Shown piece by piece: positions 1 through 64,000 of a stretch of DNA of 64,000 bases (its first letter is position 1; every line of letters starts with the position of its first letter). This DNA comes from Prevotella nigrescens (GTDB taxonomy: Bacteria > Bacteroidota > Bacteroidia > Bacteroidales > Bacteroidaceae). The position numbers and the translations under genes are program-made. Below the pieces are notes generated by a model. The model was not told the origin of the DNA. It ran no database searches and was given only the letters and a program-made list of their open reading frames with translations. The DNA lies in the NCBI RefSeq assembly GCF_031191185.1, contig NZ_CP133465.1, forward strand, positions 1,546,001-1,610,000. The letters are read 5' to 3'.

Positions 1-670
1 CAATTATACTTGTAGGAATATCATTCAAAGCTACGAAGTTGCTGAGTTGCGACATCTGTGTATCGTCAATGAACATTCCCATTCGCTTCCCCTCTAATCC
101 ACGGACTGATATTCGTGATGCGCTTCCCATGCCACCGGTATTCCTTATGGTAACGCCTACGGTGCGGGCGAGTACATCGTTGATATTGGAGGCTGTGCCC
201 TGCAGTTGCCGCTGCCCGATAACAGATATGGGCATGGCTGACTCTCTTAGCTTTCGCATCTCGCTGTGGGTGGTTACCGTTACTCCGCCCAGTACGGTTT
301 CCACCGACCTCATGCGTATGTTGCAACACACACTGTCGCGCAGTGCTACATCGCATCGTTCTGTTCTGTAGCCCAAATACTGGCAGGTCAGTTGCGCCCG
401 CTTCAGCCCCTGCAGGTTCAGTGTATAGCGCCCGTCGGCATCCGACGCTGTTCCTTTGTTGCCTTTTGCTGCCGACACCCATGCCCCGGCAATGGGTTCG
501 CCTGTCTGTCCGTCGGTAACCTGTCCGTACACGATGGCTGTCTGTGCCGGAATGGCGAGCGTGCCGAGTAGGAAGAGCAACGCTATGCAGACGAACTTCC
601 TGCTTTGTAGTGCGCTGGAAATCCTTTCTGTTTTTTCCAATATCCTTCTTTTTGTTCTTTCTTTGTCCAT
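1..670 (-). CDS. TonB-dependent receptor, N-terminal part (runs off window start)
   Basis: Reading the minus strand from the ATG at 670 gives 223 uninterrupted codons to the window edge. A charged N-region is followed by a hydrophobic signal segment (CIALLFLLGTLAIPAQ, about residues 33-48). Next comes a carboxypeptidase-regulatory-like beta domain (GQVTDGQTGEPIAGAWV, about 54-70) and the start of a TonB plug (DVLARTVGVTIRNTGGMGS, then ISVRGLEGKRMGMFIDD). Such proteins import iron chelates, cofactors or peptides across the outer membrane with TonB energy. The plug resembles siderophore/metal receptors more than SusC, and no SusD partner is visible. The frame stays open upstream of 670 to about 806, but the hairpins at 720-779 make the 670 start more likely. 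The substrate cannot be told from this fragment. Confidence 0.85.
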   Translation of the reverse strand, partial: MDKERTKRRILEKTERISSALQSRKFVCIALLFLLGTLAIPAQTAIVYGQVTDGQTGEPIAGAWVSAAKGNKGTASDADGRYTLNLQGLKRAQLTCQYLGYRTERCDVALRDSVCCNIRMRSVETVLGGVTVTTHSEMRKLRESAMPISVIGQRQLQGTASNINDVLARTVGVTIRNTGGMGSASRISVRGLEGKRMGMFIDDTQMSQLSNFVALNDIPTSII

Positions 671-719
671 ATTAGATACAGGGTTTAAAAACGAATAATA
701 TTCACGAATATTCAAAAAT

Positions 720-779
720 AAAGTGCGCTGCCGGTATGACGGACAGCGCACTTTGCTTGTTTGTGGGCATTGTGCCCAC
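720..779 (-). promoter_or_regulatory. Structured leader with two hairpins before the TonB receptor
   Basis: On the minus strand the transcript first meets a 7-bp perfect hairpin (763-769 with 773-779). It then meets an 11-bp hairpin (720-730 with 744-754) followed directly by a T-rich run. The second has the form of an intrinsic terminator yet lies about 50 nt ahead of the start codon and downstream of the promoter at 847-854. This suggests attenuation of receptor expression. It could instead be a stable 5' UTR structure. Confidence 0.5.
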
Positions 780-846
780 CTTTTATATTTTCTTTTCCTT
801 AGTGTCATCTAAAGCTTTTACACATTCAAAACAGATTATTTGCGTG

Positions 847-877
847 CAAAGATAAAGCTAATATTGCAATTTGCCAA
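847..877 (-). promoter_or_regulatory. Bacteroidetes-type promoter for the TonB receptor
   Basis: On the minus strand TATCTTTG at 854-847 matches the TAnnTTTG -7 box. A TTGG element around 877-868 sits at a suitable distance for the -33 region. Transcription would start near 842, giving a leader of roughly 170 nt. Confidence 0.6.
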
Positions 878-893
878 TACCTAAAAATAGGTA
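878..893. promoter_or_regulatory. Operator-like dyad upstream of the receptor promoter
   Basis: TACCTA-AAAA-TAGGTA is a perfect 6-bp dyad directly abutting the -33 side of the receptor promoter. The position suits an activator or repressor site. No regulator is identified. Confidence 0.35.
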
Positions 894-1077
894 ATTCGTA
901 GTTTCGGGCTCGGTGTCAGTGTTGTGTGTCAAGACTCTTTCTGCACATTTCTACCCATAGTAGAAAGTACTAAGTGCATATCTATTTTGTCAGAATATAT
1001 GCCAGGAAGATTCATCAATGGAAATTCTGGAAACACAAGAAAGAAAAATGAATAAAAAACAAAGAAAAGATGAGAGA

Positions 1078-1103
1078 ACTTACACACTTTTTAGGACACT
1101 ACC
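1078..1103. repeat. Solo insertion-sequence-end-like repeat, copy 1
   Basis: A 26-bp segment beginning ACTTACACACTTTT and ending AGGACACTACC recurs with one mismatch at 33048-33073 in the same orientation. Read in reverse it begins GGTAGTGTCC, which resembles terminal inverted repeats of Bacteroidetes insertion sequences. No transposase or partner end is near, so it looks like a relic end. The IS family is not established. Confidence 0.45.
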
Positions 1104-1190
1104 CACTACCGAAATCGGTAAAAGGTCATGGACTATCGACAGAGAGGCCTATAACAATACTGCAGAAAGAATAGTGGAAGGGACAAAGAA

Positions 1191-1225
1191 GAGGGCATAT
1201 CGAAAGTCCTATTCGGTATGCCCTC
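1191..1225 (-). terminator. Terminator after fumarase
   Basis: Arms GAGGGCATA (1191-1199) and TATGCCCTC (1217-1225) pair perfectly, with inner CGAA/TTCG pairing. On the minus strand they are followed by a TTCTTTG stretch, 22 bp past the fumarase stop. It overlaps a spurious 71-codon plus-strand ORF. Confidence 0.75.
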
Positions 1226-1246
1226 GCAACTAATAAAGCTGTTTAT

Positions 1247-2890
1247 TTATTTCTTGGGGCAACCCGTCCAAGGCTTCAGCTGCTTGAAGAAGTCGTTGCC
1301 TTTGTCGTCTACAAGGATAAATGCGGGGAAGTCTTCAACTGTAATCTTATAAACGGCTTCCATACCGAGTTCAGGATATTCCACACATTCTATGCTCTTG
1401 ATGCTGCTTTGCGAAAGTACGGCAGCCACACCGCCGATAGTTCCGAGATAGAAACCGCCGTGCTTCTTGCAGGCATCGGTAACTACTTGCGTACGATTAC
1501 CTTTGGCTATCATTACGAGCGAGCCTCCATTGGCTTGGAATTCATCGACGTATGGATCCATACGGTTGGCAGTTGTCGGTCCCATAGAGCCGCAGGGGTA
1601 TCCCTTTGGTGTCTTTGCAGGACCTGCATACAGCACTGGATAGTCTTTGATGTACTGTGGCAACGGTTCGCCGGCATCGAGGCGAGCCTTGAGTTTTGCG
1701 TGTGCAATGTCGCGCGCCACGATAATTGTACCTTTCAGACTCACACGAGTAGAGACAGGATATTTGGTAAGTTCGGCACGAACAGCATCGATGCCCTTGT
1801 CCAAGTCGATTTCTATGCCCTTCGCACCTTCGCCTGGCTTGCGGTATTCTTCAGGAATAAGCTCGCCTGGGTTGGTGTCCATCTTCTCCAACCAAATACC
1901 GTCTTTGTTGATTTTGCCCTTTATGTTGCGGTCGGCAGAACAAGATACGCCCATACCAATAGGCACGCTGGCACCGTGGCGTGGCAGACGAATGATGCGA
2001 ATGTCGTGTGCAAGATACTTGCCACCGAACTGCGCACCGAGTCCAATCTTATGTGCTTCCTCGAGAATCTTCTTTTCAAGCTCGATGTCGCGGAACGCAC
2101 GACCTGTTTCGTCGCCTGTTGTAGGGAGCGTATCGTAATATTTGATGCTGCCAAGCTTGACCGTGAGCAAATTCTTCTCGGCTGACGTGCCACCGATAAC
2201 AAAGCAAATGTGGTACGGAGGGCAAGCTGCTGTGCCAAGACTCTTCATCTTTTCTACCAAGAAAGGTATGAGTGTGCCTTCGTTTTGAATGGTAGCTTTG
2301 GTCATTGGGTAGAAGTAGGTCTTGTTGGCAGAGCCACCACCCTTTGCCACCATCACGAATTTGTATTCGGCACCTTCGGTTGCTTCGATGTCAATCTGTG
2401 CAGGAAGGTTGCATTTGGTATTCACTTCGTCGAACATTGTAAGTGGAGCATTCTGCGAATAGCGTAGGTTTTCTTGTGTGAACGTGTTGAAAACACCAAG
2501 CGAAAGTGCTTCCTCGTCCTCGAAACCAGTCCATATCTGCTGACCTTTTTCACCGTGGATAATCGCTGTACCAGTGTCCTGACAGAAAGGCAGGACACCC
2601 TTTGCAGCCGTTTCGGCATTGCGGAGGAACTGAAGCGCAACATACTTGTCATTTTCAGAAGCCTCGTCGTCTTTAAGAATGGCAGCTACTTGCTCGTTAT
2701 GTTCGCGACGGAGAAGGAACTCGCAATCGTGGAAAGCCTCTTGCGCCAATAGGGTCAGTGCCTCTGGGGCTACCTTCACAATCTCTTTTCCTTCAAATTT
2801 AGCGACTGTAATTCCCTCTTTAGAGAGCAGTCTGTACTCTGTTTCATCTTTTCCCAATTGGAACATTGGGGCATACTTGAATTCAGCCAT
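1247..2890 (-). CDS. fumA: Class I fumarate hydratase, iron-sulfur type
   Basis: Fumarase of the oxygen-sensitive [4Fe-4S] class, interconverting fumarate and malate in the cytoplasm. Here it serves the reductive branch to succinate used by fermentative Bacteroidales. The protein has 547 residues, the usual length for the fused alpha-beta form. Cluster cysteines are visible at C103 (PFCQDTGT), C223 (AACPPYH) and C317 (GVSCSADR), matching the spacing in E. coli FumA. It is the last gene of the hflX-DUF4954-M16 run. The 146-bp gap before it contains two inverted repeats, so it may be uncoupled from its upstream neighbours. A terminator follows at 1191-1225. The malic enzyme elsewhere in the window acts on the same metabolite. 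Confidence 0.95.
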
Positions 2891-2904
2891 AGTCTTTAAA
2901 ATAA

Positions 2905-2956
2905 CCTGACACCATTATATATAAGACTCTCTTGTCTTACAATTCATGGTGTCAGG
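2905..2956. repeat. Nested double inverted repeat ahead of fumarase
   Basis: Outer arms CCTGACACCAT (2905-2915) and ATGGTGTCAGG (2946-2956) are perfect. An inner pair TAAGAC (2922-2927) and GTCTTA (2934-2939) is nested inside. It lies 15 bp upstream of the fumarase ATG in the direction of transcription. It may terminate the M16 transcript or fold in the fumarase leader. Confidence 0.55.
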
Positions 2957-2990
2957 TTTCTATTAATGTTTTAATAATGTTTTTGTTTTG

Positions 2991-3025
2991 GTCTTGCAGT
3001 TCAGGATTTATCCAGCTTGCAAGAC
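2991..3025. repeat. Inverted repeat after the M16 peptidase gene
   Basis: GTCTTGCA (2991-2998) pairs with TGCAAGAC (3018-3025) just past the M16 stop codon. No clear T-tract follows on the minus strand, so a terminator role is only possible. Confidence 0.4.
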
Positions 3026-3036
3026 GTTATCTTGAT

Positions 3037-5955
3037 TTAATAACCAAAGATTTCTTCTGTTGTAACACGCTTGACAGGCGCAATCTTCTCCAAAGCCTTA
3101 ATATCGAGTTCCTTTTCGTTGCCAAGAATAAGATACTTGAAGGTCTTGTTTGCCATATTGGTCTTCTCGAAGTTGATGAGGTCATTGAGCGTTACGCTTG
3201 GCAGGTCTTTGTAAATCTTCTCGCTCAAACTGTAATCCAAGCCCATCTTCTGTGCAGCCATATAAGCTGAAAGAATAGAGAACTTGGTTGTACGAGCCGA
3301 TGCAAGGCTCTTCAAGAGGTTCTGTTTCGCCAAATCGAAGTTGGCTTGGCGCACAGGAACATTGTTGAGAAGCTCGTTGAACTGTGCAACGCAGTCCATC
3401 ATCTTATCGTTCTGTGTGATAATGAATGTATTGAAGTACTCTTTATCGCCCAAACGACTTGGCATATGATAGCGCGCACTTGCTGTGTAGGCCAATGCAC
3501 GAGCCTCGCGCATTTCTTGGAAAACGATGGCATTCATACCGCCTCCGAAGTACTCGTTGAAGACCGCAATCTTTGCTGCATCGTTCGGATTCCACTCTTT
3601 GTTCTCGTTGTGGAACTGAACCATGTAGATGTTTTTGGCATCATAAGGTGCGATAAGAATTTCGTTCTTAGGCGTTGTCTGCAAAACATAACGCTTTTCC
3701 TTGGGCAATGGGGCAAACTTCTTGGTAGTCTTGAAAGTCTTAGCCAAAAGATTATCAATATCTTTTATAGAAGAAGGACCATAGTAGAGCACTGTTTGCT
3801 TGTAGTTCTTCAGTTTCTTCAGCGAATCCAACAACTTCTGTGGATCCATGCTCTTGAGTTGTTGTTCGCTCAACATATTGCGTGTAGAGTTATATGGACC
3901 ATACATACCATAATCTTGTAAAGCTCTAAAGTTGCCTCTCTGGTCAGCTTTCTTATCTTTTCGCGATTTAATCAGCAAATCTACGGCAGCAGCATAAGCT
4001 TCCTTGTCCACCTTTGCATTATCAATCACGTCGTTGATAAGTGCCAAAGCCTTTGGAAGATTTTCGTTTAAGCCTGTCAGATAGAAGTAAGTCTCGTCAT
4101 CAGTCTGACCGATGTCGTAGTCGCAGGCAAGTTTATACAACTCTTGCTTAATCTGCGCATTGGTCATTTTATCAGTGCCAAGATAGTCGATGTACATCTT
4201 AGCATAGCCTGGCAGTAAATCGCTCTCTTCTCCGAAAGGAATTTCCAAGTAGAGTGTGAAGAGGTCGTCCTGTGTATTTTGCTTATAAAGGATAGGCCAA
4301 CCCTTCTTTGTTGTAGACTTGGTAAGGTCTTTCTTAAAATCAACAAATACAGGCTTGATAGGCTCTACCTTATGATTGACAATTTCCTGCAAGAATGCAG
4401 AATGTTTATCGTTGTTTGTTGGGATTGGTGTAATCTTTGGCTTGTCTACCTTTTGAATGGTAGTATCGGTGCCTTGAACCTTGTAAATGACTGCATAGCC
4501 ATTGTCAAAGAAATGATTTGCAAAGCTAACGATTTCTGCTTTTGTCATCTTTGAAACACGGTCGAGCTTACCTACTTCCTGTTTCCAATCAATATTGTTA
4601 ATAAAAGCATCTACAAAAGCCTTGGCACGGAACTGGTTGTTGTCGAGGCTCTTATAGTAGCTGCGCTTGTAATTGTTAATAACAGAAGGCAATAAGTCGT
4701 CAGAGAAATTGCCCTTCTTCAACTTTTCTATTTCAGCAAGCAGCAAGTCGCGAACTTCTTTCAAGGTTTGTCCCTTCTTAGGAGTACCTATTGCCATAAA
4801 CATAGAGTAATCTGTAAGGTCAGAGAAACCAGCACCTGCTGATTGAACCTTCATTGTCTGGTTCAAATCTAAGTCGTAAAGACCAGCACGACCGTTGCTG
4901 AGCAATTCGCCGATGATATTCAGCGTATCGCATTGCAAAGAGTTTCCCTTATCGGCTCTCCAACCCAAGTAAACCTTTTCTGCTTCCAACCCGACCACTG
5001 TTGTATCAACAGGGGCTGTAAACTTGGGTTGAGCACCATATTGAGGTGCACTTAGTGTTTCGCTTCTTTTCCAATTACCGAAATATTTCTCTATTATTGC
5101 CACCGTTTGTTCAGGATTTAGGTCGCCAGACATACAGATTGCAATGTTGTTTGGCACGTAGTAGCGGTGGTAATAGTTCATAATGTTCGTGATAGAAGGA
5201 TTTTTCAGGTGCTCGCCTCTACCGATTGTGGTCTGTGTACCGTATGGGTGAGTAGGGAAAAGCTTTGCCATCAAAGCGGTAAATAGCTTTCTGCCATCGC
5301 TTGTCAAACCCATATTGTACTCTTCATATACAGCTTCAAGTTCTGTATGGAAGCCACGAATGACCATATTCTGAAAGCGATCGCCTTGCACTTTCGCCCA
5401 AGATTCAATCTCGTTGCTTGGTATATTCTCCACATAACAAGTAACATCGTTAGATGTATAAGCGTTTGTTCCCTGACTTCCGATAGCTGCCATAAGCTTG
5501 TCGTACTCGTTAGGAATGTTGTATTGTGCAGCTATTTGAGAAACAGAGTCAATCTTGTGATACCAAACCTTGCGCTTTGCAGGGTCTGTCATATGGCGAT
5601 ACTCTTCATAAAGTTTCTCAATTTGCTTTAGATAAGGGCGTTCTGCCTCGTAGTTGGAAGTACCAAACTTATCCGTTCCTTTAAACATAATGTGTTCAAG
5701 GTAGTGTGCCAAGCCTGTTGTTTCAGCAGGGTCGTTGCGGCTACCCGTACGCACAGCAATGTAAGTCTGAATGCGTGGCTTCTCTTTATTTACACTGATG
5801 TAGACTTTCAACCCGTTGTCGAGGGTGTAGATGCGTGTCTTCATCGGGTCGTTGGGTACGCTTTCGTAGGTACGTGTCTGTGCTTTTATGCCTACAACAC
5901 CAAGTAGCAGGAGCAAAGACAAACCTATTTTTCCAAAAGAAAGGTTTTTAAGCAT
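3037..5955 (-). CDS. Exported M16 family zinc peptidase, two-domain
   Basis: Insulinase-type (M16/pitrilysin) metallopeptidase, 972 residues. A signal peptide is visible (IGLSLLLLLGVVGIKA, cleavage near residue 25), placing it in the periplasm. The inverted zinc motif HxxEH is at H84-E87-H88 (HYLEH). The third ligand probably lies in the ELEAVYEE stretch near 205-212, after an insertion. A second M16-like half follows from about residue 540 (GWPILYKQNTQDDLFTLYLEIPFG), as expected for the clamshell fold; it lacks HxxEH, as is normal. The substrate is unknown, but such enzymes degrade short peptides. It lies 21 bp after DUF4954, within the same probable operon. Confidence 0.92.
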   Translation of the reverse strand: MLKNLSFGKIGLSLLLLLGVVGIKAQTRTYESVPNDPMKTRIYTLDNGLKVYISVNKEKPRIQTYIAVRTGSRNDPAETTGLAHYLEHIMFKGTDKFGTSNYEAERPYLKQIEKLYEEYRHMTDPAKRKVWYHKIDSVSQIAAQYNIPNEYDKLMAAIGSQGTNAYTSNDVTCYVENIPSNEIESWAKVQGDRFQNMVIRGFHTELEAVYEEYNMGLTSDGRKLFTALMAKLFPTHPYGTQTTIGRGEHLKNPSITNIMNYYHRYYVPNNIAICMSGDLNPEQTVAIIEKYFGNWKRSETLSAPQYGAQPKFTAPVDTTVVGLEAEKVYLGWRADKGNSLQCDTLNIIGELLSNGRAGLYDLDLNQTMKVQSAGAGFSDLTDYSMFMAIGTPKKGQTLKEVRDLLLAEIEKLKKGNFSDDLLPSVINNYKRSYYKSLDNNQFRAKAFVDAFINNIDWKQEVGKLDRVSKMTKAEIVSFANHFFDNGYAVIYKVQGTDTTIQKVDKPKITPIPTNNDKHSAFLQEIVNHKVEPIKPVFVDFKKDLTKSTTKKGWPILYKQNTQDDLFTLYLEIPFGEESDLLPGYAKMYIDYLGTDKMTNAQIKQELYKLACDYDIGQTDDETYFYLTGLNENLPKALALINDVIDNAKVDKEAYAAAVDLLIKSRKDKKADQRGNFRALQDYGMYGPYNSTRNMLSEQQLKSMDPQKLLDSLKKLKNYKQTVLYYGPSSIKDIDNLLAKTFKTTKKFAPLPKEKRYVLQTTPKNEILIAPYDAKNIYMVQFHNENKEWNPNDAAKIAVFNEYFGGGMNAIVFQEMREARALAYTASARYHMPSRLGDKEYFNTFIITQNDKMMDCVAQFNELLNNVPVRQANFDLAKQNLLKSLASARTTKFSILSAYMAAQKMGLDYSLSEKIYKDLPSVTLNDLINFEKTNMANKTFKYLILGNEKELDIKALEKIAPVKRVTTEEIFGY

Positions 5956-5976
5956 AATGTTTTATTTATATTTTAA

Positions 5977-7836
5977 TTAATTTATTATCGAATTATAATT
6001 CTCCTGTTCGAGCTTTTCAAGGAAATCTTCCAATACTTCTTTGTCTACGTCGCCCATACTATATTCTTTCTCTGCATCTTTGCGAATCTCGCTAATCCAC
6101 GTTTTCAATGCATCGTTATAGTCGCTTACGATTTGTGCTTCGATATCTTCAGTAACTTCTTTGCTATCGTAATAACTTTTAATAAGGAAGCGTGTCCAGT
6201 CCCAAGCGTATCTGTAATAGTTGGAGTTTATTTCCTTGAAACGGTCGTTCACGTCTTCAATGGTCTCCAAACTGCCACTTTTAATATCTTCGAGTATACG
6301 TTGCTCTTCAAAATCGGGCAGAAGCAAGCCACCCAAATCGCTCCATGCGTTTATCGAATCTAGTTCTAATGGCTTGTCGAGTATGCCCAAATGCTTGGCT
6401 TTCCTCAGCATCTCTCCCATATAAATATGGAGAGCAATGTCGTAAAGCTGAATACCCTTGTTCAATCTCGATGCTTTTATGGTGTAACCACTATATATAT
6501 AGCAGTCGGAAGTTGCACCACTTGCCTTTTTCAGTGCTCTCAACGTATTTCTTCCACGAACTATTTCGTTTGCAGTGAAAGGCGATAACCACTCGAAATT
6601 GATGACACTCTTCTGCGAACCTTGTGGACGCAAGTCGCGTTTATACCATTTCTTGATGTCGCGATACAGCCCGACGGTTGCAATATTACGTGCTGGAACG
6701 ATGCAAGGCTTATCATTGTAAGCGATAATATACGAAAATGGCAGTGTCTTCGTGTTAGGGTGATTGGTTATTTTGCCGAAACAAACAGAGAAAGCACCTA
6801 TTGTTGCAGGCATAACAATGTGGCTGCCGCTTGCAGTCTTGCACCCTCTTTCCAACGTTCCATAGTGCAATGGTCCCAACTTGTAAGCGTGGTTGGAGAA
6901 GTTTGTGCCAGAACCAGCATTGTAGAACGAATACAGTCCACCGATAAGAAGTGTACTCTTATGATGCGAAACGGAGAAAGGACCGCAGAAAGCAGCACAC
7001 GCTTCGCCGTTTGCCATATATGAATTGGCAAAGAAAACGCTTTGCGAAGCTGTAAAACCATTGGCAATATGGCAGGTCTCGCCTATAAAGCAATCTTGTA
7101 TTTTCGCGCTGTTGCTGATGCTCGACCCTTCACTGATGATAGAGTTCTCGCAAATAACGCCTGTACCGATATACACATTTGCATGCGCAGAACTAAGAAT
7201 GGTACAATCGCAAAGCCTGCTTGCCCCCGAAATCTCACAATCGTTATGTATGATTGTATTTGTTATTTCTTTCGAGTTCACTATCTTTACATTGTTTCCT
7301 ATGGTGCTAACAGCAGGTGTAAGGCGTGCAATCTCTTCCGAAACCAATCGGCGAATGGCATTCTTAAGGTCTTTATCCTTAAAGTGTTTCACCATAAGAG
7401 CAGCAAATTGGCTGCTTAGTTCGGGGAACATAATGATGTTTCCGTCGCCCGCTTCGTTCAATACAGATATAACATTGCCTTGCCCGTAGGTTGCGCCTTC
7501 GGTTGTTTCCATTACCGAAACGTTGGCAATCAGACAATCGTCGCCTATCGTGTAATTGTGAATGTAGTTCCCAATCTTCTCTATCAGGCAGTTGTTGCCT
7601 ACGGTTACGTTTCTTAAAGTGGCGTCGTTGATGCCCGAATGCTTGAAGAAACCTTTTGAAACCTCAACATTCTTCTCGAAAGCACCGAGCCGAATATCGC
7701 CGTATAAAATGACACGATGCAGAAATTTGGGTTGAAAACCGTCTTCGTCTACTTCTATTTTGCTCCAATCTTCAGCCCAACAGTTGTTGTTCTCAAGAAT
7801 AAAAATCTCGTTGTCGGTTAATGCTCTGTATGCCAT
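5977..7836 (-). CDS. DUF4954 family protein (left-handed beta-helix)
   Basis: 619-residue cytoplasmic protein matching the Bacteroidetes DUF4954 family. The middle region (about residues 55-300) is dense in hexapeptide-like turns (ITNTIIHNDCEISGASRLC, ANVYIGTGVICENSIISEG). This pattern fits a left-handed beta-helix as in sugar-nucleotide acyltransferases. The C-terminal third is helical and acidic (EKEYSMGDVDKEVLEDFLEKLE). No catalytic assignment is known to me, and a nucleotidyl/acyl-transferase-like role is only suggested by the fold. It sits 30 bp after hflX and 21 bp before the M16 peptidase, so it is co-transcribed with both. Confidence 0.85.
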   Translation of the reverse strand: MAYRALTDNEIFILENNNCWAEDWSKIEVDEDGFQPKFLHRVILYGDIRLGAFEKNVEVSKGFFKHSGINDATLRNVTVGNNCLIEKIGNYIHNYTIGDDCLIANVSVMETTEGATYGQGNVISVLNEAGDGNIIMFPELSSQFAALMVKHFKDKDLKNAIRRLVSEEIARLTPAVSTIGNNVKIVNSKEITNTIIHNDCEISGASRLCDCTILSSAHANVYIGTGVICENSIISEGSSISNSAKIQDCFIGETCHIANGFTASQSVFFANSYMANGEACAAFCGPFSVSHHKSTLLIGGLYSFYNAGSGTNFSNHAYKLGPLHYGTLERGCKTASGSHIVMPATIGAFSVCFGKITNHPNTKTLPFSYIIAYNDKPCIVPARNIATVGLYRDIKKWYKRDLRPQGSQKSVINFEWLSPFTANEIVRGRNTLRALKKASGATSDCYIYSGYTIKASRLNKGIQLYDIALHIYMGEMLRKAKHLGILDKPLELDSINAWSDLGGLLLPDFEEQRILEDIKSGSLETIEDVNDRFKEINSNYYRYAWDWTRFLIKSYYDSKEVTEDIEAQIVSDYNDALKTWISEIRKDAEKEYSMGDVDKEVLEDFLEKLEQENYNSIIN

Positions 7837-7866
7837 ATCTATGAAACAATGAATGAAACGTAAATG

Positions 7867-9129
7867 CTATTGTACACCTTCTTCTACATCAGTGTTGTAT
7901 AAGAAGTCGTTGTAAGGATACTTTTGCACGTGAAGTTCTTTCACTTTCTTGTATAAAACATCTCTGAACTCGTCGATGTTTTCTTTCTCTTTTGCCGAAA
8001 TAAACAAGCAATCGTCGTTCAGCTTTGCCATCCACGTGCGTTTCAGTTCTTCGAGCGACACGTTTTTCTTGGTCATTGGTGTCAGGTCGTCGTCTTCTTT
8101 CTCCTCCCAAGTATAGTTGTCTATCTTGTTGAAGATTATCATTGACGGCTTTTCGGCACACTCCAAATCTTTCAAAGTTTCTGTTACGACTTGTATTTGC
8201 TCCTCGAAGTCGGGGTGAGAAATATCTACAACGTGCAGCAACAGGTCAGCTTCGCGCACCTCATCGAGGGTTGATTTAAACGAATCAACCAAGTCGGTCG
8301 GCAATTTGCGTATAAATCCTACGGTGTCTGCCAAGAGGAAAGGCAGGTTTAGCAGCACTACCTTACGCACTGTCGTATCTAATGTGGCAAACAACTTGTT
8401 TTCGGCAAACACTTCGCTTTTGGCTAACATATTCATAATGGTCGATTTGCCCACGTTGGTATAGCCTACCAACGCTACACGAATGAGACGTCTGCGGTTC
8501 TTTCGCTGCGTTATTTTCTGCTTGTCAATTTCTACCAAGCGTTGCTTCAGTAGGGTCATACGTTGCAAAATAATACGGCGGTCCATTTCCAACTGAGTTT
8601 CACCCGGACCGCGCAAACCTACCGAACCTTTGCCACCGCCCGAACCCGAACCGCCACCCTGTCGTTCAAGGTGCGTCCAGAGGCGTTGCAAGCGTGGCAA
8701 CATATAGCGATATTGTGCCAGTTCTACCTGTGTCTTGGCGTTGGAAGTCTGTGCACGCATGGCAAATATATCGAGAATGAGAGAAGTTCTGTCGAGAATC
8801 TTTACTTGCAGTTCGTTTTCGATGTTCCTCAACTGTTTAGCCGACAACTCGTCGTCGAAGATTACCATACCGATAGGTTCATCTTCGTCTTCCTTTGTCT
8901 TGATGTATTCTTTTATTTCTGCAAGTTTTCCCTTACCCACATACGACGTCATGTTAGGTCCGCCAACACGCTGTGTGAAGCGTTTCACGGTAACGGCACC
9001 TGCAGTATGGGCAAGAAACTCCAATTCGTCTAAGTATTCTTTGGTCTTGGCCTCGTCCTGCTCTTGCGTTATCAGTCCTACAAGTATGGCAGTTTCGGCT
9101 TTGACTTCCGATATAACAAATTCTTTCAT
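7867..9129 (-). CDS. hflX: Ribosome-associated GTPase HflX
   Basis: 420-residue GTPase of the HflX family, which binds the large ribosomal subunit and splits stalled or heat-damaged ribosomes. The N-terminal HflX domain carries a GGPNMTSYVGKGKL segment (56-69). A glycine-rich linker and coiled coil precede the G domain (about 160-210). G motifs are G1 GYTNVGKST (222-230), G3 DTVGF (268-272) and G4 NKID (334-337). It is the first gene of the operon leading through DUF4954 and M16 to fumarase, with a promoter at 9161-9168. Confidence 0.96.
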   Translation of the reverse strand: MKEFVISEVKAETAILVGLITQEQDEAKTKEYLDELEFLAHTAGAVTVKRFTQRVGGPNMTSYVGKGKLAEIKEYIKTKEDEDEPIGMVIFDDELSAKQLRNIENELQVKILDRTSLILDIFAMRAQTSNAKTQVELAQYRYMLPRLQRLWTHLERQGGGSGSGGGKGSVGLRGPGETQLEMDRRIILQRMTLLKQRLVEIDKQKITQRKNRRRLIRVALVGYTNVGKSTIMNMLAKSEVFAENKLFATLDTTVRKVVLLNLPFLLADTVGFIRKLPTDLVDSFKSTLDEVREADLLLHVVDISHPDFEEQIQVVTETLKDLECAEKPSMIIFNKIDNYTWEEKEDDDLTPMTKKNVSLEELKRTWMAKLNDDCLFISAKEKENIDEFRDVLYKKVKELHVQKYPYNDFLYNTDVEEGVQ

Positions 9130-9160
9130 TCAAAAAACAGTACTATATATAATGTGGCTA

Positions 9161-9168
9161 CAAAGTTA
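9161..9168 (-). promoter_or_regulatory. Promoter -7 box for the hflX operon
   Basis: TAACTTTG on the minus strand matches TAnnTTTG, 32 bp before the hflX ATG. The -33 element is weak. Confidence 0.5.
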
Positions 9169-9336
9169 ATAAAAAGTTAAGAGTTCATAAGAAGCGTTTG
9201 AACGTTTTTTATTCGCAATTGTTATTTTTTATAAATAATGTGTTGTTTATCGTGTCTTTATGTAGGAATAACGTAATTTTGCAACCTAAAAGGACATAAC
9301 AGGGACTACAATATCGTTGATACAGAAAAGTGTGCG

Positions 9337-9344
9337 TACCTTTG
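9337..9344 (+). promoter_or_regulatory. Promoter -7 box for folK-like gene
   Basis: TACCTTTG matches the TAnnTTTG box, with a TTGA about 20 bp upstream. It lies 58 bp before the FolK-like ATG. A second match, TAATTTTG, is at 9274-9281 and could be an alternative start site. Confidence 0.5.
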
Positions 9345-9401
9345 TGTTAGCTGTACAAAAGCACTTTCAAAACTCTGTACTGCCCCTTACAGAAACCCAA
9401 A

Positions 9402-9731
9402 ATGAAGATAACAATAGCACTTGGCTCGAATACCGAGCAACAACAGCATATAAAGGAAGCCATTGAAAGACTGAAAACTGTGTTTTCGGATATAACTTTC
9501 ACGCAACCGCAGTGGACCGACCCCATTGGCGTCGTATCGGACAGATACTTGAATTGCTTGGCTAACTTCACCACATCGCTTTCATTGCAACAACTCGTGC
9601 AACAGCTGAAAGACATTGAAACGGCAATGGGGGACAAGCACGAAAACCACGAACAAGGCATTGTGCTGATAGACTTAGATGTTATTAAATATGGAGATAG
9701 GGAGGTTAAGAAGATTGCCTGGCTGCAATAA
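9402..9731 (+). CDS. Short FolK-like pterin pyrophosphokinase homologue
   Basis: The 109-residue protein begins with ITIALGSN and contains PQWTDPIGVVSDRYLNCLA and IVLIDLDVIKYGD. These correspond to the LGSN start, the central segment and the DLD magnesium motif of 6-hydroxymethyl-7,8-dihydropterin pyrophosphokinase of folate synthesis. Full FolK proteins have about 150-170 residues. This one lacks much of the region between the DLD motif and the C-terminus and the ATP-binding RFGPR-like sequence just before it. It may be a reduced family member, a regulatory remnant or a different pyrophosphotransferase. Its end overlaps the start of the TPR gene. Confidence 0.65.
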   Translation: MKITIALGSNTEQQQHIKEAIERLKTVFSDITFTQPQWTDPIGVVSDRYLNCLANFTTSLSLQQLVQQLKDIETAMGDKHENHEQGIVLIDLDVIKYGDREVKKIAWLQ

Positions 9732-10620
9732 CCCACACGGAAATAACTTTTTAGCAGCGTTTAGGCAGCATCTGTGTTGCCTTTTGGCTTTTCTGTGCTT
9801 GTCGATTCTGTCGGCATCGGCACAGAGTTCCGACCCCGACCCTGTGCAATTGGACAAGGCGGTGGCTTATTTCAATTCAGGTAAATATCACGAAGCATTG
9901 CTTATTTTCCAACAGTTAGACAAGCGATACAAGCTGAACGACCGCTTTCGTGCCTATATTGGTCTGTGCTATTACAACGAATGGGAGTATAAAAGTGCAA
10001 CGAAGTATCTTGACGAGGTGATACCACGCCTTGCCGTACTTGCTCCGCACGAGCGGTCGGTGTATTATTTTGCCGATGCCGAGAGCCATTTCCAGTTGCA
10101 GGAATACAAGGCAGCCATTCCTTTCTACGAGCAGACACTTGCTGTTTGCTACGACAACGAGAAAGGGGAAATATACTATCGGCTCGGCTTGTGCTATATG
10201 TTTGGCGAGGAATGGGAGAAAGCACGCGACGCTTATGTGCTTTCCGAAACGTTTTTCCGCAAGCATCGCACCGCAACCGATGTGGAAGCCCGATTGGCTC
10301 AGGTAGTAAATATGCGCAAAGGGTGCCAAGCCAAGATTGACGAAAAGTTGGCTGCCGACAGCATTGCCCGTGCAAAGGCGGTGGAAGACAGCCTGCGCGC
10401 CATTGCAGCAAGTATTCCTTTGGATTCTGTCATCACCGAAAAGCCGACAGATACCATTTCTTCAAAACCTATCGTAACAACACCGATAGTAGACGAGAAA
10501 AAGAAAACGCCAGTGCCACCGATAGACGATAAGCCTGAAAAACAAAAGAAAAAACAAGAAAACGTTGCACCTATCAACCTCGAAGATTTGTATAAAGATA
10601 AGGTGAAAGTGGAGGAATAG
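9691..10620 (+). CDS. Exported TPR protein with charged proline-rich tail
   Basis: About 309 residues from the ATG at 9691; an in-frame ATG at 9679 is also possible. Both overlap the FolK-like gene by roughly 40-50 bp. A signal peptide is visible (LCCLLAFLCLSILSASAQ). Three to four tetratricopeptide-like units follow (about residues 55-195), for example AVAYFNSGKYHEALLIFQQL and IYYRLGLCYMFGEEWEKARD. The tail is rich in Lys, Pro, Asp and Thr with no evident fold. TPR proteins scaffold protein complexes; the partner here is unknown. It is probably translated with the FolK-like gene as a two-gene unit. Confidence 0.8.
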   Translation: MEIGRLRRLPGCNNPHGNNFLAAFRQHLCCLLAFLCLSILSASAQSSDPDPVQLDKAVAYFNSGKYHEALLIFQQLDKRYKLNDRFRAYIGLCYYNEWEYKSATKYLDEVIPRLAVLAPHERSVYYFADAESHFQLQEYKAAIPFYEQTLAVCYDNEKGEIYYRLGLCYMFGEEWEKARDAYVLSETFFRKHRTATDVEARLAQVVNMRKGCQAKIDEKLAADSIARAKAVEDSLRAIAASIPLDSVITEKPTDTISSKPIVTTPIVDEKKKTPVPPIDDKPEKQKKKQENVAPINLEDLYKDKVKVEE

Positions 10621-10643
10621 ATTTATAAGAAAACATTTAATGT

Positions 10644-10680
10644 AGGTGCTGAAATAACCTTTATAAGGTTTTCAGTACCT
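10644..10680. terminator. Bidirectional terminator between convergent genes
   Basis: Imperfect inverted repeat AGGTGCTGAAATAACC against GGTTTTCAGTACCT, between the TPR gene (plus) and the outer-membrane gene (minus). The T-tract is weak on both sides. Confidence 0.45.
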
Positions 10681-10726
10681 GCCTTAAATAAAGATAATAT
10701 CCGAAATATAGAACAAACAGTTTCTT

Positions 10727-11536
10727 TTACTTCAGCAACCATGCCATACCCAAACCTACATTGGCGTATTTTGATGGCTCGTTAAGATTGATGTCGCCAT
10801 ACAAATTTACTTGAAGTCGTGGCGAAACCATATATGCAGCTCCAATTTCGCTCATACAATTGAAGTGGCTGGCACGCCCTGGCTTTGCCCAATCGTCCTG
10901 CTTTCGAGAGTTATACAGGTTGTAACTCTCTATGAAGAAACTCAGTTTATTGGTAGCTTGGTAGTTCAGACAGACACCGAAGAAGATGTTGGGATTGTCC
11001 GTATCACCGCTCCACTCGGCACCAATATCGTAGCCTAAACTGAAAGAATTGCTGAGTTCGTTCTCAAAAAGCAAGTGTGTCTGTATGCCAACGTGTTGCG
11101 GAAGATAGTGGGAACGACTGCTGCCAGGAAGAAGTAACGTTCCGAGGAATGACACCTTGGGCAGCGCACCATTGCTGTCAGTTATCTTAATCTTGGTTCC
11201 AATGGCTGCTGCTGAAATTCCTGTGTAGTTGTTTTCGCGCGTATGTGTTGTACTCTCGTCTATCTGAAGACGAAGTTCGGCATTAGGAGTTACACCCATT
11301 CGGAAGGTGGAAGTGTTGATAACCCACGTGCGTTCGTGCGCTCCGTTTCTGCGGTTCCATTCGTGCGAGAAACCTGTTTCCCAGTCAATATTCCATAAAG
11401 GCATAATGTCTGGCCCAGTGGTTGCCCCAGGACAATCGGGCGAGAAAGTGTTGACTTCCTGTGCGTTCACTCCGACAGCAGGGAGGAACAGCAACAACAG
11501 GCAGATAATAATCTTGTCGTTTGTTTTCTTTTTCAT
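10727..11536 (-). CDS. Outer-membrane beta-barrel protein (phenol-degradation MetA-like)
   Basis: 269 residues with a signal peptide (IIICLLLLFLPAVGVNAQ) and alternating beta strands throughout. Repeated aromatic strand ends include NIDWETGFSHEW, LSNSFSLGYDIGAEW and NKLSFFIESYNLY, and the C-terminus ends ANVGLGMAWLLK. The pattern fits an outer-membrane barrel of the transporter/MetA-pathway-of-phenol-degradation family (PF13557 type). A specific substrate cannot be assigned. The gene is isolated, facing the TPR gene, with its own promoter at 11561-11568. Confidence 0.7.
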   Translation of the reverse strand: MKKKTNDKIIICLLLLFLPAVGVNAQEVNTFSPDCPGATTGPDIMPLWNIDWETGFSHEWNRRNGAHERTWVINTSTFRMGVTPNAELRLQIDESTTHTRENNYTGISAAAIGTKIKITDSNGALPKVSFLGTLLLPGSSRSHYLPQHVGIQTHLLFENELSNSFSLGYDIGAEWSGDTDNPNIFFGVCLNYQATNKLSFFIESYNLYNSRKQDDWAKPGRASHFNCMSEIGAAYMVSPRLQVNLYGDINLNEPSKYANVGLGMAWLLK

Positions 11537-11560
11537 CTTATACTATTATTGTGTTGGGTG

Positions 11561-11568
11561 CAAAATTA
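11561..11568 (-). promoter_or_regulatory. Promoter -7 box for the outer-membrane protein gene
   Basis: TAATTTTG on the minus strand matches TAnnTTTG, 25 bp before the ATG at 11536. Confidence 0.4.
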
Positions 11569-11746
11569 TATCAATGCTCCAATGAAGCATACCAATTGCT
11601 CAATAAATTCTATTGCTTTATTGCCCTTCTTTATTCTATTTATTTTGCAAATATAAACGTTTCTTCCTATATATTCTAACTTTTAAGAGGAAACTTCATT
11701 TTATAAAATATACTTTAAGGCAACGGCATATTCCCAAAAATATTCG

Positions 11747-11754
11747 TACATTTG
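11747..11754 (+). promoter_or_regulatory. Promoter -7 box for the BASS-type transporter gene
   Basis: TACATTTG matches TAnnTTTG, 44 bp before the GTG start at 11798. Confidence 0.45.
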
Positions 11755-11797
11755 AAGAATAATTCAGTAAGAACACATTATTGACCAAACAAAAAAG

Positions 11798-12769
11798 GTG
11801 GAATTGATAAGTATTATAAAGAAATGGACGCTGCCAGTAGCCATTGCTACAGGTGCTATCGTTTACTTGCTGTTTGCTTTTATACCCCTACTATCTCCTG
11901 CTTCAGCAGTTTTCGAGCCGATATTCGACTTTCTGTTGCCCATTTGTATGTTTTTAATGCTCTACGTTACGTTCTGCAAGGTAGATTTCCGTAGGCTCAT
12001 TCCTGTACAATGGCATCTTTGGATAGGCGTGTTTCAGGTGTTGTTTGTTCTTATAGCCGTAGGTTTTATACTCTTCTTCAAGCTGCAAGGCAACGGCTTG
12101 ATACTTATGGAGTCGGTGTTGGCGTGCATTATCTGCCCTTGTGCATCTGCGGCAGCCATCGTTACACAGAAGTTGGGTGGTAACATAGAGGATATGACGA
12201 CCTACACTTTCCTATCCAATTTCATCTGTGCAGCCCTCATTCCCACTTGTTTTCCACTGATAGAACCCAATGTGAACGTTGGTTTCGCCGAGTCTTTCCT
12301 CGTTATTCTCAACCGTGTTTGTCTCATTCTGGTTGCTCCGATGGTGGTAGCTTACTTCACGAAGCATTGGCGCATATTGAGACCGCTTTACAATTGGATT
12401 GTCAGTGTGCGCAATCTCGGCTTTTATTTCTGGGCTTTCACGCTCACCATCGTAACGGGAACCACCGTGAAAAATATCGTTCACGCCAATACCACCGTCC
12501 TTTTTCTTGTCTTCATTGCCCTCGTGAGCCTGCTGCTCTGCTTGATGCAGTTTGCCGTCGGCAGATTTATTGGCCGTTTTTTCGATAGCACCATCGAGGC
12601 AGGACAAGCCTTGGGACAGAAGAATACCACCTTTGCCATTTGGATAACCCTTACTTATCTTAATCCGTTGTCATCTGTAGGACCAGGCTGCTACATACTT
12701 TGGCAGAACATCATCAACAGTATTGAACTGTGGTATTACGATAGACAATCGAAGAAGCGTGAAGGCTGA
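11798..12769 (+). CDS. BASS-family (bile acid:sodium symporter-like) transporter
   Basis: 323-residue membrane protein with nine or ten hydrophobic segments. It contains the family signatures CPCASAAAIVTQKLGG (about residues 112-127) and AGQALGQKNTTFAIWI (about 268-283), where the unwound sodium-site helices lie. These symporters import organic anions such as bile acids or keto acids with sodium. The substrate here is unknown. The start is GTG at 11798; no ATG fits and the upstream AAAAAAGG may serve as a weak ribosome site. It is monocistronic. Confidence 0.8.
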   Translation: MELISIIKKWTLPVAIATGAIVYLLFAFIPLLSPASAVFEPIFDFLLPICMFLMLYVTFCKVDFRRLIPVQWHLWIGVFQVLFVLIAVGFILFFKLQGNGLILMESVLACIICPCASAAAIVTQKLGGNIEDMTTYTFLSNFICAALIPTCFPLIEPNVNVGFAESFLVILNRVCLILVAPMVVAYFTKHWRILRPLYNWIVSVRNLGFYFWAFTLTIVTGTTVKNIVHANTTVLFLVFIALVSLLLCLMQFAVGRFIGRFFDSTIEAGQALGQKNTTFAIWITLTYLNPLSSVGPGCYILWQNIINSIELWYYDRQSKKREG

Positions 12770-13130
12770 TGCGCATTTGCAGCGAAATGTCTCCATAAAT
12801 TCCCCCGAATAGTTTTTAAGGCGTCTGAACAAGTACAATGGTGTGTAAACAAAAGACAGATAGTTTTTCTCTTTTTTGTGCCATGAAGTTGTGGAACATC
12901 TTGCATTTCCCACCTTGTTTTCAGGCTTTAAAATGGTGATGTTCCCGTCTGTTTTATCCTCCTTTCTAACTTGTTAATGCAGAATATATTATCATATTTT
13001 TCTGAACATGACGACATATATTTTTTGATGGCTCATGATATATCTTATTTCTGCACGTCAGTATCTCGTTTTTCAGACGACATTTCGCTAAAAAATTATT
13101 CAAAAACTGGAATAAAAATGATGTATGAAA
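12770..13130. other. Intergenic stretch without recognisable gene
   Basis: A+T-rich spacer between the transporter gene (plus) and the terminator of the epimerase-like gene (minus). Short ORFs on both strands have no family features, and no promoter-like or repeat element stood out. Confidence 0.6.
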
Positions 13131-13174
13131 ACAAAAAGAAAGGGCTGAATGCCGTCCGCACTCAGTCCTTTCTT
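13125..13174 (-). terminator. Intrinsic terminator of the nfeD-slipin-epimerase operon
   Basis: A 17-bp stem with two mismatches (G-U capable) has arms at 13136-13152 and 13158-13174. On the minus strand it is followed by TTTTTGTTTTC. It lies about 70 bp past the last gene. Confidence 0.8.
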
Positions 13175-13241
13175 CTTTAAAGATAATAGTTCCATTGGAA
13201 TACGCTACGTTGTTTAACGCTATTCCATGAATGTTGATTGT

Positions 13242-14381
13242 TTATTTTACCAAATCTACAAGGGTCTGGACGATGCGTTCGGCTGAACGGCCGTCCCATC
13301 TGTCGGGGATAGTTGCAGCCTTCCACTTGCCTCCAACCATATTGGAAACTGCAGTGCGAAGTTTCTGCGCATCTTCGCCAACAAGTACATTCGTGCCTTG
13401 CTTCACGGTTTCAATGTGTTCGGTATAGCTGTTCAGCGTAGCACACGGAACATTGGTAAAGGTGGCTTCTTCGGCAACATTGCCCGAATCGGTTATAATT
13501 CCTGCTGCGTTCGACAACAAATAGCTGAACTCCAAGTAGCCCAAAGGCTGAACAAAGCATAGATTTGCGTGCTTTGCAGCATTGAGCGAACGTACGATTT
13601 TCGCTGCGTTCTCGCGCAACGGAGCAACAATAGGCATATTGCCTGCGGCTTCCAACATAGCTTTCAGCATACGTTCTAAGTTGGCTTTGTCGTTCATCAG
13701 CGCCTTACGGTTGAGTGTGAATACCATATACTGCTTTGGTTTCAACTGTAATTTACTCACTGAAGCTATATTCTCCAACGATAAGTCCCCCATTCTGCTG
13801 CGATTAAAGCGTATATTATCAATTAGAATATTACCAACCATATAAACTCGAGAAAGTTCTGCGCCTTCTTTGTTGGCAATGCTGTTGTTGCTCAGACCTG
13901 CGGTGAAAAGCACGTCCGACAGTCCATCGATAACCAAACGGTTTATTTCTTTCGGCATATTTATATCGAACGAGCGAGTTCCTGCAGCAATGTGAGCCAA
14001 GGCTATGCCCTGCTTTTTTGCCACAATAGCCGCAGCCATAGTCGATGCAAGGTCGTCTACAACCACAACAACGTGTGTGGTATTCTGCTGCAAATATTGC
14101 TCAAACTTCGACATTACCTGCCCCGTGAGTTCGTTCAGGTTCTCGCATTCCACACCGAGATATACATCGGGTCGTGGAATTTGAAGGTCGTCGAACAAGC
14201 TATCCTCCAATGTAGGGTCGGTTTTGCTACCCGCATAAACCAACGAGTAAGCAATGTTTCTGCCGTCCCAGCCTTCGTTTTGCCTCTTCTTGATAATTCT
14301 AATAATGGGCGCAACCTTCATAAAATTAGGGCGTGCGCCACAGAAAATACAGATTTTAAGTTCGCTATCTGTTCTTGTCAT
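13242..14381 (-). CDS. UDP-GlcNAc 2-epimerase homologue with altered catalytic residues
   Basis: 379 residues with the GT-B-like fold of non-hydrolysing UDP-GlcNAc 2-epimerases (WecB/MnaA). Recognisable segments are CIFCGARPNFMKVAPII near the N-terminus and TDSGNVAEEATFTNVPC near 290. By eye against E. coli WecB, D95 corresponds to D110 and one of the PEE glutamates is kept (PKEINR). E117 is replaced by A132 (HIAAGTRS instead of HVEAGLR), and H213 by N224 (TLNRKA instead of GHRRES). Activity is therefore doubtful, and a binding or altered-chemistry role is possible. It lies 11 bp after the slipin gene, far from the capsule locus. Confidence 0.8.
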   Translation of the reverse strand: MTRTDSELKICIFCGARPNFMKVAPIIRIIKKRQNEGWDGRNIAYSLVYAGSKTDPTLEDSLFDDLQIPRPDVYLGVECENLNELTGQVMSKFEQYLQQNTTHVVVVVDDLASTMAAAIVAKKQGIALAHIAAGTRSFDINMPKEINRLVIDGLSDVLFTAGLSNNSIANKEGAELSRVYMVGNILIDNIRFNRSRMGDLSLENIASVSKLQLKPKQYMVFTLNRKALMNDKANLERMLKAMLEAAGNMPIVAPLRENAAKIVRSLNAAKHANLCFVQPLGYLEFSYLLSNAAGIITDSGNVAEEATFTNVPCATLNSYTEHIETVKQGTNVLVGEDAQKLRTAVSNMVGGKWKAATIPDRWDGRSAERIVQTLVDLVK

Positions 14382-14392
14382 TTGCGTTTTTA

Positions 14393-15343
14393 TTATCCTT
14401 TAAACATTTCTTTTATACCGCCAATAGAGCCCATAACGCCTGTTGCTTCGTATGGAAGGTAAACCGTCTTTTGGTTTTCGTTCTTCGCAAGTTCTTCCAT
14501 CATCTGGATATACTTCTGTGCAATGAGGTAATTTGCAGGATTTGTGCTTTGCCCGACAGCGTCCGTGATTTTCTGAATTGCCACAGCTTCGGCTTCTGCA
14601 ACACGTATTCGCGCTTCTGCCTGACCCTCTGCAATGAGTATAGCCTGTTGTCTGTCAGCCTCGGCACGGTTGATTCGCGATGTCTTTTCACCTTCCGACT
14701 GGAGTATGGCTGCTTGTTTTTCACCCTCACTGGTGAGAATTGTCGCACGTTTATTACGTTCTGCCTGCATCTGTTTCTCCATTGCTTGCAGCACACTCTC
14801 TGGTGGTGTGATGTCTTGAAGCTCTACACGGTTCACCTTGATACCCCATTTGTTGGTTGCATCGTCGAGAACTGAACGCAGCTTGGTGTTTATGGTGTCG
14901 CGCGAAGTAAGCGTTTGGTCGAGTTCCATCTCACCAATGATGTTACGAAGCGTAGTTTGTGTCAGCTTTTCGATAGCATTTGGCAGGTTGTTTATTTCGT
15001 ACACAGCTTTGAAAGGATCCATAATTTGGAAATAAAGCAGCGCATTGATTTGCATCTGAATATTGTCTTTCGTGATAACATTCTGACGGTCGAAATCGTA
15101 AACCTGCTCACGTAGGTCTATAACGTTCGTGTAGACATAGCGTCCGCGGCGCACTGCCACCATTTCTTTCGCTCTATCGATAAACGGAATGATGATATTG
15201 ATACCCGGTTGCAAAGTTGCAAAGTATCGTCCTAAGCGTTCAATGATGCGTGTTTCACTCTGTGGGATTATAACGATTGCCTTTTGGGCAAAGAGGATTG
15301 CCAATACAACGATGGCAATCAATACATAAGTTCCAATGCTCAT
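14393..15343 (-). CDS. SPFH/band 7 protein (slipin, QmcA-like)
   Basis: 316 residues. One N-terminal membrane anchor (YVLIAIVVLAILFA, about residues 6-19) is followed by the SPFH domain (SETRIIERLGRYFATLQPGI onward). A long Ala/Glu/Arg coiled coil follows (about 190-260; ILTSEGEKQAAILQSEGEK, AEGQAEARIRVAEAEAVA). Such proteins form large membrane-bound cages or microdomains and often regulate proteases. It is encoded directly after an NfeD protein, the standard partner, and before the epimerase-like protein. Confidence 0.93.
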   Translation of the reverse strand: MSIGTYVLIAIVVLAILFAQKAIVIIPQSETRIIERLGRYFATLQPGINIIIPFIDRAKEMVAVRRGRYVYTNVIDLREQVYDFDRQNVITKDNIQMQINALLYFQIMDPFKAVYEINNLPNAIEKLTQTTLRNIIGEMELDQTLTSRDTINTKLRSVLDDATNKWGIKVNRVELQDITPPESVLQAMEKQMQAERNKRATILTSEGEKQAAILQSEGEKTSRINRAEADRQQAILIAEGQAEARIRVAEAEAVAIQKITDAVGQSTNPANYLIAQKYIQMMEELAKNENQKTVYLPYEATGVMGSIGGIKEMFKG

Positions 15344-15379
15344 GATTGTTCTGTGATTTAGTTATTAATAAAAGGAATA

Positions 15380-15832
15380 TTACTCTACCGTTTTCACGGT
15401 TATGATTATCGAATCCAAACTTACAACACTTACCCTTGTGCCTTCTGCAATAGCTACTCCGCCCACGGCAGTAGCTTTCCACGAGTCGCCATCAATCTCT
15501 ACTCTTCCGTATCCGTCTGGTGTTATGGGTTCTGTTACCTTGCCCATTCTGCCTATAATGGCATCGGCATTGCTGAGTCTGATATCTTTGTTCTTATTCA
15601 GATATTTCAGTGCGAATGGTCGAACAAAGAAGATGCTTAATGCACTAACCACAGCAAAAACAATAACTTGCAGTGCATAACTGTCGCTGAAAGTCGAAAC
15701 AATAGCAGCCACAACGCCCCCTATGGCAAAACATATAATGAAGAAATCGCCATTGGTCAATTCCAACACAAGGCACAACAGACTTACTAAAAGCCATGCC
15801 AGCCAAAGATTTTCTAAGAAGTATTGTATCAT
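15380..15832 (-). CDS. NfeD family membrane protein
   Basis: 150 residues. Two or three hydrophobic segments occupy about residues 8-75 (LENLWLAWLLVSLLCLVLEL, FFIICFAIGGVVAAIVSTF). A soluble OB-fold domain follows (about 85-150; GRMGKVTEPITPDGYGRVEI, ATAVGGVAIAEGTRVSVV). NfeD proteins work with SPFH proteins in membrane microdomains. It is the first gene of the operon with the slipin 36 bp downstream. A near-match -7 box (TAACTTTA, 15875-15868 on minus) lies upstream. Confidence 0.92.
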   Translation of the reverse strand: MIQYFLENLWLAWLLVSLLCLVLELTNGDFFIICFAIGGVVAAIVSTFSDSYALQVIVFAVVSALSIFFVRPFALKYLNKNKDIRLSNADAIIGRMGKVTEPITPDGYGRVEIDGDSWKATAVGGVAIAEGTRVSVVSLDSIIITVKTVE

Positions 15833-15924
15833 AGCGCAATGCTTTTAAAATGCTTTTAATTAAAATGTAAAGTTAATACTTTAGAACGAAACCAACAACT
15901 TTTTAGTAAAGAATTGGTAAGGAA

Positions 15925-15956
15925 AATGAAAAGAGGGAGCAAAAACTCCCTCTTTC
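15925..15956 (-). terminator. Terminator of the tandem exported-protein pair
   Basis: AAGAGGGAG (15931-15939) pairs perfectly with CTCCCTCTT (15946-15954). On the minus strand TTTTCATTTTCC follows. It lies 37 bp past the stop at 15991. Confidence 0.8.
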
Positions 15957-15990
15957 TTGTATTTCCATCAGTTTCTTTTGTACATTTCGC

Positions 15991-17184
15991 TTACTTCTTA
16001 TCTTGTGTTTCCTGCACTTTTCTGAGCTTTCTGCGGTATATCCAAGCAACGCCTTTATCGTCTAAAGTTATTGTTTTGTCTATTTCTGTTGGCCAACTAT
16101 CCTTCCCAATACGTGTTTCAGTGTGTGTATGTGCTATTCGGTCGGTTTCTTCTAAGGTTGTATCAGGTTCGTCTTCAATAATAGTATTAGTCGAGTCCCA
16201 TTCTGTAGAATCCCAGTCCGCAGTATCGGCATAAACCGTATCTGTCTCACAATCGTAATCGTCGGCAGCAACAGTATCTTCATCAACGCTATCAACCGCA
16301 ACACTATCAGCCCAATCGTTTTCCAAATCGCTGTCGTAGATAGGTGTAGTATATTCGTCGAAGTCAGTAATAGATGTCCATTCGCCTTGTTTGTTCCTAC
16401 TTGTCTGCGATGCAAAATAGGTCATATTCCTATTTGTTCCATCAAGTGGTCGTCCTTTAGTTATGTTTCCTTCGGTCAGCGGATTGGCAAAAGTCTGAAT
16501 TAAATCAAGCAAACTCGGTGCATATAAGGCATAAAGATAGGTTAAGAACTGTATATTGGGCTTCCCCATAAGGTTCAAAGCCTGTGTTGCATATCTATTG
16601 TAGCTGTATATGGGGTCCGCTACTTCTGAAGGATTCTCGCCATAAATCAGCTTTATCAGGGTCTCTGATAATTCTGCCGACATCTCTTCCGAATTGCTTA
16701 CAATATACGATTTCATATCGGAGGTAAAGGTAAGAATAAGCGGACGCTTCTTCAAAATATTGAGTAAACCATAATAAAACAGACTGTCAGAAGCCGATTC
16801 TACTTTCTTTTTTGTATAATTGGCATTCTCCAACAGATCTACTTGCATGGTTGTTGTGAATGGAGAGACATCTAAAATCGTTAAACGAACTTTGCACGAG
16901 AGATAGGGTTCACGCCTTGTTATTCCATCAAAAAGGTTATCATTTTCTTTCGTAATAGGACTGAAGTCGAGCATTGTGTTTATCGAATCGGGGGTACCGC
17001 TCTGCGTTTGTTCCAGCGTAAACTCGTAAACGGCAGACTGTCCTTTCTTAAACTTAGGGCTATAGCCGTTGTTCTTCTGTGCCCATAAGCCGTTGGCTAC
17101 AAGCAATGTAATGATGGTTAATACTATTCGCATCTTATTTCGTTGTTGTTTTATTGCTTTCATCTTGTCTGTTTCTTTAGTCAT
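15991..17184 (-). CDS. Exported protein of unknown function with acidic Asp/Thr/Val linker (paralogue B)
   Basis: 397 residues from the ATG at 17184, which overlaps the upstream gene by 8 bp; ATGs at 17163 and 17133 are alternatives. A signal segment is visible (MRIVLTIITLLVANGLWA). The N-terminal part has YSPKFKKGQSAVYEF, matching its upstream neighbour. A long acidic stretch of Asp-Ser/Thr-Val repeats (DSVAVDSVDEDTVAADD onward, about residues 290-345) precedes a basic C-terminus (WIYRRKLRKVQETQ). I recognise no named domain. It is probably periplasmic or surface-exposed. Confidence 0.75.
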   Translation of the reverse strand: MTKETDKMKAIKQQRNKMRIVLTIITLLVANGLWAQKNNGYSPKFKKGQSAVYEFTLEQTQSGTPDSINTMLDFSPITKENDNLFDGITRREPYLSCKVRLTILDVSPFTTTMQVDLLENANYTKKKVESASDSLFYYGLLNILKKRPLILTFTSDMKSYIVSNSEEMSAELSETLIKLIYGENPSEVADPIYSYNRYATQALNLMGKPNIQFLTYLYALYAPSLLDLIQTFANPLTEGNITKGRPLDGTNRNMTYFASQTSRNKQGEWTSITDFDEYTTPIYDSDLENDWADSVAVDSVDEDTVAADDYDCETDTVYADTADWDSTEWDSTNTIIEDEPDTTLEETDRIAHTHTETRIGKDSWPTEIDKTITLDDKGVAWIYRRKLRKVQETQDKK

Positions 17185-18226
17185 TGCGTCGCCTTACTAC
17201 CTGATAAATTGCACCAACACCATTTGGATAGTTAATGATGATTGTGTTCTCATACTTCTCCAACCAGCTTTTCCTATCCATTTTCACATCTATTATATTT
17301 TGAACCTTGCACAATTCTCTTCCGTCTTCAGCAAATGAAAGTGAGTCTTCGTCGTCTGCTACAAGTGTATCTACATCGACAGAATCCATTTCCACAGAGT
17401 CTGCAAAGGCTGTATCCATATCGGTTGTATCTATATCGTTGTATGGTTCGTACAAACTTGAGTACGTGTCCACATTCATTTTAAGGCTTATTTCTCTGTC
17501 TTTACCTTTCGTAACATCGCTAACGAACTTAAACGAGCCTTCTTTTTCCTTCAGTTCACCTTCTTCCCGATGTCCGTCTTCGCAGCGCAGGCGATAGACT
17601 TCAGTAAAAGTATTAAAGCCCGGAACGAACATAGACAAGAACGTTTCTATGCCCCTCATTCTCACCATCTCTGCAATCAGAGCCTCATCGCTTCGCTTAT
17701 CTTCGCCTTCAAAAACGGAAAGTTTCCGCCTGCGCCCTTCATTAAAAGCTTGTCTATATAACTCATCGGCGTTGATAACTTTCCATTCGCCTAATCTTTT
17801 CGACATCATCAGACGCAGTTTGAGACTCTTTACCAAGCCAATTACATCTAAGAGCTTTTGTGTTCCTTCCTCTTTTGTAATGACATGAGGCAAGCCTACA
17901 TCAAGAATTTTTAGCTCCATGATATATGCGTAGGGTGTTGCTTCGAGTACTTTCAGTGAGAATTTACCCGAAATACTGTCGCCCGTAGGAAGCATTCTTG
18001 CAAGGTCTATCAGGCTAAAGCCTCCTATCGAAGATGTAAATGGCGAATTTAATTCCATGCCATCAACAGTAGTATTATCATAGTTTCGCCTATATGTCTT
18101 CGTCCATAAATGCTCGTAAGTTACGGTCTGCCCTTTCTTAAAATCGGGCAAATAAGTTTGTTTGATTTGTGCTGATGCCCAAAGGGCTGTGAGCAACAAC
18201 AGTAACACTGTGGCGGTTCTACGCAT
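17177..18226 (-). CDS. Exported protein of unknown function with acidic linker (paralogue A)
   Basis: 349 residues with a signal peptide (ATVLLLLLTALWASAQ). It starts like its downstream neighbour (YLPDFKKGQTVTYEH). An acidic Asp/Val/Ser repeat tract follows (DTTDMDTAFADSVEMDSVD onward, about residues 265-300). It ends in a block with RKSWLEKYENTIIINYPNG, which corresponds to KDSWPTEIDKTITLDDKG in the other copy. The pair therefore arose by tandem duplication. No function is recognisable. The promoter is at 18282-18313 and transcription continues into paralogue B. Confidence 0.75.
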   Translation of the reverse strand: MRRTATVLLLLLTALWASAQIKQTYLPDFKKGQTVTYEHLWTKTYRRNYDNTTVDGMELNSPFTSSIGGFSLIDLARMLPTGDSISGKFSLKVLEATPYAYIMELKILDVGLPHVITKEEGTQKLLDVIGLVKSLKLRLMMSKRLGEWKVINADELYRQAFNEGRRRKLSVFEGEDKRSDEALIAEMVRMRGIETFLSMFVPGFNTFTEVYRLRCEDGHREEGELKEKEGSFKFVSDVTKGKDREISLKMNVDTYSSLYEPYNDIDTTDMDTAFADSVEMDSVDVDTLVADDEDSLSFAEDGRELCKVQNIIDVKMDRKSWLEKYENTIIINYPNGVGAIYQVVRRRND

Positions 18227-18281
18227 ATTCTGATGATTTAATGAATTATAATTATTGTTATAACCTTTATTTTTTAATGCG

Positions 18282-18313
18282 CAAAGTTATTTATTCTTAC
18301 TTAAATAAACAAA
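18282..18313 (-). promoter_or_regulatory. Promoter for the tandem exported-protein pair
   Basis: On the minus strand TTTG (18313-18310) and TAACTTTG (18289-18282) are separated by 20 bp, an excellent match to the Bacteroidetes -33/-7 consensus. Confidence 0.7.
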
Positions 18314-18451
18314 CAACATAGTATTATTTTTGCAAAAAGAAGTAAAAACAACGATTATAGCAAAAAAAGTTTGTACTTTCGCAGTCGAAACAAATAGGAT
18401 AGGCCGGATAGCAGCAAAGTCTTTCATTTGTATTTTAAAGGAAAAGAAGAA

Positions 18452-19285
18452 ATGAGACAGATTAAGTTTTTATTAGTTACAATTGTAATTGCCACACTTG
18501 CCGCATGCGGAACTACATCAACAGTGCCACTTACGGGTCGCAGACACACCATAAGCGTGTCCGACGCAGAAATTCTTAGCTTGAGTAAGACTCAATATGC
18601 AAAGTTTATGGCAAGTGCCAAGAAGTCTACTAACACTCGAAATACGCAAATGGTAGTAAGAGTTGGACGTCGATTGGCTAATGCTGTAGAAAACTATTTA
18701 CGCAATAATGGTTATGCAAATGAAATAAAGAACTTCCAATGGGAGTTTAATCTTATTCAAGACAAGCAAGCAAATGCTTTCTGTATGCCAGGCGGGAAAA
18801 TTGTTGTTTACGAAGGTTTACTGCCTTATACACAGAACGAAGCGAGCCTTGCCATCGTGTTGGGACACGAGATTGCACACGCAGTAGCAAAGCATAGTGC
18901 CGAGCAGATAACAAAACAACAGAACCAAAGTATTGGAACTTCTATATTAGGAACAGTCTTAAACTCTGCAGTTGGCAACGGTACGGGCGACATTGTCAAT
19001 TCGATAGCCTCTACGGGCTTTTCTCTTCTAAATTTAAAATACAGTAGAAAGAATGAGCAAGAAGCCGACTACATGGGGCTTATATTTGCAGCAATGGCTG
19101 GTTACGACCCACAAAACGCCATACCTTTCTGGCAACGCATGGCTGCTTCATCGCAAGGAGCGCCTATGGAATTTATGAGTAGCCACCCTTCTGACGCAAC
19201 CCGCATTAGGAATATACAGAAATGGATTCCCGAGGCAATGAAGTATTATCAGGCAAGCCTAAGGAGGGTAAAACGAAATGCATGA
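18452..19285 (+). CDS. M48 family metalloprotease lipoprotein
   Basis: 277 residues from the ATG at 18452, chosen because MRQIKFLLVTIVIATLAAC forms a lipoprotein signal; an upstream in-frame ATG at 18428 would add eight residues. The lipobox LAAC predicts a diacylglyceryl-modified N-terminus. The zinc motif HEIAH lies about residues 137-141 (VLGHEIAHAVAKHS), and a downstream NEQEADYMG gives the third ligand glutamate. This is the Oma1/BepA/LoiP-like M48C group, implicated in envelope protein quality control. It is monocistronic. Confidence 0.92.
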   Translation: MRQIKFLLVTIVIATLAACGTTSTVPLTGRRHTISVSDAEILSLSKTQYAKFMASAKKSTNTRNTQMVVRVGRRLANAVENYLRNNGYANEIKNFQWEFNLIQDKQANAFCMPGGKIVVYEGLLPYTQNEASLAIVLGHEIAHAVAKHSAEQITKQQNQSIGTSILGTVLNSAVGNGTGDIVNSIASTGFSLLNLKYSRKNEQEADYMGLIFAAMAGYDPQNAIPFWQRMAASSQGAPMEFMSSHPSDATRIRNIQKWIPEAMKYYQASLRRVKRNA

Positions 19286-19515
19286 ATATGACATTGTTAT
19301 GGACTTCATTAGGAAGACTGTATATTTGTTAGGTACAGCATTATACAAAATAAATCATGTACAAAACGAAATATTACACAGGAAGATAAATAATACATTT
19401 CTGGCGTTTAACGTGCATAATTACTTGTTCTTTTGAAAGTGTGTTTTCTCGCCATAACACTGCTCAAACAAGTTTGTATTGCCCATTTGGCTTAGCAAAA
19501 ACGTCCCTTGCTGTG

Positions 19516-20766
19516 TTAATCGCATTGGAAAATGTCCCTTGTATAGACTTTTTCTCTTACGTCGTCCAATGCACTGTTGTATCGGTTGGCAATGATTTCG
19601 TCGCATTCCGTCTTGAATTTTTGCAAGTCGTTCACCACCAAACTGCCAAAGAAGGTTGTGCCATCTTCGAGTGTAGGTTCGTAAATAAGCACCTTTGCGC
19701 CTTTTGCCTTTATGCGCTTCATAACTCCTTGAATAGAGCTTTGACGGAAATTATCGCTGTTCGACTTCATCGTCAATCGGTAGACGCCTATCACACATTC
19801 CTTTTCTACCGTTGGATTGTAGTTTCCCTGTTCGTTATAATCGTAATATCCAGCTTTGTTCAACACTTGGTCGGCAATGAAATCCTTGCGTGTACGGTTG
19901 CTTTCCACAATGGCTTGAATCAGGTTTTCAGGCACATTTGAATAGTTTGCCAACAGTTGCTTCGTGTCTTTTGGCAAGCAATAGCCACCATAACCGAACG
20001 ATGGATTGTTGTAGAACGAGCCTATGCGGGGGTCGAGGCACACACCTTGTATTATATTGGCTGTGTTTAAGCCTTTCACTTCTGCGTATGTGTCGAGTTC
20101 GTTGAAGTAGCTTACACGCAAAGCCAAGTAGGTATTGGCAAACAATTTCACAGCTTCGGCTTCGGTCAATCCCATAAAAAGCGTTGGAATATCCTCTTTT
20201 ATGGCACCCTCTTTCAAGAGTTCGGCAAACTCGTGTGCTGCTTTGTCCAATCGTTCGTCGTTCTCTGGGCGTGCAACAATAATGCGGCTGGGATATAGAT
20301 TATCGTAGAGTGCCTTGCTTTCGCGTAGGAATTCGGGTGCAAAAATAATGTTTTCGCAGTTGTATTTCTGTCTTACGCTCTCGGTGTAACCCACTGGAAT
20401 GGTTGATTTTATCACCATAATAGCGTTAGAGTTTACGCGTATTACTTGTTCAATCACCTCTTCAACGTGTGTCGTGTCAAAGTAGTTGCGCACTGGGTTG
20501 TAGTTCGTTGGCGTGGCAATCACGACAAAATCGGCATCACGATAAGCTGTTTCTCCGTCTAAGGTAGCCGTGAGGTGCAAGTCTTTTTCTGCTAAATATT
20601 GCTCAATGTAGTCGTCCTGAATAGGCGATAGCTTATTATTAATAAGGTCTACCTTTTTTTTTATAACGTCTACTGCCACCACGTTATGATGCTGGCTCAG
20701 CAGTGTTGCAATGCTCAGACCTACATATCCTGTTCCGGCAACTGCTATTTTATATTTCTTTTCCAT
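19516..20766 (-). CDS. ugd: UDP-glucose 6-dehydrogenase
   Basis: 416 residues; NAD-dependent oxidation of UDP-glucose to UDP-glucuronate in the cytoplasm for polysaccharide synthesis. The Rossmann motif GTGYVG is at residues 11-16. Catalytic C263 sits in [10 protein letters not shown], and K207 and N211 lie in [14 protein letters not shown]. The length is typical of the bacterial enzyme. It lies outside the capsule operon, with its own promoter at 20792-20799. UDP-mannuronate-type dehydrogenases are related, but the overall sequence fits Ugd better. Confidence 0.9.
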
Positions 20767-20791
20767 ACGAAGCGTTTTTTCAAATTCCTTG

Positions 20792-20799
20792 CAAAGATA
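20792..20799 (-). promoter_or_regulatory. Promoter -7 box for ugd
   Basis: TATCTTTG on the minus strand, 26 bp before the ugd ATG. It lies just past the stop of the AmpG-like gene (20830). Confidence 0.6.
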
Positions 20800-20829
20800 A
20801 CCATTTTTCTCACAAATGCGTGCCCATAC

Positions 20830-22107
20830 TTATTTCACCTTCTTATCTAAGTCGCTCGTTCGCTTTAAGAAACCTGCCACGATGAATGGTAAAACATTCA
20901 CGATGGCAACGATAACGAAGAAGCGTTGGTAACCCAAATATTCTTGTAGAATGCCTGTAAACCAGCCTGACGCCATTAGTGAAAAGGCTGCTGCTGCACT
21001 TGCCAAGGAAAATCGGAAGATGGAATATTTGCCTTGTGAGCAATAAAGAAGCACAAGTATGTAAGGCGTAATGCCGAAACCAAAGCCAAATTGCTCTATT
21101 GCCACGCAGATATTGATAATGGAAAGGGTGGAAACAAAGTTGTAGCTGAGGTAGATATACAGCATCTTGGGCAATGTAATGGCGCACACCATAAGCCAAA
21201 GGTTGCTCCACAGTCCTCTCTTTTGTATGGCATAGCGACCTAAAATGCTGCCTCCAATAGCGGCAAAGGCACCCACCGAGCCTTGTACAAGCCCTAATTC
21301 TTGTGGCGAAAGGCTCAATCCGCCGTTGCTTCCTGGGTCGATTAAGAACAAGGGAGCTATGCGGAAGAACATTCCTTCGGGTATTAAGAACAGCAACAGA
21401 AACGAAAGCAACGCCACATAGTTGGGCAATTGCATAAAAGTAGTTTTAGTTTCCAACCACCATCGCCTTGTCAGTCCGCTGCGAATGGGTATCGACGGTT
21501 TGTCTTGGGGGCGTGGTAACACGATTGTATGATAGATAAAGAGCAGCAAGAAGGTTATCGCCAAGAAGTAAAAGGTAGTTACCCACGATTTTTCAACGAC
21601 TCTGTTCAACACCTCTAAGTTGCCTGCCAGCATCAACGGAATGCCCATTCCTACCACAATTGCCATCAGTAAGAACACAGAATGTACACTGCTGAGGCTT
21701 GGTAGCTTACGCGACATGCTGAGTTTATAGAATCTTGCCACTGCCACATCGTGTATTACGGCGGCACACGCCGTTGTAAAGATGAACAGCATAGACGCTA
21801 TTTCCCAATAAGGAGTGGTAATCGACTGTGAGATACCGAACATCGAAACTGCCATCAGCAGTTCCATTGCCAACACCCAAAGCCGTTTTGTGGCATAGCC
21901 TGTAACGAATCTGCCTAACAGTGGACGCATAATGAAAGGAACAAACGCCCACGATGTAATCAGCGTAATGGTGCTATTCGACTGCCCCATGCGATTGAAG
22001 AACACCAACGACACAAGAAACACAATGACATAGGGCAACCCTCGTGTGAAATACACGGTGGGTAGCCATAGCCAAGCCTTTGTGTTTGTTTGCTCGTTTG
22101 TATTCAT
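20830..22107 (-). CDS. AmpG-like MFS permease (muropeptide importer candidate)
   Basis: 425 residues, about twelve membrane segments. The N-terminal WLPTVYFTRGLPYVIVFLVS is like the family signature YFAQGLPY of AmpG/PAT permeases, which carry GlcNAc-anhMurNAc-peptides into the cytoplasm for cell-wall recycling. It is the last gene of a four-gene unit whose preceding member is a SpoIID/LytB protein that cleaves or binds peptidoglycan, supporting a wall-recycling role. Another solute is possible. Confidence 0.75.
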   Translation of the reverse strand: MNTNEQTNTKAWLWLPTVYFTRGLPYVIVFLVSLVFFNRMGQSNSTITLITSWAFVPFIMRPLLGRFVTGYATKRLWVLAMELLMAVSMFGISQSITTPYWEIASMLFIFTTACAAVIHDVAVARFYKLSMSRKLPSLSSVHSVFLLMAIVVGMGIPLMLAGNLEVLNRVVEKSWVTTFYFLAITFLLLFIYHTIVLPRPQDKPSIPIRSGLTRRWWLETKTTFMQLPNYVALLSFLLLFLIPEGMFFRIAPLFLIDPGSNGGLSLSPQELGLVQGSVGAFAAIGGSILGRYAIQKRGLWSNLWLMVCAITLPKMLYIYLSYNFVSTLSIINICVAIEQFGFGFGITPYILVLLYCSQGKYSIFRFSLASAAAAFSLMASGWFTGILQEYLGYQRFFVIVAIVNVLPFIVAGFLKRTSDLDKKVK

Positions 22108-22151
22108 TTCGGTTCTTTCAGCTTTTATCTTGTCTTATTGGTGAAGCACTA

Positions 22152-23483
22152 TTAATAGGCTTTTGTTATTTCCGCACCTTTATAATAGTGCAGTAATATT
22201 TCTTCGTACGGATAGCCTTGCTTGCCCATCATAGCAGCACCGATTTGGCAAAGTCCTACGCCGTGCCCCCAGCCAGCTCCTTTTATGATGAATTTCTGGG
22301 GTACACCGTCTTTTATATCTGCCTTTTCAACGATGAATGCCGAACTGTATAGATGGCTTTTGCTAAGTGCACGCCTTATTTCAAGCTCTTTTCCAATGAT
22401 GAGGGTGCGCTCTTTGCCTACTATTTTCAGTCGGTAAATGCGCCCGCTCTTGCCCCTTGATAGTGGAACAAGGTCGATAATGTCGCCAAACTGTACTTCT
22501 AATTTCTCCTCTAAGAGTTGTTTTAATTCTGCTTGCGAGTAAGTTTGGCTCCACCGATAGAAGTCTGTTGTCTCTTGGTCGAAGTCGTTCAGCACCTGCG
22601 AGAGTACCTTTTGGTCGGTCGTATTGCAGAAAGCGTCGGGCGACGATAGTATCCACTGACGCGCAACAGCCTCATCGGTGAGGTCGGGTAGGGGTGTTGA
22701 GTCAGGCAGAGTGTCGGACAGAGCTTGCAAATAAGGCTTTTTAATGTTCTCCCAGCAATATTGAAACTCTTCGACAGCACCGCCACAGCACTTGCTGTAT
22801 CGCGCATCGCAAATCTCTCCGTGGCTTGTCAGTATCTCTCCTGCTGTCTGTTGAATGGCTTCCACAACGTGTTTGTTGGCGGCTTTCGTTATGCCTTGGT
22901 AACGTTGACAATGGTCGTCGGCACACACATCAAATTGTTTGTGGTCTTCGCGGTCGTACCAACGCACAATCTCCTCATTGGTTTTGAAGAACGAGGGTTG
23001 CTTTTCAACGTTGTTGTTTTCTGCTTTTCGCTGTTCAATTTGTGCCAAAAGCCAACTGCGCGATATAACAGCGTGGGCTTTTAGTAGTTCCAACGACGAA
23101 GTTGCACGCATTTCCGAAGAGATGACACTGGTAAGATAAGTCTCAACAGGCAACTCGTTGATGGCGCAGATATTGTTGTCTTCCACTATGAAACGCAACT
23201 TTCCCAAGAATGTTTGTGCCTCTTTTCGCTCCCAATGGAAGTTTACTCCGATGGTAACATCTTCGAGTGTGAACGACGATTGAGCATCGGTTGGCTCGAA
23301 AAGCAGTTCATCGTACAATGTGTTTTCCCACAAAATACGACCTTCCGACAGCTCTACAACCTGCTTTCCAAATCGCTGCGAACCGCAAACGGTATAGGGC
23401 GCATTGAGCGAAAAAAGCAGTTTGCTTGCGCTCACGATACCTACCGAAACAATTGGCTCTTCTTTTCTGTTGCTCGTTTCCAT
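22152..23483 (-). CDS. SpoIID/LytB domain protein
   Basis: 443 residues. The SpoIID core is visible as VETYLTSVISSEMRATSSLE (about 104-123) with the active-site glutamate of this family, then LKAHAVISRSWLLAQ. The C-terminal signature is GWGHGVGLCQIGAAMMGKQG near residues 403-422. SpoIID is a lytic transglycosylase acting on denuded glycan strands. No classical signal peptide is obvious, which is odd for a wall enzyme. It lies between DUF4922 and the AmpG-like permease. Confidence 0.88.
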   Translation of the reverse strand: METSNRKEEPIVSVGIVSASKLLFSLNAPYTVCGSQRFGKQVVELSEGRILWENTLYDELLFEPTDAQSSFTLEDVTIGVNFHWERKEAQTFLGKLRFIVEDNNICAINELPVETYLTSVISSEMRATSSLELLKAHAVISRSWLLAQIEQRKAENNNVEKQPSFFKTNEEIVRWYDREDHKQFDVCADDHCQRYQGITKAANKHVVEAIQQTAGEILTSHGEICDARYSKCCGGAVEEFQYCWENIKKPYLQALSDTLPDSTPLPDLTDEAVARQWILSSPDAFCNTTDQKVLSQVLNDFDQETTDFYRWSQTYSQAELKQLLEEKLEVQFGDIIDLVPLSRGKSGRIYRLKIVGKERTLIIGKELEIRRALSKSHLYSSAFIVEKADIKDGVPQKFIIKGAGWGHGVGLCQIGAAMMGKQGYPYEEILLHYYKGAEITKAY

Positions 23484-23496
23484 TCTTTTTTTGTTG

Positions 23497-24351
23497 TTAT
23501 ATCCCTTTGTTTCTTATTTTTTCGGTTACTTCCTGCATTGCTTCGGTGGGAAGAACAACTTCTTTCATCACCTCCATTAGCAGTCTTTCGTCTATTCGTT
23601 CAAAGTCGGTTTGGCGTGGAAGAATGAGCAAGCCGCCCATATCCAACGCACCAGGACTAATCAGATACTGCTCGTAGCCCTCCTTTGAATAGCAATCGGG
23701 GCGGTGTTTGCGACGTGGAAACACAACAGACACCGTGTCTAACCCCTCTTTCCATACAACGATGTTCATCATTGGTTCCACCTCGTTAGCCTGTTGGGGC
23801 AGCGAATTGTACACAATGCTGAACAGTTGTGCATCGTTTTCAACGCTACGGCTTTTGATTGCAATGGCAGGATAGGCGAAATCGACAATTTCAAAGATGC
23901 CCTCCGCCTCGTTGATGCTTAATAACGGCTGTGCAGTAGCATCGAGCTTGCTCCACATTTCCTGCACGGGCAGCATACCATTCGTGCCTCCTTGGAAGTG
24001 AAGATGGTCGGGTGCGCTTGCGCCACATTTAGGACCGTTATAGAAGAACATAAGTTTTGGATACTTGTCGCTGAGTTTGTGTAAGTCGGCGTAATGTTCT
24101 TGTATAAGCTGCAGCTGGTGTTGGCGTGCTGCAATGGTGAAATGAACAGGCAGAATAGGGAAGGGATTCACCAGAATGTCGAACGTCTCACCGAACGAAA
24201 CGCTGGTCTGAACCTTCGGACGGTTATCCTTGCAAAGGAAACAAGGGCGTTTGGCAATGGTTGCCTTGTCTGTTTTTGCTCCTGCACTCACTATTCTTGC
24301 AGGGTTGAACTGCACCTTTAAACCACCGTCGAATTGCTTTGTCTTCACCAA
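23497..24351 (-). CDS. DUF4922 family protein (HIT/GalT-like), start uncertain
   Basis: 284 residues from a TTG at 24351. The segment CGASAPDHLHFQGG carries the HxHxQ-like motif of the HIT/GalT superfamily of nucleotidyl transferases and hydrolases. A CFLCKDNRP near the N-terminus could be a zinc site. The same frame reads on upstream of 24351 as protein-like sequence ([20 protein letters not shown]) overlapping the end of the GT2 gene, but with no ATG, GTG or TTG. A T7 run at the junction could fuse it to GT2 by a -1 shift. The reaction is unknown. Confidence 0.8.
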   Translation of the reverse strand: MVKTKQFDGGLKVQFNPARIVSAGAKTDKATIAKRPCFLCKDNRPKVQTSVSFGETFDILVNPFPILPVHFTIAARQHQLQLIQEHYADLHKLSDKYPKLMFFYNGPKCGASAPDHLHFQGGTNGMLPVQEMWSKLDATAQPLLSINEAEGIFEIVDFAYPAIAIKSRSVENDAQLFSIVYNSLPQQANEVEPMMNIVVWKEGLDTVSVVFPRRKHRPDCYSKEGYEQYLISPGALDMGGLLILPRQTDFERIDERLLMEVMKEVVLPTEAMQEVTEKIRNKGI

Positions 24352-24392
24352 TTGTAAATCACTGAACCGCTGTTTGGCATCTTCCCACTGGT

Positions 24393-25925
24393 TCAGTTGG
24401 TTGTAAAAAAAGGCTCTAAATTCTTTGCGCCCTCCTCTTCGCCTTGTTTGTTGAGTTGCTGACGCGCTGTCAGTTCTATTGTTCGTAAGCGGTCTTTATA
24501 CAAGTTGTTGGCATTGATGCGGTCGATGCTTAACGCTGCATCGCTGTTTCCGCCCCAACGACGGCACAGATAGAGCTCTTCGTAAATGCGTCCGATGCGG
24601 AACCGGCGACTGAAAGCCAAGCCCATGGCGTAGTCTTCGCCGTAACTGGTGTTCGGGAACTGCACTTCGCGTGCCAAAGGTGTGTAGAACGCACGCGGCG
24701 CACCTAAGCCGTTGATGCGAAGCGCATTGTTGCAGCCGTTGTCTTCCGTCCACTCTGCGTGGTCTATCAGCCCCGGAGGAAGTGTGTTAAGGTCGAAATC
24801 GCACATACAGTACGAGCCTATTATCATTGCCGCCTGCTGTTCGTGGAAGGCGTCTACAATCTTTTGCAACGTCTGTTCCGATGAATAGAGGTCGTCGCTG
24901 TCCAGTTGTACGGCGAACCTACCGCAATGTTCGCTGTTCACGGCATAGTTCCAACAGCCGCCAATGCCAAGGTCGGTGCGGTTGGGAACAAGGTGTACCA
25001 ACCTGTCATCGGTCTTTGCAATGTCCGAAAGTATGGCTGTCGTCTTGTCAGATGAATGATTGTCTACAACAATAACATTGTATTTGAAATCTGTTTTCTG
25101 CGCCAATGCCGATGTAACAGCGTCTCGAATGGTCTTTTCACGATTGAAAACGGGGATTATGACAGATGCTTCAACGCTGAAATCGCCGCTTGTAAAGTCG
25201 GGCTGTCTGTATTTCTTGGTGTCCACCAACCCACCTATAGTGCGCAAATGTGCTGTTGCAGCGCGTTCCATTTCTATCTGTACCTCACGATTACGGGGAT
25301 TTACGTAGTCGAATTGCTTCTCTCCGCTTCGGCGCAGGTCGTCTTCTTCCTCTGTGTAAAGGTATTCGTCCAAGTGGAAAATCTTACCTTTTCTGCTTAG
25401 ATATAAGCGCAAATCGTACCAGCCAGCAAACTTATAGTCAGCCTTTTCTGCTTGTTCAGCGTATGTACGGAGCAACTTCGCATCAATGAGAACCAACGAA
25501 CCGAAGTCGAAATCGTCGCGAAGGCTGCCTGCTTGATAGTCAATGACAGGGTGGCGCATCACCTTTCCTGCCTCAACAGAATAGTGATCGGCATACACTA
25601 AGGCTGCTTTCGTGTCGGCAGCTACACGCACAAGTCGTGTTAAAGCGTGGTAGCCCAGAGTTATGGGCGAAGTTTTCATATAGAAAAGCACGTAGTCGGC
25701 AGTAGCATTTTGTGCCATTTTCAACATTGTTTCCGTGGAAAGAGTATTTCCAACTTGTATGTAGCCAATGCTTTCAGCCGTTTTCTCGCTAACCTTCGTA
25801 CTGTCGGAAGTGAGCATAAAAACCTTTGCCACTTCGTTTTCGTTTATGAATTGCGTTGCATATTGTTGTGCTTGCTGTGCGTTTTCGCAAGGAACAAAGC
25901 AATCTATTTTATTCTTTATATCCAT
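24393..25925 (-). CDS. Two-part protein with C-terminal family 2 glycosyltransferase
   Basis: 510 residues from the ATG at 25925 ([13 protein letters not shown]). A longer frame to 26024 exists, but the promoter at 25960-25967 lies inside that extension, so the shorter start is favoured. Residues 1 to about 230 form an unrecognised domain that itself looks nucleotide-sugar-transferase-like ([20 protein letters not shown]). The C-terminal half is a GT2 domain with [26 protein letters not shown] and the DxD-type LDSDD. It leads a unit with DUF4922, SpoIID and the AmpG-like permease. The acceptor is unknown. Confidence 0.85.
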
Positions 25926-25959
25926 TAGGTTGGTTGTTTTCGGGTAAGATAATCTTATG

Positions 25960-25967
25960 CAAAGATA
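25960..25967 (-). promoter_or_regulatory. Promoter -7 box for the GT2-DUF4922-SpoIID-AmpG unit
   Basis: TATCTTTG on the minus strand, 34 bp before the ATG at 25925. Its position decides the start codon of the GT2 gene. Confidence 0.6.
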
Positions 25968-26087
25968 ACGAAAAGGAGTGAGAAAGACGAAAGAAACGGT
26001 TAAAATTCTGTTGAATATCGGCACAAATAAAATGTAGTAGGAGGATTATGGCTGTTCGCTGAAATTCTTTTTACCTTCTATAAACTT

Positions 26088-26121
26088 AGGTCTGAACTTC
26101 CTGATGTGGAGGTTCAGACCT
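26088..26121. terminator. Strong inverted repeat, possible terminator
   Basis: AGGTCTGAACTTCC pairs with GGAGGTTCAGACCT with one mismatch and a 6-nt loop. No T-tract follows on either strand, so termination is uncertain. It sits beyond repeat array A, downstream of tag. Confidence 0.45.
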
Positions 26122-26144
26122 ATATAATATAAGGAGGAAAAAGA

Positions 26145-26296
26145 TTGTAAAGGTGTAAATATTTTTCACAAGCGTATCTATTGTGTAACTAACTGTACAT
26201 CAATGTATTGTAAAACCTATTGTTTTGCATTCCAAAAGCGGCTGTTTTGCACGGTAAAAGTGTAGGTTTTGCGTTGCAAAAGAGCCGCTTTCGCAA
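26145..26296 (+). repeat. 22-bp modular repeat array, copy A
   Basis: Four contiguous 22-bp units at 26209-26230, 26231-26252, 26253-26274 and 26275-26296. Each has an A-run, a 7-nt core and a T-run (AAAA-N7-TTTT). The cores in order are CCTATTG, GCGGCTG, GTGTAGG and GAGCCGC. The left flank (26145-26208) contains AGGTGTAAATAT and TAACTAACTGTA, shared with copy B. A degenerate fifth unit may follow. No coding capacity is evident. Confidence 0.8.
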
Positions 26297-26348
26297 CGTT
26301 AAAGCGCAGTTATCACTTTTTAAGAGAATTATCTTTACAAAATCAAAG

Positions 26349-26903
26349 CTATTTCCGATTGTAACAATCGCAATCGGCTTGGTGGTCGTTTATGATGCCT
26401 ATGGCTTGCAGGTAGCTGTAAATAATGACTGAACCAACATACTTAAAGCCACGTTTTTTCAAGTCTTTAGCCACCTTGTCGCTCAATGCGTTGCGGGTGC
26501 AGAGGCGTTTTTGGTGAGAGGGATAGACCATTGTCTTTCCTTTTGAGAACTGCCAGATGTACTTGTCGAACGAGCCAAACTCTTCTATAACGCTAAGAAA
26601 GGCCTGCGCATTGGCAATCATTGCTTCTATTTTGCGTTGGCTTTTCAGCATATTCTCGGTGTTAAGAATGTGCTGAACATCGTCAGCGGTGAAGCGAGCC
26701 ACCTGCTTGAAGTCGAAATTGGCAAAGCAAAGACAGAATGTTTCTTGTTTTTTCAGCATCAGCAACCACGACAATCCGCACGACATACATTCCATTACAA
26801 GATACATAAAGAGCATTTTATCGTCGTGAACGGGTACGCCCCAACGTTCGTCGTGGTATTTTTGAAGTAATGGGTGTGTATCAGCCCAAGCGCATCGTGC
26901 CAT
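26349..26903 (-). CDS. tag: DNA-3-methyladenine glycosylase I
   Basis: 184 residues; removes 3-methyladenine from alkylated DNA in base-excision repair. It matches the Tag family along its length. Zinc ligands C4 and H17 at the N-terminus and H174 and C178 in NDHQADCDC at the C-terminus are present. The active-site glutamate and tryptophan are in MECMSCGLSWLLMLKK, and KKRGFKYVGSVIIYSYLQA is conserved. It is the last gene of the DUF4494-YggS-oxidoreductase unit, 15 bp after the oxidoreductase. Confidence 0.95.
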   Translation of the reverse strand: MARCAWADTHPLLQKYHDERWGVPVHDDKMLFMYLVMECMSCGLSWLLMLKKQETFCLCFANFDFKQVARFTADDVQHILNTENMLKSQRKIEAMIANAQAFLSVIEEFGSFDKYIWQFSKGKTMVYPSHQKRLCTRNALSDKVAKDLKKRGFKYVGSVIIYSYLQAIGIINDHQADCDCYNRK

Positions 26904-26918
26904 ATTTTATAAGATGTT

Positions 26919-28499
26919 TTATTGTTGAATGCTCGACAAATACGCACTTGCCATTTCGGCGCAACGCTCTCCGTCGATACCAGCACTGACGATTCCACCT
27001 GCATATCCCGCACCTTCGCCACAAGGGAACAAGCCTTGAAGGCGCACGTGCATGAAAGTTTCGCGGTCGCGGAGAATGCGTATGGGCGAACTGGTGCGTG
27101 TTTCCGTGGCTATCATTACAGCCTCGTTGGTAAGGAAACCGTGTGCTTGCTTGCCGAAATTCTTGAATGCCTGTTGCAGGCGAGTGGTGATATTGTCGGG
27201 CAACCAAAAGTGTAACGGACTGGAAATGAGCCCCGGCGCATAGCTCGAAGCAGGCAAATCGTACGACAAACGCTTGTTCACAAAGTCTGCCATACGCTGT
27301 GCGGGAGCGGTTTGGCGCATATTGCCCTGTTGCCAAGTGTCTTTTTCCAACTGTTCTTGAAAGTGCATCATACGCAATAAGTCGTCGCCCTCGATGTCTT
27401 CAGGATTGATTTGAACCACCATTCCAGCGTTCGACCACTTCGTTCCGCGGTTGGCTGGGCTCATTCCGTTGGTTACAATCTGTTGCGGTCCTGTTGCAGA
27501 CGGAATGACGAAACCACCCGGACACATACAGAAAGAATAGACGCCACGCCCTTCTACCTGCGTTACAAAAGCATATTCGGCTGCTGGAAGATATTTTCCA
27601 CGACCGTTTTTATTGTGGTATTGTATCTGGTCGATGAGTTCTGCAGGGTGTTCCAAACGCACACCGACGGCGATTCCCTTCGCTTCCATTTCGATGCTTG
27701 CCTCTTGGCAGTGCTGGTAAACATCGCGCGCCGAGTGCCCTGTGGCAAGAATAACGGCTCCTTTGAATGTCTTTTCCTGTTGTCCGCCCCCGTAAGTAGA
27801 CACGGCTTTCACGCCAACAACCTTGTTGCCGTCGGTTTCCAACGCTACCATTTTTGTTTGGAAATGCACTTCTCCGCCACAAGCGAGAATGGTGTTGCGC
27901 ATATTTTCAATTACTTTGGGCAGCTTGTCGGTACCGATGTGCGGGTGGGCATCGGCAAGAATGCTTGTAGATGCGCCGTGTTGGCAGAACACGTTGAGTA
28001 TTTTCTCCACCGAACCACGCTTCTTGCTGCGTGTGTAAAGCTTGCCGTCAGAGTAAGCTCCTGCACCTCCTTCGCCGAAACAGTAGTTCGATTCAGGGTC
28101 TACGGTATGAGTACGGGATATTTGCGCAAGGTCTTTTTTGCGCTCACGCACATCTTTTCCACGTTCAAGAACAATGGGGCGCAAACCTAATTCCACCAAT
28201 CTTAAGGCAGCAAACAGTCCGCCTGGCCCTGCTCCAACAACGATGACACGAGGCGCGTGGCTTACATCGGGATACTCTGTCTTCACAAAAGCGTCGTCGT
28301 GTGGCACTTCGTTGATGTAGACCCTTACTTTCAGGTTCACAAAAATATCACGGTGGCGAGCATCAATAGAGCGTTTCAGTGTGTGCACGTGGTTGATGGT
28401 GCGTGCGTCAATGCCTTTGTCTTTCGCAATAAACGCTTTTATGTTCTCCTCGTTGTATGCCACTTGGGGCATCACACGTATTTGATATTCTTGTATCAT
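26919..28499 (-). CDS. FAD-dependent oxidoreductase of the COG2509 type
   Basis: 526 residues. An N-terminal domain of about 80 residues precedes the FAD-binding Rossmann motif VIVVGAGPGGLFAALRL, which is followed by the acidic residue in VLERG. Later segments YCFGEGGAGAYSDGKLYTR and FPCGEGAGYAGGIVSAG (flavin contact near the C-terminus) are typical of this uncharacterised flavoprotein dehydrogenase family. The substrate is unknown. It lies between yggS and tag. Confidence 0.88.
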   Translation of the reverse strand: MIQEYQIRVMPQVAYNEENIKAFIAKDKGIDARTINHVHTLKRSIDARHRDIFVNLKVRVYINEVPHDDAFVKTEYPDVSHAPRVIVVGAGPGGLFAALRLVELGLRPIVLERGKDVRERKKDLAQISRTHTVDPESNYCFGEGGAGAYSDGKLYTRSKKRGSVEKILNVFCQHGASTSILADAHPHIGTDKLPKVIENMRNTILACGGEVHFQTKMVALETDGNKVVGVKAVSTYGGGQQEKTFKGAVILATGHSARDVYQHCQEASIEMEAKGIAVGVRLEHPAELIDQIQYHNKNGRGKYLPAAEYAFVTQVEGRGVYSFCMCPGGFVIPSATGPQQIVTNGMSPANRGTKWSNAGMVVQINPEDIEGDDLLRMMHFQEQLEKDTWQQGNMRQTAPAQRMADFVNKRLSYDLPASSYAPGLISSPLHFWLPDNITTRLQQAFKNFGKQAHGFLTNEAVMIATETRTSSPIRILRDRETFMHVRLQGLFPCGEGAGYAGGIVSAGIDGERCAEMASAYLSSIQQ

Positions 28500-28551
28500 A
28501 ATTCAGTTGGGGTTGGTTTTGTTGGGGTGTCGTTGCTTGACTTGTCGGTTA

Positions 28552-29223
28552 TCAGTAGACACGAGGACCGAAAATGGCAGTTCCTACTCTAATCATCGTG
28601 CTGCGACAGTCTATTGCTATCTCGTAATCGCTGCTCATTCCCCACGACCGTTCCTTAAATTCGGGGTCGTCGGCAAAGTGCTTTGCTTTTACTTCGTCGA
28701 AGAAATCGGCAGCTTGGGTCATTTCTTTTCTGATTTGTTCGGTATCGTCTGTGTTCGATGCCATCATCATTAAGCCCGATATATGCACGTGTTTTAGCTC
28801 GCGCCACTCGCCTTCTTCCAATAGATTACGGCAGTCGTCAAGGCTGAATCCATACTTGGAAACCTCTTCGGCGATGTGCAATTCCAACAATACATTGATG
28901 ATACGGTCGTGCTTTGCTGCCTGTTTGTTGATTTCTTTCAGCAGTTTCATTGAGTCCACTGCCTCAATCATAGAGATGTAAGGCGCAATGTACTTCACCT
29001 TGTTGGTCTGCAAATGCCCTATGAAGTGCCATTCAATGTCTGTCGGCAGCGTCTTTGCTTTGGCAGAAAGCTCCTGTTCGTGGCTCTCGCCAAATACACG
29101 TTGCCCCTCGTTGTAGGCTGCTTCGATGTATTCGTTAGGGTGAAACTTGCTGATGGCAATCAAGCGAACGCCATCGGGTAAGCCGTCCTTCACTTTGTGT
29201 AAGTTAGTTGCTACATCATACAT
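28552..29223 (-). CDS. yggS: YggS/PLPBP family pyridoxal-phosphate homeostasis protein
   Basis: 223 residues with the alanine-racemase-like single-barrel fold. The PLP lysine is K26 in LIAISKFHP. Conserved features are FGESHEQEL, WHFIGHLQTNKVKYI and the C-terminal MSSDYEIAIDCRSTMIRVGTAIFG (20-residue parts match). These proteins buffer PLP and have no known catalysis. The gene is 35 bp after DUF4494. Confidence 0.95.
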   Translation of the reverse strand: MYDVATNLHKVKDGLPDGVRLIAISKFHPNEYIEAAYNEGQRVFGESHEQELSAKAKTLPTDIEWHFIGHLQTNKVKYIAPYISMIEAVDSMKLLKEINKQAAKHDRIINVLLELHIAEEVSKYGFSLDDCRNLLEEGEWRELKHVHISGLMMMASNTDDTEQIRKEMTQAADFFDEVKAKHFADDPEFKERSWGMSSDYEIAIDCRSTMIRVGTAIFGPRVY

Positions 29224-29258
29224 AGTTCGGTTGTTTTATGGTATTCTACGCTCTCTTG

Positions 29259-29741
29259 TTATTCGTATTCAGGCTTTGCGTCAGACGCTTTCGATGCTGC
29301 CTTGTGCTCAAACACGTCCATTATCTTTGTATCGGCAATGGAAACGATGTCGTAATCAATCATTGTCTTGCCCATAACCTCGTCTACGTGCTTCACTGCT
29401 CCATTGACAGAGTGAGCCTGAACAAGGTAGGTAATGGTGGAACGCTTTTCCTTTTCGGTCCTTTCATCAATGGTAATGAATGCCAAGCGAGCCTTGAACC
29501 ATTTGTCGTCGCTGTCGGCATCGCTGAAGAAAATCTCACCGTAAGCAGCTGGGGTAATCGCTTTCACGTCAAATTCGCCATTGATATAGTGCGACATTTC
29601 TTCTGTTATGGCACTCTCTGCTTCAGAAAAGCTAAGTGCTTCAACTGTGTAAGTCTCTGTAACCTTTTTGTTCTGACCATCTTCCATGGTCTTATCGTAA
29701 CGCACCTTGGTCTCAAACCAAGAAGTAGTTTTGCTTCTCAT
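29259..29741 (-). CDS. DUF4494 family protein
   Basis: 160 residues matching the Bacteroidetes DUF4494 family. Segments are SWFETKVRYDKTMEDGQNKK, FSEAESAITEEMSHYINGEF and SVNGAVKHVDEVMGKTMIDY. It is soluble and probably cytoplasmic, composed of two related alpha-beta halves. The function is unknown. It is first in the unit with yggS, and its promoter (29816-29823) is back-to-back with that of the LolC/E-type permease. Confidence 0.88.
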   Translation of the reverse strand: MRSKTTSWFETKVRYDKTMEDGQNKKVTETYTVEALSFSEAESAITEEMSHYINGEFDVKAITPAAYGEIFFSDADSDDKWFKARLAFITIDERTEKEKRSTITYLVQAHSVNGAVKHVDEVMGKTMIDYDIVSIADTKIMDVFEHKAASKASDAKPEYE

Positions 29742-29815
29742 TGTCTCTTTTGTTGTTTATCGGGCACTCTAAAGCGTAACCGCAAAGAATGAACCGTGTC
29801 GTTTATACTTAAATG

Positions 29816-29823
29816 CAAAAGTA
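29816..29823 (-). promoter_or_regulatory. Promoter -7 box for the DUF4494 unit
   Basis: TACTTTTG on the minus strand matches TAnnTTTG, 75 bp before the DUF4494 start. It is divergent from the box at 29878. Confidence 0.5.
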
Positions 29824-29877
29824 CTAAAAAAGTCTGGCTTAATGGATTTTTAATGCCATTAAAACGAAAAAAAGTTC

Positions 29878-29885
29878 TATCTTTG
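29878..29885 (+). promoter_or_regulatory. Promoter -7 box for the LolC/E-type permease gene
   Basis: TATCTTTG, 41 bp before the ATG at 29926. Confidence 0.6.
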
Positions 29886-29925
29886 CATTCGTTTATTAAG
29901 CAAAAGAACAATAAAATACAAGCAA

Positions 29926-31173
29926 ATGAACTTTCCTTTATTTATAGCACGAAAGATAAACGGCAACGAAGACAAAGGTAGAAAGGTATCTAAACCCGCC
30001 ATTCGCATTGCTACGCTTGGTGTTGCAATCGGTCTTGCTGTAATGATAGTGTCTGTTTGTGTTGTTCTTGGTTTCAAACATACTATCCGTGATAAGGTCG
30101 TAGGCTTTGGCAGCCATATCACGGTGGCTAATTTCAATTCCTTTCAGCGTTCAGAGAATTACCCCATTGTAGTGAACGACAGTCTGAAGCGTGCCTTGAT
30201 GCAAACGCAAGGTGTGCGCCACGTGCAGCGTTATGCCTACACACAGGGCATCTTAAAGACCGATGACGACTTCCTTGGTGTAATGCTGAAAGGTGTGGGA
30301 AGCGATTTTGACTCTACCTTTATACATCAAAATATGGTTGCGGGCAGCATTCCAGCGTTCTCAGATGTAAAGAGTCAGCAGAAAATATTGCTTTCAAAAG
30401 CCATTGCAGAGAAGCTTGATTTGAAGGTGGGGGATAGGATTTATGCCTACTTTGTGAACGAACAGGGAGTGCGTACTCGCCGTTTTACCATTTCGGGCAT
30501 CTACGAAACCAACTTGAAACAGTTCGATTCGCAGATTTGTTTCACCGATTTGTATACTACAAACAAGCTGAATGGCTGGCAGACAGAGCAGTGTAGCGGG
30601 GCAGAAGTGCAGGTAAACGACTTTGAACAGCTCGATGCCGTCGCCTTGAACATATTGAATAAGGTGAAAGGAAAGACCGACCGATATGGCGACAGTTATT
30701 CGACAGCCACGATAATGGAGCAAAATCTGCAGATATTCTCGTGGCTCGACCTTATGGATTTGAACGTTTGGATAATCCTCGCACTTATGGTTTCAGTTGC
30801 AGGAGTAACGATGATTTCGGGTTTGCTCATCATTATCTTGGAGCGCACGCAGATGATTGGTATTATGAAAGCAATGGGAACAAAGAACGCCCAGATACGC
30901 CACATCTTCCTATGGTTTGCTACTTTCATCATTGGAAAAGGCTTGCTGTGGGGCAATCTCGTGGGTTTAGGACTGGTATTCTTGCAGAAATACACTGGTC
31001 TTGTTACGCTCGACCCTAAGACATACTATGTCAGCACTGTCCCAGTCGAACTCAATGTGCTGCTTATATTGGCTTTAAACCTTGCCACCTTATTAATATG
31101 TGTCTTTGTTCTCATTGCGCCAAGCTATCTGATTAGCCACATTCACCCTGCCAAAACGATGCATTACGAATAA
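29926..31173 (+). CDS. LolC/E-type (FtsX-like) ABC transporter permease
   Basis: 415 residues. One N-terminal membrane segment (ATLGVAIGLAVMIVSVCVVLG) is followed by a large periplasmic domain and three C-terminal segments near residues 280-400. The order fits MacB/LolC/LolE-type permeases. RGK-style charged residues and FPLFIARKI at the N-terminus resemble lipoprotein-releasing system subunits. These extract lipoproteins from the inner membrane, driven by a LolD ATPase that is not encoded here. The gene stands alone with its own promoter. Confidence 0.85.
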   Translation: MNFPLFIARKINGNEDKGRKVSKPAIRIATLGVAIGLAVMIVSVCVVLGFKHTIRDKVVGFGSHITVANFNSFQRSENYPIVVNDSLKRALMQTQGVRHVQRYAYTQGILKTDDDFLGVMLKGVGSDFDSTFIHQNMVAGSIPAFSDVKSQQKILLSKAIAEKLDLKVGDRIYAYFVNEQGVRTRRFTISGIYETNLKQFDSQICFTDLYTTNKLNGWQTEQCSGAEVQVNDFEQLDAVALNILNKVKGKTDRYGDSYSTATIMEQNLQIFSWLDLMDLNVWIILALMVSVAGVTMISGLLIIILERTQMIGIMKAMGTKNAQIRHIFLWFATFIIGKGLLWGNLVGLGLVFLQKYTGLVTLDPKTYYVSTVPVELNVLLILALNLATLLICVFVLIAPSYLISHIHPAKTMHYE

Positions 31174-31246
31174 CGGAAAGCCCACTTTGTTGCATTAAAG
31201 AAGTTGCACAAATTAACAGAAAAAGTGCAATTGCTGCACATATATT

Positions 31247-31277
31247 TTTGAAATGTGCAAAAAAATGAATACCTTTG
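31247..31277 (+). promoter_or_regulatory. Promoter for the acyl-CoA ligase gene
   Basis: TTTG (31247-31250) and TACCTTTG (31270-31277) are 19 bp apart, close to consensus. The position rules out a start at 31275. Confidence 0.7.
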
Positions 31278-31298
31278 CACTGTTTAAAGACATTTATA

Positions 31299-32960
31299 AT
31301 GCAACAGATTCCAAGTTTTAACGAATTAATAGAGAAGAGTGTCATTGAACATTGGGACTTAGATGCTCTGACAGACTATAAGGGAAAGACGCTTCAATAT
31401 CATGATGTTGCTCGTAAAATAGAGAAGATACACATCATGTTTGAGGCAAGTGGAGTGCAAAAAGGCGATAGAATCGCTCTTTGCGGACGTAACTCTTCAA
31501 TGTGGGCTGCTGCTTTCTTGGCAACGCTTACATACGGAGCAGTAGCGGTACCCGTTCTGCACGAGTTTACGCCAGAACAGATACACAACATTGTGAACCA
31601 CTCTGAATCGAAGATACTCTTTGTGGGCGATGTCGTTGCTACGGAAATTGACGCTACAAAGATGCCAGCACTCGAAGGCATTATCTATCTTCCCGACCTC
31701 TCGCTCACGTTGAGCCGTACCGAAAAGCTTACATATGCACGCGAACATCTCAACGAAATGTTTGGAAAGAAGTACCCAAAGTATTTCCGCCCCGAGCATG
31801 TTCACTACTATCGTGAACAAAGTCCAGACGAGTTGGCACTTATCAATTACACCAGCGGAACCACAGGAAACTCGAAGGGTGTAATGATTCCTTATCGTGC
31901 AATGTGGAGCAATGCCGACTTTGCACGCAGCGTATTGGGCTCAACCGTTAAGCCAGGCAGCCATATTATCAGCATTTTGCCAATGGCACACATGTACGGT
32001 ATGGCTTTCGAACTTATCTTCGAGTTTATTGCAGGTGCCCATGTCTTCTACCTGACACGTATGCCTTCGCCTGCAATCATCGCACAAGCACTTGCCGAAG
32101 TGAAGCCTGCGCTTATGATAGCCGTACCGCTCATTATCGAGAAGATTATTCGCAAGCGTGTGTTCCCAAAGATTCAGACCAACCGCATGAAGCTGTTGCT
32201 GAACACACCTGTAATTCAGAAGAAGGTAAAAGAGAAGATTTGCGAACAGGTAATGCAAGCTTTCGGTGGTAATATCTATCAGGTTATCATCGGTGGAGCA
32301 GCCTTGAACCGCGAAATAGAAATGTTTTTGAAAGACATAAACTTCCCATTCACGGTGGGTTACGGTGCTACCGAGTGTGCGCCAATCATCGGTTACAGCG
32401 ATTGGAAAGAGTTTGTGCCAACATCGTGTGGTAAGCCTGCCTTGCACCAAGAAGTGCGCATCGACAGTGTAGACCCAGAAAACGTGCCGGGAGAAATCCT
32501 CACGAAGGGTCCTAACGTGTTGCTTGGCTACTACAAGAACGAAGAAGCTACCCGCCAAGTACTCGATGCCGATGGCTGGTTCCATACTGGCGACCTCGGA
32601 ACAATGGACGCCGACCAGAACATTTATATAAAGGGACGTTCCAAGAATATGCTTTTGGGCAGCAATGGACAAAACATTTATCCTGAGGAAATTGAAGATA
32701 AGCTCAACTCGTTACCGCTCGTAAGCGAGTGTCTTGTGGTGCAACGTGGCGAAAAGCTCGTAGGTTTGGTTTATCCAGACCTTGAAGAAGCAAAGGAACT
32801 TGGGCTCAACGATGCCGATATAAAGAACTTAATGGAAGAAAACAAGAAGCAGTTGAACGAATTGACACCTGCTTATTGTAAGCTTTCAGATATAGAGATA
32901 TTGAACGAAGAGTTTATAAAAACGCCAAAACGTTCTATTAAGCGTTACTTGTACAAGTAG
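31299..32960 (+). CDS. AMP-binding long-chain acyl-CoA ligase
   Basis: 553 residues from the ATG at 31299; the in-frame ATG at 31275 lies inside the promoter. The adenylate-forming signature INYTSGTTGNSKG is near residue 187-199. GYGATECAPIIGY, GWFHTGDLG and the C-terminal hinge KGRSKNMLLGSNGQNIYPEE follow in order, with the catalytic lysine region TPKRSIKRYL at the end. It activates a carboxylate, probably a fatty acid, to its CoA ester via an acyl-AMP. The gene is monocistronic with a perfect terminator. Confidence 0.92.
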   Translation: MQQIPSFNELIEKSVIEHWDLDALTDYKGKTLQYHDVARKIEKIHIMFEASGVQKGDRIALCGRNSSMWAAAFLATLTYGAVAVPVLHEFTPEQIHNIVNHSESKILFVGDVVATEIDATKMPALEGIIYLPDLSLTLSRTEKLTYAREHLNEMFGKKYPKYFRPEHVHYYREQSPDELALINYTSGTTGNSKGVMIPYRAMWSNADFARSVLGSTVKPGSHIISILPMAHMYGMAFELIFEFIAGAHVFYLTRMPSPAIIAQALAEVKPALMIAVPLIIEKIIRKRVFPKIQTNRMKLLLNTPVIQKKVKEKICEQVMQAFGGNIYQVIIGGAALNREIEMFLKDINFPFTVGYGATECAPIIGYSDWKEFVPTSCGKPALHQEVRIDSVDPENVPGEILTKGPNVLLGYYKNEEATRQVLDADGWFHTGDLGTMDADQNIYIKGRSKNMLLGSNGQNIYPEEIEDKLNSLPLVSECLVVQRGEKLVGLVYPDLEEAKELGLNDADIKNLMEENKKQLNELTPAYCKLSDIEILNEEFIKTPKRSIKRYLYK

Positions 32961-32987
32961 TCTTGGCACAGCAATGATATTAGAAAC

Positions 32988-33020
32988 CCTCTTCCAGCGT
33001 GTAGTTGGAAGAGGATTTTT
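32988..33020 (+). terminator. Intrinsic terminator of the acyl-CoA ligase gene
   Basis: CCTCTTCCA (32988-32996) pairs perfectly with TGGAAGAGG (33006-33014), followed by ATTTTTG. Confidence 0.85.
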
Positions 33021-33047
33021 GTATACCTTATCATCTTGGCAGAATAA

Positions 33048-33073
33048 ACTTACACACTTTTAAGGACACTACC
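33048..33073. repeat. Solo insertion-sequence-end-like repeat, copy 2
   Basis: 26 bp identical but for one base to 1078-1103, in the same orientation. It lies between two terminators with no transposase nearby. Confidence 0.45.
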
Positions 33074-33130
33074 AGCAATATATAATAATAGATTATCATC
33101 AGTATGATAACAGACTTTTGCCAGTGAAAT

Positions 33131-33165
33131 AAAAAAGGCAACCAAGCATCGTTACTTAGCTGCCT
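33131..33165 (-). terminator. Terminator at the end of the capsule operon
   Basis: On the minus strand AGGCAGCTAAG pairs with CTTGGTTGCCT, followed by TTTTTTA. It lies 79 bp past the last capsule gene. Confidence 0.75.
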
Positions 33166-33243
33166 CAACAAAAATTATTCTTATGAAAAGAGTGTGTAAA
33201 GATTTTCTTTTTGTTTATTGGTTGTTTTATATTACTGTACGTA

Positions 33244-34359
33244 TCACCTTTTTATTGCTTGGAGAATCTTCTTAGGAATCTCTTTCGTAATAAGTGCAAT
33301 GTTTTCTTTTCTGCTAAGATTAAATAGATGATAATAATGGGACAGTTTTATATTCGTTTGTTCAATATAATACTTTATCCCTGACCTTACTTTTGTTGTA
33401 CGACCATATTTCCCAAAGTTTCCTCTCTTATACACAACGTTAAGAATGTATTTCTTTCTTTTATAATCTTTCTTCGTCAGTGTATAGGGAAATTCTGCTT
33501 CCGGCAAACCTATCTCGTCTACGAGGACTGTTCCAATTGCAGTGAATGCCTTGAGGAAATCTAATCGTGTTAGTATTTCTATAAGCTTTGCCTTGTCAAT
33601 ACAATTCTTTCTGTCTCCTTCTTGTTCAGCCATTGCAGCTATGTGGCACAATATTGCAACATCGCAGAATTGGCGAAGCCCCACACCTAATTCTATAAGG
33701 TGATGGAACAGATGAAGAAAAGTATAAGCAAGATTTAGTGTTGGATTTAAAGTTGGGATTTTTTTATTATCAATGAATGTATAACTCAACGGCTCGGAGT
33801 TTATCAGATTGTCGAAATATTGTTGATTTTCTGTATTGGCAAACTTGTAAAGTGTAAAATGTAGTTCGAATAAGGTTTTATTAAATAGGAAAGTATAATG
33901 CTGTTCCGATTCATCACGTTTCGGTTCTACATTTAATTCTTTATGCAAAATACTAAGTAATCTTTCTAAATCTTCTGCAAAACAGTAGAAATCAATATCT
34001 CCACCTACTCGATGGAGTGGGCGGGGGTAGGAGTTTGCTATTGTTTGCCCTTTTACAACAAAGAACTTTATATTGTGTTTCTCTAATAACTCGGTAAGGA
34101 ATATTAGATTTTTATTAAGGAGTAGATTTGCTTTCTTGGTGTTTTCCAAATTTCCAAATGCAACCAAAGCTTCTTGCTGTGGAAGTTTTACGTTGTTGTT
34201 GATAAGTGAAGAATATACCAACCCATTTACAGTCTGCATATTTGCAATATTCTGTAAAGCAGAGAAATCTTTTTTATCTATTGACGAAAAGCTAAGCTGT
34301 TCGCCCCATAGTTCATTATGTATTAACTCCTTTAGCAGTTTAGTATCGCTCATAAACAT
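33244..34359 (-). CDS. Uncharacterised nucleotidyltransferase family protein (PF14907 type)
   Basis: 371 residues. The nucleotidyltransferase core is KGQTIANSYPRPLHRVGGD followed by IDFYC, near residues 100-122, giving the G-G-D-x-D metal motif. The rest is helical. ATG codons at 34359 and 34353 are both possible. Family members are common in Bacteroidales surface polysaccharide loci, where they may modify a polysaccharide or its lipid carrier, but the reaction is unproven. It is the last gene of the capsule operon. Confidence 0.8.
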   Translation of the reverse strand: MFMSDTKLLKELIHNELWGEQLSFSSIDKKDFSALQNIANMQTVNGLVYSSLINNNVKLPQQEALVAFGNLENTKKANLLLNKNLIFLTELLEKHNIKFFVVKGQTIANSYPRPLHRVGGDIDFYCFAEDLERLLSILHKELNVEPKRDESEQHYTFLFNKTLFELHFTLYKFANTENQQYFDNLINSEPLSYTFIDNKKIPTLNPTLNLAYTFLHLFHHLIELGVGLRQFCDVAILCHIAAMAEQEGDRKNCIDKAKLIEILTRLDFLKAFTAIGTVLVDEIGLPEAEFPYTLTKKDYKRKKYILNVVYKRGNFGKYGRTTKVRSGIKYYIEQTNIKLSHYYHLFNLSRKENIALITKEIPKKILQAIKR

Positions 34360-34375
34360 TTTATAGTATCATATA

Positions 34376-35344
34376 TTATACTATTTTTGATTTTAAGTAT
34401 TCGATATGCAAGTAATAATACTTTTTCATAAAGATAATATAGATGGTGCAAAGAAGCGTTAGAATGATGAGACTATAGATCCATTTATTAGTTTCTAAGA
34501 AGATTAAGCCACAACTAATTAACAACTGTGTAAACATATATATAAAAGACACTAATATATGAGGAATTTTTAATTCATTTGCCATCAATTGGAACAGATG
34601 CTTTCGATGGGCTTTACCCAAATTTTCTTTGAGAATGATACGATGGCAAATAGTTAGAGATGTATCTATTCCATAAATGGCCATTAGCATTATCCAATAA
34701 AAATCTTTAGTCTGTAAAATCAATTTTCCAATGATGAAGATAAGAATAAAAGCAACTGATATAGAACCAACATCTCCAGCAAAACATTTTGCAGTTTTTC
34801 TAAAATTGAAAAAACAAAACACAAATAAACTTATTCCGAATACTAATACTAAATGCTGATCTATGAAATTCATCTTGGAATTTAAATAAATTAAAGGTGC
34901 AAGCACTGCCAATCCATAACCTCCAGTAATTCCATTTATACCATCCATAAAATTAAAAGCATTGATAATGCCTGTACAGAGAACGACAGTTAAAACGATC
35001 ATCCACCAACTATCAACATTTAAAATTCCCCATTGATATGCTATCATAAATGTTGCAACTAAATGTATTGAAAAGCGAATCCGATTTGAGACAGAATGCA
35101 CATCATCAATAAAACTTATAATGCTAATAAGTAGAAGTGAGATTATAAACCATAGACTACTTAAACCAAAAAATATACAATAGAGAACAATAGATAATGG
35201 AAATATTACACCACCACCACGTAATGTTATTCTACTAGACGACCCTCTAAGATTAGGTTTGTCAATAATATTGAACTTTTCTGCTATACGAAAATAAGTA
35301 AGTTCTAGAAGGATTAATAATATTGTGATAATAAAATATATCAT
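34376..35344 (-). CDS. WecA/MraY-type phospho-sugar transferase (initiating transferase)
   Basis: 322-residue membrane protein with about ten segments. Conserved loops are DDVHSVSNRIRF (residues about 78-89) and NFMDGINGITGGY (about 130-142), the magnesium and nucleotide sites of polyprenyl-phosphate GlcNAc/QuiNAc-1-phosphate transferases. It would load the first sugar onto undecaprenyl phosphate to start the repeat unit. It is followed in this minus-strand operon by the nucleotidyltransferase and preceded by the epimerase, a WbpL-WbpV-like pairing. Confidence 0.88.
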   Translation of the reverse strand: MIYFIITILLILLELTYFRIAEKFNIIDKPNLRGSSSRITLRGGGVIFPLSIVLYCIFFGLSSLWFIISLLLISIISFIDDVHSVSNRIRFSIHLVATFMIAYQWGILNVDSWWMIVLTVVLCTGIINAFNFMDGINGITGGYGLAVLAPLIYLNSKMNFIDQHLVLVFGISLFVFCFFNFRKTAKCFAGDVGSISVAFILIFIIGKLILQTKDFYWIMLMAIYGIDTSLTICHRIILKENLGKAHRKHLFQLMANELKIPHILVSFIYMFTQLLISCGLIFLETNKWIYSLIILTLLCTIYIIFMKKYYYLHIEYLKSKIV

Positions 35345-35356
35345 TGAATAGAATAA

Positions 35357-36271
35357 TTACTTGTTTTGGAATGATAGGATAGTGTTAGTTAAGCCTTCTT
35401 CTATCGAGATTGGTAATTTAGAAAGACCTAATGCTCTTTTAATTTTTTGGTTGCTAACAACATAATTTTCAGTTAATTTGGTTAGACGTTCTGTGTTTAA
35501 AGGAAGGTTTATTAAATCACCTATTTCTGCTAAAAACAATATTAGCCATTTTGGCAAGTACCAAATATGTACTTTCTTTTTATTAACCTTACAGATAATA
35601 TTTATTAATTCATTTGTTGAGATAGCATTGTCATCGGAAATATTATATATCCCAGAATTTACTTTAGTATCCAATAATGAATTTACGATGTAACAAACAT
35701 TTGAAATAGAGGCAAAAGAACGCCTATTCTCAAATTTACCAAGTGGCCATGGGATATTTTTATTCACTACTTGATAAAGAAGATTTAAGTTTCCTTTATT
35801 GCCAGGACCATGCATCATACAAGGCCGAAGAATATAAACATCTTTGTTGTCTATAGTTTTCGAGAGGATATACTTTTCAGCTTCATACTTACTTTTACCA
35901 TATGCACCAATAGGAGTTGCTGTCACATCTTCTGTCAGAATACCGTTCTCTATATAGTCTGCTACTGCTTTTACAGAACTAAAGAAAATAAATTTTCTTG
36001 CTTTAGAAGATAAAAAAAAGTTGAATATTTCTTTTGTTAAATCTCTGTTTACTTTAAAATAAACCTCTTCTCCGTCTATTTTTTTCAAATCATGTGCTTT
36101 ACCAGCTAAATGAATTATAGCTTCAACTTCTGGTATCTTTTTTGAATAAAGGTCTTTCCAGGTATATTCGTCTCTTCTACCCAAAGTAAATACAGTATGA
36201 CCCTTTTTTTCAAGATATGGTTTTAAGTTTTTACCAACAAATCCTGTAGCACCTGTTATGAGTATTTTCAT
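35357..36271 (-). CDS. NAD-dependent epimerase/reductase, WbpV-like
   Basis: 304 residues; short-chain extended family. GATGFVGKNLKPYL (6-19) is the cofactor motif and YGKSKYEAE the YxxxK catalytic motif, with SSVKAV preceding. Its pairing with a WecA-like transferase is the usual context for 4-reductases making UDP-D-QuiNAc or UDP-D-FucNAc, so the first sugar may be one of these. No 4,6-dehydratase is in the window, so that substrate would come from elsewhere. Confidence 0.82.
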   Translation of the reverse strand: MKILITGATGFVGKNLKPYLEKKGHTVFTLGRRDEYTWKDLYSKKIPEVEAIIHLAGKAHDLKKIDGEEVYFKVNRDLTKEIFNFFLSSKARKFIFFSSVKAVADYIENGILTEDVTATPIGAYGKSKYEAEKYILSKTIDNKDVYILRPCMMHGPGNKGNLNLLYQVVNKNIPWPLGKFENRRSFASISNVCYIVNSLLDTKVNSGIYNISDDNAISTNELINIICKVNKKKVHIWYLPKWLILFLAEIGDLINLPLNTERLTKLTENYVVSNQKIKRALGLSKLPISIEEGLTNTILSFQNK

Positions 36272-36272
36272 A

Positions 36273-37415
36273 TTAATATAATTTTTCTATTTCTTTCCAA
36301 ACAATATGATTCTCGAAATTATTACGCACCCATGTTCGTGCTTTTTTACCATCTATGCTCGTTCCTCCATTATGGATATGACAGATTGCTGCAGCAAGTT
36401 GATTAACATCGTGTTCTACAAACAAACCAGTTAATCCTTCTTGGATAGAGTCACAACAACCTGTGGCACGTGTGGTTATAACAGGCACTTCCATTGATTG
36501 AGCTTCCAATACTCCTGTTGGAAATCCTTCACGATAAGAGGCAAGTACATATACATTCATCATCGAATAGAAATACTCCATATCTGAGTTTTGGAAATCT
36601 GTCCATACAATCTGAGAATCGCTCTTAATATCCTGCTGGATATCATCAGGAAGGGCATCACGTACTTCGAACATACCAACTAAGAGAAGTTTATAATGAG
36701 GATTATCTTTTTTTACGTTACGGAAAGCCCTAACTAATTCTATGATTCCTTTATCACGCACCAAACGTCCAGAATATCCAATAACCCAATCATTATTATC
36801 AATTCCCCACTTTTCTTTCATAGTAGCAAGTTTATTGGGGTCTATGTTAGCTGGATTGAATTTCCCTTCTGTATCAATGCCACAACATGTACCTTTATGG
36901 AGGATAAGTTGTTTATATAGAGGTGCCAAACGGTCTTCTATTGAGTGTTGCAGAACAGATGGAGATACACAAACTATCTTCGTAGCACATAAAGAAGCAA
37001 GCCGATCCACACTCATAAGAATAAATCGCTTCAGCCCATGTGATGTTTGATAAACAAGCCCATGCCTAAAGTATATTCTGTTTGGAACACGCATTAACCA
37101 CCCTGCTACCATAGAAAGCAATCCACCCTTAGGTGTGTGTCCCACAATTATACCTATTTGCTTTTCCTTTATATATCGACAAATACCTATTATCGTTTTG
37201 AAATCCTGTAGAATATTTATTGATCTTAGAACTGGTAACACCCGATAATTAAAGCCATTCTCTTTAGCATAATCATCTAAATATTCAGACGCAGAGCACA
37301 CTACATGGAAACGAAATCCTCTATTCCTAAAATATTTAAATTGTCCTCCGACAAAATAAGGGAGGACAAAATAGATATTCACTACATGAAGTATATTTTT
37401 ATTGTTGTATTTCAT
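36273..37415 (-). CDS. Family 4 glycosyltransferase
   Basis: 380 residues, GT-B fold. The donor-site motifs are GRLVRDKG (216-223) and E296GFPTGVLE304, the retaining E-x7-E pattern. The N-terminal GHTPKGGLLSMVAGWLMRVP resembles transferases adding HexNAc to lipid-linked sugars in capsule loci. It abuts the epimerase gene (1-bp gap). The exact linkage is unknown. Confidence 0.88.
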   Translation of the reverse strand: MKYNNKNILHVVNIYFVLPYFVGGQFKYFRNRGFRFHVVCSASEYLDDYAKENGFNYRVLPVLRSINILQDFKTIIGICRYIKEKQIGIIVGHTPKGGLLSMVAGWLMRVPNRIYFRHGLVYQTSHGLKRFILMSVDRLASLCATKIVCVSPSVLQHSIEDRLAPLYKQLILHKGTCCGIDTEGKFNPANIDPNKLATMKEKWGIDNNDWVIGYSGRLVRDKGIIELVRAFRNVKKDNPHYKLLLVGMFEVRDALPDDIQQDIKSDSQIVWTDFQNSDMEYFYSMMNVYVLASYREGFPTGVLEAQSMEVPVITTRATGCCDSIQEGLTGLFVEHDVNQLAAAICHIHNGGTSIDGKKARTWVRNNFENHIVWKEIEKLY

Positions 37416-37428
37416 TATGTTTATTTAT

Positions 37429-38541
37429 TCATTTCTGAAATTCACTTACATTGGTATATATATTGTTATATCCCCAAACCGTCTTACTAATATCAAATTC
37501 CAATGCTCGATTATAACAGCGGTTGGCAACTTCATCATAATATTCCTCGCTTTCTGCTAATTGTTTAATCTTATTAGCCAAAGCCTTGGCATCTTCATGC
37601 GGAAAAAGAATACCATATCCTTTTGTAACCTCTCGTAAGCCATTTACATCAGAGGCTATAAAAGGTTTATGCGCACTCATACCTTCCACATTACTAAGAC
37701 TCAAGCCTTCCCAGTGAGAAGACATAACGATAATATCTGCAGCCTTCAAAACATTTGGTATATCTGTTCTTAATCCAAGAAACCGGACTCTGTCATCTAC
37801 GCCTAACGACTCAGACAACTGTCGAACTTCTTCCATACGTTCGCCAACACCAGCAAACCAAACTTCAAATTTATTTTTATTCAAAGAGGATAGGGCTTTA
37901 ACAACAGTGTCTTGGTCTTTAGCATCTCTAAAACCAGCAACCATTAAAATCGCTTTCCTATTTTCTTTAAGTGTTAGAAATTCATTATTAGGAGTAGCAT
38001 TACAGATGGCGTAAACGTCCACACCATTATTAATAGTGGAAATATGCTTATAGCAAGGTTTTGTTTTATCTATCCAATCACCTCCCATATATTCCCTCAA
38101 CTTTTCTTCTGCAACTCGACTTATGCAAATTACATGGTTGTATTGTCCATACATCCAACTTTCAATCGGAGCATACCACTTCCATTCACGTTTGCGATTA
38201 GAAGTTGTATGTTCTGTAGATACAAGTTTTCTGTTGCGATATAAGTTGGCAATTGCAACAAATAACTGTGGTGAAGAATTGTGTGTATGAACAATATCAT
38301 ATCCTTTCATTATCTTCATCAGCTTTAATATATAAAGTGGATTGTATACACTATGCCCCAATGCATATATCTTCGTTTGTGGACTTTCCACTTTCAATCT
38401 TTGCATTAATGGTGTTTCCGTACCATTAAAGATACATAAATCCACAGTATGTCCTAATGTGCACAATCTTGGAATCAAGTTAACAACCAATGTTTCTGCA
38501 CCTCCTATTTCTAAAGATGTAATAACTTGGAGAACCTTCAT
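37429..38541 (-). CDS. Family 4 glycosyltransferase
   Basis: 370 residues. The N-terminus VLQVITSLEIGGAETLVVNL is the classic acceptor-domain start. The C-terminal donor domain has SSHWEGLSLSNVEGMSAHKP with the E-x7-E glutamates. It transfers an activated sugar to the growing repeat unit at the cytoplasmic face. It lies between the other GT4 gene and the GINT1-N-like gene. Confidence 0.88.
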   Translation of the reverse strand: MKVLQVITSLEIGGAETLVVNLIPRLCTLGHTVDLCIFNGTETPLMQRLKVESPQTKIYALGHSVYNPLYILKLMKIMKGYDIVHTHNSSPQLFVAIANLYRNRKLVSTEHTTSNRKREWKWYAPIESWMYGQYNHVICISRVAEEKLREYMGGDWIDKTKPCYKHISTINNGVDVYAICNATPNNEFLTLKENRKAILMVAGFRDAKDQDTVVKALSSLNKNKFEVWFAGVGERMEEVRQLSESLGVDDRVRFLGLRTDIPNVLKAADIIVMSSHWEGLSLSNVEGMSAHKPFIASDVNGLREVTKGYGILFPHEDAKALANKIKQLAESEEYYDEVANRCYNRALEFDISKTVWGYNNIYTNVSEFQK

Positions 38542-38545
38542 CTGT

Positions 38546-39472
38546 TTATATTAAATTAAAACGTTTAAGCATCTTACGAATCCAAATTCTATCGAATCCA
38601 AGGGCATCTGTAACGGTAACACCTTTATACGAGTTAAAAGTATGGCAGCCTATATTTAATCTTGGGTGTACAGAATATATTCTTCTGATTTCTTTAAAAC
38701 TAAAATCTGTTATATCTGTTTCCTGAAGTGTTACTGCATGCCCATATTGGAAATTACACTCTTGAGTTGGACGTATAAGTTTATTTTTATAGTAAAAGAA
38801 ACTTCCAGACATACGTGCTATATTTTCCTTGAAAGAAATTTCTTTTAGAAACTCAAACAGTTTCTCTTTATAAGACCATTTATATATATGTAAAATATTT
38901 CCATTAGGATTTTCTCTTGGTGTGCAGAATAAATATAAGTGCTCGTTGATTTTAATAGGAACAGCATCTTCAACAGCTTCATCTAATACACCACATAAGC
39001 GTATTATTTTATTCGATTCTGGGAAAAACTTATATATGTATAAATGTCCGCTTTCTCCATTTTCAGGCAATAAATAAACATAAGGTTCTGCTGAACTTTC
39101 ATAATCGGTGTCAATACCTTTTATAAAATCCTCTAAGTTACTATCTTTTCTTATAATTAGAGGAAAAGAGAGGTGCGTTAGTAATTCTAAAATTACATCA
39201 CATTTTAAAAGAACATTTGTTATTCTATCAATTGTAAGTTTAGAAATACGCCCTCTATTGATAGGCCTATAGAATTCTTCAACTAATAAAATAATTTCTT
39301 TTTCTGTTACTTCTAAAACAAATGGGTCAGCAAACCAAGAGTTATTATATTTATGGATTATCCATTTTACATCAATCGCATCGCCATTAATAATATCCTC
39401 AATAGAATTCTGAATAAATCCCACATTCCAACGTTCGTCGGTAAGTTTCTTTATCTGTGTTTTGAGAAACAT
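38546..39472 (-). CDS. Beta-propeller-like protein, glucosamine-IPC-transferase N-terminal-domain type
   Basis: 308 residues. The motif NSWFADPFVLEV followed by HLSFPLII recurs in bacterial stand-alone homologues of the N-terminal domain of plant glucosamine inositolphosphorylceramide transferase, which looks like a five-bladed propeller. Aromatic-rich blades repeat (YLLPENGESGHLYIYKFFP, NGNILHIYKWSY). Such genes occur in capsule loci, sometimes fused to formyl- or glycosyltransferases; their role is not defined. Repeat array B separates it from the upstream GT2 gene. Confidence 0.6.
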   Translation of the reverse strand: MFLKTQIKKLTDERWNVGFIQNSIEDIINGDAIDVKWIIHKYNNSWFADPFVLEVTEKEIILLVEEFYRPINRGRISKLTIDRITNVLLKCDVILELLTHLSFPLIIRKDSNLEDFIKGIDTDYESSAEPYVYLLPENGESGHLYIYKFFPESNKIIRLCGVLDEAVEDAVPIKINEHLYLFCTPRENPNGNILHIYKWSYKEKLFEFLKEISFKENIARMSGSFFYYKNKLIRPTQECNFQYGHAVTLQETDITDFSFKEIRRIYSVHPRLNIGCHTFNSYKGVTVTDALGFDRIWIRKMLKRFNLI

Positions 39473-39657
39473 TTATGATTCTTCCTTTATTGCTTTACTT
39501 ATAATTAGTAAGATTGAGTTTTCTATGTTTTTACAGATATTATTTACCAGCAATGAAAGTGTAGGATAATTCTTCTTTTTTTATACTTTAAGAGGGGAGA
39601 AAAAGTCCTTATTATGTAAAAGAAAACTCCTAAAAAAATGTAAGCCACACTCTCGTA

Positions 39658-39822
39658 ATTCAAAAGCGGCTGTTTTGTGCGGTAAAACAGCCGCTTTTAC
39701 CGTGTAAAAGAGCCACTTTTAAAGTACAAAACAATAGGTTTTGTAATATTTTGACATACAGTTAGTTAGACTAAAACCACGCCTGTAAAAAACATTTACA
39801 AACTTGAAGCGATATTTACACC
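39658..39822 (-). repeat. 22-bp modular repeat array, copy B
   Basis: Four exact 22-bp units at 39658-39679, 39680-39701, 39702-39723 and 39724-39745 (plus-strand cores GCGGCTG, CAGCCGC, GAGCCAC, CAATAGG). The flank 39746-39822 matches that of copy A when read on the minus strand (TAACTAACTGTA, AGGTGTAAATAT). The first two units form a perfect 15-bp inverted repeat with a 7-nt loop. The array lies in the only large gap inside the capsule operon. Confidence 0.8.
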
Positions 39823-39828
39823 TATAAC

Positions 39829-40728
39829 TTATTTCTTTTTAATTCTTATACGGTCTTTAATATGGAACAACCAACCTATTGGAGATAGTCCTATCCAAAA
39901 AGGATTTATTCTTTTTCTTATTTTCGATTTATCCTCAATACAGAAATAAAACCTCCAATAGTTTATGACATTTCTTATTTTTTTATATATAGATATATTA
40001 AATTCGTTGTATTCAGCATAAGTCCAAGTTGTTAATATTGGACTATTCATTCTAATCTTAGTAATATTTGCTGATAAACCATTTTCTTGATACTCTGCTG
40101 TGTATATGAATTTATCAAAATAATGGAAAAGATATTTATGAGAAATTAGTAACCATTCTAAATCTTCTGGACAGAATCTTTCGTTTTCTATTTCTGGAAA
40201 TGGTATTTCTTTTAAGACAGAGGTTCTAAAAACCTCTTTCATATCTTGATTTATTCTCCATTTGTTTCCAAATTCAGTAAAAGTACATTCTTCTGTCGTG
40301 AAAGGAATTTCTGTTATAGAATTACTTTCATTAATGAAATTATCAAAACCAACAATTGCACCTATTTCCTTTTTATCTTTTATCTTAGCAAATTCATTGG
40401 CAACTATTTCAATAGAGTTGTTTGGTAATAAATCATCAGAGTCTGCTATAAAAAATAATTCTCCTTTCGCTTCTTTTACACCTTGATTTGTTGCAGTATG
40501 TTTTCCCCCATTCTCTTTATAGAAATATCGAATTGGAAAAATATTCCTTTGCTCTATTATTATTTTCTCTATAACTTCTTTTGTATTGTCGGTACTCCCA
40601 TCATCAACAATAACCCACTCAAAATCTTTGTTAGTTTGCTCTTGTAGGCTTTTATGCAACCTTGGAAGCAGTTTTGCCCTGTTATAGGTTGGAGTGAATA
40701 CGGTTATCAGCATATTCTCTTTTATCAT
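39829..40728 (-). CDS. Family 2 glycosyltransferase
   Basis: 299 residues, GT-A fold. ITVFTPTYNRAKLLPRL, VDDGSTDNTKEVIEK and the metal-binding IADSDDLL are in the expected order; the domain covers residues 5 to about 230. It adds one sugar during repeat-unit assembly. Its start overlaps the stop of the upstream acyltransferase by one base, so the two are coupled in translation. The donor is unknown. Confidence 0.88.
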   Translation of the reverse strand: MIKENMLITVFTPTYNRAKLLPRLHKSLQEQTNKDFEWVIVDDGSTDNTKEVIEKIIIEQRNIFPIRYFYKENGGKHTATNQGVKEAKGELFFIADSDDLLPNNSIEIVANEFAKIKDKKEIGAIVGFDNFINESNSITEIPFTTEECTFTEFGNKWRINQDMKEVFRTSVLKEIPFPEIENERFCPEDLEWLLISHKYLFHYFDKFIYTAEYQENGLSANITKIRMNSPILTTWTYAEYNEFNISIYKKIRNVINYWRFYFCIEDKSKIRKRINPFWIGLSPIGWLFHIKDRIRIKKK

Positions 40729-41774
40729 TATTGTTGCTTAGACAAATAGGAGATTATTATATTCCATACAGCTATTCGCACTTTATCTAATAGGATAGAA
40801 ATAAAAAAAATGCCTAAAATGAGCAATGTAGTGGAAATAAGAAAACATTCTATACTTTCTGTTACCGAAAAGTTATTTATAATTTTCCCATAATAAGGAC
40901 GCAAAAGTAATTCATTAGCATGTAAAAGATAAACAGAGAAACATGATATTCCCACCCAATTAATAGTTTTACTTTTTATAGATATTCGACTAAAAATAAT
41001 TACTAATAACAATGATTCCAATAAAACTAAAGGATTGGTATAAGTAAATAGTCTTCCTGCTATTGGAATTCCTAATCGAGTTACGACAAAAGCTAAGGTT
41101 GCGATAAATAATACAATACTAATGTAAACCGTTATATATAGCTTCTGACTTATTTTATTTATGTCTGGTAAAAGGTATTGTCTTGTATACTTTGCTGCAA
41201 GATAAAGAAAGAAAAAAGATACTGCAGAATACCCTCCTCCGATCCACTGTACGCCATCAATGCTAAGCCATCCATAAATAGTTTGAAATATGAAGAAGGC
41301 AATAAGGAAATAACCAAGTTGCTTTTGTGAAGCCCTTTCCGCAAACGTATTTAAGATAGGAGAAAATAAATATAGTCCGATATATGCTTTGACAAACCAA
41401 TAGTCAGAACTATGAAACATAAAGAAAGTAAGAAGTGCATCTGTATTTGTAATTAGATTAGAAGAATAAATATAAAGCCCTATGAAAATAATACTTGTAA
41501 AGAAAAAAACTTGAAAGATAAACTCTGAAAACCTTTTTAAATTTACCTTTATACCAAACCAACCTGATAGTAAAACAAAAATATTTACACATGCAGTAGA
41601 AAACGATTGAGACAGAAAGATGCCAAAAGAGCTATAAGGAATACTTATAGAATCTTCATGAGTAGGAACACCTAAAGCTAAGAATGTTGCATGAGTAATC
41701 ATGACAAGTAACATTGCTATGATTCTGAGTAATTCAAAGTTACTCTCTCGTTTTTGGGGGGAATTTTCTTTCAT
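40728..41774 (-). CDS. Acyltransferase 3 family membrane protein (O-acetyltransferase candidate)
   Basis: 348 residues with ten hydrophobic segments. FELLRIIAMLLVMITHATFL carries the Arg and His of the family's N-terminal motif. These proteins O-acetylate or otherwise acylate extracellular polysaccharide across the inner membrane. A run of six Cs on the coding strand (41756-41761) lies in codons 4 to 7 (NSPQK), a potential slippage site near the start. It is downstream of the polymerase gene with a 3-bp gap. Confidence 0.85.
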   Translation of the reverse strand: MKENSPQKRESNFELLRIIAMLLVMITHATFLALGVPTHEDSISIPYSSFGIFLSQSFSTACVNIFVLLSGWFGIKVNLKRFSEFIFQVFFFTSIIFIGLYIYSSNLITNTDALLTFFMFHSSDYWFVKAYIGLYLFSPILNTFAERASQKQLGYFLIAFFIFQTIYGWLSIDGVQWIGGGYSAVSFFFLYLAAKYTRQYLLPDINKISQKLYITVYISIVLFIATLAFVVTRLGIPIAGRLFTYTNPLVLLESLLLVIIFSRISIKSKTINWVGISCFSVYLLHANELLLRPYYGKIINNFSVTESIECFLISTTLLILGIFFISILLDKVRIAVWNIIISYLSKQQ

Positions 41775-41777
41775 AGT

Positions 41778-42920
41778 TTATCGATAGAATTTATCCATAT
41801 CGTATTTAAGATCATATTCATACCTTTCATAAATCCATTCTGCAGCTGTATGTCCAGGAGTGAGGAAAGTTTTGTATGGACACATATTAAAAGACCATTC
41901 AATAGTTATTCGTAAAAATAGAACTAAACTAACTGCCATTATATACAAGTCGAAACGATAACGTTTACCATATTGGGTCATTGATAACTGAGTTAATGAA
42001 AGTATTAAACCATATATGAAATACCAACTTAAGCGTCCACCATTATCAGAACGAATAAACAATAATAAAACAGCACAAAATGCTAAGGCTATGTTGTATA
42101 AAACAATACTTTGTTTGGTATCTGGTAGATATTTATAAGACTTTATCAGAAAAAAGAGAAAAAATCCCGCCTCTAAGATATAGGCTATTCGTGCATCTCC
42201 TTGAACTGCATAATCAGCATGCGCTGCACGAGTTGATATATCATCAAAAAGATTATAAAGGTTACTTGTTATTCCTGTTACACCAATAATAAAGCATACA
42301 GACATTAATAATAATATACGTGCTTTTGGGTATTTTTTATTTGCAATGAAATACATGGGGAAGAAAATAATAGCAGAATTATGGAATGAAAACGCTGCAA
42401 TGATAATAGCACAGTACTTTAAAAACTTTCTTTCGATGATATACCTAATAGACAGTCCTATAATAGCAGCAGCGAACATTTGCCGAAGATATGTAAAGGA
42501 GAAATAAAATACCAATGCCATAAACAAAATAGATGCCAAGGGATAATTTTTAGCATACTTTCTGAAACTATGCAAGATAATGGCATACATGCAGATGGTA
42601 TAGAGGAAAATAAAAATATATCTGTTGCTTGTTATATGGGCTATTGCCCAGTTAAGTCCTATATAGCCAAATTCAGTATTATATGCTTGATAAATACTGG
42701 AAGATGTTATTGGAATACCTATTTTTAACTGGTCTGCCAAATTGTCGAAAAGATCGCCATAGATATAACGATCATAACCGCCTAGCATATCTCCCAATCC
42801 AACAAATATAGCTAATGAAATAAAAAAGAATAAAAAGGGTTTATAAGAAACCTGTTTATTATTTTTATAATAGAAGTATAAGATAACAGGAATAAGAAAA
42901 AGAATGATATATATAATCAT
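41778..42920 (-). CDS. EpsG-family polysaccharide polymerase (Wzy-like)
   Basis: 380 residues with about ten hydrophobic segments. GDMLGGYDRYIYGDLF in the first periplasmic loop and FTYLRQMFAAAIIGLSIRYI resemble EpsG-type polymerases. The Wzy step joins lipid-linked repeat units at the periplasmic face. It is the only polymerase candidate in the locus. Confidence 0.8.
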   Translation of the reverse strand: MIIYIILFLIPVILYFYYKNNKQVSYKPFLFFFISLAIFVGLGDMLGGYDRYIYGDLFDNLADQLKIGIPITSSSIYQAYNTEFGYIGLNWAIAHITSNRYIFIFLYTICMYAIILHSFRKYAKNYPLASILFMALVFYFSFTYLRQMFAAAIIGLSIRYIIERKFLKYCAIIIAAFSFHNSAIIFFPMYFIANKKYPKARILLLMSVCFIIGVTGITSNLYNLFDDISTRAAHADYAVQGDARIAYILEAGFFLFFLIKSYKYLPDTKQSIVLYNIALAFCAVLLLFIRSDNGGRLSWYFIYGLILSLTQLSMTQYGKRYRFDLYIMAVSLVLFLRITIEWSFNMCPYKTFLTPGHTAAEWIYERYEYDLKYDMDKFYR

Positions 42921-42967
42921 ATTAGTGTATCATTTGAAGGAATAAATCAGTGAAATATTTGCCTTTA

Positions 42968-44173
42968 TTAGAAGAATCCAAATAACTCTTTTGATACCTT
43001 TTCTCTGTTATGTTCGGTTAGTACACACTTTCTTCCTTCAGCAGCAATTGCTTCATATTTTGTTCTTTCATGAGGAATTTCTTTTAGTACTGATATCAAT
43101 TGTATAGCATCTTTATATATCACACACGATTTATTGTTTTCGACGGCAATATTTTCCATTGCATATGGTGTTCCTATTACGAGAAGTCCATTTGCAAGTG
43201 CGTCCAAAACTTTCCCTTTTGTTCCTGTTCCGACAGATAATGGATTTATTTGGATATCATGCTTAACGATTTCTTCTATATAGTCTGGAGCAAATTCTAT
43301 TAGATTCGCTTCATAACCAAACTTTCTAAGTTCGTTTACTTTTGCAGACCAGCCTTTCCCCAATATTGTTAGTTCATAATGTTCCTTAAAGAACTCTTTA
43401 TCAGCATTATCAAGATTCTGAAGCATAGAGAAGAACTCGTTAGATGCTTCATACGAATACAAGTCATATCTTCCTGCAATCAACAAACGGATTTTAGGCT
43501 GATGAAATCTTATTTCTCGCTTAGGGTTTTCTATTTCATAATGAGGATGACGTAAAAAATGAGCATCTATAGTAGGGTTTATACGTTTCACAAACTCTGC
43601 ATCTGCATCACCAACAAAATGATATTTGATATTTTTGCTATTGTCATAACAACTCTCCATACGGTAGTATTTAATATAATTCATAACAACACGAAAATAT
43701 TCTGCATAATGCGATAAAGTAAACGGCCGTCCTATCCTTCGATACCAATGTAAACAATAACTATCTGGTGTCGTGTGAATTCGTTTGAAATTTTTAAACT
43801 GTGAAAGTATACCAGAGAATTCTTGACAATACCCCCATACCACATCAGGATGACTATTACAAATTTCTTCAACAATATACCTTGGTAAACGAATATAATA
43901 ACTTATAGGAAACCTGAGTAAGATTCGTATAAACGTTAGATGTAATTGAAGAATAAACTTATACCACCAAGGCTGTTTCACAAGCTTAATTTTGATATTT
44001 AATTCATTCTCAACCTCCTTTATAGTCTCATCAGAAAGATTATTCTGATTATAAGAATAAACAGTTATCTCTATATCAGAAGGTCTCTTTATCATTAAGT
44101 GATATGGATGTCCCGATGGACCACCCATATTCTCTTTATAAGGAGTTACTGGGGATATGAATACTATCTTCAT
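42968..44173 (-). CDS. GT-B glycosyltransferase
   Basis: 401 residues. The N-terminus IVFISPVTPYKENMGGPSGH is a GT4-type start. The donor domain near 230-400 has LLIAGRYDL and INPLSVGTGTKGKVLDALAN, where the glycine-rich segment and following residues replace the usual E-x7-E. The family is clear but the donor is not; placement next to the heptose genes makes a heptosyl transfer conceivable (inference only). Confidence 0.8.
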   Translation of the reverse strand: MKIVFISPVTPYKENMGGPSGHPYHLMIKRPSDIEITVYSYNQNNLSDETIKEVENELNIKIKLVKQPWWYKFILQLHLTFIRILLRFPISYYIRLPRYIVEEICNSHPDVVWGYCQEFSGILSQFKNFKRIHTTPDSYCLHWYRRIGRPFTLSHYAEYFRVVMNYIKYYRMESCYDNSKNIKYHFVGDADAEFVKRINPTIDAHFLRHPHYEIENPKREIRFHQPKIRLLIAGRYDLYSYEASNEFFSMLQNLDNADKEFFKEHYELTILGKGWSAKVNELRKFGYEANLIEFAPDYIEEIVKHDIQINPLSVGTGTKGKVLDALANGLLVIGTPYAMENIAVENNKSCVIYKDAIQLISVLKEIPHERTKYEAIAAEGRKCVLTEHNREKVSKELFGFF

Positions 44174-44178
44174 ATATG

Positions 44179-45483
44179 TTATCTATTAAATATATCACAC
44201 ACACAGTTTAAAAGAGATGAAGGTGTATTGCTCTCCACTAAAAACACCTTGGCACAATTGGCATTCTTGCCAGCCTCTATATCACTTTGACAATCGCCTA
44301 TCATTATAGATTTTCCCAAATCTATATTCAGGTCTTGAGCAGCACGATGAAAGAGTCCAGCCTTAGGTTTACGACAATCACATTCAAACTTCAACTCTGC
44401 ACGTTCACCTTCAAATCCTTTATCAGGATGGTGAGGGCAATAATAAATAGCATCAACGAAAGCACCTTCATATCCAAGTAATGTCTCAAGCTTATTATGT
44501 ATAATATCTAACTCTTCAAATGTACATTCTCCACGTGCTATAACAGGTTGATTAGTGATAATAATGGCAAGATAGCCCGATTGGTTGATTAGCTTGATGG
44601 CTTCTGCAGCACCAGGAATCAATTCCATTTGTTCAGGACTTTTTAAGAATCCAATATGCTTGTTTATAGTTCCATCACGATCAATGAAGACGGCTTTCTG
44701 TTTATTTTTAAGGTTTCTTGCATATACTCTTCCCTCATTAATATCCTTCTCTGTTTCTGCGAAACGTTCAGGAGTCCCCATATCCTTGATATATTCAGGA
44801 GTATCGTATGCAAAAATCTTTCCACTATTGATATTAGGGCGCAACACATCCCGATCTAAATCAATCTTTTCAGGGAGTGAAAGGTCTTGAGCAGCATATA
44901 GTTCTCTTACAGCTTGTAAAAGTTGAGGCGATATAATCTCTATTCCTGCATTTACACGATTCTTATAAAATCCTTGTTTATCTTCTTTTACAATCCATGA
45001 TATAACTTTATTTGTCGTATGTGGAACTTCACCTGAAATAGTTGGTAAAGTTTCTGTGACCAAGATACTACTGTCATGAGGATGCCCATTAGGATGAGAG
45101 ATTAGGCTTGCCCAAGATGAATGTTCTTTATGGAATTGGATGAAACGATTAAAATCTATATTAATCATAATATCCCCACACATTAATAAGAAATCTTCAT
45201 TGAGATTCATCTTAAATAAAGCACCAGCTGTTCCTAAAGGGTGGTTTTCCGTGAAATAACTAATGTTTACACCAAACTTTTTGCCATCACCGAAGAATTC
45301 TTTTATTTTTTCTCCAAGATAACCAATAACAAGGGTAATATCTGTCAATCCACTATCCTTAAGATTCTCAATTTGCCATTGCAATATGGGTTTATTACAA
45401 ACTTCTATTAGAGGTTTTGGCACATCAGCTCTCACAGAAGCGATACGCGTTCCCTTGCCTCCTGCCATTATTACGACTTTCAT
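44179..45483 (-). CDS. Fused heptose-1-phosphate guanylyltransferase and heptose bisphosphate phosphatase
   Basis: About 434 residues from the ATG at 45483, 4 bp past the upstream stop; an ATG at 45498 is also in frame. The N-terminal half (1 to about 230) is an NTP-transferase with IMAGGKGTRI and ENHPLGTAGAL, like HddC. The C-terminal half (about 260-430) is a HAD-IIIA phosphatase with DRDGTINKH, ITNQPVIARGE, the zinc loop YCPHHPDKG..CDCRKP and MIGDCQSDIEAGKNA, like GmhB. The fusion would carry out the last two steps to GDP-D-glycero-alpha-D-manno-heptose. gmhA and hddA are adjacent. Confidence 0.9.
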   Translation of the reverse strand: MKVVIMAGGKGTRIASVRADVPKPLIEVCNKPILQWQIENLKDSGLTDITLVIGYLGEKIKEFFGDGKKFGVNISYFTENHPLGTAGALFKMNLNEDFLLMCGDIMINIDFNRFIQFHKEHSSWASLISHPNGHPHDSSILVTETLPTISGEVPHTTNKVISWIVKEDKQGFYKNRVNAGIEIISPQLLQAVRELYAAQDLSLPEKIDLDRDVLRPNINSGKIFAYDTPEYIKDMGTPERFAETEKDINEGRVYARNLKNKQKAVFIDRDGTINKHIGFLKSPEQMELIPGAAEAIKLINQSGYLAIIITNQPVIARGECTFEELDIIHNKLETLLGYEGAFVDAIYYCPHHPDKGFEGERAELKFECDCRKPKAGLFHRAAQDLNIDLGKSIMIGDCQSDIEAGKNANCAKVFLVESNTPSSLLNCVCDIFNR

Positions 45484-45487
45484 ACGC

Positions 45488-46135
45488 TTACTTTCCAAAG
45501 AAATATTCTTCTAACATTAAACAAATGCAATGATAAATAGGAAGGTGGAGTTCTTGTATTTTATATGTTTCTGTTTCTGGCACATGAATACAAACATCAC
45601 AATATTTCTCAAGTTTGTTCTGTTGAGCTCCTGTTAAACCTATTAATGACATTCCTTGTGCTTTGGCAACAACTGCTGCATACAATACATTCTGACTATT
45701 ACCTGAAGTGGAAATACCAAGGAAACAATCGTCTTTTTGGGCATATCCGTAAACCTGCTGTGCAAATACCAATACTGGTTGACAATCATTCATAAAGGCC
45801 GTAGATAAAGCTGTATGAGTGGTAAGGGCAATAGAAGGTAATGCGCCTTGTAGATTTTCTGCAAGGACATTTCCTAAATCATTATCAACTTGTGTGAATT
45901 TTTTGGACAATTCTGCTGGTAGTTTCCTCGGTAACGTAAAACCTTTCATAAGTTCACCTACTATATGCTCAGAATCGGCTGCTGAGCCTCCATTACCACA
46001 AATCAATAACTTATGGTGTTGTGAGTAACATTTCCGTAATATTTCATATGCTTGGATTATATCATTCTTGCATACATTCAGTTTTGGATAAGAACCAAGC
46101 AATGAGTTTATGTATTTATATTGTTTTTCCGACAT
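45488..46135 (-). CDS. gmhA: Sedoheptulose-7-phosphate isomerase (GmhA-like)
   Basis: 215 residues; SIS domain. LLICGNGGSAADSEHIVGEL (about 38-57) is the GmhA signature with the substrate loop. FLGISTSGNSQNVLYA follows. It converts sedoheptulose 7-phosphate to D-glycero-D-manno-heptose 7-phosphate, the first committed heptose step. It lies 7 bp after the kinase gene and just before the fused transferase-phosphatase gene. Confidence 0.92.
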   Translation of the reverse strand: MSEKQYKYINSLLGSYPKLNVCKNDIIQAYEILRKCYSQHHKLLICGNGGSAADSEHIVGELMKGFTLPRKLPAELSKKFTQVDNDLGNVLAENLQGALPSIALTTHTALSTAFMNDCQPVLVFAQQVYGYAQKDDCFLGISTSGNSQNVLYAAVVAKAQGMSLIGLTGAQQNKLEKYCDVCIHVPETETYKIQELHLPIYHCICLMLEEYFFGK

Positions 46136-46142
46136 AATAAAG

Positions 46143-47198
46143 TTATAATCTATATTCTTTTATATCATCAGTTGGATATATTCTCCAACCATGTGCACCA
46201 CCATCTGTAAAAGAAAATGGCATAATAAATCCGTCAAGTTCTGATAATGCTTTCTCAACGGTCTTTTTTTTAATGGGATCTACAATAAACATTATAAATC
46301 CGCCACCACCTGCACCACTGACCTTGCCAGCCAAAGCCCCTTCTTTTAAGGCTACTTCCATAGCTTGCTCTATTACAGAATTGGTAACTTGCGAAGATTG
46401 TTTTTTCTTATTTTCCCATGCTGTTTTAAGAAGATGGGCCATAGAAAGGATATCGCCTTTCAACAAAGCGCGCTTCATATCGTTCGCACCCTGCTTGATT
46501 TCGTGCATTGCAGAAATGATATTCTGTTTTTGAGATGCCGTATTTTTTCTTTGGTCATCAATTATCTTTGCACTACTGCGACTTGCTCCTGTAAAATATA
46601 AAATAGTAGAAGCTTCTAACTCATCAATTATCCAACGTTTAATCTTTAATGGATTGACAATTACTAAATCATTTGACAGGAATTCCATATAATTAAAGCC
46701 ACCAAAAGCAGCTGCATATTGGTCTTGTTTCCCGCCAGATAATTTCAAATCAATACGTTCTATTTCATAAGCCAAACGAGAAATCTCATAATCTCCTAAA
46801 GGAAGTGACAGCCATTCCACAAACGCTTTAAGAATACAAACAACCATTGTGGAGGATGTTCCTAAACCTGAGCCTGCAGGTGCATCGTTATAGGTTGTAA
46901 TCTTAAATGATAATGGATTTAAATTGAAATCTCGAATAATTCTATTGTAAACACCTTTAACAAGAGTTGCATTACCATCAATTTCAAGCTTTTTAGACAA
47001 GGGATAATCCCCTATGAAATTATTATCATAAGAATTAATAACAATACGATTATCATCAGTTTCTTCTATTGTGCAATATGCATACAAATTTATAGTTGCA
47101 TTCAAAACCAATCCACCATATGTATCACTATATGGAGAAACATCTGAACCACCGCCAGCAAGTCCTAAACGCAATGGTGCCTTACTTCGTATAATCAT
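46143..47198 (-). CDS. hddA: GHMP kinase, heptose-7-phosphate kinase (HddA-like)
   Basis: 351 residues. [19 protein letters not shown] at the start and [17 protein letters not shown] (the phosphate-binding GHMP motif, about 107-123) are typical. [17 protein letters not shown] near 288-304 is the third motif. It phosphorylates D-glycero-alpha-D-manno-heptose 7-phosphate at C1. Fucose kinases are related, but the adjacency to gmhA and the hddC-gmhB fusion settles the assignment. Confidence 0.9.
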
Positions 47199-47298
47199 AA
47201 TTTATTAATTTAAATACTATGAAACTATTATATAATATGTAGCATTTTTAGAAATACAAGTATAGGATCAAAAAATCTTGCTCAAAAGTGTAAATTCT

Positions 47299-48309
47299 TT
47301 ATTTCTTTTTCTTTATACCGTATTTCTTATTTAAGAACCACGAAAGACCGAAACAACAGATAAAGATAGAAATCAATGGCCACAAGGCTATTGCAATATA
47401 TTTAGTATGCGTTATAAGTTCTAAGATTTTATAAAATGGAAGTGTAAACCATACCATCTGAAATAAATAGATTTCATAAGAATACTTACCAAAAGATTTG
47501 AAATAAGAAATAATCTTATATCGATTTAATCGTAAATATGAATACTTTAAAATGAACATTAAAGGAATTAACCAAAAGAATTGAAACCAATGATGAATAT
47601 TCCAACCTGTATCATATACCAATGGCTCTACATTTGGAGTTTTATAATAAAATAGACATACAAATAATGCACTTACCCCCCCCGCGAAGCAAGTCTTAAA
47701 ATTGAGAGTATATCCCTTAAAAGCAAGCATATAACCTAAAGGGATTAATATCAAATATCTCCCAAGAAACAACCTATAAAAGGGCTCTGCGGTTAAATAT
47801 GAGAAAACTATCTCCACCAATAAAGATATTAAAATAAAAATAGCAAAGATACGTTTAAAAGAATTCTTATAAAGGAAGTTGGGAAACAATGGTAGAATGA
47901 AAGCGAATTGTAAATATATCCAAAAATAATATGAACCAGGACCATTTCCTCCGCTTATAATAAATTCTTTAAAGAAAGAGTATAAATTTATGTCCCCATC
48001 AAGAAATCTTCTTACAAGTAGATAAACTAAAAGAAACAATTGAACTAATACAAATGGCTTAATAATCCGATACCAAGTTTTAGCCATATTAGGATAAGTA
48101 ATATTAGATCTCTTTTTATAAGCATGGAAAACCTGCACTAACAAAAATAAAGGAACACACATAGATATCCACAGGCAACCTAAAGAAACTTTTAATACCG
48201 ATACTGGAGTGCTATGCAGAATAATAACAGACAATATACTAAATCCTTTTATATAATCTATAAACGGATCATATTCACTCTTTTTAAATGAGAATATTCT
48301 ATTTTCCAT
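47299..48309 (-). CDS. Acyltransferase 3 family membrane protein with a G8 tract
   Basis: 336 residues, about ten hydrophobic segments. YIKGFSILSVIILHSTPV holds the N-terminal family motif with the catalytic histidine. It would acylate the polysaccharide. Eight consecutive Gs on the coding strand (47676-47683) fall in codons for FAGGVSA near residue 210, inside a membrane segment; a one-base slip would truncate the protein. In this sequence the frame is intact. Confidence 0.85.
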   Translation of the reverse strand: MENRIFSFKKSEYDPFIDYIKGFSILSVIILHSTPVSVLKVSLGCLWISMCVPLFLLVQVFHAYKKRSNITYPNMAKTWYRIIKPFVLVQLFLLVYLLVRRFLDGDINLYSFFKEFIISGGNGPGSYYFWIYLQFAFILPLFPNFLYKNSFKRIFAIFILISLLVEIVFSYLTAEPFYRLFLGRYLILIPLGYMLAFKGYTLNFKTCFAGGVSALFVCLFYYKTPNVEPLVYDTGWNIHHWFQFFWLIPLMFILKYSYLRLNRYKIISYFKSFGKYSYEIYLFQMVWFTLPFYKILELITHTKYIAIALWPLISIFICCFGLSWFLNKKYGIKKKK

Positions 48310-48331
48310 TAAGAATTATCCAATATCTATT

Positions 48332-49105
48332 TTATAAATGTACCTTATAATATATCCAGGCAAGTAAATAAGTGATAGGATTCATATATTTTTTAAGAAT
48401 ATATAAATGACTCCTCATACCATATTGTTTTCTTGCAGTATTGCCAGAACTTTCTCCCTCAAGATGAATTATTTTCGGTGAAGTAATAATCATTCTTTTA
48501 TATCCTTTCTTCATCATGCGATATTGTAATTCGCCTTCTTCTCCATAGAGAAAAATATTCTCATCAAATATTCCAGCTTCGTCAATTGCAGATCGTGGGA
48601 TAAACATATCAGCACCACTAATACATTCAACTTCCTTATCAGTATAATCTGGCTCATAATTATGGGGGGAGAACATTCGCCTAAAGAATTCTTTTATTGT
48701 AAACGCAGGAAAATAAAAGAAAGAATTTCTATAAGTACCATCATTTCCTTGTAGATAACATCCATAAATAATTCTTGAATTATGTGACTTAGCATATTTG
48801 AAAAATTCACCAATAGCATTATTCAACAATAGTGTATCAGAATTGAGCAAAAAGAAATAATCTCCATTAGCAACCTCTATACCTCGATTATTACCATAGC
48901 CGAATCCACCATTCTTTTTTGAATAAATATATTTTATTCTTGAATCTCTCTCAAATTTCTCCTTCGAGCCATCTGTAGAAGCATTATCTACGACAATTAT
49001 CTCATAAGAAACACAATATGTATGCTTTATGATACTTTTAATACAGGCAGAGGTTAAATCGCAAGTATTATAATTAACTATAATAACAGAAACATCCATT
49101 TTCAT
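48332..49105 (-). CDS. Family 2 glycosyltransferase (WbbL/rhamnosyltransferase-like)
   Basis: 257 residues. VSVIIVNYNTCDLTSACIKS, IIVVDNASTDGSKE and FLLNSDTLL are the GT-A nucleotide and metal motifs. ECISGADMFIPRSAIDEAGI matches the rhamnosyltransferase-like subgroup. Its start overlaps the flippase stop by one base. A C6 run lies in the codons for FSPHN. The donor is not certain, and no dTDP-rhamnose genes are in the window. Confidence 0.85.
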   Translation of the reverse strand: MKMDVSVIIVNYNTCDLTSACIKSIIKHTYCVSYEIIVVDNASTDGSKEKFERDSRIKYIYSKKNGGFGYGNNRGIEVANGDYFFLLNSDTLLLNNAIGEFFKYAKSHNSRIIYGCYLQGNDGTYRNSFFYFPAFTIKEFFRRMFSPHNYEPDYTDKEVECISGADMFIPRSAIDEAGIFDENIFLYGEEGELQYRMMKKGYKRMIITSPKIIHLEGESSGNTARKQYGMRSHLYILKKYMNPITYLLAWIYYKVHL

Positions 49106-50361
49106 TAGAATATTTTAAAGAGTTTACGAGAATATCGAAATACCAGAAATGCCTCTATGAAAGAAGAAAACATACTAATATATGCTGTATATAATGCTGA
49201 ATATCTCGTCAATAATAAAGATAGGATTAGGTGAATAACAGATACTCCTACTGTCATAAACATCAATTCTTTTGTCTTTTTATAATAGAACAAAAAATTA
49301 CAGAACTGCAGATATACACACTGAAAGAATGTACTTAAACAAAGAGGTAATAGATAAATAACTGATTCACCATAATTGGGAAATAGAATGGGAATAAGTA
49401 AACAGCATACGCCAAATACCACTAAAGTAATCCCAGCATAAAATACTAATAATAGAACAGTTTGTTTTCTAAGTTTTTCTCGAACAGAGAAGTCATTTTG
49501 AGAAAGGTACTTATAAATGTATACGGAGTTTGATTTATTAAAAGCTGCTCCAACCGAGTAAATAATAAATGCAAAGTTGATAGCAAAACTAAATAATCCT
49601 ACAGCCGTAGTCCCGAAATGTGCATTAATAATATAACGGTCCATTCCCTGACGTAGAAAACCATTTATACTGTGAGGAATTAAAGGAATACCAAACAACA
49701 AAGTTTCCTTGTATATAGCTTTTGTAGGTGAAAGACGTCTTATATACCCTTTGTTAATTAAGTTTACTAACCCCATAACTAAAAATATTGTAGCAGCGAT
49801 TAGATTTGCCTCTATACGCCCTATCCAATCTTGATTAAAGCCGATTACAAGTAAAAGAGAAAAGACGATATTCACAATTGTAGATAAAGTAGTTAGGAAG
49901 CCATACTTTAGGCTTTTTTCTTCTAACCTGTATATATCTAGTAATAAATTATACACAACAGTTGATGCACAAATATAAATACATATTATTTGTAGCATTG
50001 GTTGGATATTCGTGATATTAGTTACAAAGTTTGAAAAGATCCCGACGATCAACAGCAATATGGCAGAAACAGTTAATGTAGAATTCAGAACAACACTGAT
50101 ATATTTTGATAAGATCTCACGTGAGACCTTAAAATATTTAATGCTTACGATTCCCGAGGTACATAGACAAATTACATAACTAACAACACTGACTGTTGTA
50201 TAAAAGAGATTTAACTTCCCATAAGATGATGGAAATATATAACGTGATAATATAATGAGCAGAAAGAAATTTAATCCTTGATTCAAAAAAGAGAAAAAAG
50301 CAAAGATACTTCCACTCTGTACATTTTTATTATATAATATTCTATGAACGATATTATTCAT
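49105..50361 (-). CDS. wzx: Polysaccharide flippase (Wzx family)
   Basis: 418 residues with about twelve to fourteen hydrophobic segments and no other domain. GSIFAFFSFLNQGLNFFLLI at the N-terminus and LLFGIPLIPHSINGFLRQGM in the middle are typical of MATE-like O-antigen/capsule exporters. It moves lipid-linked repeat units across the inner membrane. It lies between the GT42-like candidate and a GT2 gene. Confidence 0.9.
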   Translation of the reverse strand: MNNIVHRILYNKNVQSGSIFAFFSFLNQGLNFFLLIILSRYIFPSSYGKLNLFYTTVSVVSYVICLCTSGIVSIKYFKVSREILSKYISVVLNSTLTVSAILLLIVGIFSNFVTNITNIQPMLQIICIYICASTVVYNLLLDIYRLEEKSLKYGFLTTLSTIVNIVFSLLLVIGFNQDWIGRIEANLIAATIFLVMGLVNLINKGYIRRLSPTKAIYKETLLFGIPLIPHSINGFLRQGMDRYIINAHFGTTAVGLFSFAINFAFIIYSVGAAFNKSNSVYIYKYLSQNDFSVREKLRKQTVLLLVFYAGITLVVFGVCCLLIPILFPNYGESVIYLLPLCLSTFFQCVYLQFCNFLFYYKKTKELMFMTVGVSVIHLILSLLLTRYSALYTAYISMFSSFIEAFLVFRYSRKLFKIF

Positions 50362-50363
50362 CG

Positions 50364-51257
50364 TTATTTATTCCCTGTTAAAAGATTATCTAAGTTCTTC
50401 TTTTCGTAGGCATCAATGTAAGAATCTTTTGTTCTATTGATTATTTGGATATGCATATAATCTGCAAAATCTCTAAGATACATATGTCCTGTAAAAGTTG
50501 CTAACTGTGACTCTAAGAAATCTCGGAGTTTGATTGGATTTCCTTCGTAATCCAACCATACATGCTCTGTGTTACCGTAATAATGTCTATCTATCAAAAC
50601 AACTTCATTGTGTTCATTCACTTTTATATCATTCATCCATGAATGTTCAACACCCAAAAGATTAATTTCTTTATAACCATTTAAAATAGCAGTGTAAATA
50701 GCAGCAATACTAACATTTGTACCATTCGGGGATACTAGTCCTTTCTTATACAGCCACATCTTTAAAAAATTTGCACTGCGTGTTTCTGGTTCCCAGTTGT
50801 TGTTTGCATACCTACACACCGTCACATGCCCATTTCGTTCAAATTCTTTCTTCATTTGATTGGGAAAGTTATAAGGAATAAAAATCTGAATATCCCAATT
50901 GATGCGTTGAATATTCTCCCATGCTTTCTTGATCTTCTCAAGTTTAGGTTGCATCCAAAAAATCATATCAACCATTACTAACATCTTAGGCTTTAAGATG
51001 AAAAAAAGATCTGTATTAACACTTAAATTAACAGCACAGAAATCATAATCCTTCAACTTGTCTATATGCTCCCCTATAAGAGAAAAACTTGGACCATTAC
51101 CTAATAAACATAGCCTCTTATTCTGCTTTGTTCTTTTAAATTCATTCCTAAAATATTGAAACTGAATCTGATAGAACAGAGGCCTACCTAAAAGACTTAA
51201 ATAATCTGTTAAGTGCGCAATGATAATATGTACTATATGTCTGAATAGTTGTAACAT
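50364..51257 (-). CDS. GT42/DUF115-like candidate sialyltransferase
   Basis: 297 residues. LCLLGNGPSFSLI (49-61) resembles the nucleotide-binding start AGNGPS of GT42 sialyltransferases and of MAF/DUF115 proteins. Later AVNLSVNTDLF, NGYKEINLLGVEHSW and DRHYYGNTEHVW fit the order of substrate loops and a C-terminal His-Tyr site. The gene directly follows neuA in the operon, and no other protein in the locus looks like a known sialyltransferase. The donor would be CMP-sialic acid. This is an inference; a DUF115-type pterin or other glycosyl enzyme is the alternative. Confidence 0.6.
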   Translation of the reverse strand: MLQLFRHIVHIIIAHLTDYLSLLGRPLFYQIQFQYFRNEFKRTKQNKRLCLLGNGPSFSLIGEHIDKLKDYDFCAVNLSVNTDLFFILKPKMLVMVDMIFWMQPKLEKIKKAWENIQRINWDIQIFIPYNFPNQMKKEFERNGHVTVCRYANNNWEPETRSANFLKMWLYKKGLVSPNGTNVSIAAIYTAILNGYKEINLLGVEHSWMNDIKVNEHNEVVLIDRHYYGNTEHVWLDYEGNPIKLRDFLESQLATFTGHMYLRDFADYMHIQIINRTKDSYIDAYEKKNLDNLLTGNK

Positions 51258-51305
51258 ATTTTATTCATAAAATAATTAAATTAAGAATACTGATAAATAC
51301 TACAT

Positions 51306-51983
51306 TTAACGTTGTGTCATTATTGCTTTCGCCAGAATTAAATCCAATGGACCATCTATGTCTATAGAGTCTTCTTTTGTCATAATATATGCTAAGCTCT
51401 TAGCACCAAAGAAATGCTTTCGAACAAGATAACATGCTGGTTTTGCAATAAAAATAGCTCCATTAGGAGAGTAATCTTTATATCCTTGTCTTCGATAATT
51501 AGAGAAGTCTGTATCAAAGAATTTCAGACTTTCATCCTTCTCTATGCGATTTACAAGCACTTTTGCATGTTCGGCCTCTTTCATAGAGACTAAGAAATCA
51601 AACTGATTGTATTTTAAATCAAACTTTTCGATAGCTTCTGTAATATGTTTCGCATTACGTAAAGGTGAAGTGGGTTGCAGAAGGACGAAATAATCATAAG
51701 TTTCTATTACTCTATGTTTTATGATATCTTCTAAAACCATATATGTTGTGGCTTTGTCATCAGATAGATTTTCTCCCCTCATCAGAATATCTGCACCACA
51801 TTGACGAGAAATTTGAGCATAAAGTTCTGAATCTGTAGACACTATGACTTTATTAAAAAGATTAGTATTAAGCGCGGCCTCTATCGAATAAGATATAAGA
51901 GGTTTTCCACAGAGCTCAATAATATTCTTATCCTTCAAACCTTTTGAACCAGAACGTGCTGGGATGATAGCTATTCTTTTCAC
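51306..51983 (-). CDS. neuA: CMP-sialic acid (acylneuraminate) cytidylyltransferase
   Basis: 225 residues. IAIIPARSGSKGLKDKNI at the N-terminus is the CTP-binding signature, and VLLQPTSPLRNAKHI is the second conserved motif. It activates the nonulosonic acid with CTP to the CMP-sugar donor. It lies 10 bp after neuC. PseF/LegF homologues are similar; the set of neighbours points to the Neu5Ac route. Confidence 0.92.
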   Translation of the reverse strand: MKRIAIIPARSGSKGLKDKNIIELCGKPLISYSIEAALNTNLFNKVIVSTDSELYAQISRQCGADILMRGENLSDDKATTYMVLEDIIKHRVIETYDYFVLLQPTSPLRNAKHITEAIEKFDLKYNQFDFLVSMKEAEHAKVLVNRIEKDESLKFFDTDFSNYRRQGYKDYSPNGAIFIAKPACYLVRKHFFGAKSLAYIMTKEDSIDIDGPLDLILAKAIMTQR

Positions 51984-51993
51984 ACTTATAATT

Positions 51994-53148
51994 TTATATA
52001 CTTAATGGTCTAATATCATAAAACATCTTATACTTAGTTTTTTTTTGGTGAAGTATATCCATTGTCGTACGATAATATAATTCTGCTGAATTTTCTTTAT
52101 AGTATGGAGTATCTGTTATAGCTTCATCTTTATGTGCTATGGCAAATTCAATAGCTTGTGTTATTTCATTGGATCTACAACGGACATCCAAGATACTTTT
52201 ACTTTTTACACGTCCTGTTTGACGTTCACCAATATTAATGGTATAACTCCCAAGTGAAGGTGCTTCTATAATGCCACTACTTGAATTGCCAATCAATGCT
52301 ATTGATCTTTTCACAAGATAATGATAAGTATCAGGATGTAGATTACTATAGAAAACGCAAGTATTATGTTTTTCACAAAACTTCTTAACACGTTTGATTA
52401 TCTGATCAGCATAAGTATCTGCATTTGAGCCAATAAACGCAAAATGATAACTATTAGTAAATGGCTCTATAGCTGAAAAAACCTCATTAATTTGTTTCTG
52501 AGGAGAAACTTCATTCAAAGTCTCAGGATGGAATAGAACAACAAAACAGACTTGGCTATTGATAAGTTCTGTAGGAACATTCTTCATATTAATATAAAGA
52601 CTATTTTCAGCACCAAGTGCACCAAGATAGTATACATTCTCAGGGTTCTCACCAAGTTGTATAACACGCATTTTATATTCTAAAGTACTTGTAAAGTGCC
52701 ATGTTGCCATCTTAGTAATAGAGTGACGAATAAATTCATCATAATTTGCCATAGTTAGTTCGCCACCATGTAAATGTAGAATTGGAACACGATGCATAGC
52801 AGCAGCTATGGAGACACTATAGATTTCATATCGGTCTCCAAGTATTATCAATAAATCAGGTTTGTTATTGGAGAAATAATTACTAAAATCCTCTAAGGTC
52901 TTAGCCATAATACGACATGTCTCATCAAACGAAGCCATCTTCGGTTCTACAAAATCCTTGTAGTCTATACGAAATCCATCCTGCTCTATAATATCTACGG
53001 CACTACCAAATTCGGCAGATAAAAGTGCACCTGTTGCAAGTATATAAAATTCTATCTCTGAATCATTATTCAACTTAGTTATATAATTACGAACAATGCC
53101 ATAGTCAGCCCGAGAACCCGTAGCAAAAGCAACTTTATACTTCCTCAT
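51994..53148 (-). CDS. neuC: Hydrolysing UDP-GlcNAc 2-epimerase
   Basis: 384 residues, typical of NeuC. FATGSRADYGIVRNYI (9-24), LGDRYEIY, LHLHGGELT and the DEFIRHSITK region carry the family's catalytic acids and histidine, and IGNSSSGIIEAPSLG closes the donor site. It forms ManNAc and UDP from UDP-GlcNAc, the first sialic-acid step. The related LegG acts on UDP-di-N-acetylbacillosamine, but no bacillosamine genes are here. This copy, unlike the gene at 13242-14381, looks catalytically complete. Confidence 0.9.
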   Translation of the reverse strand: MRKYKVAFATGSRADYGIVRNYITKLNNDSEIEFYILATGALLSAEFGSAVDIIEQDGFRIDYKDFVEPKMASFDETCRIMAKTLEDFSNYFSNNKPDLLIILGDRYEIYSVSIAAAMHRVPILHLHGGELTMANYDEFIRHSITKMATWHFTSTLEYKMRVIQLGENPENVYYLGALGAENSLYINMKNVPTELINSQVCFVVLFHPETLNEVSPQKQINEVFSAIEPFTNSYHFAFIGSNADTYADQIIKRVKKFCEKHNTCVFYSNLHPDTYHYLVKRSIALIGNSSSGIIEAPSLGSYTINIGERQTGRVKSKSILDVRCRSNEITQAIEFAIAHKDEAITDTPYYKENSAELYYRTTMDILHQKKTKYKMFYDIRPLSI

Positions 53149-53161
53149 AATCTTGTTTCTA

Positions 53162-54175
53162 TTAGAAATCTATCATCTCGTCCTCATCAAAATCACGAAC
53201 AGCAAAAGTACCTATCACATTATACCATTCCATAGGACTGATTCCATTACCTGGGCGTTTACAGGTTAGATTATGTTCGCTAAAAATTTCACCTTTCTTT
53301 ATCTTTTTACGAGCCACTATTGATTTTCTTGCAATACTTATATTACGCTCTTCAGATTCGGTAACTTTCTTTCCTCCCTCGCCAGCTATAACTTCTATAC
53401 GACGAACATTATGACATAACTCCTTAAGTTCTTCAGGAGTAGCAGAAGCTTTGTGGTCTGGGCCTGGGAAATTCTTATCTAATGTAAAATGTTTCTCAAT
53501 AAGTACTATATTCTTCATACAAGCACCAATAGCAGCTACATAACCAATAGAGTGGTCAGAAAAACCTATTTTTATACCAGGGAATTCTTTGTGCAATGTA
53601 TCAATAGCACTAAGGTTTACATCCTTATCAGGAGTTGGATACTCTGTGTTGCAATGAAGGATTATTAATTTCTTAGGATCTTCGTATTTATGAATAATAT
53701 CAACAGCCTGATGTATTTCATTAATAGTACACATACCTGTTGATAATATTATTCTTTTCTCATCTATTTTAATTTTGGCAATACGTTCTAAAAAAGGTAA
53801 GTTTGTAACCTCTCCTGAAGGAATCTTCCATATCTTTTGGCCGTTCTTTTCTAAAAAATTTATGGAATCCATATCAAAAGGGGTTGAGAATGTATCTAGT
53901 CCAAGACTCAAAGCATAATCACGTAACTTAATAAACTCATTATAAGGAAGTTCTAATTTGCGTGTCATTTCTAACTGATTTTCATCAGTTCCTGTCGTAT
54001 TTTTTTGATAATCAGCTTTAGGTGCATATTTAGTTATTAACTCAGATGCCTTGAATGTTTGAAATTTTACGGCATCAACACCACAAGATTTGGCTTCTTC
54101 AACCATACGTTTTGCCAACTTAGGATTACCACAATGGTTGCAACCGATTTCTGCAATTATATAGATACGTTTCAT
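53162..54175 (-). CDS. neuB: N-acetylneuraminate (sialic acid) synthase
   Basis: 337 residues: a TIM barrel (1 to about 280) plus a C-terminal SAF/antifreeze-like domain (about 285-337). IIAEIGCNHCGN, VKFQTFKASEL, FSTPFD, IPSGEV, IKIGFSDHSIG and EKHFTLDKNFPGPDHKAS are the metal and substrate sites. It condenses ManNAc with phosphoenolpyruvate. Legionaminate synthase is the alternative. Confidence 0.93.
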   Translation of the reverse strand: MKRIYIIAEIGCNHCGNPKLAKRMVEEAKSCGVDAVKFQTFKASELITKYAPKADYQKNTTGTDENQLEMTRKLELPYNEFIKLRDYALSLGLDTFSTPFDMDSINFLEKNGQKIWKIPSGEVTNLPFLERIAKIKIDEKRIILSTGMCTINEIHQAVDIIHKYEDPKKLIILHCNTEYPTPDKDVNLSAIDTLHKEFPGIKIGFSDHSIGYVAAIGACMKNIVLIEKHFTLDKNFPGPDHKASATPEELKELCHNVRRIEVIAGEGGKKVTESEERNISIARKSIVARKKIKKGEIFSEHNLTCKRPGNGISPMEWYNVIGTFAVRDFDEDEMIDF

Positions 54176-54176
54176 T

Positions 54177-54815
54177 TTAATTGTACTTATGGTTATTTGA
54201 TTTTATTTCTTTTGCAGGAATACCAACCACTACAGTATACTCTTTTACATCTTCAATAACAACTGCGCCCGAACCAACTAATGACCATTTTCCTACAGTA
54301 ATCTGTCCATTAATTACTGTACCAGATCCAATAAAGCTACCATTTTCGCAAATAACATCACCATTTAAAGTAGAATTTGTGGAGATATTTACATGATCCC
54401 TGATACAGCAACCATGTTCCACAAGGGCACGCGTATTAATTACACAGTTATCACCGACAGAACTTCCGTGATTAAGTATTGCTAATTTACCAATGAAACA
54501 GCCTTCTCCAATAACTGCTGTAGGAGAAACAAGTGCAGACTTATCGATAACATTTATGAGTGAAAGGTTACGTTTTTTTAGTTTGTCGAACCATACTTTC
54601 CTTTTAGCGTTATTCCCAATCGCAACAAAATAAACATACTGTTCAGGATTGTCAACACAGTCTATCGTATTACCTAGTACAGGATATCCTTGATGATTTG
54701 TTCCTTTCTCTTTAACATCATCAATATACCCTACCATTTTAAAGTTCATATAATCAACAGAGTCCAATACAGATTTTGCATAACCACCTGCACCAACTAT
54801 AATTAATTTCTTCAT
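54177..54815 (-). CDS. neuD: NeuD/PglD-like sugar O-acetyltransferase
   Basis: 212 residues from the ATG at 54815; a TTG 24 bp upstream is less likely. The N-terminal Rossmann-like part (KLIIVGAGGYAKSVLDSV) binds the sugar. The C-terminal left-handed beta-helix (about 95-205) shows hexapeptide turns such as IGEGCFIGKLAILNHGSSVG, and the catalytic histidine is in NHGSSV. It probably O-acetylates sialic acid or a precursor. PglD-type N-acetylation of an aminosugar is the alternative. It lies 1 bp from neuB. Confidence 0.85.
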   Translation of the reverse strand: MKKLIIVGAGGYAKSVLDSVDYMNFKMVGYIDDVKEKGTNHQGYPVLGNTIDCVDNPEQYVYFVAIGNNAKRKVWFDKLKKRNLSLINVIDKSALVSPTAVIGEGCFIGKLAILNHGSSVGDNCVINTRALVEHGCCIRDHVNISTNSTLNGDVICENGSFIGSGTVINGQITVGKWSLVGSGAVVIEDVKEYTVVVGIPAKEIKSNNHKYN

Positions 54816-54951
54816 TTTTATCTTTTTAACAGAAAACAATATCCTCTCCCATCACATATTATTACTTTATATAGAAGAACTGATTATCAAAACATTAACT
54901 TATTTGATTTATAATATACTGCCATTACTCATATCATATCACATCTTATTC

Positions 54952-55137
54952 TCATTCCCACTCGAATGGTTTGGCGTGCGCACCACTTGCTCCGCCTTCT
55001 TCTGGATTAATATTTATTTCTAAATCTCCTTTTTTGTTTACACCACTATTCTTAGATGGTGAAGTTGTGAGAAAATGAGAGTTTATTATATGTATTGTTG
55101 TTGAAGTTGGTTGTTCGTATACTTTTGTGTGCTCCAT
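54952..55137 (-). CDS. Small conserved-type Bacteroidales protein ending AHAKPFEWE
   Basis: 61 residues without signal peptide or membrane segment. A short N-terminal half with an alternating hydrophobic stretch (TTIHIINSHFLTTSPSKN) leads to a Gly/Glu-rich part and an Ala-Lys-Trp/Glu tail. From memory this layout (YxxP, I-x-I, TSP, AxAKxxxxW) recurs in many small Bacteroidales proteins of unknown function, often beside secreted-protein or polysaccharide genes. It is 29 bp after the secreted protein gene and before neuD. A structured peptide or precursor is possible. Confidence 0.65.
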   Translation of the reverse strand: MEHTKVYEQPTSTTIHIINSHFLTTSPSKNSGVNKKGDLEININPEEGGASGAHAKPFEWE

Positions 55138-55166
55138 TTATTGGTAAGGATTTTATGGTTTTAAGA

Positions 55167-56444
55167 TTAATGGACATATAGTTTTTTACCGTTTTTGATA
55201 TATATGCCTGATTTTAAATTATGGGTAGAATGTACTTGTCTACCGTCTAACGTGTAAATTCTCTCTTGTGTTGTAGATGGAATATTCTTTGTATTGGGCA
55301 AAGTTATCGTTGTTGTTCCATCTATTGATATGCCATATTGTGACTGTTTTGCTTGCGATGCATCTTTTATTCTGAAGAATGCTCGCATTCCTTTTATCTT
55401 GTTGTCGTCTTTAAGTGGTTTATAGAGATACTCTTTATCGCCAAGGAAAAGTTCATTTCCATCTGTTTTTAATTCGGTTGGACTATATGCTCCTACGAAA
55501 GTATAAGTTCCAGTATTATCGGTTATTTCTTTTGGCTCAACGGCAGTAATAACAACATTACGGAATATTGGATTTACAACATCTTTCGTTGGCTTTATGA
55601 TATATGGTACTCCTGCTTTTATTGCTGTAGTATCTTTAAAAAGCATTGTAGTACCATTTACTTTCCCTGTAAATTCTCTCAACTCTGGATTATTTAAATA
55701 CAATTTTACAGAGTCTTCATCAACATCGAATGGTAAGCAGAATGTATTCCAATAATCTTTTGAAAGAGTACGTGTAACCTGAATGATATTATTCTTTATG
55801 TTCTTATCACTCGTGATAGTTGTTGAATTATCTTTCTCGTGATTAATTCCATTTACGATCTCGATACTTTCTATCGCAATAAAGTATTTTGTCTGCTCGT
55901 CAAATTTGATTTCTATCTCTAAGTTATTATCACATTCAATATTTTGTATCGAAAAAGTTAAATGTGAGTCATCATTATAATTATATTCCTTATGAAAGGG
56001 AATTGTTTTATTATTTATGTGAACTTCTGCATTTAATGACTGCTTTATTTTACTATTTGTACTAGTTTCTGAATTGATTATTAATTTATATATCTTTGAT
56101 TTTAGAGAATCTATTCTCAATTTTAAATAGGACGCTCTATCGTCAATATTTTTATTACTTTTCTTAGATTTTCCAACCTTAAGACAAGTAAAGCCATAAT
56201 CTAGAGGACTTATTTCACCATCAGTTTCAATATACCACAATCGGTCATTTATTTTTGCAGAACTTGTATTGCATTTCTTTTTATTTCTTTTCTCTTTTTT
56301 CTGATTTTTATAAAACTCTTCTGTTTTAAAATCATAATATTGAGCGTAAGACTTGTTAAATACAAGTGTGCATACAATGAGAAGTAAGAATAGCTTTAAA
56401 TATTTCCTATTACAAATTTCCTCGTGTTGTTTCGATGGTATCAT
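55167..56444 (-). CDS. Secreted protein with C-terminal type IX-like sorting tail
   Basis: 425 residues from the ATG at 56444; the GTG at 56459 is in frame but less likely. A signal peptide is visible (LKLFLLLIVCTLVFNKSYAQ). The middle part is predicted beta-rich with EKDNSTTITSDKNIKN. The end, ERIYTLDGRQVHSTHNLKSG then IYIKNGKKLYVH, matches the short tail of many Prevotella secreted proteins recognised by the type IX system. An adhesin-like or binding role on the cell surface is possible. It is embedded between fcl and the small peptide gene. Confidence 0.7.
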   Translation of the reverse strand: MIPSKQHEEICNRKYLKLFLLLIVCTLVFNKSYAQYYDFKTEEFYKNQKKEKRNKKKCNTSSAKINDRLWYIETDGEISPLDYGFTCLKVGKSKKSNKNIDDRASYLKLRIDSLKSKIYKLIINSETSTNSKIKQSLNAEVHINNKTIPFHKEYNYNDDSHLTFSIQNIECDNNLEIEIKFDEQTKYFIAIESIEIVNGINHEKDNSTTITSDKNIKNNIIQVTRTLSKDYWNTFCLPFDVDEDSVKLYLNNPELREFTGKVNGTTMLFKDTTAIKAGVPYIIKPTKDVVNPIFRNVVITAVEPKEITDNTGTYTFVGAYSPTELKTDGNELFLGDKEYLYKPLKDDNKIKGMRAFFRIKDASQAKQSQYGISIDGTTTITLPNTKNIPSTTQERIYTLDGRQVHSTHNLKSGIYIKNGKKLYVH

Positions 56445-56481
56445 ATAATTTAATTCCACATTATTATATTATATAAAGGTA

Positions 56482-57690
56482 TTAATTCTCTAAGGAGTGC
56501 TGATACCATTTATATAGTTTCTCCACGCCTTCTTCTATTTCAACTTTATGTTTCCAACCTAACGAATGAAGCTTATCTACATTGATAAGTTTTCGTGGCG
56601 TACCATCGGGCTTTGTTTCGTCCCAGACAATTTCGCCCGTAAAGTTTGCTGTCTTTGCCACTAATGCAGACAAATCTTTTATAGTTAGCTCTTTACCAGT
56701 ACCAATATTGATGTGACAATTCCTAATTTCTCCTAATGATGGTATTGCTCCCCCACGTCCTTCACTGTTATTTCTGTTTACTTCTCCGTCAGCTTTCACA
56801 CCATAGAAAACGCTTGAGTATTTTTCTATGCCAATGATGTCCTTAAAGTCTACATTAAGCAACAGAAAAACTGAGGCGTCAGCCATATCTTCGCTCCAAA
56901 GGAATTCGCGCAAAGGAGTCCCCGTTCCCCAGAGTGTTACCTCATTGTTTTCAATTCCATAGAAAGCTAAAGCCTGTAAGATACGTTTCTTTGAAGAATT
57001 GCCATCTACATTCTCGTTCCCAATTTGTTCAGCGAGTTTAGAAACAGGATTAATAGGTCGTTTATTCATATCCACTTTTATGGCGTCCCAATTTCCTTCG
57101 TGAATAAGTTTTGCAAGATAAACCTTGCGCATCATTGCCGGCATTACGTGACTATTCTCTAAATGGAAATTATCGTTAGGTCCATAAAGGTTAGTTGGCA
57201 TTACAGCAATATAATTTGTCCCATATTGCAGGTTATAGCTTTCACACATTTTTAGTCCGGCAATCTTTGCAATGGCATATTCTTCGTTGCTGTATTCCAA
57301 TGGTGAAGTAAGCAGAGCATCTTCTTTCATAGGTTGCGGTGCATCTTTAGGATAAATGCAGGTAGAACCTAAGAATAAAAGTTTTTTCACCTTATATTTA
57401 TATGCGCACGAGATGACATTACATTGCATTTTCATATTTTGCATTATGAAATCGGCACGATAAAGGCTATTTGCCATTATTCCTCCAACGAATGCAGCTG
57501 CTAAAACTACGGCATCTGGTCTTTCTTGTGCGAAGAAGTCTTCCACAGCTTGCTGGTTGGTAAGGTCGAGTTCACAATGGGTACAACCAATAAGATTGTT
57601 GTATCCACGTGCTTTCAGATTATTCCAAATAGCAGAACCAACTAAGCCTCTATGCCCAGCAATATATATTTTTGATGATTTTTCTAACAT
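56482..57690 (-). CDS. fcl: GDP-L-fucose synthase
   Basis: 402 residues, longer than the usual 310-360, with an insertion near residues 205-235 and another near 300-320. GHRGLVGSAIW (12-22) binds NADP, SSTCIYPKDAPQPMKE and YAIAKIAG (Y-x3-K) are catalytic, and CHINIGTGKELTIKDL closes the sugar site. It converts GDP-4-keto-6-deoxymannose to GDP-fucose. gmd is not in the window. It is the first gene of the capsule operon, behind a leader of about 310 nt. Confidence 0.92.
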   Translation of the reverse strand: MLEKSSKIYIAGHRGLVGSAIWNNLKARGYNNLIGCTHCELDLTNQQAVEDFFAQERPDAVVLAAAFVGGIMANSLYRADFIMQNMKMQCNVISCAYKYKVKKLLFLGSTCIYPKDAPQPMKEDALLTSPLEYSNEEYAIAKIAGLKMCESYNLQYGTNYIAVMPTNLYGPNDNFHLENSHVMPAMMRKVYLAKLIHEGNWDAIKVDMNKRPINPVSKLAEQIGNENVDGNSSKKRILQALAFYGIENNEVTLWGTGTPLREFLWSEDMADASVFLLLNVDFKDIIGIEKYSSVFYGVKADGEVNRNNSEGRGGAIPSLGEIRNCHINIGTGKELTIKDLSALVAKTANFTGEIVWDETKPDGTPRKLINVDKLHSLGWKHKVEIEEGVEKLYKWYQHSLEN

Positions 57691-57734
57691 CTTTATGTCG
57701 TGTTATTTATGGATTATCTATGAAGTAATTCTTG

Positions 57735-57830
57735 AAAATTCCCATCTTCGTATACTGATAGTGGATTTGTAGTTTCGTTATGCTTCTCATAAGAAATTCT
57801 ACGATGGGAATTTTGCAATCTGCTACAAAT
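57735..57830 (-). promoter_or_regulatory. Interleaved inverted repeats in the capsule leader
   Basis: Arm 1 AAAATTCCCATC (57735-57746) pairs with GATGGGAATTTT (57803-57814). Arm 2 ATTTGTAG (57765-57772) pairs with CTACAAAT (57823-57830). The order 1-2-1'-2' is that of a pseudoknot or two mutually exclusive stems. It lies about 45-140 nt before the fcl start, inside the probable 5' UTR. Confidence 0.6.
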
Positions 57831-58007
57831 AACTATGCTTGCGTGAGAATGTGTTATAGTGTTTAATTTATTTTGTTTTTTAGAAAACGAAACCTTCCTC
57901 CCTTTTTACTAAAAGGTTGGAACAATCGTCCTCTAACACATTTCTCCGCCTATAGGCTTTTAGTACCCGCAGAGTTATTTAGTCAGATTTTTTTATTATA
58001 TCGTTTG
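57831..58007 (-). other. Capsule operon leader, remaining part
   Basis: Non-coding 5' UTR of the fcl-led operon. It contains the palindrome GCCTATAGGC (about 57951-57960) and a small hairpin near 57896-57912. No ORF with family features. Confidence 0.45.
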
Positions 58008-58015
58008 CAAAGATA
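58008..58015 (-). promoter_or_regulatory. Probable capsule operon promoter
   Basis: TATCTTTG on the minus strand is the best -7 box in the 900-bp gap upstream of fcl. Transcription would start near 58001. Confidence 0.6.
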
Positions 58016-58189
58016 CATATTTTATTTAATATTGGCAATAGACACTAATAGAATTTTATAGAGAGAGCAGCTTTACGGACATTCTATAAATTCTGTGCCT
58101 TCTCCTAATATGAGTCACTAAAACCATTAAACACCATCAGTGTAAACTATAGAAACGAGGGCACTGTAAATGATTAAAACTCGATTATG

Positions 58190-58275
58190 GTGCAAAAGTG
58201 CCTATTTTACAACGCAAATCCTACTCTTTTGGAATGCAAAACAATAGGTTTTGCAATATACTGACAGTAAGGATG
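58190..58275 (-). repeat. 22-bp modular repeat array, copy C
   Basis: Three exact 22-bp units at 58190-58211, 58212-58233 and 58234-58255 (plus-strand cores GTGCCTA, TCCTACT, CAATAGG). The flank 58256-58275 keeps part of the ACTGT..CA..TATT sequence shared with copies A and B on the minus strand. It lies upstream of the capsule promoter. Confidence 0.75.
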
Positions 58276-58590
58276 TTATCTAATATAGATATCCTTATGA
58301 AAAATGTTCATACCTCTATCCTTCTGTTTTCGGCGTATGAAGCAAGGAACGGAAGAGTGGGAGAGGAGTTTCTCTCTGTTCGGTAATGGATATTTCTTTG
58401 CTAAGTTCCCATTACTTTACATGAATGCAAGCGCTACCTTACCAGAAGCAGTAAAGCGAGTCTATATTATAGGCATGTTCTAAAAATTTCCACGTAAGCA
58501 TACCAGTACAGTAAAATCCGTCAAAAGTAAATTTAGAACCCACCTACAATAATGTGTATTTTGTGCGATAAGAACGTAGTTTCAGACTAC
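58276..58590. other. Intergenic stretch without recognisable gene
   Basis: A+T-rich spacer between repeat array C and the malic enzyme stop. Short ORFs show no family features. A weak GTAGT/ACTAC inverted repeat near 58577-58591 may be the end of the malic enzyme transcript. Confidence 0.5.
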
Positions 58591-60879
58591 TTATTGCTTC
58601 TTCTTTATTTTCTCTATGTACGCATCAATGGCAGCAACTGCCGTGATGTTTACAATGTCGCGAACGGAACATTCGAAGTCGGTGAAGTGGATAGGTTTGT
58701 TCAACCCCATTTGGATTGGCCCAATCACTTCGGTTTCTGGACTAAAGCCTTGCAGCAGCTTGTAGGCACTGTTGGCTGAAGCAAGATTAGGGAAAATAAG
58801 CGTGTTTACGCTTTTACCTTTCAAGCGTGTGAAAGGATATTTCTCGTCGCGCAACTTCTTGTCTAATGCGAAGTTTATCTGCATTTCGCCGTCTATTAAC
58901 CAGTCGGGGTGCGTCTCTTGTGTTATGGCCAATGCCTCGCGCACTTGTTGTGGTGAGCCTCCCTCGTCGCTACCAAAGTTAGAGAACGATACCATTGCCA
59001 TAACAGGGTCGTCGTTGAAGAATTTTACAGAGTGGTGGGCAAGGCGCGTTATGTCTACCAGTGCTTCGGCGTTTGGCATACGGTTTATCAGCGTATCGGC
59101 AATGTAGTATATGCCACGCTTGGTATTCAGAATGTGCATTGTGCCGAAGTGTTTGTATTCTGGACGAATGCCAATAACATCTTTTGCAATCTTTATGGTA
59201 TCGCTGTATTTCGTGTAGAGTCCTGTAATCATAGCATCAGCATCGCCACTTTCAACCATCGCCATACCAAAGTAGTTTCGTTCGTACATTTTGTCGTAAG
59301 CCTCATCGAAAGTGTAACCTTCGCGTGCACGCTTCTCCGCCAAGTGCTTTGCGTAATTGGCTCTGCGTCGCTGTTCCTTGTCGGCACGCATATCAATGAG
59401 TTCAATGCCAGTCAGGTCGAGCTTCAGTCGGTTCGCTATGCGTTTAATGCGGTCGGGGTGTCCCAACAAAATAGGTTGGCAAATTCCTTCTTGCTTTGCT
59501 TGTACAGCAGCCTTCAGCATATTCTGGTGTACACCTTCGGCAAATACAACTCGTTGTGGGTGGCGTGCAGCAGTTGCGTGTAAATAGCGAGTAAGTTTGG
59601 TTTCTTGTCCAAGCATTTGCATCAGGCGGTCTTTGTATGCATCAAAGTCTTTAATAGGCGTTCTTGCCACACCGCTATCCATTGCAGCCTTTGCCACAGC
59701 AGCACTCACCACGGTAATCAGTCGTGGGTCTACAGGTTTCGGTATAAAGTATTTTGGTCCAAACGTGAGTTCGTTCACGTGGTACACTTCGTTCACAACA
59801 TCAGGTACAGGTTGCTTAGCCAGTTCGGCAATGGCGTGCACGGCAGCGAGCTTCATTTCTTCGTTTATGGCTTTAGCGTGCACATCAAGAGCACCTCTAA
59901 AGATATAGGGGAAACCAATAACGTTGTTAATCTGGTTTGGATAATCGGACCGTCCAGTAGACATAATAACGTCTGGTCGTGCCTCTATCGCATCTTCGTA
60001 CGAAATCTCAGGCACGGGGTTAGCCAGTGCAAATACGATAGGATTACTGTTCATAGACTGTATCATCTCTTTCGAAAGGATATTGCCCTTTGAGAGTCCT
60101 ACAAAAACATCAGCACCTTTTATGGCTTCCTCTAACGTGTGTGCATCTTTACGATTGGTAGCGAATAGCTTCTTTTGTTCTGTTAGGTTCGGTCGGTCGG
60201 CAGTAATAACTCCGTGCGAATCTAGCATAAGTATGTTCTCTTTCTTTAAGCCTAAAGCTACATATAGTTTCGTACACGAGATGGCTGCAGCACCCGCTCC
60301 ATTTACAACAAGTCGAACCTTTGTTATGTCTTTTCCAGCAACTTCGAGCGCATTTTTCAGACCTGCGGCAGATATAATGGCTGTGCCGTGCTGGTCGTCG
60401 TGCATCACCGGAATGTCTAACGTGCGTTTTAGTCTCTCTTCAATAGCAAAACATTCAGGAGCCTTTATATCCTCAAGATTAATTCCACCAAACGTAGGAG
60501 CTATCTTTTCAACAGTTTCACAGAATTTGTCGGGATCAGTTTCATTAATCTCAATATCGAAAACATCAATGCCACCATAAATCTTAAATAGCAACCCTTT
60601 ACCCTCCATAACGGGTTTTCCACTCATAGCACCAATGTTGCCCAGTCCTAAAACTGCAGTTCCGTTTGTTATAACTGCAACAAGGTTTCCTTTATCGGTA
60701 TATTTGTAAACGTTGTCTGGGTTTTCCTGAATTTCTAAGCAAGGGTATGCAACTCCAGGCGAATAGGCAAGACTTAAATCGGTTTGTGTACTATGAGCTT
60801 TTGTAGGGATAACTTCTATCTTTCCAGGACGGCCATTCTCATGATACGCAAGTGCCGCCTCTTTTGTTATTTTAACCAT
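58591..60879 (-). CDS. maeB: Malic enzyme with C-terminal phosphotransacetylase-like domain
   Basis: 762 residues. The malic half (1 to about 430) shows AYSPGVAYPC, VITNGTAVLGLGNIGAMSGK and MHDDQHGTAI, with the NAD(P) site VVNGAGAAAISCTKLYVALG. The second half (about 440-762) is phosphotransacetylase-like (VFAEGVHQNMLKAAVQA onward), which in MaeB is regulatory rather than catalytic. It decarboxylates malate to pyruvate, NADP-linked in this family. It has its own promoter at 60932-60939. Confidence 0.95.
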   Translation of the reverse strand: MVKITKEAALAYHENGRPGKIEVIPTKAHSTQTDLSLAYSPGVAYPCLEIQENPDNVYKYTDKGNLVAVITNGTAVLGLGNIGAMSGKPVMEGKGLLFKIYGGIDVFDIEINETDPDKFCETVEKIAPTFGGINLEDIKAPECFAIEERLKRTLDIPVMHDDQHGTAIISAAGLKNALEVAGKDITKVRLVVNGAGAAAISCTKLYVALGLKKENILMLDSHGVITADRPNLTEQKKLFATNRKDAHTLEEAIKGADVFVGLSKGNILSKEMIQSMNSNPIVFALANPVPEISYEDAIEARPDVIMSTGRSDYPNQINNVIGFPYIFRGALDVHAKAINEEMKLAAVHAIAELAKQPVPDVVNEVYHVNELTFGPKYFIPKPVDPRLITVVSAAVAKAAMDSGVARTPIKDFDAYKDRLMQMLGQETKLTRYLHATAARHPQRVVFAEGVHQNMLKAAVQAKQEGICQPILLGHPDRIKRIANRLKLDLTGIELIDMRADKEQRRRANYAKHLAEKRAREGYTFDEAYDKMYERNYFGMAMVESGDADAMITGLYTKYSDTIKIAKDVIGIRPEYKHFGTMHILNTKRGIYYIADTLINRMPNAEALVDITRLAHHSVKFFNDDPVMAMVSFSNFGSDEGGSPQQVREALAITQETHPDWLIDGEMQINFALDKKLRDEKYPFTRLKGKSVNTLIFPNLASANSAYKLLQGFSPETEVIGPIQMGLNKPIHFTDFECSVRDIVNITAVAAIDAYIEKIKKKQ

Positions 60880-60931
60880 AATAAGATTTTAATACTGACT
60901 TAAATTTACACGCAAAAAGCGTATGGTTGCG

Positions 60932-60939
60932 CAAAGTTA
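60932..60939 (-). promoter_or_regulatory. Promoter -7 box for malic enzyme
   Basis: TAACTTTG on the minus strand, 52 bp before the maeB ATG. Confidence 0.55.
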
Positions 60940-60982
60940 CGAAATAAAAACAATAAAGATAGTATTAGTGATATTATTTTTG

Positions 60983-60990
60983 TATTTTTG
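60983..60990 (+). promoter_or_regulatory. Promoter -7 box for the TetR-prmA pair
   Basis: TATTTTTG matches TAnnTTTG, 22 bp before the TetR start codon. Confidence 0.45.
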
Positions 60991-61012
60991 TATTGCTTAA
61001 TAAACGATAGCA

Positions 61013-61636
61013 ATGATAATAGAAAATGAATATAAGAAAGAGCTAAAAGCGAGGATACTTTCATTAGCTTCTACGATGTTTTTTCAGAATGGCATTCGTA
61101 AAGTGAAAATGAACGATATAGCAGCATGTTTGAAAATATCGAAACGAACACTTTATGAAGTATATCAGAATAAAGAAGACCTGCTTTATGAAGTTGTGGT
61201 GATGAATGATAAGCGCAAAAAGGAAGAGATAGAGAAGTTTGATAAACCTGGTCTCAACGTTATCAACATTGTTATGCATGTATTAAGACTGCAGACCGAA
61301 GAGTTTAACAGAGTTAATCCATTATTCTATGAAGAATTGGGACGATATCCTAAGTTACGAATCTATTTTGCTGATCGGGAAAATAAGGAGCACGAACAAC
61401 TTGTCGATTTTATAGAACGTGGAGTTGATGAGGGGTATTTCCTGTCCAATATAGATATAAACCTATATAGTAGTCTTACTGCTGCCTCCGGCGATTACAT
61501 AATGGCGAACTTTCTATACAATAAGTGCAACTACAAAGAGATATTAAAGACTTTTATTCTGTTATACATAAGAAGTATTTGTACCGAAAAAGGGATAAAG
61601 CTATTGGATAAAGAGATGGCAGACTTCTTCCAATAA
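61013..61636 (+). CDS. TetR/AcrR family transcriptional regulator
   Basis: 207 residues. The N-terminal helix-turn-helix (about residues 12-58) has the family form FFQNGIRKVKMNDIAACLKI then SKRTLYEVYQNKEDLLYEVV. The rest is a helical ligand-binding domain without recognisable ligand site. It lies 37 bp upstream of prmA and divergent from maeB, so it may control either. Confidence 0.93.
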   Translation: MIIENEYKKELKARILSLASTMFFQNGIRKVKMNDIAACLKISKRTLYEVYQNKEDLLYEVVVMNDKRKKEEIEKFDKPGLNVINIVMHVLRLQTEEFNRVNPLFYEELGRYPKLRIYFADRENKEHEQLVDFIERGVDEGYFLSNIDINLYSSLTAASGDYIMANFLYNKCNYKEILKTFILLYIRSICTEKGIKLLDKEMADFFQ

Positions 61637-61673
61637 CACCACATACAAGTTTCCACGTAAAAGTTTAAGTATA

Positions 61674-62546
61674 ATGAGATATCTACAGATTACGTTCAAG
61701 ATAACACCAGATACAGAATTGGCACGCGAGCTTTTAGTTGCAATGGCAGGTGAAGTTGGCTGCGATTCGTTTTCGGAAGAAGAGAACGTAGTGAAAGGCT
61801 ACTGTCTTGAAAGCGTATTTGATGAGCAAACTTTAAAAGAAGCTATTTCCAACTTTATTCTGCCTGATATACAAATAGAATATAAGGTAGAAGAGGCGGA
61901 GGATAAAAATTGGAATGAAGAATGGGAGAAGGAAGGCTTTGCCCCCATTATTATTAACAACAACTGCCTCATCTGTAGTGTAAAAGAGAAAGATCCATAT
62001 GCGTTGGTGGCAGATACAGAAGGCAGTGAACCTTTAATTATAAGGATAGACCCCAAACAGGCTTTCGGTTCAGGGACGCATGAAACAACACAAATGATAG
62101 TATCTCAACTATTAGATATAGATCTAAAAGGGAAGAATGTACTGGATTGTGGCTGTGGGACTGGAATTCTGTCAATAGTTGCAGCCAAATGTGGAGCAAA
62201 AAAAGTTTGTGGATACGACATCGATGAATGGAGTGTGAGGAATTCAACAGAGAATGCAATAACCAATGATGTAGTAATTGAAGTAAAAGAAGGAGATAAG
62301 CAAGTTATTGAGGAACTCTCTGAAACGAAATTCGACATTGTCATTGCAAATATAAATCGCAATATATTGCTGGCGGATATGCCTTCTTTTGTAGAAGCGA
62401 TGAAACCAAAAGGATACTTAATATTAAGTGGCTTTTATGAAGAAGACGTAGCCTTATTGGAAGAGAAGGCTATTAGTCTTGGACTGAGAAAGAGTCAACA
62501 GAGGTCGAATCACAGATGGGTGTGTCTGACATTTCAACCAGATTAG
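61674..62546 (+). CDS. prmA: Ribosomal protein L11 methyltransferase
   Basis: 290 residues; methylates L11 from S-adenosylmethionine. A small N-terminal L11-binding domain (1 to about 75) precedes the methyltransferase domain. DPKQAFGSGTHETTQMI, LDCGCGTGILSIVAAKCGA (SAM loop) and VIANINRNIL are conserved. Its last 74 bp overlap the 3' end of the lysozyme gene on the opposite strand. Confidence 0.95.
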   Translation: MRYLQITFKITPDTELARELLVAMAGEVGCDSFSEEENVVKGYCLESVFDEQTLKEAISNFILPDIQIEYKVEEAEDKNWNEEWEKEGFAPIIINNNCLICSVKEKDPYALVADTEGSEPLIIRIDPKQAFGSGTHETTQMIVSQLLDIDLKGKNVLDCGCGTGILSIVAAKCGAKKVCGYDIDEWSVRNSTENAITNDVVIEVKEGDKQVIEELSETKFDIVIANINRNILLADMPSFVEAMKPKGYLILSGFYEEDVALLEEKAISLGLRKSQQRSNHRWVCLTFQPD

Positions 62547-63345
62547 TTTCGGGAATGAGCAGTTGCATAAGGTTATAATAAGAACCATTAAAGATATTTA
62601 AGTCCACGTAACCTTTTATTCCAGGTAGTTTACCTGCATCCGTATGTTGCCAAAAAAGCCATTTCCCCGGGTATTCCATCTTGTGGACATAGTAATGGGC
62701 AATCCAATAAGGGTAGTCATCGAAACGAGAATCGGATAGATATTGATCTTTAAACTTATAATAGGTATAGATAATAGGTTTTACATGGAATTTATCTTCT
62801 ACAATATGTAACCATGTCAGAATGTTTTGTTGGAACTCTTCCGTACTGATGTTGGTTGGCTTTGTCTCTATGTCAAGTACAGGGGGCAGGTCGCCTGCTT
62901 CCAAAGGTGTCATTGCCAAATAGAAATAAGCTTGACGACGAGGAGAAGAACTGTTACTCCAGAAATGGTAAGCACCACGGATAAGTCCCGATTCTTTTGC
63001 ATTGATGAAGTTTATGCGGAAGTTTCTGTCTACATGGCTATCACCCTCTGTAGATTTCATAAAGACGAAACGAACTGGTGATTGTTCTATAAGTGCGTTA
63101 CGAAGACGTGCCCAATTAACAGTCCCTTGGTGATGGCTAATATCAACACCATGTATTTCATAACCATCGGGATAATCGGGATCTCCATATATTGCACGCC
63201 AACGAAATCCAGAAGGAGCAACTAAAAATAAATAAAGGCAGAGACAATATACTAAAGCAATGAGTATTCCTCCAGCCCACCATACCCATTTAGGCATCTT
63301 ACGCAATTTAGCACAAAGCGGGCCGATTGTTTTAGGAATATTCAT
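62473..63345 (-). CDS. GH25 lysozyme with membrane anchor
   Basis: 290 residues. A membrane anchor (WAGGILIALVYCLCLYLFLV, about 20-39) puts the catalytic domain outside. The GH25 barrel shows GVDISHHQGTVNW, FMKSTEGD and VLDIETK, with the catalytic acids in the D-x-E of the last motif and the first Asp. It cleaves peptidoglycan glycan bonds. The last about 24 residues (NLVEMSDTPICDSTSVDSF) lie past the domain and are encoded opposite the end of prmA. It follows the PPi-PFK gene. Confidence 0.9.
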   Translation of the reverse strand: MNIPKTIGPLCAKLRKMPKWVWWAGGILIALVYCLCLYLFLVAPSGFRWRAIYGDPDYPDGYEIHGVDISHHQGTVNWARLRNALIEQSPVRFVFMKSTEGDSHVDRNFRINFINAKESGLIRGAYHFWSNSSSPRRQAYFYLAMTPLEAGDLPPVLDIETKPTNISTEEFQQNILTWLHIVEDKFHVKPIIYTYYKFKDQYLSDSRFDDYPYWIAHYYVHKMEYPGKWLFWQHTDAGKLPGIKGYVDLNIFNGSYYNLMQLLIPETNLVEMSDTPICDSTSVDSFSVQD

Positions 63346-63374
63346 TACTTGACTTTTATGTCATTGTTTCTTAT

Positions 63375-64000
63375 TTAATATACAAAGACATCTTTACCTT
63401 GTTCCAATGCTAATGTTCGTGTAGTCTGATCACAAACATCAGATGGTCCCCAATACTGGACAGGCCCTGGGTAAATGTAGCTTGTCTCCGTTGCCCACCT
63501 GGTACGTAACTTTGCAAATTCCTTAAAAGGAGCCCCCTCGAGATCAACCAAAGCCTTACGAATAACGGGTTTCAATTCACCATTACGGCGTTCTATATTC
63601 ATCATCATAGTTATAGGCACACCACCGGCTATCCAGTCTTCGGCTTTTTCAGTCGTATTCTTGACAATTGCCATATAACCTGTTTTTCCATTAGCAATAA
63701 GTTGGGCTGCTGAAGTCCCGAGTGCATAACAGTAATCTGCATCAAAGTTTGATGGAGCTGCACAGCGTCCCTCATAACCTAAAAAGTGATGTATAGTTGC
63801 AAAGTGTCCATTATATTTGCCTTGTTTTGCCCATTTATTAAGTTTCATCTCTACCATATCAGAGATAAGTCTCTCTGTCTCAATAAGTGAAACTTGAACA
63901 TTTCCATGGGGATCTCTATCTAAAGACAATTGTCTTGCGACTCCATCAGGAAGAGTCTCAAACGTTGCTTTATTCTCTTCAGAAAGGTGTTCTATAATAT
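63375..64000 (-). CDS. pfp: PPi-dependent phosphofructokinase, C-terminal part (runs off window end)
   Basis: The frame is open to the window edge, so the N-terminus is missing; the internal TTG at 63929 is not the start. FLGYEGRCAAPSNFDADYCY and TLPDGVARQLSLDRDPHGN match the C-terminal domain of the long PFP type (about 550 residues in full). It interconverts fructose 6-phosphate and fructose 1,6-bisphosphate with pyrophosphate, typical of Bacteroidales glycolysis. It is first in a unit with the GH25 gene. Confidence 0.92.
   Translation of the reverse strand, partial: IIEHLSEENKATFETLPDGVARQLSLDRDPHGNVQVSLIETERLISDMVEMKLNKWAKQGKYNGHFATIHHFLGYEGRCAAPSNFDADYCYALGTSAAQLIANGKTGYMAIVKNTTEKAEDWIAGGVPITMMMNIERRNGELKPVIRKALVDLEGAPFKEFAKLRTRWATETSYIYPGPVQYWGPSDVCDQTTRTLALEQGKDVFVY

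Follow-up and report, generated by a model that had tools for sequence, protein, structure and literature searches.

The closest described counterpart of the array analysed here is PINSR, an intergenic, non-coding repeat of 188 bp. Passages of Naito et al. (2015, PMC4755523) give 177 and 184 copies in two P. intermedia strains, place one copy downstream of tnaA in P. intermedia ATCC 25611, and report the repeat from P. intermedia, P. nigrescens, P. falsenii and P. disiens. The same passages describe PINSR as free of terminal inverted repeats and distinct from a MITE, mention small doubtful CDSs that overlap it, and leave its function and source open. BrickBuilt of P. gingivalis is also intergenic and consists of a leader, contiguous short tandem units and a tail, with predicted long stem-loops; as excerpted from PMC4596501, its units are 23-nt direct repeats in up to 22.8 copies, its ends are IS5-type terminal repeats (GAGACC...), and an alternating A4/T4 scaffold is not mentioned. 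REP/BIME repeats with their RAYT transposases (PMC2817692) are high-copy intergenic palindromes that form mosaics of alternating orientation and have species-specific sequences. Template switching is able to create and repair hairpin stems, and in template-switch (quasipalindrome) mutation a single event can turn one arm of a hairpin into the complement of the other (PMC8794818; see also PMC7202029 and PMC8604942). Finally, an extract of PMC8040213 lists 250 palindromic structured RNA candidates from human microbiomes, two of them Prevotella-exclusive in one data set; the likeness of the present arrays to these candidates is one of description only.

We analysed a stretch of 64,000 nucleotides of P. 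nigrescens (the window), the genome to which it belongs (the window genome, G000) and further genomes of the genus. The window contains three copies (A, B and C) of an intergenic repeat of ~188 bp, each composed of a leader, about four contiguous 22-bp units (A4-N7-T4-N7) and a tail. The variable 7-nt word between the A-run and the T-run is termed the core. Judged by its description (length, place, species), the window array is very probably one copy of PINSR, and thus of a known family, where the initial annotation had called the family undescribed. This identity is supported by the length of ~190 bp, the intergenic position, the 89 loci in 1.25 Mb, an array downstream of tnaA in the sister genome G084, and the presence of copies in P. 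falsenii and P. disiens. In G084, which is 97% alike at the window element, the tnaA array lies ~300 bp downstream of the gene; no A4N7T4 match was found in the 1.4 kb downstream of tnaA in the window genome or at the tnaA locus of G163. In a pattern scan of named genomes, hits were obtained in P. falsenii, P. aurantiaca, P. pallens and P. disiens, while no P. intermedia or P. nigrescens record was listed, in a scan from which records near the window genome were possibly omitted. P. aurantiaca and P. pallens are absent from the four positive species named in the PINSR passages of PMC4755523. Those passages make no mention of 22-bp units, complementary cores or core replacement, and searches of the accessible text of open-licence papers returned no description of the 22-bp grammar and the name PINSR in one paper. 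Thus, the repeat family is already known, and what is new is its resolved anatomy, the wider distribution of its grammar and the idea of how its cores evolve. The possibility that the copies are decayed pieces of one known mobile element, which had been raised for this locus, holds in so far as they are copies of a known repeat; the authors of the PINSR report, in the passages cited, keep that repeat apart from a MITE.

Table 1. Positions of the three repeat copies and their parts in the window
Feature	Position	Strand	Basis and remarks
Copy A, whole element	26153-26342	+	190 bp; seed alignment and profile
Copy A, leader, 59 bp, with TGTAAATATTTTTC box	26153..26211	+	seed alignment, sequence
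Copy A, unit 1, core CCTATTG; own small predicted hairpin 26209-26229	26212..26233	+	pattern, folding
Copy A, unit 2, core GCGGCTG; 5' arm of predicted main hairpin 26235-26291	26234..26255	+	pattern, folding
Copy A, unit 3, core GTGTAGG; apical loop of predicted main hairpin	26256..26277	+	
Copy A, unit 4, core GAGCCGC, ends TTTC; 3' arm of predicted main hairpin	26278..26292	+	
Copy A, tail, terminates in ATTATCTTTACAAAA (inverted TGTAAA box)	26293..26342	+	seed alignment, sequence
Copy B, whole element	39624..39798	-	nhmmer profile, 118.2 bits; array 39662-39742
Copy B, units	39662, 39684, 39706, 39728	-	pattern
Copy C, leader and three-unit array 58194-58252, more decayed	58188..58308	-	nhmmer profile, 72.5 bits

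The initial annotation was right that three window loci hold units of exactly 22 bp and that the repeat is modular: a leader is followed by a first unit that is commonly fixed and by later ones that vary. It had placed the feature at 26209..26296, where the array does lie, but the conserved element reaches beyond this span on both sides (Table 1). By sequence, the unit plan is A4-N7-T4-R-N5-Y with an exact spacing of 22 bp, and the R and Y spacer positions are near-invariant in the window genome (232/234 and 231/234 spacers). The framing of every unit by an A-run and a T-run, also part of that annotation, needs correcting: the last unit often ends in TTTC rather than TTTT, and the middle unit of copy C is degenerate. 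A seed alignment of 16 window-genome copies, picked by eye for a recognisable leader, resolved the element into a leader of ~59 bp, four units of 22 bp that span 81 bp up to the last T-run, and a tail of ~50 bp. The leader and tail of its consensus carry an imperfect inverted box (TGTAAATATTTTTC / TGTAAAGATAATTC, 11/14 letters); the inverted TGTAAA boxes lie inside the conserved element, whose edges fade gradually outside them in 43 aligned G084 copies. The junction of leader and array in copy A bears an IHF-like motif, CATCAATGTATTG, for which the family consensus is TATCAACGCATTG. We take the former to be one letter off the IHF consensus and the latter to fit it, which would make this a putative IHF site. 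The leader-junction motif TTATCARYGNRTTRC was found near 17/41 arrays of other species (at least 12/15 letters) versus 2.6 in random windows, an excess that is possibly overstated because the random windows were mostly coding. A near-perfect inverted repeat, AGGTCTGAAC...GTTCAGACCT, with no clear T-run, occupies 26088-26121, in the gap that separates the copy A leader from the next gene; it is also present at the same site in G084 (L111).

A search of the genome for further arrays, which the initial annotation had proposed as a check, found many. A profile built on the 16 seed copies detected 89 loci in the 1.25 Mb sampled of the 2.68-Mb window genome, 45 in 400 kb of chromosome C1 and 44 in 850 kb of chromosome C2, counts that are not unbiased densities because the C2 sample was partly chosen near hits; some other genomes have hundreds of matches to the spacing grammar. 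When the same 1.25 Mb was scanned for A4-Na-T4-Nb-A4-Na-T4, each of a and b ranging from 4 to 10, the (7,7) cell alone was enriched: it had 89 matches, and no other cell exceeded 5. For five further genomes, the sampled sequence gave 5, 10, 5, 1 and 5 matches at 7/7 and at most 1 in the remaining cells. The sample with a single 7/7 match, G053, also had one match in another cell; the whole G053 genome had 56 grammar matches versus 0 off-phase. The 7/7 spacing is therefore prominent in five of six genome samples, with GC contents of 39-57%.

Within the genus, the exact pattern A4N7T4RN5YA4N7T4 was present in 63 of 200 genomes (window genome included). At least 10 matches were found in 24 of these; the highest counts were 481, 360, 240, 126 and 125, and many others were 1-3. 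An off-phase control with identical fixed letters occurred in 9/200 genomes, once each. This control was used within the genus since the reversed pattern (129 vs 109) also fits longer arrays and is uninformative there. At the level of the order, in a sample with just three genomes from the same family outside the genus and with the reversed pattern as control, 41/295 genomes (window genome included) had a match. Counts were otherwise mostly 1-2, apart from 7, 7 and 11 in three genomes in which the reversed control was also raised (26, 26 and 5) and the matches listed are AT-rich. Grammar counts outside the genus look like background. Exact matches numbered 481 in G084 and 126 in the window genome, although the elements at the window site are 97% alike, and the arrays of the window genome look more decayed or diversified than those of G084.

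Arrays lie between genes. A first round of gene calling had placed 34/89 elements inside small ORFs, which were taken as spurious, and this caller was replaced by a simple codon model. With the latter, which is crude (74-86% coding), 0/177 arrays in seven genomes were inside a called gene (window genome 0/88; 3 at sample edges). The neighbouring genes were convergent, co-directed and divergent in 55, 86 and 33 cases, compared with 31.1, 101.6 and 41.3 expected (seven genomes, 3 edge cases), and 65 of the 86 co-directed cases were nearer the 3' end of the upstream gene. The convergent excess came from the window genome (30 vs 16.0), G084 (19 vs 10.3) and G012 (5 vs 1.3); in the five genomes besides the window genome and G084, divergent cases numbered 14 versus 8.8 expected. 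The orientation of the array had no preference (26 same vs 22 opposite), and a strand-specific RNA was rejected for lack of such a bias. A known RNA family was also rejected, since an Rfam scan of the window gave 0 matches over the gathering threshold.

Each species has its own set of cores. We counted cores in full four-unit elements of at least 80 bits, which dropped 3/48 elements in G084, 16/73 in P. falsenii and 39/89 in the window genome. According to the initial annotation, the unit nearest the conserved flank always has the core CCTATTG. This is true of 3/3 window copies and of 43/45 elements in G084, but of only 20/50 genome-wide in the window genome; the 53/57 found in P. falsenii are biased because these loci were fetched with a CCTATTG pattern. 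In G084, units 2 and 3 mostly carry GCGGCTG or GCGGCTC and GCGTAGG, in either order, and unit 4 mostly carries the complement of the unit 2 or unit 3 core. Likewise in copy A, the unit 4 core is complementary to the unit 2 core in 6/7 letters. A complementary pair (at least 6/7) was present in 39/45 elements of G084, 49/57 of P. falsenii and 29/50 of the window genome. In the window genome, 110 strand-independent words were found among 320 cores, the commonest 52 times. Its two chromosomes seem to differ in palette: CAGGCTC/GAGCCTG makes up 38/155 cores on C1 and 14/165 on C2, while CCTATTG/CAATAGG occurs 4 times on C1 and 19 times on C2, where stretches were partly picked near CCTATTG hits.

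The association between cores was compared with a null distribution in which cores were shuffled by position (3/89 loci were dropped for too few units). In the window genome, 46/86 arrays had a reverse-complement core pair, versus a shuffled mean of 19.7 and a maximum of 37 in 1000 shuffles. Direct core similarity was not enriched overall (18 vs 17.6 shuffled); on C1 alone it was mildly raised (14 arrays vs 10.3, reached by 100/1000 shuffles; mean best direct score 4.93 vs 4.55, reached by 19/1000). Exact complements exceeded the shuffles in the window genome (15/50 vs 4.6, reached by 0/2000) and in P. falsenii (38/57 vs 26.0, 1/2000), but not significantly in G084 (21/45 vs 18.7, 521/2000), because its few words are nearly fixed by position. 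When only distinct combinations were counted, the window genome was the only significant case (14/48 vs 3.9), whereas P. falsenii (11/27 vs 9.3) and G084 (8/20 vs 7.2) were not significant. Much of the core complementarity is therefore inherited, given the position-fixed words of G084 and the flat distinct-combination test in P. falsenii. In five other genomes, complements reached significance in the pool only (29/41 vs 21.7, 6/1000 shuffles), with no genome clear singly; their pooled direct similarity was 27 vs 23.8 (138/1000). Some arrays elsewhere are direct and not inverted (L213, L216).

Next, we compared cores at orthologous sites. Among 34 candidate pairs, 20 had a single flank match and 7 were aligned. 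The core order of copy A is kept at the window site in G084 and P. aurantiaca, both of which have GCGTAGG in unit 3 where copy A has GTGTAGG. The clean case, in which both flanks align, is G084 105284 versus P. falsenii L177. Here the unit 4 core is GAGCCGC in the former and CCTACGG in the latter, differing in 5/7 letters, while the 10 letters before and the 15 after it are identical; unit 3 is GCGTAGG versus CCGTAGG, and the CCTACGG of L177 is the exact complement of its own unit 3. At a further site, G084 121058 versus L068 of the window genome, the difference in unit 3 extends to the preceding spacer and the A/T runs. P. falsenii L170, L187 and L162 have a different unit 4 partner from the window genome, each with one good flank. 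The suggestion of the initial annotation that such an array gains or exchanges cores is thus borne out for some exchange, at one clean site and three weaker ones. Core-only replacement is apparent at that one clean orthologous site, and ectopic gene conversion would also produce such changes.

The predicted fold of copy A, at -39.1 kcal/mol, has a separate hairpin for unit 1 and pairs units 2 and 4 around unit 3; its z is -4.13, and that of the minus strand is -2.77. For copies B and C, z in the leader direction was -4.44 and -3.11. In six genomes, mean folding z on the better strand ranged from -3.5 to -6.9 against dinucleotide shuffles, and arrays thus fold better than shuffles; the initial annotation had suggested a structured RNA, and as regards a structured hairpin it was right. 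Swapping cores between arrays had a modest cost in foldability (mean z -0.3 to -0.9), and the scaffold thus accounts for much of the folding. Curvature z under a wedge model averaged +2.3 to +3.0 in the six genomes, values inflated by the disruption of A-runs in dinucleotide shuffles. Within copy A, CCTA of the unit 1 core (26216-26222) is complementary to TAGG of the unit 3 core (26260-26266); loop-to-loop pairing between these two cores is possible in the present order and is lost if the middle words are swapped.

In our judgement, the window array is best explained overall as a PINSR copy that is a BIME-like mosaic hairpin repeat: template switching during replication would keep its arms complementary, on an A/T scaffold to which an IHF/HU-like protein may bind. 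We put the chance of this explanation at about one half. The array would fold in RNA or in the single-stranded DNA of the replication fork, with unit 1 as a small hairpin and unit 2 or 3 paired with unit 4 as a large one. The A4 and T4 runs would act as common anchors where a stalled polymerase switches template, and the switch would rewrite one core as the complement of another core in the same array. Whereas template-switch mutation is a single event, here it is proposed to act repeatedly, within a multi-unit array and with a choice of partner. The phasing of A-tracts at 11 bp would curve the DNA and, taken with the IHF-like site where the leader meets the array, it suggests an IHF/HU-type nucleoid protein as a possible binder. 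In E. coli, there are IHF-binding forms of REP/BIME repeats. The most likely role overall is that of a BIME/REP-like element, either selfish or chromosome-structuring, which is tolerated in the space between genes, rather than a gene-specific regulator. REP/BIME repeats differ from the present arrays, which have a fixed 22-bp unit with variable 7-nt cores; a RAYT/REP system was rejected because the Y1-type REP-associated transposase (Y1_Tnp, PF01797) was found in 0/1 window genome, while 5/14 control genomes were positive. A broader generalization, put forward tentatively as a less probable extension, is that such arrays rewrite themselves across the genus: a scaffold with one A-tract per turn would carry interchangeable 7-nt words as species dialects, and foldability would be kept by copying one word as the complement of another, with partner choice.

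Other mechanisms could account for parts of these observations. The arrays might act on the neighbouring genes as intrinsic terminators in both directions or as stabilisers of mRNA 3' ends, as would fit the convergent excess (55 vs 31.1), the 65/86 co-directed arrays nearer the upstream 3' end and the strong predicted hairpins with A-runs and T-runs. In the window genome, a canonical terminator, defined as a GC-rich hairpin with at least 5 T in the following 7 nt, was present in 19/92 array regions (110 nt), and 12% of 256 array-less gene ends had one within 250 nt. However, arrays do not replace ordinary terminators, which precede the array in 8/92 gene ends of the window genome versus 8.0 in controls and in 14/55 gene ends of G084 versus 8.2 in matched controls, and a canonical terminator occurs in only 2/55 array regions of G084 compared with 20% of its array-less gene ends within 250 nt. 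The lack of orientation preference, the confinement of the convergent excess to three genomes, with divergent cases if anything raised in the five besides the window genome and G084, and an exact 22-bp spacing for which a terminator has no need make this reading rather improbable; the regulated terminator proposed by the initial annotation is likewise not favoured by the terminator counts. A somewhat better candidate, though still an unlikely one, is a helically phased site array in which each turn presents one A-tract to a nucleoid or segregation protein, the cores being spacers and their complementarity secondary. The prominent 7/7 spacing, the near-invariant R/Y positions, the predicted curvature and the junction motif resembling the IHF consensus are all consistent with it, and protein binding, as the initial annotation had proposed, is possibly part of the picture. 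On its own, however, phased binding leaves unexplained why cores are reverse complements with no overall enrichment of direct repeats.

Mobility raises a further alternative of much the same low probability, namely that a transposase acting in trans moves the repeat as a MITE, as with BrickBuilt, and that the array is a passenger minisatellite. The imperfect inverted leader/tail box would suit such an element, and of 8 G084 copies with both flanks mapped to the window genome, 6 were scored as copy present and 2 as absent, with two more inspected window-genome sites lacking a copy. Against this, the box is internal to a conserved element with gradually fading edges, three aligned sites between G084 and the window genome revealed no clean empty site or target duplication, the window genome has no Y1 transposase (the search was confined to the Y1 type), and terminal inverted repeats are denied to PINSR in the passages of PMC4755523. 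Membership of BrickBuilt itself was discarded, as the period is 22 and not 23 and the consensus ends differ from the GAGACC type. Acquisition of units from outside, as in CRISPR-like spacer arrays, would account for a leader, a commonly fixed first unit and variable cores. It is nonetheless extremely improbable, since the core vocabulary is small and repeated, the cores are often mutual complements, and core order is kept at the window site in three genomes; we discarded it on these grounds.

Should template switching on the A/T scaffold be at work, the up to hundreds of copies per genome would offer a natural test bed for the birth and upkeep of hairpins, and the same arrays would allow a test of whether helically phased A-tracts are read by a nucleoid protein in Bacteroidota. 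With this grammar, PINSR becomes one dialect of a class that occurs in many genomes of the genus, where before it was a 188-bp repeat of a single species group. A simple means of annotating these repeats, and of flagging the small doubtful CDSs reported to overlap them, is provided by the exact 22-bp rule.

The window also contains, at 33244-57690 on the minus strand, a long run of ORFs, mostly of 215-439 aa. From the order and size of these ORFs, we presume a resemblance to a surface polysaccharide locus. Elsewhere in the genus, arrays at L132, L121 and L218 (in the last, the match near position 1500) were seen by eye to adjoin a second tandem repeat, which is palindromic and built on CTAGCCCCTAG or CCAGGGGCTGGA; in L132 its period is 22 letters.
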